Assembly: GCA_012518115.1 (NCBI GenBank)
Contig: JAAYTD010000060.1
Span: forward strand, 1-39,936
Reading direction: 5' to 3'
Length of the DNA stretch: 39,936 nt
Origin: Ignavibacteria bacterium
GTDB taxonomy: Bacteria; Bacteroidota; Ignavibacteria; Kapaibacteriales; UBA2268
Positions 1 through 39,936 of the stretch are shown here, in pieces; within the stretch, counting starts at the first letter, position 1; each line of letters opens with the position of its first letter. The notes beneath the pieces are model-generated. The model made no database searches. It was not told where the DNA came from and saw only the letters and a list, made by a program, of their open reading frames with translations. A program made the translations under genes and the position numbers.

Positions 1-22
1 CGAATATTTTAAGGCAACACAT

Positions 23-56
23 CTCTGAAAAGCCTTTGGACAAAGGCTTTTCAGAG
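23..56. repeat. Perfect 16-bp inverted repeat (hairpin)
   Basis: CTCTGAAAAGCCTTTG (23-38) is followed by GA and its exact reverse complement (41-56). As RNA this is a very stable hairpin. No T-run follows on either side, so it is not a textbook intrinsic terminator. It may end a gene lying to the left of the window or be an extragenic palindrome. Confidence 0.75.
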
Positions 57-62
57 GATATC

Positions 63-124
63 ACCATTAATTTTGACTATTACTCGTTTTTTGAAGGTAA
101 AAAACCATTAATTTTGACTATTAC
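63..124. repeat. Two 21-bp direct repeats, period 41
   Basis: The 21 bases starting ACCATTAATTTTGACTAT occur identically at 63-83 and 104-124, with 20 bases between them. No ORF covers them. The rest of 1-258 is AT-rich with no gene, and any GH57 promoter should lie in about 125-258, where I see no clear TAnnTTTG element. The repeats could be tandem operator sites or the edge of a longer tandem array. Confidence 0.7.
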
Positions 125-258
125 GCCCATATTTCTAATTATTATTTGTTTTTTGCACTAAAAAAATATAAACTTCGTCTTTATGATATTGTATTATTTT
201 ATATTTTGAGAAATGATACTTATAAATCATCAATTTGCAATTTACTACTTGAAACATT

Positions 259-2316
259 ATGAAAAAATTAAAAGTTGCTATTCTATGGCATCAGCATCAG
301 CCATATTATAAATATAAAAATGAATTTTTATTGCCTTGGGTTCGTATGCACGGAGTAAAAGATTATTACGATATTCCCGCTCTACTCTATCAATATCCTA
401 ACGTAAAACAAACAATTAATCTAGCACCATCGTTAATATTGCAAATAGAAGATTATATAAACGGTACCGTTGAAGATAAAATTCAACGCTTAACAAAAAT
501 CCCTGCCGATAAATTAACTATTGAACAAAAAAATGATATCTTAGATAATTTTTTTACTTTAAATATAGACAACTTGTTGTTACCTCATTCACGTTTTCGC
601 GAGCTCTTTGAACAATCACAAAATCGTGAATATGCTTTGACAAGCTATACCTCACAAGATTGGTTAGATTTGCAAGTTTGGTATAACTTAGCTTGGATAG
701 GACAAATTTCAAAGAAGCTCCCGATTGCAGAGCGTTTGCTACAAAAAGGACGTGATTTTACGGAAGATGAAAAAAACTTATTGCTCGAACTCCACAATGA
801 TATTTTGTCAAAAATTATACCTGAAATGGCTCGATTAAATCAGTTAGGACAAATAGAAATTAGTTGTTCTCCTATGTTTCATCCGATCTTACCATTACTT
901 ATCAATTCAGAAGCAGCATTAGAAGCTATGCCGAATGCTCAATTACCCAATCCGATTTATAAATATCCTGAAGATGCTAAAGTACAAATAATGGATAGCA
1001 TAAATTATTATGAAAAGCTATTTAATAAAAAACCTCTTGGTATGTGGCCTAGCGAAGGTTCTATTTCAGAAGAAGCTTTGGAACTTATAGCAAAAGCAGG
1101 AATAAAATGGGCTGCAAGCGATGAAGGTATTTTAGCTGCTTCTTTAGGCGATCAATATCTTCCAACTTATAAGTATTTCCCTCATAAGTTCCAAACACAA
1201 ACTTCAGAAATAAGCTTATTTTTTCGCGACCATATTTTATCTGACAAGATTGGATTTGTTTATTCTAATTGGAAACCTTTTGATGCGGCTTGCAATTTTC
1301 GCGAACATCTCTTTGAAATTCGCAATGAAATTATTAAAAATCATTCTGAAGAGGCTCTTGATTATGCAGTTGTACCTATTATTTTAGACGGTGAAAATTG
1401 CTGGGAGTATTATCATGAAAATGGTATTCTTTTTTTGAAGGACTTCTTTTCTATGCTTGGAAATACAGAGGAATTAGAGACTGTATTATATTCAGATTGC
1501 TTAGATTTAAAGACACCTGATTTCTTGCCAAAATTACAAAAAGTTCGGGCAGGTTCTTGGATAAACTCTAATTTTAGTATATGGATTGGTCATCAAGATG
1601 ATGTAGTCGCTTGGAATTTACTATCTGAATTACGACAATTAATTGAAACGAAAAAAACAAGTTTTTCAGCTGAAAAACTAAATGAAATTATGCAAGAAAT
1701 ATATATTGCTGAAGGCTCCGATTGGTTTTGGTGGTATGGACCTGAACATAATGCGCCGAATAAATCTGATTTTGATATGATCTATCGCTGGCGACTAGCT
1801 GAAATTTATAATATGATAGGTGAAACACCGCCTGATGATTTGTTTAGACCGATTGGAGTTAAGCAAACAAGTAGTATTGTTCCGCCTAAGAGTTCTATTT
1901 CTCCTAAAATTACAGGTAAGTTAGAAACTCATCAAGATTGGAAAGATGCTGGCATTTTTTATTGTAATGCCGAGATGTCAACTATGCACCAAATAGGTGA
2001 AATAGCGTCGCAGTTGTATTTTGGATTTGATAACAAATGGATATATTTTAGAATAGAATTAATTAACAATTTACTTGAAGATGAAAAAATTGAATTTAGA
2101 ATTAATGATATTATTCTAACTTATCAAAATGAGAAATTAAATGTTATTTCTAATAAATTTATAGACTTACATTTTGCTTTTACAAATTATATTGATATTG
2201 CTATTTCACGCGCTAGTTTAGATAGCACATTAGAATTTAATTTGCAAACTACATCTAAAACTTATAAAATAAGATACCCTAAAATTGGTAGTATTACTGT
2301 TGATATAGACAAATAA
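259..2316 (+). CDS. Glycoside hydrolase family 57 (alpha-amylase/amylopullulanase-like)
   Basis: A 685-residue GH57 glucan hydrolase or transglycosylase acting on alpha-1,4 (possibly alpha-1,6) glucans. The conserved GH57 regions appear in order: HQHQP at residues 11-15, SCSPMFHPILPLL from about 202, GMWPSEGS at 261-268 with E266 as the expected nucleophile, LDGENCWE at 376-383 with D377 as the expected general acid, and EGSDWFWWYG at 485-494. About 150 C-terminal residues after 535 form a beta-rich domain typical of amylopullulanase-like members. There is no signal peptide, so a cytoplasmic role in glycogen or maltodextrin turnover is likely. No SD precedes the ATG. It stands alone, convergent with buk and separated from it by a strong bidirectional terminator. 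Family assignment is secure; substrate specificity (amylase, pullulanase or 4-alpha-glucanotransferase) is not decided by sequence. Confidence 0.92.
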   Translation: MKKLKVAILWHQHQPYYKYKNEFLLPWVRMHGVKDYYDIPALLYQYPNVKQTINLAPSLILQIEDYINGTVEDKIQRLTKIPADKLTIEQKNDILDNFFTLNIDNLLLPHSRFRELFEQSQNREYALTSYTSQDWLDLQVWYNLAWIGQISKKLPIAERLLQKGRDFTEDEKNLLLELHNDILSKIIPEMARLNQLGQIEISCSPMFHPILPLLINSEAALEAMPNAQLPNPIYKYPEDAKVQIMDSINYYEKLFNKKPLGMWPSEGSISEEALELIAKAGIKWAASDEGILAASLGDQYLPTYKYFPHKFQTQTSEISLFFRDHILSDKIGFVYSNWKPFDAACNFREHLFEIRNEIIKNHSEEALDYAVVPIILDGENCWEYYHENGILFLKDFFSMLGNTEELETVLYSDCLDLKTPDFLPKLQKVRAGSWINSNFSIWIGHQDDVVAWNLLSELRQLIETKKTSFSAEKLNEIMQEIYIAEGSDWFWWYGPEHNAPNKSDFDMIYRWRLAEIYNMIGETPPDDLFRPIGVKQTSSIVPPKSSISPKITGKLETHQDWKDAGIFYCNAEMSTMHQIGEIASQLYFGFDNKWIYFRIELINNLLEDEKIEFRINDIILTYQNEKLNVISNKFIDLHFAFTNYIDIAISRASLDSTLEFNLQTTSKTYKIRYPKIGSITVDIDK

Positions 2317-2337
2317 ACAAATAAAAATATTTTATTA

Positions 2338-2379
2338 AAAAAGGTGTGAATATAATAATTTCAATATTCACACCTTTTT
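2338..2379. terminator. Bidirectional intrinsic terminator between GH57 and buk
   Basis: AAAAAGGTGTGAATAT (2338-2353) pairs perfectly over 16 bp with 2364-2379 across a 10-base loop. A-runs on the left and T-runs on the right give a U-tract in both directions. It lies 21 bp after the GH57 stop and 23 bp beyond the buk stop, so it ends both converging genes. Confidence 0.9.
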
Positions 2380-2402
2380 ATTTACCTGCATAAAGAACAG
2401 AT

Positions 2403-3491
2403 TTATTTATATTCTAATATCGGTATTTCACCTTTACTAGCATAATAAATACCTTCAGCAAGTGCTTCCATTTCATCTTCACCCGGATAAACTTTAATAT
2501 TAGGTGAAATAAATTTTGTATGTTTTTCAATTTCTTCGCAAACATATTTAGCACGTGCTATTCCACCTGTTAATATAATTGCATCAATTTTCCCGCAAAC
2601 TATAGGTGCAACTGAACCTATTTCTTTTATTATCTGATAGATTAAAGCATCAAATACTTTTTTAGCTTTTGCATCATTTTCTTGTAAAGCACGAATTTCA
2701 ACTTCATAAGCGTCATTTGTTCCTAAATAAGCTACAAATCCACCTTTACCAGTAATAAATTTTTTCATTTGACTTTTATTGTATTTCCCTGAAAAGCATA
2801 CATCTACTAAAGCTGCTGCAGGCAAACCACCTGTACGTTCAGGCGAAAAAGGACCATCTCCATTTAAAGCATTATTTACATCAATAACTCTACCTTGATG
2901 ATGAAGACCGACAGATATACCTCCTCCAAGATGAGCTACTATTAGATTTAATTTATTATAATCTAATTTATTTTCCCGAGCATATCTACGAGCTACTGCT
3001 TTTTGGTTTAATGCATGAAAAATTGAAACACGCTCAATTTCAGGATGTCCTGAGAATCTTGCCATATCACTTAATTCATCAACTACAACAGGATCTACAA
3101 TATATGATGGTACTTTTTTATTGTGTTCTTGCATGATTTTATCTGCAATTTCATGAGCTAGTATAGCACCAAGATTAGAGGCGTGGTCAGCTCTTGCGTT
3201 AAACTTAATATCGTTCAACATAGTTTCATTTACTTCATAAACTCCACCTTCAATAGGTTTTAATAATCCACCACGTCCTACAACTGCATCAATATCTTTT
3301 AATGCAATATTTTGTTCAAGCAAAAATTCAATAATAATTTCTTTTCGGAATTCATATTGGTCCATTATATTAGAGAACTTCTCAATATCTTTAGATTTAT
3401 GTTTTAATGTTTTTACAAAGATAGAATGTAAATCCTCAAAAAGTGCTATCTTAGTTGATGTTGACCCTGGATTTATCGACAATATTTTCAT
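2403..3491 (-). CDS. buk: Butyrate kinase
   Basis: A 362-residue ASKHA-fold acyl kinase of the butyrate kinase family. It interconverts butyryl phosphate plus ADP and butyrate plus ATP, the substrate-level phosphorylation step ending butyrate or branched-chain acid fermentation. Visible motifs are the N-terminal phosphate loop NPGSTSTK (7-14), GRGGLLKPI (72-80), DPVVVDEL (133-140), the adenosine-site loop AHLGGGISVG (186-195), GDGPFSPERTGGLP (211-224) and a C-terminal ILTGGIA. Length fits the family (about 355-360). It lies 19 bp downstream of ptb on the same strand. A GAAGGA SD-like motif (3499-3504) sits 7 bases before the ATG. Acetate kinases are longer, near 400 residues, and the ptb partner supports butyrate or a related short-chain acyl group as substrate. 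Confidence 0.93.
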   Translation of the reverse strand: MKILSINPGSTSTKIALFEDLHSIFVKTLKHKSKDIEKFSNIMDQYEFRKEIIIEFLLEQNIALKDIDAVVGRGGLLKPIEGGVYEVNETMLNDIKFNARADHASNLGAILAHEIADKIMQEHNKKVPSYIVDPVVVDELSDMARFSGHPEIERVSIFHALNQKAVARRYARENKLDYNKLNLIVAHLGGGISVGLHHQGRVIDVNNALNGDGPFSPERTGGLPAAALVDVCFSGKYNKSQMKKFITGKGGFVAYLGTNDAYEVEIRALQENDAKAKKVFDALIYQIIKEIGSVAPIVCGKIDAIILTGGIARAKYVCEEIEKHTKFISPNIKVYPGEDEMEALAEGIYYASKGEIPILEYK

Positions 3492-3510
3492 TCTTTTTTC
3501 CTTCTTTTTA

Positions 3511-4413
3511 TTAATAAGCCGCTGCTAAAGCTATTGACATAAATTTAGATCTATTGCTATCAGCACGTGAAGTAAGAACAATAGGAGCTTTAGCACCAAG
3601 AATCATAGCGGCAGTTGTTCCGCCTGCTAAATAAGTAAATGATTTATATAACGCATTTCCAACTTCAATGTTCGGACAGAAAACTAAATCTGCATCACCA
3701 CCAACTTCTGTTTCAATTTTTTTATGAACACAAGTTTCTTTAGAAACTATATTATCTAAAGCAAAAGGACCATCAATAATACAATTTTTTATTTGTCCGC
3801 GTCTATTCATTTGTGTTAGCATAGCCGCATGAATTGTTGATTCCATTTTAGGATTAACTACCTCAACAGCTCCTAAAACGCCAACCTTAGGTTTCTCAAT
3901 TCCTATACGGTTCAAACATCCAATTGCATTATTTAATATAGATATTTTTTCTTCAAAAGTAGGAGCTATGTTTTGCGCTGCATCTGTTAAAGCAAGAAGT
4001 TTATGATAAGCTGGCAGTTCAAATATTCCTATATGACTAAGCAGATTATTTGTACGAAGTCCAACCTCCTTGTTCAAAACAGCACGTAAAAAATCAGCTG
4101 TTGAAACTAAACCTTTCATTAATACCTGAGCCTCTCCTGAATTAATTAGCTCAACTGCTTTACGAGCTGCTAAGGCTTGATTTGGTTCATCAATAATGCG
4201 AATGCCATTAATATCAATTTTTTCTGCTTCCGCAATTTTATTAATATTCTCAGCATTACCTACAAAAATAGCATCTGCTATATTGTTTTTACGTGCTTCA
4301 TTAATTGCATGAAGTACATGTTCATCGTCAGCTGCCGCTACTACTATTGTCTTTTTCTCTTTTAATCGGGCAATACTAACTAAGTCGTCTAATTTATTAA
4401 TACCTATACTCAT
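3511..4413 (-). CDS. ptb: Phosphate butyryltransferase
   Basis: A 300-residue PTA/PTB-family phosphotransacylase. It converts butyryl-CoA (or isobutyryl-/isovaleryl-CoA) and phosphate to acyl phosphate and CoA, feeding the butyrate kinase encoded 19 bp downstream. The C-terminal half carries the family's conserved stretches: VGVLGAVEVVNPKMEST, the IIDGPFALDNIV segment, GGDADLVFCPNIEVGN and the terminal YLAGGTTAAMILGAKAPIVLTSRAD region. Length matches Ptb (about 300) rather than the larger acetate-forming Pta. It is the first gene of a two-gene unit. The promoter should lie in 4414-4519, which is very AT-rich and has no exact TAnnTTTG match on this strand. Confidence 0.92.
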   Translation of the reverse strand: MSIGINKLDDLVSIARLKEKKTIVVAAADDEHVLHAINEARKNNIADAIFVGNAENINKIAEAEKIDINGIRIIDEPNQALAARKAVELINSGEAQVLMKGLVSTADFLRAVLNKEVGLRTNNLLSHIGIFELPAYHKLLALTDAAQNIAPTFEEKISILNNAIGCLNRIGIEKPKVGVLGAVEVVNPKMESTIHAAMLTQMNRRGQIKNCIIDGPFALDNIVSKETCVHKKIETEVGGDADLVFCPNIEVGNALYKSFTYLAGGTTAAMILGAKAPIVLTSRADSNRSKFMSIALAAAY

Positions 4414-4519
4414 AAGATTTTATATAATATAAAATTGTTAAAAAAATGTAATCTAAAAAAAATAAATATAACAAATAATAATTTAAATAAAAAATTAAAT
4501 CCATATAATTAAATAAAAA

Positions 4520-4551
4520 ATAGAGAAGTTGCATATTTACAACTTCTCTAT
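4520..4551 (-). terminator. Intrinsic terminator of the giant T9SS gene
   Basis: ATAGAGAAGTTG (4520-4531) pairs over 12 bp with 4540-4551 around an 8-base loop. Read on the minus strand it is followed by TTTTTTATTTAATT, giving the U-tract. It lies 29 bp past the stop of the 1896-residue gene and separates it from ptb-buk. Confidence 0.85.
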
Positions 4552-4579
4552 ATGTCTAATTCTAACTTCTATCTCTTGA

Positions 4580-7500
4580 CTACTTGACTATGTTAATTGT
4601 TTGAGTCTTTGAGCCATGGTTAGTGTTAATTAAAACTGTATAAGTGCCTGTCGCGATATTAGAAACATCAAATCTGATACTATGTAAATTAGAAGCAAAT
4701 CTACCTTCCTTAATCACAGAAACTTCTTTACCGCTTACATCTATTAGTGTAATTCTTACATCTGATTCTGATGATAAAGAAAAGTTTATTGTCAAAATAT
4801 CTTGTACAGGATTTGGTACTATCTGTTCAAAAGATAATTGACTACCTTCATCTATGCTTACAATCCTCTCATCGCTATATGAATATGTACCATCTAAATC
4901 TACAAATTTTAAGCGATAAGTATAAGTGTTGCCATAAAATACATCAGTATCTATTATTGAATAATCTTTACCTATAGTTGTAGTACCCGCTGCTTTAACT
5001 TCATTGATAACTTCAAAACTAGATTTACCGGCATTTGTTAAAGTAGAACGCTCTACTAAAAACTTATCACTATTATATTCACTCGCTGTCTCCCAAGTCA
5101 AATAAACTCTATTATTACCTGCAAAAGCATCAAAACTTAATAATTGAACCGGAATTATACTACCTGAATTGTTAGTAATGAAATCTATTATACCGCTAAG
5201 AATGAATTCAGGTGAGGAATAATGACGCCAATCTAAACCTAAGTAAATTAAAAAATCCTTAGATGAATATGATACAACTCCCATGCTCTTCAAATTCCGA
5301 TGCACAAATGTAGGATGCTTATAATAATAAGATTGACCGACTACCCGAGTGTTTGAACCTGCCTGTTCTAAATGTTCAAAAATACCTGCCTGCAAATTAA
5401 CATCTTTCCCACTACCAAACAATAGTGTATTTCTATAAGATGTCTCTAAATTTGGAGCTATCATTGAACCACTGAGCCAAGCAAGACCGTTAACATCAAA
5501 TTCTGTTGCATAAATACCATTACCCTTGGGTTGAGTATTAAATAATTTATAAAAATAATCTTCTAATTCTGCCGCTGTGTAAATTGAATAAGAATTCCTG
5601 GCAAGCTCTTCTGAGGAAATTATTAAATTACGCTTGACATTAAGACTAGAAAGAGATAAAAAATTATTTATAGCCTTCTCTTGCTCTTCTGTAAATACAT
5701 CTTCTAAACCATCTGACCAGAATATCGAATGATAAGGTGTATAATTTACTGAATGTGGCTCCCAATTACTTCTATCTAAAATATCAAAACCCGCCTGAAT
5801 TACATTACCTGTTATGTCATTCTCTTGCAAAGAATAACCTAACTTCTCAAATGCAGTACGTAAGGCCTTATAATTAGTAAATCCTACTATATCAGATAGA
5901 GTATTACCTTCTTGATCTAATTCTATGTTCTCATCAATATATTTATAATAATCACCTACTTGCTTGTCAACTAATGTGGTATTATCGGCTGAAAGCAATA
6001 AATGTAAACTAGATCTCTTGATATAAAACCGTACTAACTTCTCTATCTTATTGGTATTGTTGGTTAAGTCCTCATCTACTGGTAACTCTACAACTAATCT
6101 GTAAACTGGAGTAACATTATTGCCCATAATGGAAAAACGTGATGGCGTATTAGGATTATCAAGTCCATAAGGTACAGGAGTAAATAACCTATCTGATAAC
6201 TCCTTATTGTTCGTTTGAAAATCCAAAGTCTTGATCTCAAAAGCACCGATACTAAAATCTTGAGTAACTTTCAAAACTTCCTGATTAGTTTCTGTGTTAT
6301 ATATAGTTAAAACTATTGGTTTGTTCTCCGCAAATACACTACCATTATTACGAATGTTTACTCTAACATTTACAGGACTTGTTGTCATTACATATTCTGC
6401 ATCGCTAAATGGAGATGTTTCTCGATTGTCTTTATAAGCAACTGGTTCTATAAAGGCTAAAAAACCTAAATCATCATCATAAAGCTGACCATCAAATTCC
6501 CAACATCCTATATCGTAACCTTGATCTGCAACACCTCGTAAATTACCATCAATATCATAAACAACTTCAGGAATGACTTTACCCCGATTGTTCAAATAGG
6601 AACCTATTGGAACTGGAGATTTTATTCGAATAAATGGAATGACACCCCGTTTAATTGTATCTAAATTACCTATAAAGTTATAAGTTGTAGTAGATGCTTC
6701 ACCATGCGTTAAAAGCTGCCACTGATCTATTGATACATATTCATTACGATAACCTAGTAAATCAAGATTGACTCTATTATCAATTCTGGAAAGCTCAATA
6801 TAACGTGCTATAGCTTGCTCACTATCATCAGAATAATATATATTATGATCCATAACTATATCTACATATTCCGGTCTGACACTGCCTAAAACAACTGGCG
6901 CTACTATATCTGACTTAGAATCTTTGTCTAATAAGTTAATTGCATTATTAAACATCCTAAATTTATCAACATTTTGAGCAACTATACCAGCTAGACAAGC
7001 ACGCTCCTCGTTCTCAAATCCGTCATCACCTATGATTACAGAGTTGTTTATAATACTAGATGATAATATATTATATCCTAACTCCTTCTGAATAGCAAAA
7101 TTATGAATGTAATTATCACTCTTGTTATCTCGAGTCGTAAATAATCTAATGCCATATCTACTGCCATTGATGTTCTTACTACTTAAATCCCATACTAGAT
7201 TATTATAAACTTTGATGCTATCATCTACATTAGGCATAAATGGATGCTTACCATGAAGAATATGCATGTCATAAAAATTATTACGTTCTTGTTCGATCTT
7301 GATTCCATAAACATCATTGTTGGATACTATCTTGCTAATTTCATTGCCATCTATCTTGATGTTAATATTATTGTAACCAAAACGCTCAAATCTAGCTGCA
7401 TCTATTGTGGGATCATAACCTAATTGCTTACCTTCACCACCTAAAATGATACCCGCTATATCCGCACTATCTTTCTTTTGAAGAGCATGACCGATAAAAT

Positions 7501-10270
7501 GAATCCGATTGTTTAAAATTCTGGAATTCTCTTCATAACCCATATAAATTCCTGCACGTGTCTGACCAAGAAGAATATTGTTGGCAATATGATTGTTATA
7601 ATTATAATAACGTTGAAATTGACCTTTTGAAGCATTATATAATGCACCAATACCGATAGAAACAATACCATAAGCACCGTTCTCGATTGTATTGTTCTCA
7701 ATTAATATATTCCTATTGATAAGTGTATCTAAGTTATAAGTCCTATTTAAACCAAACTCATCCATTGGAGGTATTGAACGAAGTAAAACACAAGCTGATA
7801 AACCTCGTATACCGTCATAGGTAAATTCATTCTTTTCACGATTCCAAAGAACTAAAGGTAAATTCATAGAATTGGAGGTGACATTGGTCAGTAAACAATT
7901 CTTAATCGAAATATTACTAGCTCCTTCGGCAAAATATAACAAAATCCTGTTGCCTTGATCTAATGGCATATCTCCTATAGCAAAACGAATAGATTTATTC
8001 GAACCTCCATCAAATTCTACTACTGCATTAAAAGGATAATAATCACGTTTAGCTAAAAATTGAACCCTATTTACTGCTGCACCAGCAAATTCTGAGGAAT
8101 GAATTGATGAACCAAATCTTATACCTATACCCGTTCTACTACTTAAACGTAAAGTAACTCCTCCTTCCATACGGGAAAGTGATTTAGAAGGAACAAAACG
8201 TATCTTATTGGTACTGGTATTAAAACCTGAAATACTAGAGGAAAAATCAAGAGCATATTCTGAATTTATATTACCTAATTGCATAACTGGATCTGATAAT
8301 ACAAAAGTAACTGTGCCATCTATACCACGAGTGTAAACTGCATCTAAAGCATCTTTAACTGTTTTATATGTGGAATGCTGACCTACTGTTATTGTACCAG
8401 ATAAAGAACCAAGAACATTAAAAATAGCTGTCCTAGTATTGTCTGTTGTATCTGAATCGTCTTCTTTAGAAACAATAGCTGTTATTTCATAGATACCTGT
8501 CTCGACTGGAACAAATGCAGTGGAAAACTCAAAATCTACAACATCTTGACCATCTACCTCACCTCGCTCTGCAAGATAAGGAACATATTCTGTAACATCA
8601 TAAACTACTAAACCGTTCTTCTTGATAATTACTGTGACTGGAACCTCAGAGATTGCAAATGCACCGGTATTACGAACTGTTAATTTAGGTAAAACTGGCT
8701 GATTCTTATATACTTCTGCTAAAGGAGAAAGAATGGCATCTAAAACACCGTTATAAGGATATTCTAAACGAACATCTAAACCTTCTCTAACTGTACTGTT
8801 GTCTACTAAATTCTCTTCGACTTCATCTAATAATACTAAATTGATGTGAAGATAAAATGTACCCGGAAGTAAACCAACTACACTATTAGGAACAAGACCT
8901 TCTGTGTCGTAACTCATAATATCGCCTCGTTTCATAGGGGTTTGTAAGTGAACTGTATCTTCTCTACTCCAAACAAGATCCATACCACTAATAGAATTAG
9001 GCTTCTCTAACCTATATTGAATCAAAAAATTAGATATGTCTTCTTTACCTTTATTACCAATGGCAAAAGATATACGTAAAGGAGTTGATGAAAATGGATA
9101 CTTGTAAGCTGTCTTTTCAAAGGATAAGGGCTCATTAATTTCATTTAATGACATATCGTATTGATGAATTATTTCTATTGCACCTTCTTTACTATTGAGC
9201 TTTTCATTGCCTGCTTTAAGATATCTGAGCTTAGCTAAAATCTGATAATTACCTGACAAAGCTCCTAACCTTCTAAATGAGATTTTTGCTGTATCCGGAT
9301 TACTTGTATCTGCTAAAAAACCACGCGCTTTTTTGAAATACAAAACAGGAAGTATATTATTAGGTGCCTCACCTGTGGTAAACATACTAGCGGGAACATC
9401 TACCCAGTTTGATCCCGTTAAAGCGTCTATAGCTTCAAAAACTACTTGGCCATTAGGATCGAGAACTTGATACTGAGCTTGAATTACAGGATCTATGTAT
9501 TTTCTGTTGAATCTTATATAAGGAACTATGATGTCACCACCTTTGGAACTAGTGGAAAAAAGACCTGAACTAGGATGAATATCTCTTATGGAAGGACCCA
9601 TGTCAATATCAAGCTTTATATCAAGTTGGTAATTAGGTCTTACAGGACCATATTGATAAACTCCACAGAAGGTATTATCATTGCTACAATCATAATAAGA
9701 GAAAAAACACCTTGAACCTGCTGTAGCTACTTGCGTTGCTCTAAAACCTTTAGTACCTCCAGTCCAATCATTATGAGTATAACAGATATATACTATTAAA
9801 CCATCTCCGGTATATTCAAACGGTCCCTCCTTGCCATATTCTCCTAAAAAATCATAAGTTATCCAAGTATCTGCAGCTAAGGTAGAAGGGATAACATAGT
9901 TGGGTTGCTCGTAAACTAAAATATAATCTGCATTTTCCTTTGCTGTTTTACTAGTGGAAAAACTAGTTAAACTAGTATTAGCCAACCAAATTTGCAAAGT
10001 TCCAAAAGCCGTACGGCTTGCATCATTATTTTTAAGTTGAATAGAAAGAGAATTAATTTCTCCCTCCTCTACACGATATTTAGCTAAATCTTCTTGAGAA
10101 TACAAGTTCTCAGACCAACCACATTGATATACATGATAAAATGGCAAACCATTGTATGAACTTGAGTTTGCGTTGCCTTCTCCAACAATAATTTCATCGG
10201 CTTTGACATTACTGCTAAATGAGAAAAGTAATGTGCAAAAAGCCACAAATAAATAACGTTTCAGTTTCAT
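4580..10270 (-). CDS. Giant T9SS-secreted protein with beta-helix and CARDB-like domains
   Basis: A 1896-residue exported protein. Residues 1-24 are a signal peptide (KR n-region, hydrophobic FVAFCTLLFSF core, likely cleavage after KA). About 28-220 is a beta-rich module resembling the N-terminal jelly-roll-like part of many T9SS cargo proteins. About 500-616 and 1270-1416 are CARDB/Ig-like modules (LPKLTVRNTGAFAI, VNVRVNIRNNGS). About 640-1150 is rich in N-N-x-I/V turns (NNTIENG, NNHIANN, LNNRI, YNNLVW, INNSVII), the pattern of a right-handed parallel beta-helix. About 1420-1697 resembles a GATase/ThuA-like alpha/beta region. About 1707-1810 is fibronectin III-like (YLTWETAS), and 1815-1896 is a type A sorting domain (VPNPVQDILTI...TQTINIVK). 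Only AAAGG-like bases precede the start. It is probably surface-anchored or released, as an adhesin or a carbohydrate-active protein. No catalytic residues are identifiable. Confidence 0.9.
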   Translation of the reverse strand: MKLKRYLFVAFCTLLFSFSSNVKADEIIVGEGNANSSSYNGLPFYHVYQCGWSENLYSQEDLAKYRVEEGEINSLSIQLKNNDASRTAFGTLQIWLANTSLTSFSTSKTAKENADYILVYEQPNYVIPSTLAADTWITYDFLGEYGKEGPFEYTGDGLIVYICYTHNDWTGGTKGFRATQVATAGSRCFFSYYDCSNDNTFCGVYQYGPVRPNYQLDIKLDIDMGPSIRDIHPSSGLFSTSSKGGDIIVPYIRFNRKYIDPVIQAQYQVLDPNGQVVFEAIDALTGSNWVDVPASMFTTGEAPNNILPVLYFKKARGFLADTSNPDTAKISFRRLGALSGNYQILAKLRYLKAGNEKLNSKEGAIEIIHQYDMSLNEINEPLSFEKTAYKYPFSSTPLRISFAIGNKGKEDISNFLIQYRLEKPNSISGMDLVWSREDTVHLQTPMKRGDIMSYDTEGLVPNSVVGLLPGTFYLHINLVLLDEVEENLVDNSTVREGLDVRLEYPYNGVLDAILSPLAEVYKNQPVLPKLTVRNTGAFAISEVPVTVIIKKNGLVVYDVTEYVPYLAERGEVDGQDVVDFEFSTAFVPVETGIYEITAIVSKEDDSDTTDNTRTAIFNVLGSLSGTITVGQHSTYKTVKDALDAVYTRGIDGTVTFVLSDPVMQLGNINSEYALDFSSSISGFNTSTNKIRFVPSKSLSRMEGGVTLRLSSRTGIGIRFGSSIHSSEFAGAAVNRVQFLAKRDYYPFNAVVEFDGGSNKSIRFAIGDMPLDQGNRILLYFAEGASNISIKNCLLTNVTSNSMNLPLVLWNREKNEFTYDGIRGLSACVLLRSIPPMDEFGLNRTYNLDTLINRNILIENNTIENGAYGIVSIGIGALYNASKGQFQRYYNYNNHIANNILLGQTRAGIYMGYEENSRILNNRIHFIGHALQKKDSADIAGIILGGEGKQLGYDPTIDAARFERFGYNNINIKIDGNEISKIVSNNDVYGIKIEQERNNFYDMHILHGKHPFMPNVDDSIKVYNNLVWDLSSKNINGSRYGIRLFTTRDNKSDNYIHNFAIQKELGYNILSSSIINNSVIIGDDGFENEERACLAGIVAQNVDKFRMFNNAINLLDKDSKSDIVAPVVLGSVRPEYVDIVMDHNIYYSDDSEQAIARYIELSRIDNRVNLDLLGYRNEYVSIDQWQLLTHGEASTTTYNFIGNLDTIKRGVIPFIRIKSPVPIGSYLNNRGKVIPEVVYDIDGNLRGVADQGYDIGCWEFDGQLYDDDLGFLAFIEPVAYKDNRETSPFSDAEYVMTTSPVNVRVNIRNNGSVFAENKPIVLTIYNTETNQEVLKVTQDFSIGAFEIKTLDFQTNNKELSDRLFTPVPYGLDNPNTPSRFSIMGNNVTPVYRLVVELPVDEDLTNNTNKIEKLVRFYIKRSSLHLLLSADNTTLVDKQVGDYYKYIDENIELDQEGNTLSDIVGFTNYKALRTAFEKLGYSLQENDITGNVIQAGFDILDRSNWEPHSVNYTPYHSIFWSDGLEDVFTEEQEKAINNFLSLSSLNVKRNLIISSEELARNSYSIYTAAELEDYFYKLFNTQPKGNGIYATEFDVNGLAWLSGSMIAPNLETSYRNTLLFGSGKDVNLQAGIFEHLEQAGSNTRVVGQSYYYKHPTFVHRNLKSMGVVSYSSKDFLIYLGLDWRHYSSPEFILSGIIDFITNNSGSIIPVQLLSFDAFAGNNRVYLTWETASEYNSDKFLVERSTLTNAGKSSFEVINEVKAAGTTTIGKDYSIIDTDVFYGNTYTYRLKFVDLDGTYSYSDERIVSIDEGSQLSFEQIVPNPVQDILTINFSLSSESDVRITLIDVSGKEVSVIKEGRFASNLHSIRFDVSNIATGTYTVLINTNHGSKTQTINIVK

Positions 10271-10712
10271 AAATTAAACCTTTATTCAAATAATAAAAAA
10301 AATAATTATTAATATATAATATTTATATTTTCAAAAATAAATTCACTCCATACAATTTATAATAATTATAAATATAAGAAAAAAAATAGAAAAACAATAA
10401 TAATATTTCTTTAACATCATATCTTTTTTCAAAAAAAATCAAAATTATCTTGATATGCTTGCAAATATTGGTTTATACAATATAAAATTAAGATAACTTT
10501 CTTGTATTTTCTCTTATATCATTGCATTTATATAAGACACAATATTAAGACACAAGAAAGTATAAAATGTATCAATTAAAGTAAAAAAACATCAAAAAAT
10601 GATGTTTTACGAAAAAATAATCAAGAAAAAAAAAGAAAAAATTTGGTGGATAAAAAAAAAATTCCTATATTTGTATTCTTATTTTTTTGCATTTGCAGAA
10701 AGTTAATTATTT
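10271..10712. other. 442-bp intergenic region with nested inverted and direct repeats
   Basis: No ORF is supported here. ACTTTCTTGT (10496-10505) is repeated inverted at 10552-10561, enclosing TCTTATAT (10512-10519) and ATATAAGA (10530-10537). TAAGACACAA occurs twice with a 13-bp period (10533-10542, 10546-10555). TTATCTT (10445-10451) pairs with AAGATAA (10490-10496). A further hairpin AAAACATC/GATGTTTT lies at 10586-10608. A minus-strand TATTTTTG (10332-10339) is a possible -7 element for the giant gene, although no matching -33 is visible. The region could hold regulatory sites for either flanking unit or a structured RNA. Confidence 0.5.
10642..10673 (+). promoter_or_regulatory. Bacteroidota-type promoter for the tRNA-Thr pair
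   Basis: TTTG (10642-10645) and TATATTTG (10666-10673) are separated by 20 bases, matching the Bacteroidota sigma-factor consensus TTTG-N19-21-TAnnTTTG. The first tRNA begins 40 bases after the -7 element. Confidence 0.7.
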
Positions 10713-10785
10713 GCCACTTTAGCTCAGTTGGTAGAGCAGCTGATTTGTAATCAGCAGGTCGGGGGTTCAAGTCCGTCAAGTGGCT
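10713..10785 (+). tRNA. tRNA-Thr (anticodon TGT), copy 1
   Basis: A 73-base cloverleaf: acceptor GCCACTT/AAGTGGC with discriminator T, D-stem GCTC/GAGC, anticodon stem GCTGA/TCAGC with loop TTTGTAA (anticodon TGT, reads ACA and related Thr codons), T-loop TTCAAGT. CCA is not encoded. The T-stem GGGGG/CCGTC has a G-G mismatch at 51-63 and a G-U at 50-64. An eight-T run follows shortly after the 3' end. Confidence 0.96.
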
Positions 10786-10822
10786 CAATTTTTTTTCATA
10801 TAATACTCCTTTAATTTAGAAC

Positions 10823-10847
10823 ACATTGCTACTTAATGTAGCAATGT
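10823..10847. repeat. 10-bp hairpin between the two tRNAs
   Basis: ACATTGCTAC (10823-10832), loop TTAAT, then the perfect complement GTAGCAATGT (10838-10847). It lies in the 66-base spacer and ends 4 bases before the second tRNA. It could be an RNase processing signal or a small extragenic palindrome. No U-tract follows, so it is not an obvious terminator. Confidence 0.75.
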
Positions 10848-10851
10848 ATAT

Positions 10852-10924
10852 GCCACTTTAGCTCAGTTGGTAGAGCAGCTGATTTGTAATCAGCAGGTCG
10901 GGGGTTCGAATCCGTCAAGTGGCT
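10852..10924 (+). tRNA. tRNA-Thr (anticodon TGT), copy 2
   Basis: Identical to the upstream copy except at two T-loop positions (TTCGAAT instead of TTCAAGT). It keeps the same anticodon TGT and the same 51-63 G-G T-stem mismatch. It too is followed by a T-run. It is presumably a tandem duplicate co-transcribed from the promoter at 10642-10673. Confidence 0.96.
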
Positions 10925-11096
10925 CGATTTTTTTTTATACATAATTAATTTTTCTCCTTTAAGATTAATAAAAAAAAATCAAGAAAAATAAATACTAAGT
11001 ATACTATTTAACTTGTATTTGTTTTTAGTTAAAAAAAATTAAATTGCTTAACTATTTTATTATCCTAAATAGATAGATAGAAAGTAAAAAGCACTA

Positions 11097-11134
11097 ACAG
11101 ATTATTAAGTTACCTTAATAATCTGTTTTTTTTT
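11097..11134 (+). terminator. Intrinsic terminator after the tRNA-Thr pair
   Basis: ACAGATTATTAAG (11097-11109) pairs perfectly over 13 bp with 11114-11126 around a TTAC loop, followed by eight T residues (11127-11134). The U-tract favours the plus strand. It also lies 15 bp past the stop of the minus-strand gene ending at 11150, and may serve both. Between 10925 and 11096 I see only AT-rich sequence. Confidence 0.88.
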
Positions 11135-11149
11135 AAAGATAAGTTTTAT

Positions 11150-11833
11150 TTATACTTTAATCGATAAGTTTTGAGTTAGAGTAGTATTATTCTTGGTATA
11201 CTTGGTATATATATTAAATATTTTTTTATACCCTGATTTCTTATATTTTTTTAAGGTTAGATATGAATCTTCTTTTTGAAGCACCGCTAGTTCTTTTCTT
11301 GCTTCTGCTTCATTTCTCCTAGCTTGATTTGCAACTGCATAGTCTTTTGGGGAAGGATCGGTAGGTGCTAATGCAGTAGCAACAACTCTTTGCATTTTTT
11401 TTATTGTTTTTTCAGGTTCATTTTCCAATGCAATATCGATATTGACTTCTCCGCCTATTGCATATCGTTTTCCGTCAGGTCCTAATGTATAATTATAATT
11501 AGCACCTCCTCTCACTAAATCACCGCCAACAATAACATGCGCTTGTTCGTGTCTTTTTACATCAGCATCTCGTTTTTTTAGTTCTTCAACGATTTTTTTC
11601 TCTTTGTCTGTTAATTGATTATTTTCTTGTACGTTAGTATCTTTTTCGCTTTTCTCTTTTTTATATGCTTCTAATTTATTGAAATCAATATTTAATTTAT
11701 CTTCGGGAACTATTTCTTCTATAGGTTCAACAGGAACATAGTAATTCCTACCTATAGCTTTCTTATAGCTATAGTTATAGAAATTACTTCTACCTATATA
11801 CTGAGTTGATAAATTATTAATTATTGAAATCAT
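11150..11833 (-). CDS. SprA-related family putative metalloprotease
   Basis: A 227-residue protein matching the SprA-related family (PF12118-like, often annotated putative metalloprotease CJM1_0395 family; unrelated to the gliding translocon SprA). The core is about residues 75-190, with a HExxH-like HEQAH zinc motif at 95-99, then the GANYNYTLGPDGKRYAIGGEV stretch, and ATALAPTDPSPKDYAVANQA, all hallmarks of the family. The N-terminal 70 residues are polar and variable. There is no signal peptide. The C-terminal 30 residues are Lys/Thr-rich. It lies 54 bp downstream of mltG and could be the last gene of that minus-strand unit. Family recognition is fair to good; protease activity is untested for this family as far as I know. 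Confidence 0.75.
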   Translation of the reverse strand: MISIINNLSTQYIGRSNFYNYSYKKAIGRNYYVPVEPIEEIVPEDKLNIDFNKLEAYKKEKSEKDTNVQENNQLTDKEKKIVEELKKRDADVKRHEQAHVIVGGDLVRGGANYNYTLGPDGKRYAIGGEVNIDIALENEPEKTIKKMQRVVATALAPTDPSPKDYAVANQARRNEAEARKELAVLQKEDSYLTLKKYKKSGYKKIFNIYTKYTKNNTTLTQNLSIKV

Positions 11834-11887
11834 GTTTTTTTTATTATAATTTTTACTCTAATATAAAAAAAAATCAATTAAAAATCA

Positions 11888-12931
11888 TTATAATATTTTA
11901 TTTTTTCTTTTTTTGTTAATATTTTTTCTAAATTTTGCTACATTTTTTTTATGTTCATAGTAATTAGTTGCGAATAGATGTTCATTAGAACTGTCACCTT
12001 TAGCAACAAAAAACAAGTAATTATTTTTTTCGGGTTTAATTGCCGCTTTTATTGACGATTTACTTGGAGAATTTATTGGACCGGGCGGTAACCCTAAATA
12101 TCTATAAGTATTATATTGATTATCTACTTTTAAATCCGAATAAAGTAATCGTCTTTTTTCACCTATTGCATATTGTACTGTTGGATCTGCTTGTAACATC
12201 ATATTCTTTTTTAAGCGATTGTGATAAACACCACTAATTCTCTCACGTTCTTTTGCAACAGGTGTTTCAGCTTCAATAATTGAGGCTAATGTTAGTATTT
12301 CTAATTGAGTAAATTTAGATTTTTCTATTTCATGCTTCAAATCTTGCAAATATTTCAATTGCTCTTTAACTAAAATATCAATAACTTCTTGTGGTTCAAT
12401 GTCTTTAAAGAAATTAAATGTAGCAGGAAACAAATAACCTTCTAAAGAATTTGCCTTAATATCATACTTTTTTATAATATTTTTATCATAGCAAAGTCTA
12501 TGAAATTGACTTGAATCAATATCTAATTTTCTTTGCAAGATAGACGCAAATCTCTTAATTGTAATCCCTTCAGGAAATGTAACACTTTGCATATAAAGGT
12601 TTTCGCCTGTAAAAAGCGAAACAATAAGCTCCGCATTACTCATTTCCGCAGTAAATTTATGACATCCTGCTAATATTGATTTATTCGTCGCATAAGCATA
12701 TAACTTTACTACATTTTCAAAGAAACAAAATGGTTTTAGTAAGTTTTTCTCATTCAATTGCTGTACAATTTCCGAAAGCGAGCTACCATATTTTATTTGA
12801 ACTTTTATATCATTTTCTTCTATATCTATTTTAGAATTTAATAAAATGTAGGCATAGATTGAAGTACCTAGTAATAACACTACACAAGAAATAATAAAAA
12901 CTAGAACGATATTTTTATATTTTTTTTTCAT
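11888..12931 (-). CDS. mltG: Endolytic murein transglycosylase MltG
   Basis: A 347-residue YceG-like/MltG protein that cleaves nascent peptidoglycan strands at the inner membrane and is thought to terminate glycan elongation. It has one N-terminal transmembrane helix (about 9-31), a LysM-like region (about 40-110), then the catalytic domain: EGITIKRFA (121-129), LEGYLFPATF (163-172), LASIIEAET (215-223) with E220 in the position of the catalytic Glu of E. coli MltG, YHNRL (236-240), LQADPTVQYAIG (246-257) and GLPPGPINSPS. Length is normal. It lies 29 bp downstream of a small membrane-protein gene and follows dapD, so lysine/diaminopimelate synthesis and wall cleavage share a transcription unit. 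Confidence 0.94.
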   Translation of the reverse strand: MKKKYKNIVLVFIISCVVLLLGTSIYAYILLNSKIDIEENDIKVQIKYGSSLSEIVQQLNEKNLLKPFCFFENVVKLYAYATNKSILAGCHKFTAEMSNAELIVSLFTGENLYMQSVTFPEGITIKRFASILQRKLDIDSSQFHRLCYDKNIIKKYDIKANSLEGYLFPATFNFFKDIEPQEVIDILVKEQLKYLQDLKHEIEKSKFTQLEILTLASIIEAETPVAKERERISGVYHNRLKKNMMLQADPTVQYAIGEKRRLLYSDLKVDNQYNTYRYLGLPPGPINSPSKSSIKAAIKPEKNNYLFFVAKGDSSNEHLFATNYYEHKKNVAKFRKNINKKRKNKIL

Positions 12932-12960
12932 CTTAACAAATCATCTTTCTTTAACGACAA

Positions 12961-13224
12961 TCACTTCCCTAGATTTCCAAGTTTCTTTTCAAGTTTTCTT
13001 AAAACAATTATTGCCGTTATAACTGTAGCTAGCATAATCAGTGCTAATATCAGGAAAAAGGAATTTGCGTTTGGCAAGATAAAATACAAAGATCCAAAGG
13101 CTATTGCAGCTAAGCTATTTGTAACTATAAGTACAATTTTCCCTACTTTCCACTTTCTTTTTATTTCGTCTATGTTATTTGTTTCTGTAGTTTCTGTATT
13201 ATTTGCGTCTATTTCTTCTTTCAT
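12961..13224 (-). CDS. Small two-helix membrane protein, unknown function
   Basis: An 87-residue protein I do not recognise. The first 25 residues are acidic and Asn/Thr-rich, followed by a basic KRKWK and two predicted transmembrane helices (about 29-49 and 54-74), ending in a Lys-rich tail (RKLEKKLGNLGK). Both ends probably face the cytoplasm. It starts only 3 bp after the dapD stop and is followed 29 bp later by mltG, so it is co-transcribed with two cell-wall genes. The tight spacing and clean hydrophobic pattern support a real gene; function cannot be inferred beyond a possible envelope role. Confidence 0.75.
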   Translation of the reverse strand: MKEEIDANNTETTETNNIDEIKRKWKVGKIVLIVTNSLAAIAFGSLYFILPNANSFFLILALIMLATVITAIIVLRKLEKKLGNLGK

Positions 13225-13227
13225 TTT

Positions 13228-14052
13228 CTATCTTAAAATAGTTTCTAATTCTGTTTTTGCATCGGACTTACCGTCGCGATATTTTACAATAAGAGGCGTA
13301 GCTATACTTAATCCGTATGACCTTGCAAAATCTGTATTAACACTTCTAGCACCTTGAACAATCACAGCATTTTCAGGAATTTCTAATGGGAATTGTAGGA
13401 TTTTTTCGTTTGGTAAATCATAAACTTTTGTAGATGAATTCAATATAACTCCACTACCTAAAATTGCATTTTTTTTCACAATAACGCCTTCATAAACTCC
13501 GCAATTTCCACCAATCATCACATTATCTTCAATGATAACCGGATTAGCTCCAATGGGTTCAAGCACTCCACCAATTTGTGCTGCAGCACTAACATGCACA
13601 TTTTTTCCGATTTGCGCACAAGTTCCTACTAATGCGTGAGAATCTATCATCGTGTCTTCATCAACATAAGCTCCTATATTAATATACATAGGTGGCATAC
13701 AAATAACACCCTTAGCTATATAAACGCCAGAACGAATGCTAGATCCGCCCGGAACAAGTCTTACACTATCTTCTAAAGTTAAGTCTCTTAATGTCAAAAG
13801 ATGCTTATCAAAAAAAGCAAAATTTTCTCTTGACATATCACATAATTTACCTTGACGAAACAGCATTAATATACCACGTTTTACCCAAGAATTTACTTGC
13901 CAATTATTGCCAACTTTTTCAGCTGCTCTAATTTTTCCTTTATTCAAACAGTCAATAAAATTCAATAGAATTGTTTCGCGCTCTATGTTGTTTAATCGCT
14001 CAAAATTTTCTTCAAGTTCTAATATTTTTATTTTTATATCATTTTTTTCCAT
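13228..14052 (-). CDS. dapD: Tetrahydrodipicolinate N-succinyltransferase
   Basis: A 274-residue 2,3,4,5-tetrahydropyridine-2,6-dicarboxylate N-succinyltransferase. It transfers succinyl from succinyl-CoA in the succinylase branch of diaminopimelate/lysine synthesis, supplying peptidoglycan precursors. The N-terminal helical domain (1-95) contains the family's EKVGNNWQVNSWVKRGILMLFR region. Hexapeptide repeats of a left-handed beta-helix run from about 100 to 230, including GAYVDEDTMIDSHALVGTCA and GGVLEPIGANPVIIEDNVMIG. The C-terminus IATPLIVKYRDGKSDAKTELE is typical. Length matches E. coli DapD (274). No SD precedes the ATG. It is first in a minus-strand cluster with the small membrane protein and mltG. 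Confidence 0.96.
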   Translation of the reverse strand: MEKNDIKIKILELEENFERLNNIERETILLNFIDCLNKGKIRAAEKVGNNWQVNSWVKRGILMLFRQGKLCDMSRENFAFFDKHLLTLRDLTLEDSVRLVPGGSSIRSGVYIAKGVICMPPMYINIGAYVDEDTMIDSHALVGTCAQIGKNVHVSAAAQIGGVLEPIGANPVIIEDNVMIGGNCGVYEGVIVKKNAILGSGVILNSSTKVYDLPNEKILQFPLEIPENAVIVQGARSVNTDFARSYGLSIATPLIVKYRDGKSDAKTELETILR

Positions 14053-14116
14053 TTTTTATATTATTCTTTAATTATGTTATACAATTTTGAATAAATTCTC
14101 CTCTTAGAGTGTGGTA

Positions 14117-14347
14117 TTATGTCACCCCTTCGGGGTTTCTTTGTTTTTGTGCATTATTTTCTATAATCATTTCACCCCTACGGGGTTTGTAGTTAATTTT
14201 TTTAATAAACTACCCCGTCAGGCTTCGCCTGCCACCCCTTCGTCCCGAAGGGGAATTTGCTTACAGCGAAGAGTGGTAAATCCATCTCCCGACTTCTGTC
14301 TTCCGACTTCAAACGACTACCCGTCAAACTTCGTTTGCACCCCTTCA
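14117..14347. repeat. Extragenic palindromic repeat block A
   Basis: Short perfect palindromes: ACCCC-TTC-GGGGT (14124-14136), ACCCC-TAC-GGGGT (14174-14186, 50 bp further on), CAGGC-TTC-GCCTG (14219-14231), CCCCTTCG-TCC-CGAAGGGG (14235-14253) and CAAAC-TTC-GTTTG (14335-14347). Between the last two is the reverse complement of the GAAGTCG/GAAGACA heptamer module also seen near 21169 and 32712. The block is richer in GC than its surroundings. The rest of the 14053-14567 gap is AT-rich. A 98-codon ORF across the block is only a translation of the repeats. Confidence 0.85.
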
Positions 14348-14484
14348 AAAAAGAAAATTTATATAATTCAATTTAAGTTAATTTTTAAAAATACAAAAAA
14401 AAAATGAGTTTTCATATTACTACACTTATTTTTTCTTTTTTTTATAAAAATAGTATTTTTCTTTTTTATAAAATAATAATTGCT

Positions 14485-14492
14485 TAAATTTG
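14485..14492 (+). promoter_or_regulatory. Candidate -7 element for the aminopeptidase unit
   Basis: TAAATTTG matches the Bacteroidota TAnnTTTG -7 consensus, 75 bp before the start codon. No good TTTG -33 box is seen about 20 bases upstream, only a T-run, so the call rests on the -7 element alone. Confidence 0.45.
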
Positions 14493-14557
14493 TAATTATC
14501 AAGTCAAGTACTTACAAAAACAAGAACATTTCTATTTTTCACTAATTAATAAACAAA

Positions 14558-14564
14558 AAGGAGA
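14558..14564 (+). promoter_or_regulatory. Strong Shine-Dalgarno before the aminopeptidase
   Basis: AAGGAGA lies just upstream of the ATG at 14568 with 4 bases between GGAG and the start. Most genes in this window have no SD, so this one stands out and fixes the start codon. Confidence 0.75.
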
Positions 14565-14567
14565 CTT

Positions 14568-15524
14568 ATGTCCTCAAAACTAGAAAAATCAGCTACATTA
14601 GCTTTGAAAGATTATATGTGTATCACTGAAGATGAGACACTATTAGTCATTACCGATCCATCTACTAACGATGTAGGTAAAGCTTTATTTACAGCAGGCT
14701 TAAAAATTGCAAAAGAAGCTTTTTATCTTGAAATGCGTGAAAGGGAAATAAATGGTCAAGAGCCACCCGATTCAATCGCTGAGTTAATGCAAAAAGTTGA
14801 TGTTGTAATATGCCCAACTGCTAAATCTTTAACCCATACAAAAGCAAGAATAAACGCTTCAAAACAAGGTGTCAGAATTGGCACAATGCCCGGCATTACA
14901 ACTGGGATAATGGAACGCTGCTTTTCAGCTGATCCAAATCAAATTATCGAATTAAACGAAAAATTACAGAAGCTTTTAAAAGCAACTCGTGAAGTTAAAT
15001 TAACTTCAAAAGCTGGAACAAACGCTACTTTCAGCGCTAGTGGACGTCGCATTATATCTAGCACAGGCGTTTTACGCAATATTGGCGATTCAGGTAATGT
15101 TCCGTCAGGTGAAGTTTACTTTGCACCTGTAGAAGGAGTATCTAACGGTATTTTAGTTTGTGATGGTTCTGTATCTGGCATAGGTTTATTAGAAGAACCT
15201 ATCACAATAGAAATAGTTGACGGTTTTGCAACTAAAATTACTGGTGGCAAGCAAGCAAAACAATTGGCAGATATGCTTGGTAAAGTTGGACATTATGCAC
15301 ACGCTGTTGCCGAATTCGGAATTGGAACAAATCCTAAAGCAAAAATAAATGGTCTTATATTAGAAGATGAAAAAGTTCTTGGTACTGTCCATATAGCTTT
15401 TGGCAACAATCAATCTATGGGTGGCAATATAAATGTTCCTATTCATATTGATTGTGTCATAAAATCCCCTTCTTTTTTCTTTGACGGAAAAGAAATAATG
15501 CTTGACGGTAAGTTGAAAATTTAA
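14568..15524 (+). CDS. M29-family (thermophilic type) aminopeptidase
   Basis: A 318-residue metallo-aminopeptidase of the M29 (AmpS/PepS/AmpT) type, releasing N-terminal residues from peptides in the cytoplasm. The metal-ligand segments known for M29 enzymes are all present: PSGEVYFAP with E182, AEFGIGTNP with E249, GTVHIAFG with H275, and HIDCVIK with H293/D295. It is shorter than classical AmpS (about 410), as in the compact leucyl-aminopeptidase-annotated subgroup. A strong SD and a candidate -7 element precede it. It heads a plus-strand unit, with the TauE-like gene following after 8 bp. Peptidase class is well supported; residue preference is unknown. Confidence 0.88.
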   Translation: MSSKLEKSATLALKDYMCITEDETLLVITDPSTNDVGKALFTAGLKIAKEAFYLEMREREINGQEPPDSIAELMQKVDVVICPTAKSLTHTKARINASKQGVRIGTMPGITTGIMERCFSADPNQIIELNEKLQKLLKATREVKLTSKAGTNATFSASGRRIISSTGVLRNIGDSGNVPSGEVYFAPVEGVSNGILVCDGSVSGIGLLEEPITIEIVDGFATKITGGKQAKQLADMLGKVGHYAHAVAEFGIGTNPKAKINGLILEDEKVLGTVHIAFGNNQSMGGNINVPIHIDCVIKSPSFFFDGKEIMLDGKLKI

Positions 15525-15532
15525 TCATTTTT

Positions 15533-16315
15533 ATGATAAGTTATATCATTTTAGGAATAGGTGCCGGTATTTTAGCCGGATTATTCGGTATAGGGGGCGG
15601 TATTGTTATCGTCCCAGCACTTGTTTTTATTTTTGGGATGTCCTTGTTAGCGGCTAGCGGCACTTCACTAGCCGCTTTACTTTTGCCAGCTGGTATTACA
15701 GCACTCTTGCAATACAAGCGCGCTGGATTGTTAAACATAAAGATTTCAGCTATCGTAGCGTTTGGTATTTTTTGTGGTAGTGCCATAGGTGCAAATGTTG
15801 CACTTAATATTAACAATATCTTATTAAAGCAAATTTATGGTTTATTTCTAATATGGGCAGGAATAAAATTTGCAAGACCTCTTGATTTATTTCAAACAAA
15901 TAAAAAAAATAAAGAACCTGATAAAACAAGAGAAGATTATGAAAATCTTAAGCTATATATCTTTTTTGCTGTAGGCATAATAGCCGGAATAGCTGCTGGA
16001 ATGTTCGGTATAGGTGGCGGTATTGTAATTACTGCATTTTTAATTGGAATTTTGAAGCTACCTGCAAAAAATGCTATTGCAATTTCTTTAGCTTCACTTT
16101 TGTTGCCGGTAGGATTACCGGGTGTTATTTCTTATTATATGAAAGGTTATATTGAAGTTTTACCTGCTATAATGATTGCTATTGGCATAGAATTAGGTAG
16201 TGCTTTCTCAGCAAATTTTGCAATAAAAATGAAATCGGATTATATAAAGCGATTATACGGTTGTTTTATTATTCTTATCGGAATATATTTTATAATACAA
16301 AAATTTTTAATATGA
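15533..16315 (+). CDS. TauE/SafE-family membrane transporter
   Basis: A 260-residue polytopic membrane protein of the TSUP (sulfite exporter TauE/SafE) family, about 8 transmembrane helices. It has the characteristic internal duplication: GAGILAGLFGIGGGIVIVPA near the N-terminus and GIIAGIAAGMFGIGGGIVIT in the middle, each opening one half. A short charged cytoplasmic loop (about 120-140, KKNKEPDKTRED) joins the halves. It lies 8 bp after the aminopeptidase stop and 9 bp before the flippase. Family members export sulfite, sulfoacetate or other organic anions. The substrate here cannot be told, and neighbours give no sulfur-metabolism clue. Confidence 0.9.
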   Translation: MISYIILGIGAGILAGLFGIGGGIVIVPALVFIFGMSLLAASGTSLAALLLPAGITALLQYKRAGLLNIKISAIVAFGIFCGSAIGANVALNINNILLKQIYGLFLIWAGIKFARPLDLFQTNKKNKEPDKTREDYENLKLYIFFAVGIIAGIAAGMFGIGGGIVITAFLIGILKLPAKNAIAISLASLLLPVGLPGVISYYMKGYIEVLPAIMIAIGIELGSAFSANFAIKMKSDYIKRLYGCFIILIGIYFIIQKFLI

Positions 16316-16324
16316 CATTAAAAA

Positions 16325-17626
16325 ATGCAACTGACAAAGCATTTAAATAAAATTTCTTGGTCTGTAGCGGACAAATTAACATACGTTCTTTATGGATTTG
16401 CAACAATAGCTATACTGGCAATTACTAACGAAATTGAATATGGTATCTTTACTTTATTCAACTACCTGCATAACTTCATATTTAACATTTCAGATTCTTT
16501 TACTCTGCAATCACTTTTGCAGTTTTCTGCTGTTGAAGAAGAAAAGCCGCGTGTTAATTTAATAGCATTAATAAACCATACAATTTTTATTACAATTATT
16601 GTTTTATTAGTCCTTATTTTTAAATCTCCTATTTCTGTTTTACTTTCTGAACCGAAAATAATAAATGTTGCTAATGCTTTGCCACTACTAGCTTTATTTT
16701 CTATTCCGCGATATTTTTGTTACAGAATTATGTATAGAGAACTAAAAACTTTTCGTTTGTTTATGACAAATTTAGTTTATTTTGGTTCTATGAGTTTTTT
16801 AATATTTTATTGTTATTTTCAAAATTTTTTCTTAACTTATAGCGATATTATTAACATAACTTATTTAGGTTCTGCTTTAGGAACGATAGTTGCAATTTTA
16901 TTATCGTTAAAATACTTGAAATTTAGTTTCAAAGGTAAAACAAAGTATTCGGATATAATGAAATTTTCAGCGAAATATACTGTTGGTAGCATTATTCTTC
17001 CAATTCCGCGATATTGTGATATATTTTTCATTCAATATTTTTGGGGTACATCATTTGTAGGATTATATTCACCTGCAAAAACTCTTTTCCGTTTTATTGA
17101 TGAGCTAATAAATACAGTTTATTCGCTAATATATTCTCCAAGTGTAAAATATATTGCAAAAAACGATATAAAATCATTAAATTCAATTATTACTAAGTCT
17201 GTTTCTTTATTGTTAGTTACGTTTAGTTTTATTACTTTGTTGAGTTTTTTAGGAGTGAGCGACTATTTTAGCGTATTTTTACCAAATAAATTTGTTCAAG
17301 CTATTCCTCTTTTTAATATTTTAATGTTGTCGTCAATTTTACTGCCTATAACTTTATTGACCTCAACAATTAGCGCTAGTGGTAAGCCTGAAATTGTTGC
17401 TAAGTATTCACTTTTTGCTTTTTTAATTTGGATAATTTCTTTTATGGTAATAGGTTTCTTTTTCAATTCGCATATAATTTTAATTCCTATTCCATTTGTT
17501 ATTTTTCAAGCAACAATCGCATTTTGTGTTTTTAGGTACGCTAATAAACACTTTAACTTTCAATTTAAACAACTGTTTAGAATTATTCCTGATGGATTGA
17601 TGTTTATAAAAAACAAGTTTAAATAA
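16325..17626 (+). CDS. Oligosaccharide flippase (MOP/MATE superfamily)
   Basis: A 433-residue integral membrane protein with about 12 hydrophobic segments and the layout of polysaccharide-export flippases (Wzx/RfbX/MurJ-like MOP superfamily). The segment GSIILPIPRYCDIFFIQYFW followed by FVGLYSPAKTLFRFIDELI resembles the conserved central helices of lipopolysaccharide or exopolysaccharide flippases. No glycosyltransferases lie nearby, so the lipid-linked substrate is unknown. It is the last gene of a tight three-gene plus-strand run (9 bp after the TauE-like gene). The C-terminus ends with a basic segment (FIKNKFK). The superfamily is likely; a role in a specific polymer pathway would be speculation. 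Confidence 0.78.
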   Translation: MQLTKHLNKISWSVADKLTYVLYGFATIAILAITNEIEYGIFTLFNYLHNFIFNISDSFTLQSLLQFSAVEEEKPRVNLIALINHTIFITIIVLLVLIFKSPISVLLSEPKIINVANALPLLALFSIPRYFCYRIMYRELKTFRLFMTNLVYFGSMSFLIFYCYFQNFFLTYSDIINITYLGSALGTIVAILLSLKYLKFSFKGKTKYSDIMKFSAKYTVGSIILPIPRYCDIFFIQYFWGTSFVGLYSPAKTLFRFIDELINTVYSLIYSPSVKYIAKNDIKSLNSIITKSVSLLLVTFSFITLLSFLGVSDYFSVFLPNKFVQAIPLFNILMLSSILLPITLLTSTISASGKPEIVAKYSLFAFLIWIISFMVIGFFFNSHIILIPIPFVIFQATIAFCVFRYANKHFNFQFKQLFRIIPDGLMFIKNKFK

Positions 17627-17691
17627 GATACTTTGACTGTACTTTTTTTAATTACTTTAAATTTCTTAACAATCAATTAAATATTATTTCG

Positions 17692-17699
17692 TATTTTTG
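17692..17699 (+). promoter_or_regulatory. Candidate -7 element for the TPR gene
   Basis: TATTTTTG fits TAnnTTTG and lies 64 bp before the TPR protein start. No TTTG box is seen at the expected -33 spacing. Confidence 0.45.
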
Positions 17700-17763
17700 T
17701 ATTTTACAAGAATTAAAATTAAGTAATACTATTATTTATATATTTTAGGTTTAATTAATAATT

Positions 17764-19512
17764 ATGAACATTAGATTAAAACAACTGCTAATTTTCCATT
17801 TAGCAGCACTTTTCTCAGTAAGTACTTTATTTTCACAAAGTACCTCAATGGAATTTAGAAAGCTTGTAAACGAAAGTGAATACGAACAAGCAAGTAAAAT
17901 CGCTAATCAAGTTTTAGAAGAAAACCAAAAAGACTATGAGCTAATTCTTTTAGTCGGCGACGTATATTATGAATTAGAAGAATTTTCTGACGCTTTATCG
18001 GCTTATTCAAGAGCAAAAAAATTAAGAGCAAAAGATGAAAGACTTTATAACAAGTTAGCTAAAACACTTGTAAAACTTGAACGCCCAAAAGAAGCTGTAG
18101 CAGAACTCGAAGAAGCTTTAGATGAAAAAGAAAATAAAGGTAATGTTTCTTTAATGCTTGATCTTGCAAATGCTTATATAGCTGCTGGAAACTCTAAAGC
18201 TGCAGAAGTACAAATTACAAATGCACGTTCTATTGACAACAAAAACTCTGAAGTTTTTGTTATGTTAGGAAAGCTTTATTACGAACAAAAAATATGGGAA
18301 CTAGCTAAAACAAATTATGAAGAAGCATTAAAATTATCTCCTAACAATGTTGAAATTCGTCAATTACTTGCTGAAGTATATTGGAAACTTGCTGTAGCTG
18401 CTGACGGTGGTGGTGACGTAGAACTTATGAACGAATATCTTAACCGTTCCTTAGAACAATGTAATACAGCACTAAAAGAAAACGACAAAGATGCTTCTAC
18501 TTGGAGATTAAAAGGACAAATCCATTTTAACGCAAACCAAAAACTTGAAGCTGCACAAGCCTACAATAAATTTTTGACTTTACGTCCTAACAACTACAAA
18601 GAACGTTGGAGATTAGCAGAGCTCTTAGCTACTTCAGGATTATGTGATTCTGCATACGTTCACTTAGATATGGTAATAAACTCAACTCATAAAGATGTTT
18701 CAGATAGTATAAAAACAAGAGCAAAACTTTTAGCAGCATCTTGCCATTATAATGATAAAAATTATTCTGAAGCTGCAAAAATCCTTAAAGCACTTCACGA
18801 AAATAAACAGCTTGTTCCTGATGATTTAACTATTTATGCAATTTCAACTTTATTCTTACAAGATACGGCTAATGCATTAGTTTTATTTAACGAACTATTT
18901 GAAGTAGCTCCTGAACAAAGTTGTAGTTTTATGCTTCTTGTTGCAAATCAAATTTTGAAACCACAAAAAAGATATGCTGAAATGATTGAAGTTTTGAAAA
19001 AACGATTAGGAACTTCAACCTGTTCAGACAATAATGACGCTTTCTGTTATTACACAATGGGAACAGGTTATTTCTCATTAAACGATACAACTCACGCTAT
19101 AGAAACATTGAAAAAAGCAATAGAAATCCAACCTGAATTTTATTGGGCACATATATATTTAGGCGACATCTACTATTCAATGAAAAATATGACCGAAAGT
19201 GAGGCTGCTTTCAATCTTGTTATTGAAGCAGGAAAAACTGATCCCGGAAAATATAAAAATGAACTAAATGCAGCATTCCAAAAAATAGCTTCTGCAAGAT
19301 TAGATGGAAAAAAATATGCAGATTTAGAAAAAGTAGCTAAAGAATGGACAAGCTACATAAATGAAGAAAATGAATATGGACACCTCTTCTTAGCTATTGC
19401 TTATCAAGGACAAGGAAAAGTTGAACAAGCAAAATCATCTTATAGAGAAGTCCTAAAAATAAACAAAGATAATAAAACGGCTAAAGATAACTTGCGCGCA
19501 TTAGGAAATTAA
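17764..19512 (+). CDS. Exported tetratricopeptide-repeat protein
   Basis: A 582-residue protein with an N-terminal signal peptide (basic NIRLK, hydrophobic LLIFHLAALFSVSTLFS, probable cleavage before QSTS). It then has TPR repeats over almost the whole length. Clear TPR-like units begin near residues 36, 57, 93, 128, 165, 245, 435 and 540, with the A-x-x-Y/L...P-N/D spacing (for example NYEEALKLSPNN and AIETLKKAIEIQPEF). It has no enzymatic motif. Such periplasmic TPR scaffolds are common in Bacteroidota and may support outer-membrane or secretion complexes. It has its own candidate -7 element and a bidirectional terminator after it, so it is probably monocistronic. The repeat class is certain; the role is unknown. 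Confidence 0.88.
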   Translation: MNIRLKQLLIFHLAALFSVSTLFSQSTSMEFRKLVNESEYEQASKIANQVLEENQKDYELILLVGDVYYELEEFSDALSAYSRAKKLRAKDERLYNKLAKTLVKLERPKEAVAELEEALDEKENKGNVSLMLDLANAYIAAGNSKAAEVQITNARSIDNKNSEVFVMLGKLYYEQKIWELAKTNYEEALKLSPNNVEIRQLLAEVYWKLAVAADGGGDVELMNEYLNRSLEQCNTALKENDKDASTWRLKGQIHFNANQKLEAAQAYNKFLTLRPNNYKERWRLAELLATSGLCDSAYVHLDMVINSTHKDVSDSIKTRAKLLAASCHYNDKNYSEAAKILKALHENKQLVPDDLTIYAISTLFLQDTANALVLFNELFEVAPEQSCSFMLLVANQILKPQKRYAEMIEVLKKRLGTSTCSDNNDAFCYYTMGTGYFSLNDTTHAIETLKKAIEIQPEFYWAHIYLGDIYYSMKNMTESEAAFNLVIEAGKTDPGKYKNELNAAFQKIASARLDGKKYADLEKVAKEWTSYINEENEYGHLFLAIAYQGQGKVEQAKSSYREVLKINKDNKTAKDNLRALGN

Positions 19513-19533
19513 AAAACAGCAGATTAAAAAAAT

Positions 19534-19571
19534 AAAAAGAGCTTTACCTAAAATAAGATAGAGCTCTTTTT
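19534..19571. terminator. Bidirectional terminator between the TPR gene and glyS
   Basis: AAAAAGAGCT (19534-19543) pairs with AGCTCTTTTT (19562-19571) across an 18-base loop, with A- and T-runs on opposite sides. It lies 21 bp after the TPR stop and 21 bp beyond the glyS stop, between convergent genes. Confidence 0.8.
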
Positions 19572-19592
19572 TTATACAACTAATTTTACAAT

Positions 19593-21005
19593 TTACTCTG
19601 TAAATTTCTCAAATAAATAATTTCTTATATTGTCAGCATTTATAGTTTCTTGTTGCATACTATCACGTTCGCGAATAGTAACCGTGTTATTAGCTAACGT
19701 ATCGCCGTCAATAGTTATGCAATAAGGTGTTCCTATCTCGTCTTGTCTTCTGTATCGTCTTCCTATAGCTCCTGAAGTATCATATTGAGTTTTAAAATAC
19801 TTTTGCAAATCTTTATAAATTGCATGAGCTTTTTCCGGCATTCCATCTTTATTGACAAGAGGAAATACTGCAACTTGCACCGGCGCTAGTTTATGATGGA
19901 AACGTAAAACAACACGTTTTTCACCATTATCTTCTGTTATTTCTTCATCATACGCATTGCATAAAAACGCCATCAAACCGCGTGAAACTCCGCCTGAAGT
20001 CTCAACAATATAAGGAACATAACGTTCTTTTGTAACAGTATCAACAAATTCTAATTTTTTGCCTGATAGCTTTTGATGTGCCATTAAATCAAAATCTGTA
20101 CGTGAATGAATGCCTTCAATTTCGCCGAAACCGAATGGGAACTCAAACTCAATATCAACCGCATAATTTGCATAATGCGCTAGTTTTTCGTGTTCTTTCC
20201 ATCTTAATTTTTCAGGTTTCATTCCATATTTTACATACCAATTCCAGCGCTGTTCTTTCCAATACTCAATCCATTCTTTTTCTTCGCCCGGCTTAACAAA
20301 GTATTGCATTTCCATTTGCTCAAATTCTCGCGTACGGAACAGGAAGTTTTTAGTATTAATTTCGTTACGAAAAGCTTTTCCTATTTGTGCTATTCCAAAC
20401 GGAATTTTTTGTCTTCCACTTTCCATAACATTTTTGAAATTAACGAAAATTCCTTGTGCCGATTCAGGTCTCAAATAAATCGTAGAAGCAGCATCATCAA
20501 GAGAACCAATAAATGTTTTGAACATTAAATTAAAGTTTCTGACGTCTGTCCAATCTGCTGTTCCAGAAACAGGATCAGTAATTCCATAATCTATAATAAT
20601 TTTATAGAAATCAGCAGGTTCTTGCGCTAATCCAAGTGCTTTTTCACATTCATTAGCTTCATCGTTTTTATTTTTCTTACGTAATTTAGCTATATGGTCT
20701 TCAATTAAATTGTCGGCACGATATCTAGCTTTACTTGTTTTATTGTCAATCATCGGGTCAGAAAACTGCATTAAATGTCCTGAAGCTTCCCAAACTTTAG
20801 GATGCATTAAAATTGAAGCATCAAGTCCTTCAATATCATCGCGGAAAGTCATTTCACGCCACCACGCATTTTTTAAGTTTAGCAAAAGTTCAACGCCTAA
20901 GGGTCCATAATCCCAACAACCGTTTATTCCGCCATATATTTCAGATGATTGAAAAACAAAGCCACGACGCTTAGCTAAAGAGATAATAGTTTCAAGTTTA
21001 AACAT
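19593..21005 (-). CDS. glyS: Glycyl-tRNA synthetase (alpha2, eukaryote/archaeal type)
   Basis: A 470-residue class II aminoacyl-tRNA synthetase charging tRNA-Gly. It is the single-chain dimeric type, not the bacterial GlyQ/GlyS tetramer. Visible landmarks are the N-terminal RRGFVFQSSEIYGG and WDYGPLG (31-37) glycine-specific stretches, LRPE (178-181), motif 2 FRNE (212-215) with the flipping loop RTREFEQMEMQ (224-234), motif 3 GGVSRGLMAFLCNAY, and a C-terminal anticodon-binding domain (about 365-465, LAPVQVAVFPL onward). Length is normal for bacterial members. It is monocistronic, with a candidate TATATTTG 34 bp upstream and a shared terminator downstream. Confidence 0.96.
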   Translation of the reverse strand: MFKLETIISLAKRRGFVFQSSEIYGGINGCWDYGPLGVELLLNLKNAWWREMTFRDDIEGLDASILMHPKVWEASGHLMQFSDPMIDNKTSKARYRADNLIEDHIAKLRKKNKNDEANECEKALGLAQEPADFYKIIIDYGITDPVSGTADWTDVRNFNLMFKTFIGSLDDAASTIYLRPESAQGIFVNFKNVMESGRQKIPFGIAQIGKAFRNEINTKNFLFRTREFEQMEMQYFVKPGEEKEWIEYWKEQRWNWYVKYGMKPEKLRWKEHEKLAHYANYAVDIEFEFPFGFGEIEGIHSRTDFDLMAHQKLSGKKLEFVDTVTKERYVPYIVETSGGVSRGLMAFLCNAYDEEITEDNGEKRVVLRFHHKLAPVQVAVFPLVNKDGMPEKAHAIYKDLQKYFKTQYDTSGAIGRRYRRQDEIGTPYCITIDGDTLANNTVTIRERDSMQQETINADNIRNYLFEKFTE

Positions 21006-21038
21006 AATAGTATTTTTTGTGAATTAAAAAACAAGTTA

Positions 21039-21046
21039 CAAATATA
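21039..21046 (-). promoter_or_regulatory. Candidate -7 element for glyS
   Basis: On the minus strand TATATTTG (plus-strand CAAATATA) lies 34 bp upstream of the glyS ATG and matches TAnnTTTG. No TTTG box is at the ideal -33 distance. Confidence 0.5.
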
Positions 21047-21121
21047 CACATTTTTTGCAAATTACTTGTTATATAAAAAAAATTCAAATGACTTTTAATA
21101 AAAAATTGAATTATATAAACT

Positions 21122-21660
21122 CCCATTTGGCACGAATGGGGTCAAACGAAAGCCTGACGAGGTAGTTTGAAGACAGAAGACAGAAGACAGAAGTCGGTAG
21201 TCTATTAAAAAATTAACCACAAACCTCGTAGGGGCGAAATATCGTTCTTGTTATGGCTAATTAAAAAAATGTCACCCCTACGGGGTTTTATCAAAATTTG
21301 GATTTCATAATCTATAATAATGTCATCCCTACGGGATTTTATAGGATACTTGTTTCTTATCCCGTTAGGGATAGAATGTTGGTAAAAAAGTTTATGTTTT
21401 TCTCTGTTTCGTCCCGTATGGGACGAGATTAGTAGCTCACATTTTTTTACCGATATTTTGTGCCTACGGCACATCTTTATGTTTACCTTTTTTCTGTTTT
21501 TGAACAAGATTATACCAAATTGAATTATATATTAGTTCGTTTTTTTGTCTGAACTGTGATTTGTGGGATTTTTATGATTATTAGATGTTTTTTTCCCTAA
21601 AGGTCGGGCTGCAAATTCCCCTTCGGAACGAAGGGGTGGCAAGCGAAGCTTGACGGGGTA
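21122..21660. repeat. Extragenic palindrome array, block B
   Basis: Nearly all of the 21006-21721 gap is repeats. CCCATT/AATGGG stands at 21122-21140. GAAGACA is repeated three times plus GAAGTCG (21169-21196). Then come CCTCGTAGGGG (21224-21234), ACCCC-TAC-GGGGT (21274-21286), ATCCC-TAC-GGGAT (21325-21337), TATCCC-GTTA-GGGATA (21358-21373), TCGTCCC-GTAT-GGGACGA (21409-21426), TGTGCC-TAC-GGCACA (21459-21473), CCCCTTCG-GAA-CGAAGGGG (21618-21636) and AAGC-GAA-GCTT (21641-21651). Stem bases vary between copies while pairing is kept. A 100-codon minus-strand ORF here is only translated repeat. Confidence 0.88.
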
Positions 21661-21694
21661 GTCATTTCGTCAAGCTCAATGAACAGAAAAAATT
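21661..21694. repeat. GTCAAGCTCAATGAAC extragenic element, copy 1
   Basis: The sequence around TCGTCAAGCTCAATGAACAG is related to 23389-23424 and 25651-25686 (consensus TTCATTYTGACAAGYTCRAT followed by GAAC and an A-run). Copies 2 and 3 form a GTTCAT/ATGAAC hairpin; this copy has lost one arm. It adjoins palindrome block B. Confidence 0.65.
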
Positions 21695-21721
21695 CAGAAC
21701 TAGCTAGTTACAAAAAAATTA

Positions 21722-22174
21722 TTATTTTGTTTTCAACGTTTTAAATATCTCTCTGTAATTTTTCATTGTAAGAATCTTTTTGTCTTTTACTTTCTTGTTT
21801 TCTACAATGACTAAGCCGCTTCTGTTCGGGGTTAAATTCATTTTATTATAACCACCAATATCATCTAAATATACGTTCGGTAATTTTAACAATTTAGAGA
21901 TGTTATCGGGAACTCCGCTTGATTCTGATACAAAAACTAAGGAAACATCTTTTATTTTCTTAGATTTAATAATTTCGGAGCTCGCTAATCTTAAAGTACT
22001 TACAGTGCCACCACAATCATGCATATATATAAATATATATTTATGATTGGCAGCGGGCTTACTTATCTTAAGCACCTTATCTAAGTACTCATTAAATAAT
22101 GGTGTAATATCAAAAGAAAAAATTACACTGTGCGATGATATAAATAATAACAAGAATAATAAGATTTTTTTCAT
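21722..22174 (-). CDS. Small exported protein, possibly thioredoxin-fold
   Basis: A 150-residue protein with a signal peptide (MKKILLFLLLF core, likely cleavage near residue 20). The mature part alternates strands and helices: KYIFIYMHDCGGTVSTLRLA, DVSLVFVSESSGVP, then NVYLDDIGGYNKM and SGLVIVENKKVKDKKIL. A beta-strand running into a Cys-containing turn and helix, with later paired strands, is reminiscent of a thioredoxin fold. It has one Cys and no CxxC, so it would not be a standard redox enzyme. It begins 4 bp after the upstream DUF4221-like gene, whose first bases and signal peptide it closely resembles. I do not recognise a named family. Confidence 0.7.
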   Translation of the reverse strand: MKKILLFLLLFISSHSVIFSFDITPLFNEYLDKVLKISKPAANHKYIFIYMHDCGGTVSTLRLASSEIIKSKKIKDVSLVFVSESSGVPDNISKLLKLPNVYLDDIGGYNKMNLTPNRSGLVIVENKKVKDKKILTMKNYREIFKTLKTK

Positions 22175-22178
22175 ATTG

Positions 22179-23255
22179 CTAATCTAATTTAAGTTTATAT
22201 AAAATTTGTTGATGTTCTTCTTTTTCAAAAATACTTCTAATTATACGATTTCTAAGCAAAATACCTTCAGAAGTAATCACTACTTCACAAGCTAAGTATT
22301 TCTTTGCGGGAAAAAAGATTTCGTCAATTATACTTAAATCAGAGTTAAGAAAAATAATTGACCAAGAACAATCCCAATAATCATTGACTGTGCCGTCAGG
22401 ATTATACATATTTTGGTTATGACGCACTACACGATAATATAAATTACGATACTTATCATACAAAATATTAGAATAATTACCGTCCTCTGTTTGTTGGTCG
22501 CGATAATTAAGTTGTCTGTAACGAAATGTATCTAGATATCTACTCTTTACATTAACCGTCCTATAATTTGTATCATCTTTATATAAATAAAGATCATGGG
22601 AAAAACCATAAGAAATTAGAAGCTCTTTATTGTTATAAATTAATTTATTTACGTCTAATAATAAATAAGAACTATCTTGACGATAAAAATCAGGATAATT
22701 GATCATCTTTTTATAATTTATTATCTTACCATCTAAAAACTCTATCATACCAATATGTTTGGTATTATAAAAAGCAGGAGCTCTTAAAGCAGCACCTAGT
22801 TTACAATAAATAACATTATCATTTATTAGTGGCTTACTCCAAGAAGCTAGATAAGATATACTGTCGTCAAACAATTTAATATCCCATTCATTAACAAGTT
22901 CACCTTGACGATTAAACTGACATAATTTATTTTGATAATCAGGTATAGAAAAAATTGAATCTAATGTATGTAAGTTATATTCTACCAATGAATAAGATGT
23001 TTGAAATTTTATACCATATTTTCGTTCTTCTGTTTTGGCATCAAAAAATATAAGTGAATCTAAATCATTATGCACATTTTTTACATCTTTAATAAGATAT
23101 TCTATATAGTTTGTACTATCAAAATAACTTGCATCATAAATAACATCTTTGGATAATGTATCTATTGGAATAAGTTCTATCTTTTTATAGCACTTATCAT
23201 AAGAAATAAGAAAAAGGAAGTTAAATAATAATAAGAATAGGAAGATTTTTTTCAT
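22179..23255 (-). CDS. DUF4221-like exported protein (probable beta-propeller)
   Basis: A 358-residue exported protein. The signal peptide MKKIFLFLLLFNFLFLISYDKC has a Cys at residue 22 but no clear lipobox. The body is Tyr/Asp/Asn-rich with many short strands. The stretch SNILYDKYRNLYYRVVRH followed by WDCSWSIIFLNSDLSIIDE resembles the C-terminal signature of the Bacteroidota DUF4221 family, thought to form a propeller-like fold. No catalytic residues are apparent. It is the first gene of a two-gene minus-strand unit with the small exported protein 4 bp downstream. Pairs of a propeller-like protein and a thioredoxin-like protein are common in Bacteroidota, but the biological role is unknown. 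The family call is moderate and from memory of motifs. Confidence 0.65.
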   Translation of the reverse strand: MKKIFLFLLLFNFLFLISYDKCYKKIELIPIDTLSKDVIYDASYFDSTNYIEYLIKDVKNVHNDLDSLIFFDAKTEERKYGIKFQTSYSLVEYNLHTLDSIFSIPDYQNKLCQFNRQGELVNEWDIKLFDDSISYLASWSKPLINDNVIYCKLGAALRAPAFYNTKHIGMIEFLDGKIINYKKMINYPDFYRQDSSYLLLDVNKLIYNNKELLISYGFSHDLYLYKDDTNYRTVNVKSRYLDTFRYRQLNYRDQQTEDGNYSNILYDKYRNLYYRVVRHNQNMYNPDGTVNDYWDCSWSIIFLNSDLSIIDEIFFPAKKYLACEVVITSEGILLRNRIIRSIFEKEEHQQILYKLKLD

Positions 23256-23344
23256 ATTATCAATTAAAATTTATTGTTAAAAAATTAATTCTTACAAAAT
23301 ATACTAACAAGATATAAAAATAAATACAATTTATTGTGTAAAAA

Positions 23345-23381
23345 AAAGCCACTGAAAGAAAAATTTCTTTCAAATGGCTTT
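23345..23381 (-). terminator. Intrinsic terminator of the class III FBPase gene
   Basis: AAAGCCA (23345-23351) pairs with TGGCTTT (23375-23381), and TGAAAGAAA (23353-23361) with TTTCTTTCA (23364-23372). Read on the minus strand the stem is followed by a T-run (bases 23341-23347), about 40 bp past the fbp stop. The remaining 23256-23340 is AT-rich and presumably holds the promoter of the DUF4221-like pair. Confidence 0.8.
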
Positions 23382-23388
23382 AAGTCTA

Positions 23389-23424
23389 TCGTTCATTCTG
23401 ACAAGCTCGATGAACAGAAAAATT
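23389..23424. repeat. TTCATTCTGACAAGCTC extragenic element, copy 2
   Basis: GTTCAT and ATGAAC form a 6-bp stem enclosing TCTGACAAGCTCG. The element runs directly into the fbp stop codon (23423-23425). Related copies lie at 21661-21694 and 25651-25686. Confidence 0.7.
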
Positions 23425-25381
23425 AAACATTTTTCTCTCGTATAATTCCTTCGTAATAAGCTTTTAACAAGAATTCTAGGTCTTGAATTTGCTTTTGAAT
23501 CTCAACTCCAATATCTGTATCGCGAACACGTTTACGGGTTGTAACACGTTTTAATATAGTTTGCATTGTGCTTATATCGACCTCTTCTTCAATAGCTTTC
23601 TTTTTCGAGTCAAAAGATTCATGAGCTACCAATATCAAGCCATAAGAATTGTATGTCAGCGTATAACCAGCTATTCCTGTAACAGGTTGATATGCTTTTG
23701 CCATTCCACCGTCAATTACAATTAATTTTCCGTTAGCTTTAACTGGGTTTTCACCCCTTGAAAACTTAACAGGCGTATGTCCGTTAATAATATGGCTATC
23801 TTCTGGATCAAGACCAAATTCTTTTAATATATTGTTGCAAACTGTTTCATCGTCTCGCAGTTGGAAATATGGATTTTTTTCTTCTTCATGAGTTTTTTTA
23901 TCTTCAACAAGGTACATCTCAAAAGTTGCCATTTTTCTTTTTCCGAAAAGTGGCGAATCAGGTCCTTGCCACAGATACCAAAAATAGTCAATTTCGTATG
24001 TGTTTGCTATACCTTGCTTTATATTAGCTAATGCTCTTCGCATAATTTTTTCAAGTTCATCAAACAGAGCTCTTCCCTTTAATTTTTTGTCCAAAATCCT
24101 CACTTCTTTTAATGAGCCATCTTCATTTAATGGAATACATCCGTGAACAAGTAGATTAGAGTTATATGTTAGATACATACTTCCCTTGTCAAAAAGATAT
24201 TGTATATGTTTTCTTAGTTTCTCAGATGTCAAGAACGTACTTTGTAGTCGATCTATAACTGCTGTCTCTTCTTCCGTTAGCTCATATGGATTTTTAGGAT
24301 CTAATGTTGGAAAACTTGCATCTTTTAGCGGATAAATTTCTCCATCTATTTCAACTGTACCGTTTTCTTTATCAATACGATGCATACGTTTAACATGCTC
24401 CATATTAAACACAGGATTTCTATCAATTATTTGCCCATCGAGCTTAAATTGAATAATGCTTATAGCTTTGTGCATCCGTCTTACAAGCATTTCTTGCGCT
24501 TCAGAATTGTCGGTTGGAACTTTTGGTTTAAATGGATCACACTCCTCGTTTCCATAAGTTTCCATTGCAAATGTAGCTAAAGGCAACAAGTTTATTCCGT
24601 AATTATCTTCAATTGTTGATAAGTTGTCATATCTGGCAGCCATTCTAATAACAGAAGCTATACAAGCTTTGCAACCAAGTGCGGCACCCATCCAAACAAC
24701 ATCGTGGTTGCCCCATTGTATATCAACGTCGCGATATTGCATAAGCGTATCTACAACAATATCAGGACTTGGACCTCTATCATAAATATCGCCAACAATG
24801 TGCAGGCGGTCTATTGTAAGTCTTCTTATAAGAATACAAATTTCGTATATAAACACGTCTGCTCTACCGGTTTCAATTATGGCACTTATAATCGAGTTGT
24901 AATACTCTGTTTTGTTGATATCAGAGGCTTGCTCATGCAGAAGTTCTTCTATAACATAAGTAAAATCAGCAGGCAACATTTTTCTAACTTTAGAGCGAGT
25001 ATATTTTCCACTGGCATTGCGACACACTTCTACAAGTCTGTGCAATGTAATCCTATACCATTCATTGGGATTTTCTTCGTTCTGAAGAATATGTTGGAGT
25101 TTTTCTTTTGGATAATATATTAGCGTTGCTAATTGCGATTTTTCCGACTGTCGCAAACTATCTTTGAACACGTCGTTAATTTTTCTTCTTATAACCCCCG
25201 ATGCATTATTTAATATATGTGTGAACGCTTCATATTCTCCATGAATATCAGATATAAAGTGTTCTGTGCCTTTTGGTAGGTTTAAGATCGCACTTAAATT
25301 AATAATTTCGGTACTGGCTTTTTGAATTGTCGGGTACCTTTGCGACAATGATTTCAGAAGTCTTAGTTCAGTATCGGTCAT
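23423..25381 (-). CDS. fbp: Fructose-1,6-bisphosphatase class III
   Basis: A 652-residue class III FBPase (FBPase_2 family), converting fructose-1,6-bisphosphate to fructose-6-phosphate in gluconeogenesis. The metallophosphoesterase core has DIHGEYEAF (45-53), GDIYDRGPSPDIV (about 197-209), QWGNHDVVWMGAALG (about 222-236), SNLLVHGCIPLNEDGS and NGHTPVKFSRGENPVKANG with the downstream VIDGGMAKAYQ. Length matches the family (about 640-670). A candidate TTTG-N20-TATTTTTG promoter lies about 215 bp upstream, giving a leader near 200 bases. The gene is monocistronic, with a terminator following. Type I/II FBPases are unrelated and much shorter, so this call is firm. Confidence 0.96.
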   Translation of the reverse strand: MTDTELRLLKSLSQRYPTIQKASTEIINLSAILNLPKGTEHFISDIHGEYEAFTHILNNASGVIRRKINDVFKDSLRQSEKSQLATLIYYPKEKLQHILQNEENPNEWYRITLHRLVEVCRNASGKYTRSKVRKMLPADFTYVIEELLHEQASDINKTEYYNSIISAIIETGRADVFIYEICILIRRLTIDRLHIVGDIYDRGPSPDIVVDTLMQYRDVDIQWGNHDVVWMGAALGCKACIASVIRMAARYDNLSTIEDNYGINLLPLATFAMETYGNEECDPFKPKVPTDNSEAQEMLVRRMHKAISIIQFKLDGQIIDRNPVFNMEHVKRMHRIDKENGTVEIDGEIYPLKDASFPTLDPKNPYELTEEETAVIDRLQSTFLTSEKLRKHIQYLFDKGSMYLTYNSNLLVHGCIPLNEDGSLKEVRILDKKLKGRALFDELEKIMRRALANIKQGIANTYEIDYFWYLWQGPDSPLFGKRKMATFEMYLVEDKKTHEEEKNPYFQLRDDETVCNNILKEFGLDPEDSHIINGHTPVKFSRGENPVKANGKLIVIDGGMAKAYQPVTGIAGYTLTYNSYGLILVAHESFDSKKKAIEEEVDISTMQTILKRVTTRKRVRDTDIGVEIQKQIQDLEFLLKAYYEGIIREKNV

Positions 25382-25534
25382 AGTTTTTTATAAAGATAGG
25401 ATTAAAGAATAATTTAACAAACGCTTGAAGCTCATTTACAAGATATCGTAAAAACAGTTTTAGCTATATCAAACCAGCTAGTTCAAAAAAATAATTTTTG
25501 CAAAATATTTCACTTAGCTAAGAACTTCATTACA

Positions 25535-25810
25535 TTTCCGTTTCAAGCAGAGTTTAATCAAGTTATATTTATTAATTTCCACAAACTTGACATTACAAAA
25601 ATACGCAAATACATAAACAAAAACAAACTTTCAAACGACTTTAATTAATTTCGTTCATTTTGACAAGTTCAATGAACGAAAAAATAAAAAAACTCCGCAA
25701 AAGAAACACCCCCACTTTTCCATTTCAAGCAGAATTTAATCAAGCTATATTTAATTAAATCATCGCAAACTTAACATTACAAAAATAAACAAACTTTCAA
25801 ATAATTTCAT
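25535..25810. repeat. Imperfect direct duplication of about 100 bp
   Basis: 25535-25645 and 25716-25810 are diverged copies sharing TTTCAAGCAGARTTTAATCA, then ATATTTA, CATTACAAAAATA and AACAAACTTTCAAA. Both contain a minus-strand TATTTTTG, at 25596-25603 and 25780-25787. Between them lies copy 3 of the TTCATT-TGACAAG element (25651-25686), a GTTCATTTTGACAAGTTC hairpin. This accounts for most of the 474-bp gap between fbp and the ClC gene; 25382-25534 shows nothing else recognisable. Confidence 0.75.
25596..25627 (-). promoter_or_regulatory. Candidate fbp promoter (-33/-7)
   Basis: On the minus strand TTTG (25624-25627) is followed after 20 bases by TATTTTTG (25596-25603), a full match to the Bacteroidota TTTG-N19-21-TAnnTTTG consensus. 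It points toward fbp, 215 bp from its start. The second copy of the duplication keeps the -7 box but not the -33 spacing. Confidence 0.55.
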
Positions 25811-25842
25811 AATTATAATTTTATAATCAAAGAAATTATTTG

Positions 25843-25850
25843 TATTTTTG
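25843..25850 (+). promoter_or_regulatory. Candidate -7 element directly before the ClC start
   Basis: TATTTTTG ends only 5 bases before the ATG at 25856. If used, the transcript would begin at or next to the start codon, i.e. be leaderless. No alternative in-frame start lies shortly downstream. No clear TTTG box is seen at -33. Confidence 0.45.
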
Positions 25851-25855
25851 CATAT

Positions 25856-27655
25856 ATGAAATCGGACAGTAAAAATTTAGATAACAGAATCAAAAAAATC
25901 ACTGATTGGATAGAATCAAAAATCTCCAAACGCACATTTCTTTATCTGATTAGCATCGTGATAGGAATTGTTACAGGAATAGCTACTATCATTTTAAAAA
26001 CAGTTGTTCATTATACTGGAGTTTTTGTTCACGATGTTTCTCAACTTGATCCAACTCATATTTTTTTATTTGCAACTCCACTGATTGGTATAACATTAAC
26101 TGTGTTGTATGTTAAATATTACGTTAAAGACTCACTAGCTCACGGAGTAAGTAAAATTCTTTTTGCAATATCGCGAAATGATAGTCGTTTTCCAAAGCAT
26201 AACAAGTATTCTTCTATTATAGCTAGTACTTTAACGGTTGCTTTTGGTGGTTCTGTCGGTCTTGAGGCGCCTGCCGCACTTACTGGTTCTGCCATTGGTT
26301 CAAATTTAGCAGAACGTTTTAATTTAGATTACAAAGAACGAACTTTATTAGTTGGTTGTGGTGCAGCTGCAGCAGTAGCTTGTATATTTAAAGCTCCTAT
26401 AGCTGGTACTATATTTGCTCTTGAAGTTTTAATGCTGGATTTAAGTATACTTTCAATTGTTCCGCTCTTACTTTCTGCTGTAACAGCTAGTATTTTATCA
26501 ATGTTATTCTTAGGGGATAGCGTCGTTTTTTATTTTGCTGTTTTTGAAGATTTTAATATCCATAATACTTTTTATTATGTTATATTAGGTGTGGTTTGTG
26601 GTTTAATTGGCTTATATTTTACAAGAGCTCTAGAATTTTTAGAAACGCGATTTGCTTCGAAAATCAAATCTTCTGCTAAAAAAGTTCTTATGGGGGGGTT
26701 AGCTTTAGGTGTCTTAATTTCTTTATTTCCTCCACTTTATGGCGAAGGTTACGGTACCTTAATGGCTCTTTTTAGTTCAGCTCCCGCTGATACTTTGCAC
26801 ACTAGTTCTTTTTTCCCACTTACTGGAAAAGTGTGGCAACTTGCACTTTTCTTAGCGCTTATTATATTTTTAAAAGCTTTTGCAGTAGGCTTCACTACTG
26901 GAAGTGGCGGCGTTGGTGGAGTTTTCGCACCTTCGCTATTTTTGGGCGGATTAACAGGCTATTTATTTGCTTTGATAATAAATTCTTTAAATATTTCTGA
27001 TATTTCTACAAGAAATTTTGCTTTAGTTGGAATGGCTGGAGTTATGGCTGCTGTAATGCAAGCACCGCTTTCTGCCATATTTTTAATTGCAGAAATTACA
27101 GGTGGTTACGCTTTATTTATCCCGATTATTGTTACTGCAACTTTTGCATATTTAACAATACATCGATTTGAAAAGCACTCAATTTATACTAAAAATTTAG
27201 CAAAAGCTGGTGAATTAATTACTCACAACAAGGATCAAGCAGTTATAACACTTATGAAAATGCCTAATCTTATAGAAACAGATTTTAGCACTGTTAATTA
27301 TAATGCGTATTTCGGTAGCTTAATTTCAGAAATAGTATCTTCAACAAGAAATATTTTCCCTGTTGTAGATGACGATAATAACTTTAAAGGAATAATACTT
27401 CTTGATGACATTAGGAAAATTATGTTTGATTGCGATTTATATGACGAAATTGAAATAAAAGAGCTAATGAAACACCCTAAGGCTATTATAGATAAGGCAG
27501 ATACTATGCAACAAGTTATGGATTGTTTTGAAGAAACAAAAGAATGGAACTTACCTGTAGTAGATAACGGAAAGTACTTAGGTTTCTTATCAAGATCAAA
27601 AGTTCTCACATCTTACAGAGATTTATTAAGAGAAGTATCTCTCGCTTCTGATTAA
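25856..27655 (+). CDS. ClC-family chloride channel/transporter with CBS pair
   Basis: A 599-residue ClC protein: about 10-12 membrane helices up to residue 440, then two CBS domains (about 480-595) that usually bind adenine nucleotides and gate the channel. The anion-path signatures are GSVGLEAP (132-139, with the external-gate Glu at E137) and GSGGVGGVFAPSLFLGG. The GSGIP-type Ser loop is replaced by AHGVSK (95-100). In helix H the sequence IFALEVLM puts Val190 where E. coli CLC-ec1 has the internal proton glutamate (E203), a state seen in ClC channels rather than exchangers. The DUF1343 gene follows closely on the same strand. ClC membership is firm; channel versus exchanger is inference. 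Confidence 0.93.
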   Translation: MKSDSKNLDNRIKKITDWIESKISKRTFLYLISIVIGIVTGIATIILKTVVHYTGVFVHDVSQLDPTHIFLFATPLIGITLTVLYVKYYVKDSLAHGVSKILFAISRNDSRFPKHNKYSSIIASTLTVAFGGSVGLEAPAALTGSAIGSNLAERFNLDYKERTLLVGCGAAAAVACIFKAPIAGTIFALEVLMLDLSILSIVPLLLSAVTASILSMLFLGDSVVFYFAVFEDFNIHNTFYYVILGVVCGLIGLYFTRALEFLETRFASKIKSSAKKVLMGGLALGVLISLFPPLYGEGYGTLMALFSSAPADTLHTSSFFPLTGKVWQLALFLALIIFLKAFAVGFTTGSGGVGGVFAPSLFLGGLTGYLFALIINSLNISDISTRNFALVGMAGVMAAVMQAPLSAIFLIAEITGGYALFIPIIVTATFAYLTIHRFEKHSIYTKNLAKAGELITHNKDQAVITLMKMPNLIETDFSTVNYNAYFGSLISEIVSSTRNIFPVVDDDNNFKGIILLDDIRKIMFDCDLYDEIEIKELMKHPKAIIDKADTMQQVMDCFEETKEWNLPVVDNGKYLGFLSRSKVLTSYRDLLREVSLASD

Positions 27656-27718
27656 GCACAAAAAATGGTATAATTATTGATAAACGAAACCCTTTTTATA
27701 AATTTAATACAAGCTGTA

Positions 27719-28990
27719 GTGAAAAGTAAATTATTTATTCTTTTTTTTCTTATTACTAATTTTTCTTATAGTTGCTCTTACGCTAAATCAAAAGATGAAA
27801 GTCAAAAAATCCAATTAGGAATTGACAATTTAATTGCTAACAATTTTGCAGATATAAAAAACAAGAAAGTAGCTTTATTTACAAACTTTTCTGGACGCAA
27901 CGTTGACGGAATTTTAACTGCCGAAATTTTATCTAAACAAAAAGGCTTCACATTAAAGTATTTCTTTTCACCTGAACATGGTTTCTATGGCGAAAATCAT
28001 GCTGGTGAAAAAGTTGAAAACAACGAAATTTTTGGAATACCTATCATCTCGCTTTACGGTTCTTTGCGAAGACCACCTTTGAATATACTTCGGGAATTAG
28101 ATGTAGTACTTATTGATATTCAAGATATTGGTATTCGTTCTTATACTTTTTTAAGTTCTGTTAATTATATGCTTACAGCTTGTGCTGAAGCAGGCATAAA
28201 AGCTATTGTTTTAGATCGTCCTAATCCTATAGGCGGAAATACTGTTGATGGCAATATCACTGAAAAAGGTTGTGAAACTTTTATGAGTTTAGTTCCTGTT
28301 CCTTACATTCATGGCTTGACTTTAGGCGAAATTTCATTGATGATGAACAAAGAAGGCTGGTTGAAAAATGCGGAAGGAAAAGCAATGAAATGCGATGTTT
28401 CTGTAATCAAAATGAGTAATTGGAAACGTTATATGCGTTGGGAAGATTGCGATCTTCTGTGGTTTCCTACTTCCCCACAAATACCAACTCCTGATGCAAT
28501 TAGAGGTGCAGCAATGTTTGGAATTTTCGGTGAATTAAGCATATTTAGCATAGGAATTGGTACTTCTATGCCTTTCCAATATTTAGGAACACCTGCAATG
28601 AAAGTAAATAAAGTCTATGAAAATATTAATAAACACAACTTCTTCGGAACACTAATTCAAGTTTCTCACTTTAAACCGTTCTACGGAAAATTTGCTAATA
28701 CAAGCTGTAAAGGATTTATTTTTAAATTCCCTCCATCGCAAAATTTTGCCCCATATACTACAGGAATAAAAATTATGCTTGAAGTAAAAAAAATACATCC
28801 AGAACTCTTTATACCCGAAATTGTTATGGAAAGCCGTAGAAAAATGTTTGAAAAAGTAACGGGAAGTAATCATTTGTTTAATAAAATTTTTAGCGATGCA
28901 ACTGATGAAGAAATTCTTGAAGTAGCTACACAAGGCTTAGCAGACTTCCTTATTAAAAGAGAAAAATATTTGTTATATCCCAACGAATAA
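27719..28990 (+). CDS. DUF1343 protein, NamZ-like exo-N-acetylmuramidase (GH171)
   Basis: A DUF1343-family protein, the family of the exo-beta-N-acetylmuramidase NamZ, which removes terminal MurNAc from peptidoglycan fragments. Family stretches are visible: VALFTNFSGR, FFSPEHGFYGE, GIPIISLYGSLRRP, VVLIDIQDIGIRSYTF, VLDRPNPIGGNTVDG, VPVPYIHGLTLGE and FPTSPQIPTPDA. No ATG start exists. The reading frame opens with TTG at 27677, but the GTG at 27719 gives a compact signal sequence (KSKLFILFFLITNFSYSC), so I place the start there. A Cys follows the hydrophobic core, making a lipoprotein possible. It is downstream of the ClC gene and closed by the hairpin at 29063-29100. Total length (about 423-437) fits the family. 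Confidence 0.85.
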   Translation: MKSKLFILFFLITNFSYSCSYAKSKDESQKIQLGIDNLIANNFADIKNKKVALFTNFSGRNVDGILTAEILSKQKGFTLKYFFSPEHGFYGENHAGEKVENNEIFGIPIISLYGSLRRPPLNILRELDVVLIDIQDIGIRSYTFLSSVNYMLTACAEAGIKAIVLDRPNPIGGNTVDGNITEKGCETFMSLVPVPYIHGLTLGEISLMMNKEGWLKNAEGKAMKCDVSVIKMSNWKRYMRWEDCDLLWFPTSPQIPTPDAIRGAAMFGIFGELSIFSIGIGTSMPFQYLGTPAMKVNKVYENINKHNFFGTLIQVSHFKPFYGKFANTSCKGFIFKFPPSQNFAPYTTGIKIMLEVKKIHPELFIPEIVMESRRKMFEKVTGSNHLFNKIFSDATDEEILEVATQGLADFLIKREKYLLYPNE

Positions 28991-29062
28991 ACCTCTTTTT
29001 CGTTTTGTTTTATTAGTACTATATAACAATTTTTTTTAGAATATTTTGTATTTTTACAATAA

Positions 29063-29106
29063 TAAAAAGTTGTTCATAGCAAACAATGAACGACTTTTTA
29101 TTTTTT
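29063..29106 (+). terminator. Strong intrinsic terminator after the DUF1343 gene
   Basis: TAAAAAGTTGTTCAT (29063-29077) pairs over 15 positions (one G-T) with ATGAACGACTTTTTA (29086-29100) around loop AGCAAACA, followed by six T. The right arm contains the first in-frame ATG of the smc reading frame (29086), which argues against that ATG as the real start. A-runs on the left make it potentially bidirectional. Confidence 0.85.
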
Positions 29107-29130
29107 ACGATTAACAACACTAAATATATA

Positions 29131-32100
29131 ATGTACTTATCAAAATTAGATATTGTCGGATTTAAATCTTTTGCACAAAAAACTAGTTTAAAATTTACTA
29201 AAGGTATTTCTGCAATTGTTGGACCTAACGGTTGTGGAAAATCTAATATAGTAGATGCTATACGCTGGGTTTTAGGTGAACAAAAAACTTCCGTTTTACG
29301 TTCCGATGTAATGGAAAACGTTATTTTTAACGGAACAAAACACCGTAAACCGACGAGTATGGCTGAAGTTTCGCTAACAATAGAAAACAATAAAAATATA
29401 CTACCCGTTGAATATCAAGAAGTTGTAGTTACACGCAGACTATTCCGCAGCGGTGAAAGCGAGTATTTGCTAAATAATGTAAAATGTCGTTTACGCGATG
29501 TTATAGATTTATTTATGGATACAGGACTTGCCTCCGATTCTTATTCTGTTATTGAGCTGAAAATGGTTGAAGCTATTTTAAGCGGACGTGGCGACGACAG
29601 AAGAGCTTTATTCGAAGAAGCTGCTGGAATAAAAAAATATAAAATCCAACGAAGAGATGCTAATAAACGCTTAAATGATGTTTCACAAGACCTCACACGA
29701 GTAAATGATTTAGTTGATGAAGTTAGAAAAAATGTAGCTTCTTTGCAACGACACGCACAAAAAACACGTCGCTACAATGTACTAAATGGAGAATATCGCG
29801 AAAATGAAACTAAACTTTTAGCATTTCAATACAATGAATTTAAACAAAAATCTGAAATTTATGACAGCGAAATAAAACTTATTAACAAAGATAAAATTAA
29901 AAATGAAACAGAACTAACTGATATTAACCTACATCTTTCCAAATTAAAATCAGATTTTAATAAAGTTGATGAGGAACTAAAACAACAACAACACAATGAA
30001 CTTTTGCTAAATAAAGAACTAGCTAGTCAAAAACAAACCTTAGCAGTCTCCGAAGAAAAATTAGTTAAAATTGATAGCGATGAAGGACGATTAGCTAATG
30101 AAATAAAAGAAAGTAATGATAAACTTGAAGACACAAAAAATTATATAGAACAAAATAAAAAAAATATTGATGAGCTCCAAAATACAGTTTCTGGAAATGA
30201 AGAAAATCTAAAAGCTATTGAAACAGATAAAGAACAAAATCAACAAGAAACTAATTTAGCAAGAAATGAAGTTTCGCAAATAAAGCAAAAATTAACAACA
30301 CTACAAAGTAACAATAGCACTTGCAAACTTAATATAAGTAACAATAACAGTAAAATTTCAAATTTTCAGAAAAAAATTGACAACGAAAATCAAGAAAAAG
30401 AGAAAATTCAATCGGATATTAATGCCAAAGATAAAGAACTTTTAGGCACAAATGAAAAACAAAAAGACTTTACAGAAACACTAGTTAGTTTAGAAAAAAC
30501 ACTAACTAAAGAAAAAGAACGACAAGAAAAATTACAAACAGAATTAGATGCAATTAGACATCAAGCAAATGAAGCGCGCAATACATTAAGCAATAAAAAA
30601 TCCTCTCTGTCTTTTTTTGAAAATTTAGTGGACACTAGTCAAACCGCTACTTTTTTAATTAACAATAAAAGTTGGAATACAAAAAAACAGATACTAATGC
30701 TTTCAGAAGCTATAGCAGTTGATGAAAAATTTCGTTCTGCAATTCCTGTGATTATCAGCAATAATTCCGACTATTTCATTGTTGAAACAAAAGAAGAAGC
30801 GGAAAAAGCTATTCAATTATTAAAGCAAAACAAAAAAGGAAAATCTGGTTTTATTTGTTTAGAATTAACACCGAATATTCCCCCACCTGATAAAAATATT
30901 GATGGTTCTCTTGGATATTTCAGCGAAATTGTACGTGCTGATGACCGTTTACGTAATGTATTAAGGTTACTGTTTCAAGGACTTATAGTAACAGAAAATA
31001 GCGATAATTTGAATAAACTTTTTGCACATAAAGAAGTGAATGCTGTTGTTACTTTAGCGGGCGAGTATTACCATAAATCTGGCGCTATACGCGGTGGCTC
31101 AATTAGCGAAGGCGAAATTGAAAGAATTGGAAAAAAAGAAAAAATAGAAAAACTGCAAAAAGAAATCTCTAATATTGAAGATGAGTTGGAAAAGATTGAA
31201 GAAAATCGCAACAAATTAAACAACGAGCTCCAAAGTATTGATATACAAAGCATAACAAATCAAATAAGACAATTGGAAACCGACAAGCGAAATTTTGAAA
31301 ATCAAATTTCGCAAATAAAATTAAATAAACAAAAATTGCAAAATCACTATGAATTAATTGATAAAAATATAGAAAATTATAATAATGAAATAGCTGAACT
31401 GCAAAAAGAAAATCAATTAAATCAAAAACAAAGTGAAGAAATAGAAATAAGTATTAGCAAAACTTTAACCTTACTTGATGAAAAAAATAATATATTAGAA
31501 GAAGTAGAAAAAAAACAAAACTCTTTAGATGTAAAAGTTAGAGAATTTGATATTCAATTAATCAAATCTAAAGAAGAACTAAAAACATATAAAAATGAAC
31601 AAGATAGACTACAAAAGCAATTGCAAAATTATAGTAATACTATAGAAAATCGTAAGATAGAGCTAATTCAAAACAAAAAATCAAGAGAAGATCTTAAAAT
31701 AATAATTTCACAAACTACAGAAGATTTTAATAAAAATAACGTTGAATTAGAAAAATTAAGAAGTAATTGTGAGTTTTTAGCCGACAAGAAAAAAAATGTA
31801 CAAGAACAAGTTGAACAAGCCGAAGCTAGTGTTAATTTATGTCGTAAGAATTATGATAAAATAATTGAAAATTTACATCAAAAAGAAATTAAATTTAACG
31901 AAGTAAATACATGGCTCCAACATGTTATTGAAAATGCTAAAAACAACTATCAATTAGATATTGTTGAAAATACTGTTGAAATTCCTGAAGATTTTTCCGA
32001 AGAAGAAACTAAACAAACTTTACAAACCTTGAAGCAAAAACTAAACAATTTAGGAAATATTAATTTTGCAGCTATAGAAGACTTTGAAAAAGAAAATGAA

Positions 32101-32649
32101 AGACTGATTTTCTTAGAAAATCAAATTGCAGATTTAATGAACTCCGAAAAAACTTTAAGAGAAACAATTGAAGAAATAAATCAAATTGCAGAAAGTAATT
32201 TTATAAAAACTTTTAATCAAATAAGAATCAATTTTCAAAATTTATTTAAAAAATTATTCAATGAAGCTGGTGAAGCTGATATAAAGTTTGATATAAATGA
32301 CCCTTTAGAAAGTGAAATTAATATTATAGCAAAACCACCTAATAAACGCCCTAATTCTATAGAACAGTTATCGGGTGGTGAAAAAACTTTAACGGCAATA
32401 GCTTTGCTTTTTGCTATTTATCTTGTAAAACCATCACCATTTTGTATTTTAGATGAAATTGATGCTCCATTAGATGATGCAAATGTTGCAAGATTCTTAA
32501 AATTAATTCGTGATTTTAGCAATGACACTCAATTTCTTATTGTAACACATAATAAAACAACAATGTCTGCTGCTGATACTCTCTATGGAGTTACAATGCA
32601 AGAACCGGGCGTTTCAAAAATTACTGCAGTAAAACTTGATATGAAATAA
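29131..32649 (+). CDS. smc: Chromosome segregation ATPase SMC
   Basis: A 1172-residue SMC protein that loops and segregates DNA with ScpAB. The start is placed at the ATG giving MYLSKLDIVGFKSFA, the standard SMC N-terminus; the earlier ATG at 29086 lies inside the terminator hairpin. Walker A is GPNGCGKSN (31-39). Long Glu/Lys/Asn-rich coiled coils run from about 165 to 495 and 670 to 1000. They flank the hinge at about 500-660 (FLINNKSWNTKKQ...GGSISEGEIERIG). The C-terminal head has signature LSGGEKTLTAIALLFAI (near 1080) and Walker B FCILDEIDAPLDD. Length is normal. The coiled coils are unusually rich in Asn and Lys, following the low GC. No SD or clear promoter is visible. Confidence 0.96.
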   Translation: MYLSKLDIVGFKSFAQKTSLKFTKGISAIVGPNGCGKSNIVDAIRWVLGEQKTSVLRSDVMENVIFNGTKHRKPTSMAEVSLTIENNKNILPVEYQEVVVTRRLFRSGESEYLLNNVKCRLRDVIDLFMDTGLASDSYSVIELKMVEAILSGRGDDRRALFEEAAGIKKYKIQRRDANKRLNDVSQDLTRVNDLVDEVRKNVASLQRHAQKTRRYNVLNGEYRENETKLLAFQYNEFKQKSEIYDSEIKLINKDKIKNETELTDINLHLSKLKSDFNKVDEELKQQQHNELLLNKELASQKQTLAVSEEKLVKIDSDEGRLANEIKESNDKLEDTKNYIEQNKKNIDELQNTVSGNEENLKAIETDKEQNQQETNLARNEVSQIKQKLTTLQSNNSTCKLNISNNNSKISNFQKKIDNENQEKEKIQSDINAKDKELLGTNEKQKDFTETLVSLEKTLTKEKERQEKLQTELDAIRHQANEARNTLSNKKSSLSFFENLVDTSQTATFLINNKSWNTKKQILMLSEAIAVDEKFRSAIPVIISNNSDYFIVETKEEAEKAIQLLKQNKKGKSGFICLELTPNIPPPDKNIDGSLGYFSEIVRADDRLRNVLRLLFQGLIVTENSDNLNKLFAHKEVNAVVTLAGEYYHKSGAIRGGSISEGEIERIGKKEKIEKLQKEISNIEDELEKIEENRNKLNNELQSIDIQSITNQIRQLETDKRNFENQISQIKLNKQKLQNHYELIDKNIENYNNEIAELQKENQLNQKQSEEIEISISKTLTLLDEKNNILEEVEKKQNSLDVKVREFDIQLIKSKEELKTYKNEQDRLQKQLQNYSNTIENRKIELIQNKKSREDLKIIISQTTEDFNKNNVELEKLRSNCEFLADKKKNVQEQVEQAEASVNLCRKNYDKIIENLHQKEIKFNEVNTWLQHVIENAKNNYQLDIVENTVEIPEDFSEEETKQTLQTLKQKLNNLGNINFAAIEDFEKENERLIFLENQIADLMNSEKTLRETIEEINQIAESNFIKTFNQIRINFQNLFKKLFNEAGEADIKFDINDPLESEINIIAKPPNKRPNSIEQLSGGEKTLTAIALLFAIYLVKPSPFCILDEIDAPLDDANVARFLKLIRDFSNDTQFLIVTHNKTTMSAADTLYGVTMQEPGVSKITAVKLDMK

Positions 32650-32660
32650 ATTTCTATTTG

Positions 32661-32756
32661 TCGAATGTCGGGGCGTACCCAATACGCCCTACGAAGCGAC
32701 GGGGTAGTTTTTGGAAACGGAAGTCGGAAGTCGGTAGTCTATTAAAAAATTAACAT
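32661..32756. repeat. Extragenic repeat block E
   Basis: GGGCGTA-CCCAA-TACGCCC (32671-32689) forms a 7-bp stem. It is followed by GACGGGGTAG, heptamers GGAAACG-GAAGTCG-GAAGTCG, and GTAGTCTATTAAAAAATTAA. The last 20 bases are identical to 21197-21216 in block B. The module order matches block B and, inverted, block A. Confidence 0.8.
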
Positions 32757-32770
32757 AATATCAAAAAAAA

Positions 32771-32805
32771 CAGTTGTTTCTGGAAAATGAAACAACTGCT
32801 TTTTT
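32771..32805. terminator. Bidirectional terminator between smc and the repeat lipoprotein
   Basis: CAGTTGTTTC (32771-32780) pairs perfectly with GAAACAACTG (32789-32798) around an 8-base loop. It is preceded by an eight-A run (plus-strand bases 32763-32770) and followed by C and six T, so it can terminate in both directions. Confidence 0.85.
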
Positions 32806-32830
32806 GTTAGAAAATCTACGTTTTTCTTAT

Positions 32831-34030
32831 CTAGCGCCTAGCGCCGCCCGATGTACGAGTTGAACTGTTTGATCTACTACTACTTGAACTCGAACTTGAA
32901 CGAGGAGTACTAGAAGGAGCGCTACTGCGACTTGGTGTAGAATAGCTACTACCACGAGAACTTTCACGGCTTGGAGCAGAATAGCTACTACCACGAGAAC
33001 TTTCACGGCTTGGAGCAGAATAACTACTTCTGTTGCCACGAGTAGAGCTCTCACGGCTTGGCGAAGAACTGCCTCCGCGAGTAGGAGTACTCTCACGACT
33101 TGGCGAAGAACTGCTACCACGAGTACTTTCCCGGCTTGGTGAAGAACTGCTACCGCGAGTTGAAACACCTCCTTCGCGACTTGGTGAAGAACTGCCACCA
33201 CGAGTGGAAACACCTTCATCACGACTTGTTGTAGAACTACCACGAGTGGAAACGCCCTCACGACTTTTTTCTACATCGCGAGTTTTAATTTCATTGCTGC
33301 CTGTTGTTCGTACATTTACAGATGTACGTGTTGTTGTTCTTGCATCTTCACGTTCACCTGCCGAATAGCCAGCACGTGATGTTCCACTGCTGCGACCTCC
33401 ATCTTCACGTATACCTGAACTTCTCATAGATTCATAGTTTCCAGAATTTACGCCTATTGTACGATAGGAGGAACGCGGTTTTGCTACATAATCACGATAG
33501 CTCGGCTGATAGTAATAGCCATCATAATAACCATCATAATATCCGTTATGATAGCCATAATAATAACCATCATAGTATGAACCATAATAATATGGTCTAT
33601 GATAATAAGCATAGTATGGATAATGATAGTTATAACGATAATATGGATGATACCAAGTATAGTAATACCAAGGATCATACCAGCCCCAACCTACAGATAC
33701 ATAAAACCTTGACCAGCCCCAATATGGATAATAATTCCAATATGGGTAATTACTATAAACATTTGAATTGTAATAATTATTTATAATAGTCTTGTTTTCT
33801 TGCTCTGTTGTATCTGTATAGAAAATGTCTGTTCCTATTATTCCGCCACCGCCACCATAATAATTTGTTTCTGATACTTCGACTTCATAAACAATCGTTT
33901 TATCGTCTTGTTTATCTTTTTTCTTCGCAGAGTTATTATATCCGAAGTAATCTTGCTTGTATTCACTATTACTTGTTGCACAGCCTGAAATTATCAATGC
34001 AAATAAAGTGAAAAGTAAAATTTTTTTCAT
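32831..34030 (-). CDS. Repeat-rich lipoprotein (Tyr/Gly/His then Ser/Arg)
   Basis: A 399-residue predicted lipoprotein: signal peptide MKKILLFTLFALIISGC with lipobox-like ISGC (C17). Residues 18-60 are charged. About 60-180 is extremely Tyr/Trp/Gly/His-rich, with YYDGYYYGYHNGYYDGYYDG-type repeats. About 205-399 is Ser/Arg/Gly/Thr-rich and built of about eight degenerate units of 12-16 residues around TRGSSSSPSRES (about 250-385), ending in a Ser run and GGARR. There are no catalytic motifs. It is likely disordered and very basic at the C-terminus. An unusually good SD (GGAGG) precedes it, suggesting high expression. It could be a surface or matrix protein that binds polyanions or metals, but this is speculation. 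The gene is the last on its strand before the smc terminator. Confidence 0.82.
   Translation of the reverse strand: MKKILLFTLFALIISGCATSNSEYKQDYFGYNNSAKKKDKQDDKTIVYEVEVSETNYYGGGGGIIGTDIFYTDTTEQENKTIINNYYNSNVYSNYPYWNYYPYWGWSRFYVSVGWGWYDPWYYYTWYHPYYRYNYHYPYYAYYHRPYYYGSYYDGYYYGYHNGYYDGYYDGYYYQPSYRDYVAKPRSSYRTIGVNSGNYESMRSSGIREDGGRSSGTSRAGYSAGEREDARTTTRTSVNVRTTGSNEIKTRDVEKSREGVSTRGSSTTSRDEGVSTRGGSSSPSREGGVSTRGSSSSPSRESTRGSSSSPSRESTPTRGGSSSPSRESSTRGNRSSYSAPSRESSRGSSYSAPSRESSRGSSYSTPSRSSAPSSTPRSSSSSSSSRSNSSTRTSGGARR
32900..33260. repeat. Coding minisatellite in the lipoprotein gene
   Basis: Degenerate DNA repeats of about 36-45 bp with core CACGGCTTGG and variants CGCGACTTGG/CCCGGCTTGG run through the 3' part of the lipoprotein gene, each encoding one PSRES-TRGSSS unit. 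All copies keep the reading frame. The open antisense and alternative frames over this stretch (111 and 144 codons) result from the repeat composition. Confidence 0.75.
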
Positions 34031-34036
34031 TTCATA

Positions 34037-34041
34037 CCTCC
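34037..34041 (-). promoter_or_regulatory. Consensus Shine-Dalgarno before the repeat lipoprotein
   Basis: On the minus strand GGAGG lies 6 bases before the ATG (34030), within TTTTTGGAGGTATGAAATG. An upstream overlapping ATG (GTATGAA) is out of frame. SD motifs this good are rare in the window. Confidence 0.75.
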
Positions 34042-34085
34042 AAAAATATATATTCCTATTTTATTTATTCTTATATTATCTTCGT

Positions 34086-35178
34086 TTATAAAAGTAAATA
34101 CGCATTAATAAATTTATCTATATCGCCATCTATAACAGATTGTATATCTGTAACTTTTGTTTCCGTTCTATGATCATTAACCATTGTATATGGTTGAAAA
34201 GTATAGGAACGGATTTGACTTCCCCATTCAATTTTCTGTTTATTTCCTTCTAACTCATTTTTTTTACGTTCTTCTTCTTCTGCCTTTAGCTTATATAGAC
34301 GAGATTTCAACATTTTTATTGCACGTTCTTTATTTTGTAGTTGTGAGCGTTCTTGTTGGCAAGATACTATAATTCCCGTAGGAATATGATGTATCCTTAC
34401 TGCTGTTTCAACTTTATTTACATTTTGCCCACCAGCTCCTCCAGAGCGAAACGTATCCACTTGAATATCATCAGGATTTATTTCAATTTCTATATTTGTA
34501 TTTTCCAACATTGGATAAACAAAAACAGACGCAAAAGAAGTATGACGTTTTGCATTAGAATCAAACGGTGAAATCCGTACTAATCTATGAACACCCGTTT
34601 CACCTTTCAAATATCCATAAGCTAATTTACCACTTATTTCTAATGTACACGATTTTATTCCCGCTACATCTCCCAATATTTCATCTAACAACAAAACTTG
34701 ATATTTTTTACGTTCAGCCCAACGCACATACATTCTTTTCAGTATTTCAACCCAATCTTGTGCATCAACACCACCAGCTCCTGAATGTATCATCAATATA
34801 GCATTATTGTCATCATCTTTGTCCGATAATAAATTTTTTATTTCAAGCTCTTTAATAGCTTCTTCAGCCTTACTAATTTCTAAGTCTAATTCTTCTTCTA
34901 TTGATTTGTCATATTCTTCATTTGCAAGTTCCCATAAAGCTAAACAATCTCCTAATGTTTTATTTGTAGAATCAAATATATCTATCCAATCTTTAAGAGA
35001 ACTTATCTCCGCCATTATTTTTTGAGCTTTAGTAGCATTATCCCAAAAATTACTACTTTCACTTTGTTTTTTTTTATCAGCTAATAATTCAATCTTCTCA
35101 TCAATTTCAAAGGAACCTCCGCAATTGATTTAATCGCTCTTGTAATTTATCTATTTGTATTTTCTGCGTTTCTAACAT
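34086..35178 (-). CDS. prfB: Peptide chain release factor 2, made by programmed +1 frameshift
   Basis: Release factor RF2 (UGA/UAA) in two overlapping frames. The first, from ATG at 35178, encodes 23 residues ending LNQLRRFL and stops at TGA (35107-35109). Skipping the T gives GAA ATT GAT and continues for 340 residues to 34086, total 363, the normal RF2 length. The joined N-terminus (EIDEKIELL...[12 protein letters not shown]) aligns with the family. The body has the SPF stop-recognition tripeptide ([12 protein letters not shown]) and the GGQ loop ([15 protein letters not shown]). Seven bp separate it from ispD upstream. The shorter ATG ORF beginning [10 protein letters not shown] (35015) is a false start inside the second frame. 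Expression should be autoregulated by RF2 level. Confidence 0.95.
35106..35121 (-). promoter_or_regulatory. prfB: prfB programmed +1 frameshift site
   Basis: The minus strand reads CGG AGG TTC CTT TGA A. The SD-like GGAGG (35116-35120) is 3 bases from the CTT slippery codon (35110-35112) and the in-frame TGA (35107-35109). The geometry equals the E. coli site (SD-like run, 3-base spacer, CTT TGA). The base after TGA is A rather than the usual C. Confidence 0.93.
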
Positions 35179-35185
35179 TATGTTA

Positions 35186-35878
35186 TTACAATATTTTTCC
35201 TTCGGAAATTATTTTAGCATATTCTATATCAGTTTCTCGAGTTATTTTTAAATTACCATATTCCCCATCAACAACATATACTTTATAACCAAGAAACTCA
35301 ACAAATGAAGCCGAATCTGTTCCTTCGAAATTAGCTTGCTGCCCTTTTTTATAAGCATCTGTTACAATATCAGTCCAATAAGCTTGTGGCGTTTGAACAA
35401 GTACTAATTTATTTCTGTCAAGAGTTTTCTCTACAAATCCTTTATGATTTATTTCTTTAATAGTATCATTTATAGGTATGACAGGAATAGCTGCACCGTA
35501 CTCTTCCGCTGCATTAATTAATCTTTGTATTAAATTTAGACTTGCAAACGGTCTCACTGCATCATGAATTAGAGTAATTTCAGAATCTTGCACAATCTTA
35601 GATCTAAGAGCTGCAAAAACTGAATCTTGGCGCTGCTTGCCACCTATTATAATTTCCTTAACTTTTGTACAATTATATTTCTTAACAAGTTCTTCAGTAT
35701 ATGTAAATTTTTCAGTATGAACAGCAATAACAATATCTTCTACATCATCTATTTTGTCAAATAACTTTATTGTTTTTATTAAGATAGGCTCACCGTCTAT
35801 TTCAATATATTGCTTTGGCACATCACCGCCAAATCTTGTACCAACACCTGCAGCTGGAATTATTACGGAAGTTTTCAT
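35186..35878 (-). CDS. ispD: 2-C-methyl-D-erythritol 4-phosphate cytidylyltransferase
   Basis: A 230-residue IspD of the MEP isoprenoid pathway, forming CDP-methylerythritol from MEP and CTP. The nucleotide-binding N-terminus PAAGVGTRFGGDVPKQY (8-24) is intact, with IIGGKQRQDSVFAAL, LIHDAVRPFAS, PVIPINDTIKEI, LVQTPQAYW and GTDSASFVEFLGYKVYVVDGEYGNLKITR following in family order. Length is normal. It sits 16 bp after the small PHA-region-like gene and 7 bp before prfB, so the three probably form one minus-strand transcript. There is no fused IspF domain. Confidence 0.95.
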   Translation of the reverse strand: MKTSVIIPAAGVGTRFGGDVPKQYIEIDGEPILIKTIKLFDKIDDVEDIVIAVHTEKFTYTEELVKKYNCTKVKEIIIGGKQRQDSVFAALRSKIVQDSEITLIHDAVRPFASLNLIQRLINAAEEYGAAIPVIPINDTIKEINHKGFVEKTLDRNKLVLVQTPQAYWTDIVTDAYKKGQQANFEGTDSASFVEFLGYKVYVVDGEYGNLKITRETDIEYAKIISEGKIL

Positions 35879-35894
35879 TTTTTAGGTTTTGTCA

Positions 35895-36188
35895 TTAAAT
35901 AATATTTTTCTCTTCTAATTTCAAAAATTCTTGATCAAGAGTTGATTCTATTTTAGATTGTATCATAGAACCAGCAAAATTAAGTTTTATAAAAATATTT
36001 ACCATATAATCTAAAACTTCTACGTGTCCATCTCCTATTTTTGACATGAAACATAATTTATTTCCTTGCCACTCAAGTTTATCAATAACTGCATTTAAGA
36101 TAGGCAATTCTCTTAAAAATTTTTCAATAATTTGCTTTGTTTCTTGTGCTGTAAATTTTGTTTTAAAAGTTTTTTGTATAACTGACAT
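35895..36188 (-). CDS. Polyhydroxyalkanoic-acid-system-like small protein
   Basis: A 97-residue protein resembling the PHA_gran_rgn family (polyhydroxyalkanoic acid system protein): TAQETKQIIEKFLREL helix, then strands LEWQGNKLCFMSKIGDGHVEVLDYMVNIFIKL, then AGSMIQSKIESTLDQEFLKL. The helix-strand-strand-helix layout and the W-x-G-N-x-L-x-F and G-x-V-x-V positions fit. No PHA synthase or phasin is present here, so a granule role is unproven. It is first of the run with ispD and prfB. The family call is moderate; that it is a real gene is likely from spacing and composition. Confidence 0.6.
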   Translation of the reverse strand: MSVIQKTFKTKFTAQETKQIIEKFLRELPILNAVIDKLEWQGNKLCFMSKIGDGHVEVLDYMVNIFIKLNFAGSMIQSKIESTLDQEFLKLEEKNII

Positions 36189-36231
36189 TTTGTTAACTAA
36201 AATTATTAAATTTATAAAATAAATATAGCAA

Positions 36232-36289
36232 ATATATTGTTAAACTTCAACGTATAGAGAAAAACTAAATTAAATATATAACAATATAT
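36232..36289. repeat. 11-bp inverted repeat between ferritin and the PHA-like gene
   Basis: ATATATTGTTA (36232-36242) is repeated inverted as TAACAATATAT (36279-36289), 36 bases apart, in the 130-bp gap. There is no U-tract. It could be a weak terminator for ferritin, an operator for the downstream genes, or chance in AT-rich sequence. Confidence 0.4.
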
Positions 36290-36318
36290 GTTTATATATC
36301 TTAATACAAACTAATACA

Positions 36319-36822
36319 TTATTCCTGCACTGGTTCTGTCTGCCTTGTAGCTAGTTCTTTGTCAAACATAAACAAAGCAGGTTTATGTTCACCTATCATT
36401 TTCAATCTTTCACAAATATCCGAAACTGTTTCTTCTTCTTCTATTTGCTCATCAACAAACCATTGTATCAATGTACGCGAAGCATAATCTTTTTCTTCTT
36501 CTATAATAGTAGCAATTTCATGAATCCAAGCAGTTACCTTTTTTTCATGATCCAAAGCAGCTTCAAAAGCTTCTAAAACACTGTTGAAATTTGCTTCTGG
36601 CTGTTCTATTGGTAACAAAGTAACAGTACCACCACGTGAAAAAACGAAATCATATAGTTTCATTGCATGCGTTTGTTCTTCTTTTGCTTGTTCACGCATC
36701 CAACTTGCAAATCCTTTAAGACTTAATGTTTCATAATAAGCAGATATTGCTAAATATAAATATGCAGCATAAAATTCACGATTAATTTGAGTGTTCATAG
36801 CACTCATAACTCTTTTATTCAT
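36319..36822 (-). CDS. ftnA: Bacterial non-heme ferritin
   Basis: A 167-residue ferritin that oxidises Fe(II) and stores Fe(III) in a 24-subunit shell in the cytoplasm. It has the four-helix bundle pattern: INREFYAAYLYLAISAYYE (helix A, E16), WMREQAKEEQTHAMKLYDF (helix B, E49 and H52), HEKKVTAWIHEIATIIEEEKD (helix C, E93), and FVDEQIEEEETVSDI (helix D, Q126/E129). These are the ferroxidase positions of FtnA-type ferritins. Length fits. There is no heme-binding Met typical of bacterioferritin. It appears monocistronic; no Fur box could be recognised confidently. Confidence 0.94.
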   Translation of the reverse strand: MNKRVMSAMNTQINREFYAAYLYLAISAYYETLSLKGFASWMREQAKEEQTHAMKLYDFVFSRGGTVTLLPIEQPEANFNSVLEAFEAALDHEKKVTAWIHEIATIIEEEKDYASRTLIQWFVDEQIEEEETVSDICERLKMIGEHKPALFMFDKELATRQTEPVQE

Positions 36823-36918
36823 TATTCTATCAATTAAATTTGTTAAACATACTTAAGTTATATATTTTGCTAATATACGTATTTTTTAGAAATATATTAC
36901 ATTTTTTGTAAAATAATT

Positions 36919-39021
36919 CTATAATTTATTAATAACTTCAAGTATATCATTTCCATATTTTTCTATCTTAACCTTTCCAATTCCATAGATCTTAGATAAT
37001 TCTTTTATGTTTTGCGGCATTTGCTCAACTAAAGTAAACAATGTTTTTTTCGGTAGCACCATATAAAGCGGTATGTTTTCTTTAGAAGCTATTTCATATC
37101 GCCAAGCAATTAAATTTTCATATACCTCGCTCTGTTCTTCCGTTAAAATTTGACTAGGCACATAGCTAGATTTCTTGTTGAATTTCATAGAAAAATTAGA
37201 ATTAAAATTAGTAATAATTTTTAAGTAATTTTCTACTGAAAATCCATTTAACGTTTCAGCAAAAAGTTCTATTTTTTGCATCAAAATAAACTCAAATTTC
37301 TCCAAAGCATTTAATAACTTCTTTTTTATCTCTTGGTTATCAGTATCAAAATATAAATTTCTTATTTTTTTGTAAAAAATCTCGTTAAAATTATTACTAT
37401 AATACTCTGAAGCTTTCTTTACTCTCTCTTGCAAAATAGCATTATTCTCACAATCTTCATTTCCTTGTAGAATCTTCGTTAATTGTATTGCGAATTTATC
37501 ATTTACACTAAATATATTTTCTTCTGCTTCTTTAGTAATTTCTTCAAAAATATGCACGAAATCCGCTTCAAATTTACTTGTGTTTTCATTGTAAATTTTC
37601 TTTAAACGATAAAATACTTGTCGCAATTCATTAAAATTAAATTGATCAAAAATAAGTTCTTTTTGATAATCAATTTTACTTTGATGCAAACAATTGACAC
37701 TTGGTTCGTTTTCTTGCATTTGCTTATCAAATTCTTTGATATTAGCATCTAGTTTTATACTTGAAGAAGGAAATTTTGTTGTAAGTACTATACCTTCTAA
37801 TGTCTTACAGCGACTTAAAGCTACATAAATTTGACCTGCTGCAAACGAATTTCCAATATCAATAATTGCTTTATTGAAAGTAAGACCTTGACTTTTATGT
37901 ATAGTAATTGCCCAAGCTAGCTTCAACGGATATTGCTCAAATGTGCCAATAATTTCCTCTTCAATTCCATTTGTTTCGGGATTAACAATATAGCGAATAT
38001 TTTTCCACGTACTTGAAAAAACATGTATTTCTTCCTTGTCTTCTTCACATTTTACAATAATCGTCTCATCATCTAAGTACGTTATTTTCCCAATCTTACC
38101 ATTATAATATAACTTTTCATAGGACGGATCGTTTTTTATAAACATCACTTGAGCTCCTAGCTTTAACTTCAATTCTTTTTCAGTAGGAAACATATATTCA
38201 GGAAAATCATCTTCTATTTTTGCTTCAAATGATATTTCTAAAGAACTTAGTTCATCTAATCTTTTCTCGTTTATAGCTAATGCTTTTGCATTATGAGTTG
38301 TTAAAGTAATATATCCCTCATCTTCATCAGGTTGAAAATCAGCTAAGTATCGTGAATTTAACAAATTAATAGATTCTTGAGAAAGATTATTATTTCTAAT
38401 TTCGCCAAGAACTTCTATAAATTTTTGATTAGTTTGCCTGTATATTTTTTTCAATTCAATTGTCTTAAATGTTGCTTGCCGTAAAGCTTTACTATAAAAG
38501 AAATAAGGAGCTTGATAGTATTTCTCTAAAATTTCCCAATCATCATTCTTCACTACAGGCGCTAGTTGATGTAAGTCTCCTATCATAAGAAGTTGTACCC
38601 CACCAAAAGGCGCATTGTTATATCGATACTTTCTCAAAACATGATCTACAGCATCTAATAAATCAGCGCGAACCATACTTATTTCATCAATAACAAGCAA
38701 ATCTAAACTTCTGATTATTTTTATTTTCTGCCGATTTAATTTATACTTATCAAATTCATCTTCTTGAGAATCAGAATTATTTTTAGGTAAAAACGGTGAA
38801 AAAGGTAACTGAAAAAATGAATGTATTGTAACACCTCCGGCATTTATAGCTGCAACTCCTGTAGGTGCAACAACGATCATTCTTTTTACTTGATTAGTTT
38901 TTAATGTTTTTAAAAAAGTAGTTTTTCCCGTTCCTGCCTTTCCTGTTAAAAATAAATTATTGTTCGTAAATTGAATAAACTCTCTTGCTAATTTTAATTC
39001 ACTATTTTCAATATATTCCAT
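36919..39021 (-). CDS. PIF1-like superfamily 1B helicase with C-terminal HRDC domain
   Basis: A 700-residue ATP-dependent DNA helicase of the PIF1/RecD-like SF1B group. Walker A GKAGTGKTT (27-35) and motif Ia VVAPTGVAAINAGGVTIHSFF are typical of PIF1. Walker B is LLVIDEISMVRADL (about 107-120), followed by GGVQLLMIGDLHQLAPVV and the late helicase motif AWAITIHKSQGLTFNKAIID then YVALSRC. About 430-615 is a helical linker with no recognised domain. The last 75 residues form an HRDC domain (AWRYEIASKENIPLYMVLPKKTL onward, ending LSKIYGIGKVKIEKYGNDIL). This architecture is common in Bacteroidota. It probably unwinds G4 or R-loop substrates in replication and repair. It lies 36 bp downstream of trmH. 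Confidence 0.92.
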   Translation of the reverse strand: MEYIENSELKLAREFIQFTNNNLFLTGKAGTGKTTFLKTLKTNQVKRMIVVAPTGVAAINAGGVTIHSFFQLPFSPFLPKNNSDSQEDEFDKYKLNRQKIKIIRSLDLLVIDEISMVRADLLDAVDHVLRKYRYNNAPFGGVQLLMIGDLHQLAPVVKNDDWEILEKYYQAPYFFYSKALRQATFKTIELKKIYRQTNQKFIEVLGEIRNNNLSQESINLLNSRYLADFQPDEDEGYITLTTHNAKALAINEKRLDELSSLEISFEAKIEDDFPEYMFPTEKELKLKLGAQVMFIKNDPSYEKLYYNGKIGKITYLDDETIIVKCEEDKEEIHVFSSTWKNIRYIVNPETNGIEEEIIGTFEQYPLKLAWAITIHKSQGLTFNKAIIDIGNSFAAGQIYVALSRCKTLEGIVLTTKFPSSSIKLDANIKEFDKQMQENEPSVNCLHQSKIDYQKELIFDQFNFNELRQVFYRLKKIYNENTSKFEADFVHIFEEITKEAEENIFSVNDKFAIQLTKILQGNEDCENNAILQERVKKASEYYSNNFNEIFYKKIRNLYFDTDNQEIKKKLLNALEKFEFILMQKIELFAETLNGFSVENYLKIITNFNSNFSMKFNKKSSYVPSQILTEEQSEVYENLIAWRYEIASKENIPLYMVLPKKTLFTLVEQMPQNIKELSKIYGIGKVKIEKYGNDILEVINKL

Positions 39022-39057
39022 TGTTTTTTACCACTTATTTTTCTACAAGCTACTTAT

Positions 39058-39669
39058 TTATTTTAAGAGCCAATTTTTTAACATTTGGTTTAATTCCACT
39101 GCCGACAATTCAGAGCTTTCAAACTTATTTGCTTTCATACGCTGCCTGAAAGCTTCGTAAACACTTACCGCACAAGCTACAGAAATATTTAAGGATTGAA
39201 TAATTCCTATCTGTGGAATCAAGAAATTACCATCAGCTAGATGAGTAGCTTTTTCAGAAACTCCTGAATGTTCATTCCCAAAAACAAGAGCTATATTTTG
39301 TGTTAAGTCCATATCATATAACGAGATAGATTTTTCATCTAATTTTGTTGTGAAAATTTTTTTATTTTCACTTCTCAAAACTTCATAACATTCTTCTATA
39401 TTATTAAATCTTCTTTGTTCTACCCATTTACGAGCGCTAGCAGAACTTGCTTCTCCCATTTTAGGAAACTCTTGTCCACTATGATAAACAAGACAAACAT
39501 CAAGTATTCCGACAGCATCACAACTTCTCAAACATGCAGAAACATTATGTGGATCACTTATATTCTCCATAACTACAGTTATACTTTTTTGTCTTTTTTC
39601 CAATACTTTTTTTAACTTCTCAACTCTTTCTTTTGTACCGAAGTTATATATTTCCTTATCAACTTCCAT
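39058..39669 (-). CDS. trmH: tRNA/rRNA 2'-O-ribose methyltransferase, TrmH type
   Basis: A 203-residue SPOUT methyltransferase. Motif 1 is ENISDPHNVSACLRSCDAVG (35-54) with the conserved Asn and Arg, motif 2 is ALVFGNEHSGVSEKA, and motif 3 is IPQIGIIQSLNISVACAVSVYEAFRQR, forming the SAM-binding knot. The N-terminal helix RVEKLKKVLEKRQKSITVVM closely follows TrmH, which makes 2'-O-methylguanosine at tRNA position 18, so Gm18 is the likely product. Related RlmB enzymes carry an extra N-terminal RNA-binding domain that is absent here. It lies 36 bp upstream of the helicase gene and is isolated from the T9SS gene by a terminator. Confidence 0.88.
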   Translation of the reverse strand: MEVDKEIYNFGTKERVEKLKKVLEKRQKSITVVMENISDPHNVSACLRSCDAVGILDVCLVYHSGQEFPKMGEASSASARKWVEQRRFNNIEECYEVLRSENKKIFTTKLDEKSISLYDMDLTQNIALVFGNEHSGVSEKATHLADGNFLIPQIGIIQSLNISVACAVSVYEAFRQRMKANKFESSELSAVELNQMLKNWLLK

Positions 39670-39709
39670 TATATTATATTTTTCTATTTTTTATAATCTT
39701 GATTAAAAA

Positions 39710-39739
39710 AAGCCCACCAGAACTTATCCCGATGGGCTT
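39710..39739 (-). terminator. Terminator of the downstream-truncated T9SS gene
   Basis: AAGCCCA (39710-39716) pairs with TGGGCTT (39733-39739); on the minus strand the stem extends by a T-G and a C-G pair and is followed by a TTTTTTT run. It lies 31 bp past the T9SS gene stop and before trmH. Confidence 0.82.
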
Positions 39740-39769
39740 ATAGTTTTTTTTATAAGTTAAGTTGTGTTG

Positions 39770-39936
39770 TTATTTACTCACTACTATAGACTTCATAGCA
39801 AACTTGCCATTAGATTCAACTAAAATATAGTAAGTTCCATTAGATAAATTACTCATATCTAAACTAACTTCGTTCAATCCTTGATAGCCTGACTTACTAG
39901 ATAATTCAGATACAAGACGACCTGAAATATCTAATA
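39770..39936 (-). CDS. T9SS cargo protein, C-terminal fragment (5' end outside window)
   Basis: The minus strand encodes the last 54 residues of an open frame that continues past the window edge. It begins LDISGRLVSELSSKSGYQ and contains SLDMSNLSNGTYYILVES before ending KFAMKSIVVSK. This is the second half of a type A T9SS sorting domain (D-x-S-G-R-x-V, then L-S-x-G-x-Y, then a basic terminal strand K-x-I-V-V). The full protein is therefore exported by the type IX system to the cell surface or medium. Nothing can be said of its catalytic or binding part. The stop codon is at 39770-39772. Confidence 0.85.
   Translation of the reverse strand, partial: LDISGRLVSELSSKSGYQGLNEVSLDMSNLSNGTYYILVESNGKFAMKSIVVSK

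Follow-up and report, generated by a model that had tools for sequence, protein, structure and literature searches.

A 39,936-nt stretch of an Ignavibacteria bacterium contig, which was analysed as a whole and is called the window here, contains an array of short palindromes whose stems differ from one another and nevertheless remain paired. This raises the question of what keeps the stems paired and what kind of element the array represents. The original prediction read the array as compensatory change in hairpin stems, caused either by selection on the hairpin or by a mechanism that rebuilds the inverted arm, and offered REP/RAYT palindromes as the known analogy.

When hairpins were defined by a stem of at least 5 bp with at least 3 G/C and a loop of 3-4 nt, five were counted at 21224-21480, compared with a mean of 0.08 and a maximum of 3 in 2,000 dinucleotide shuffles, and the density across the remaining window was 0.23 per kb. 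The five hairpins that had been quoted individually are all real (H4 to H8, Table 1), and the spacings given for H4 and H5 and for the two block A hairpins were both correct. The palindromes at 21618-21652, which had been counted as members of the array, belong to another repeat family.

Table 1. Hairpin units and related features of the window
Feature	Position	Strand	Basis
H3, degenerate left inner hairpin of module 1, ACCTC-GTA-GGGGC (ACCTCGTAGGGGC), tail GAAATATCG	~21223..21235	+	position homologous to intact ACCCCGTAGGGGT+GACAT in M1 copies
Short spacer separating the inward-facing halves, at the transposase-gene position of autonomous elements	21236..21273	.	comparison with L083, L137, L139
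H4, right inner hairpin, ACCCC-TAC-GGGGT, tail toward the left	21274..21286	-	homologous to the hairpin 7 nt past the stop codon in L083/L137/L139 and to the hairpin beside the broken gene
H5, right outer hairpin, ATCCC-TAC-GGGAT, 51 bp from H4	21325..21337	-	sequence; 3'-flank alignment with relatives and broken gene
H6, first hairpin of module 2, TATCCC-GTTA-GGGATA, tail GAATGTTGGTAAAA	21358..21373	+	27 module 2 copies via M2 query; homologous to CTCCC/GGGAG in L092
H7, central hairpin of module 2, TCGTCCC-GTAT-GGGACGA	21409..21426	.	homologue upstream of the transposase gene in G004 reads CCGTCCC..GGGACGG; outer pair T-A to C-G
H8, last hairpin of module 2, TGTGCC-TAC-GGCACA, tail TTTTACCGATATT at its left	21459..21473	-	adjoins gene in L092
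Block A hairpin, ACCCC-TTC-GGGGT, half cassette of the same hairpin-plus-tail unit type	14124..14136	-	sequence
Block A hairpin, ACCCC-TAC-GGGGT, 50 bp from the preceding one	14174..14186	-	L013 aligns to module 1

The repeating unit is a hairpin, usually with a 5-bp stem and a 3-nt loop, followed by a tail of about 15 nt on one strand (consensus GAMATNWTTRTARAA), and the units repeat every ~50 bp with their tails pointing inward. The motif xTA[AG] was present 6-15 nt past the hairpin in 164 of 215 units, compared with 68 when the tails were reversed. The distinct stems recur in a fixed order at other loci: two ACCCC units, a spacer, an ACCCC and an ATCCC unit, and then ATCCC or TATCCC, TCGTCCC and TGTGCC. 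The first part, module 1, is an imperfect inverted repeat with two units on each side, and the second, module 2, is an imperfect palindrome of three hairpins; the window array is a truncated module 1 (degenerate H3, H4 and H5) fused to module 2 (H6-H8). Since the same stems stand in the same order at other loci, the stem differences within the array are differences between cassette positions or elements and not independent compensatory changes. The predicted compensatory change thus does not apply inside the array, but it is found between elements of different transposases, as described below.

Further copies in the genome had been predicted and were found. CCCCTACGGGG occurs 42 times in the 2.48-Mb genome (reversed control, 0), a BLAST search with window 21200-21500 gave 85 own-genome matches, and H8 has 25 exact copies, with others only in three (G004, G061 and G069) of 100 genomes. 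When the units of the fetched loci were mapped relative to genes, none of the 84 lay within an ORF of at least 120 aa. Array copies frequently adjoin other repeat families, and the junctions recur, so recombination of mosaics probably accounts for some of the spread. A third repeat (GTCTGAACTRTGATTTATGTGATT..., window 21547-21590 and own-genome loci L003, L017 and L033) and a fourth (GAAGACAGAAGTCGG, window 21169-21196 and 14293) both recur beside arrays, often at the same junctions. A second family (CCCCTTC..GAAGGGG, GACGGGGTAGTC) is gene-less in the window at 21600-21664, 21120-21165 and 14210-14256; the sole DUF559 (PF04480) gene found in the genome (L232, G000:C53) has inverted copies of it on both sides, and gene and repeat form a parallel gene-plus-inverted-repeat system.

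Pfam Y1_Tnp is present in 50 of 100 relatives. Of the Y1 genes that we fetched, 43 have DH.H, WQ and Y..NQ..HH motifs or close variants, which is the signature of TnpA_Y1 subclass 1.2. None of the flanked genes has Y..NP, and H55, H57, W95, Q96, Y115, Q119, H122 and H123 are invariant among 25 proteins. Quentin et al. 2018 (PMC6006769) characterized this subclass by DH[VI]H, WQ and Y..NQ..HH, a length of about 150 aa and occurrence in Bacteroidota and relatives, and the flanked genes described here resemble it in protein motifs (DH[IV]H, WQ and Y---Q--HH), size (~148 aa) and host phyla. Our first guess from that survey, a cognate gene of subclass 2.6, was abandoned once the flanked genes had been recognised as subclass 1.2. 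Whereas the survey entered subclass 1.2 as REP 'no' and described it as not sharing IS properties, many members here are bordered by inverted hairpin units, on one side or on both, and there are gene-less derivatives.

The 93 kb flanking subclass 1.2 genes contained 82 hairpins with a CGTAG apex, compared with 0-7 for seven control cores. A scan of 84,980 species supplied 78 loci, at which hairpin positions peaked 0-9 nt (27 loci) and 50-59 nt (22 loci) 3' of the stop codon, with matching upstream peaks 10-19 and 60-69 nt before the start, while shuffles gave fewer than one per bin on either side. A perfect hairpin was found within 45 nt of the stop codon at only 68 of 117 loci, about half, and several divergent subclass 1.2-like genes (MSWVKI types) had no hairpins nearby. 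The arrangement is well illustrated by L083 of Ignavibacteria bacterium UBA2373 (the same place as L136), which reads ATCCC-GAA-GGGAT, ACCCC-GAA-GGGGT, gene, ACCCC-TTC-GGGGT, ATCCC-TTC-GGGAT. Taken together, these loci show transposase genes enclosed by inverted palindromes that recur in the genome. At L083 and L137 the 3' end of an hsdS-like gene (type I restriction specificity) immediately precedes the transposase gene; a preference of the elements for such neighbourhoods was considered and dropped, as only 2 of 117 loci show it.

The flanks link these genes to the window. L083, L137 and L139 bear the same ACCCC/ATCCC units as the window, module 1 sharing its stems with L083, and at L139 stems and loops are exactly those of the window, ACCCCTACGGGGT and ATCCCTACGGGAT, 50 bp apart. 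Module 2 has homologues in three hairpin triplets upstream of the subclass 1.2 gene at L092, in a genome of the same family, one triplet standing directly before the gene; compared with the window, these triplets show compensatory stem differences at H6 and H7. Of 100 genomes, only three others contain TGTGCCGTAGGCACA, and each of them has Y1 genes; ATCACGTAGTGAT was found in Y1-bearing genomes in 10 of 11 cases (Fisher 0.008), an association confounded by kinship and genome size.

The original prediction had also proposed a search for a RAYT (Y1 transposase) gene elsewhere in the genome. The Pfam Y1_Tnp search of the own genome gave no match, but a subclass 1.2 profile recovered one fragment (G000:C8:4804-4980, E 7e-26) with in-frame stops. 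Over 59 aa the fragment shares 92% identity with the intact L083 gene, and it retains YIANQEEHH. Four ACCCC/ATCCC-type hairpins follow directly behind it, and its 3' flank can be aligned both to H4-H5 of the window and to the sequence 3' of the gene at L083, L137 and L139. Module 1 thus keeps the ends of a related autonomous element, represented by these three loci and the broken gene, and lacks the gene itself. The same holds for gene-less cassettes with two units per side in G061 (L219, L221 and L223; ATCCC left, GCTCC right), so gene-less derivatives are not peculiar to the own genome. The unequal stems of these three cassettes look like ends of two transposase lineages joined together. A search of the genus of G061 for empty sites gave no clean junction, and neither there nor in comparison with G001, a genome of the window's own genus, was a base-precise empty site obtained; no target duplication was seen.

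Based on these observations, we consider the window array to be a composite of two gene-less, non-autonomous elements that derive from two different Y1/HUH subclass 1.2 transposase elements, and we put the probability of this reading at about 0.86. On this reading, the gene-less array is a REPIN/MITE-like derivative. As the only transposase gene found is broken, the arrays of the own genome are probably immobile remnants, unless a gene sits in the unassembled few percent. The persistence of many copies although the only transposase gene found is broken would also fit palindromes that are domesticated sites, linked to a nucleoid protein, gyrase or replication, with the transposase association secondary. 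However, the same-genus genome G001 has neither an array match nor a subclass 1.2 gene, the stems vary by transposase lineage, and both ends co-vary, so we regard domestication as very improbable.

The pairing of the stems was measured on candidates chosen by their inner three pairs only, which avoids selecting perfect palindromes. Pairs 4 and 5 were complementary in 89% and 87% of downstream and in 82% and 83% of upstream candidates, with up to four pair types, compared with 34-39% in controls at 600-1200 nt, while pairs 6 and 7 were at background level. These results indicate that the stem is typically 5 bp long and is maintained by compensatory change. The inner arms of the two sides of one element differed at 1.0 of 5 positions (Hamming), compared with 2.0 after permutation (minimum of 5,000, 1.46), and were identical at 19 of the 37 loci having both. 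Hairpin-arm distance also rose with protein distance, a modest correlation (Mantel r 0.275, 4 of 2,000 permutations; 32 of 2,000 without close pairs). Shared ancestry enters into both the end-matching and the Mantel test; what they demonstrate is that a gene and its hairpins travel together, and not that each change was selected. Within families the picture was different: recent copies of H7 and H8 had 10 single broken changes, 2 G-T changes and 1 double Watson-Crick change (H6 was left out of these counts because of its loop length shift, GTA/GTTA), so the expected excess of paired substitutions among genome copies did not appear. The idea that selection on the hairpin keeps the stems paired was right in kind, the paired changes being found between elements of different transposases. 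Nothing requires a mechanism that rebuilds the inverted arm.

Selection of this kind could in principle act on transcripts, with the hairpins serving at the RNA level as terminators or as processing or stability elements. The hairpins are short, G+C-rich and intergenic, and convergent genes flank 13 of 36 classified loci, as such a role would have it, but 8 of the 36 have divergent genes on their two sides, no T-run follows the stems, and G-T pairs are rare among the variants. Moreover, transposase genes have these same units on either side, inverted relative to each other. The Rfam search returned only tRNAs at the gathering threshold and weak, chance matches at the permissive threshold. We consider an RNA-level function very improbable, and paired stem differences within one array need not indicate RNA structure.

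The DNA-level reading, a pair of transposase-derived elements, agrees with the predicted protein structure. The AlphaFold model of the transposase (pLDDT 94) gave its best Foldseek matches to ISDra2 and IS608 TnpA in complex with hairpin DNA, followed by the E. coli RAYT-REP complex 4er8, and the HUH single-tyrosine fold is indicated by a Foldseek E of 1.5e-8 to ISDra2 TnpA and a profile match with E 1e-13. An autonomous element consists of a gene for a ~150-aa transposase enclosed by inverted sets of hairpin units. On each side the inner hairpin stands ~10 nt and the outer hairpin ~60 nt away from the gene, each with a 5-bp stem, a 3-nt loop and a ~15-nt tail toward the gene. We read module 1 (H3-H4-H5) as an L083-type element whose gene was replaced by the short spacer, and module 2 (H6-H7-H8) as a derivative of an L092-type element. 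In the mechanism that we propose, which is modelled on IS608, ISDra2 and E. coli TnpA_REP, the transposase would recognise its hairpins while the DNA is single-stranded and would cut within the conserved tail, and gene-less copies would be mobilised in trans. The stems would stay paired because recognition needs pairing, and their differences would reflect a separate hairpin for every transposase lineage; in the own genome, amplification would have stopped for want of an intact transposase.

Comparison with known systems places these elements close to, but outside, REP/RAYT. Nunvar 2010 (PMC2817692) described inverted doublets around a Y1 transposase gene that are extragenic and of high copy number, with gene-specific stems, and such features are shared by the elements here and by REP/RAYT, REPINs and BIMEs (TnpA_REP, class 2), including high-copy gene-less inverted doublets. 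This likeness is the case for canonical GTAG-tagged REP/BIME elements of a class-2 RAYT. However, on the two strands just 1 and 2 of 215 units had GT[AG]G 0-2 nt 5' of the hairpin, the motif of the flanked genes was Y..NQ..HH or a close variant in place of the class-2 Y---NP, and the closest fold is an IS200-type TnpA; we regard this alternative, too, as very improbable. Unlike REP/RAYT, the elements combine a class-1-type transposase with a conserved tail 3' of the hairpin and two hairpins per side at ~50-bp spacing. The predicted analogy is thus apt in kind, as extragenic palindromes are tied to a Y1 tyrosine transposase, but not as to membership. IS200/IS605 elements (IS608, ISDra2) have the closest solved fold, HUH and a single tyrosine with Gln, and hairpins near both ends, but their left and right ends are distinct and not inverted, with subterminal hairpins, whereas the two ends here are copies of each other in inverted orientation, with stems that match and an additional outer hairpin. 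Subclass 2.6, or RAYT group 5 of Bacteroidetes, belongs to the same phylum and has reported atypical flanking structures, but is set apart by its YIH[QN]NP motif.

Beyond this locus, we are inclined to think that a separate REP-like system, present throughout the phylum and following its own rules, is driven by subclass 1.2, with a unit of 5-bp hairpin and 3' tail, doubled ~50 bp apart on each side, and gene-less cassettes whose stems may differ between the sides. If so, the G061 cassettes with ATCCC left and GCTCC right imply that one cassette can join ends from different transposase lineages. Subclass 1.2, surveyed as lacking REP and IS properties, now has a candidate substrate and an element structure, although a later description may exist beyond the open-licence literature. 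The findings account for one class of hairpin arrays found between genes in Bacteroidota-type genomes and provide a natural set of transposase-hairpin pairs from which hairpin recognition by HUH transposases could be read out.

Two other features of the window were observed. Tandem repeats of 36-45 bp lie at 32931-33253, within a reading frame on the minus strand (32831-34030), and the neighbouring tRNA genes at 10713-10785 and 10852-10924 share an identical anticodon stem-loop sequence.
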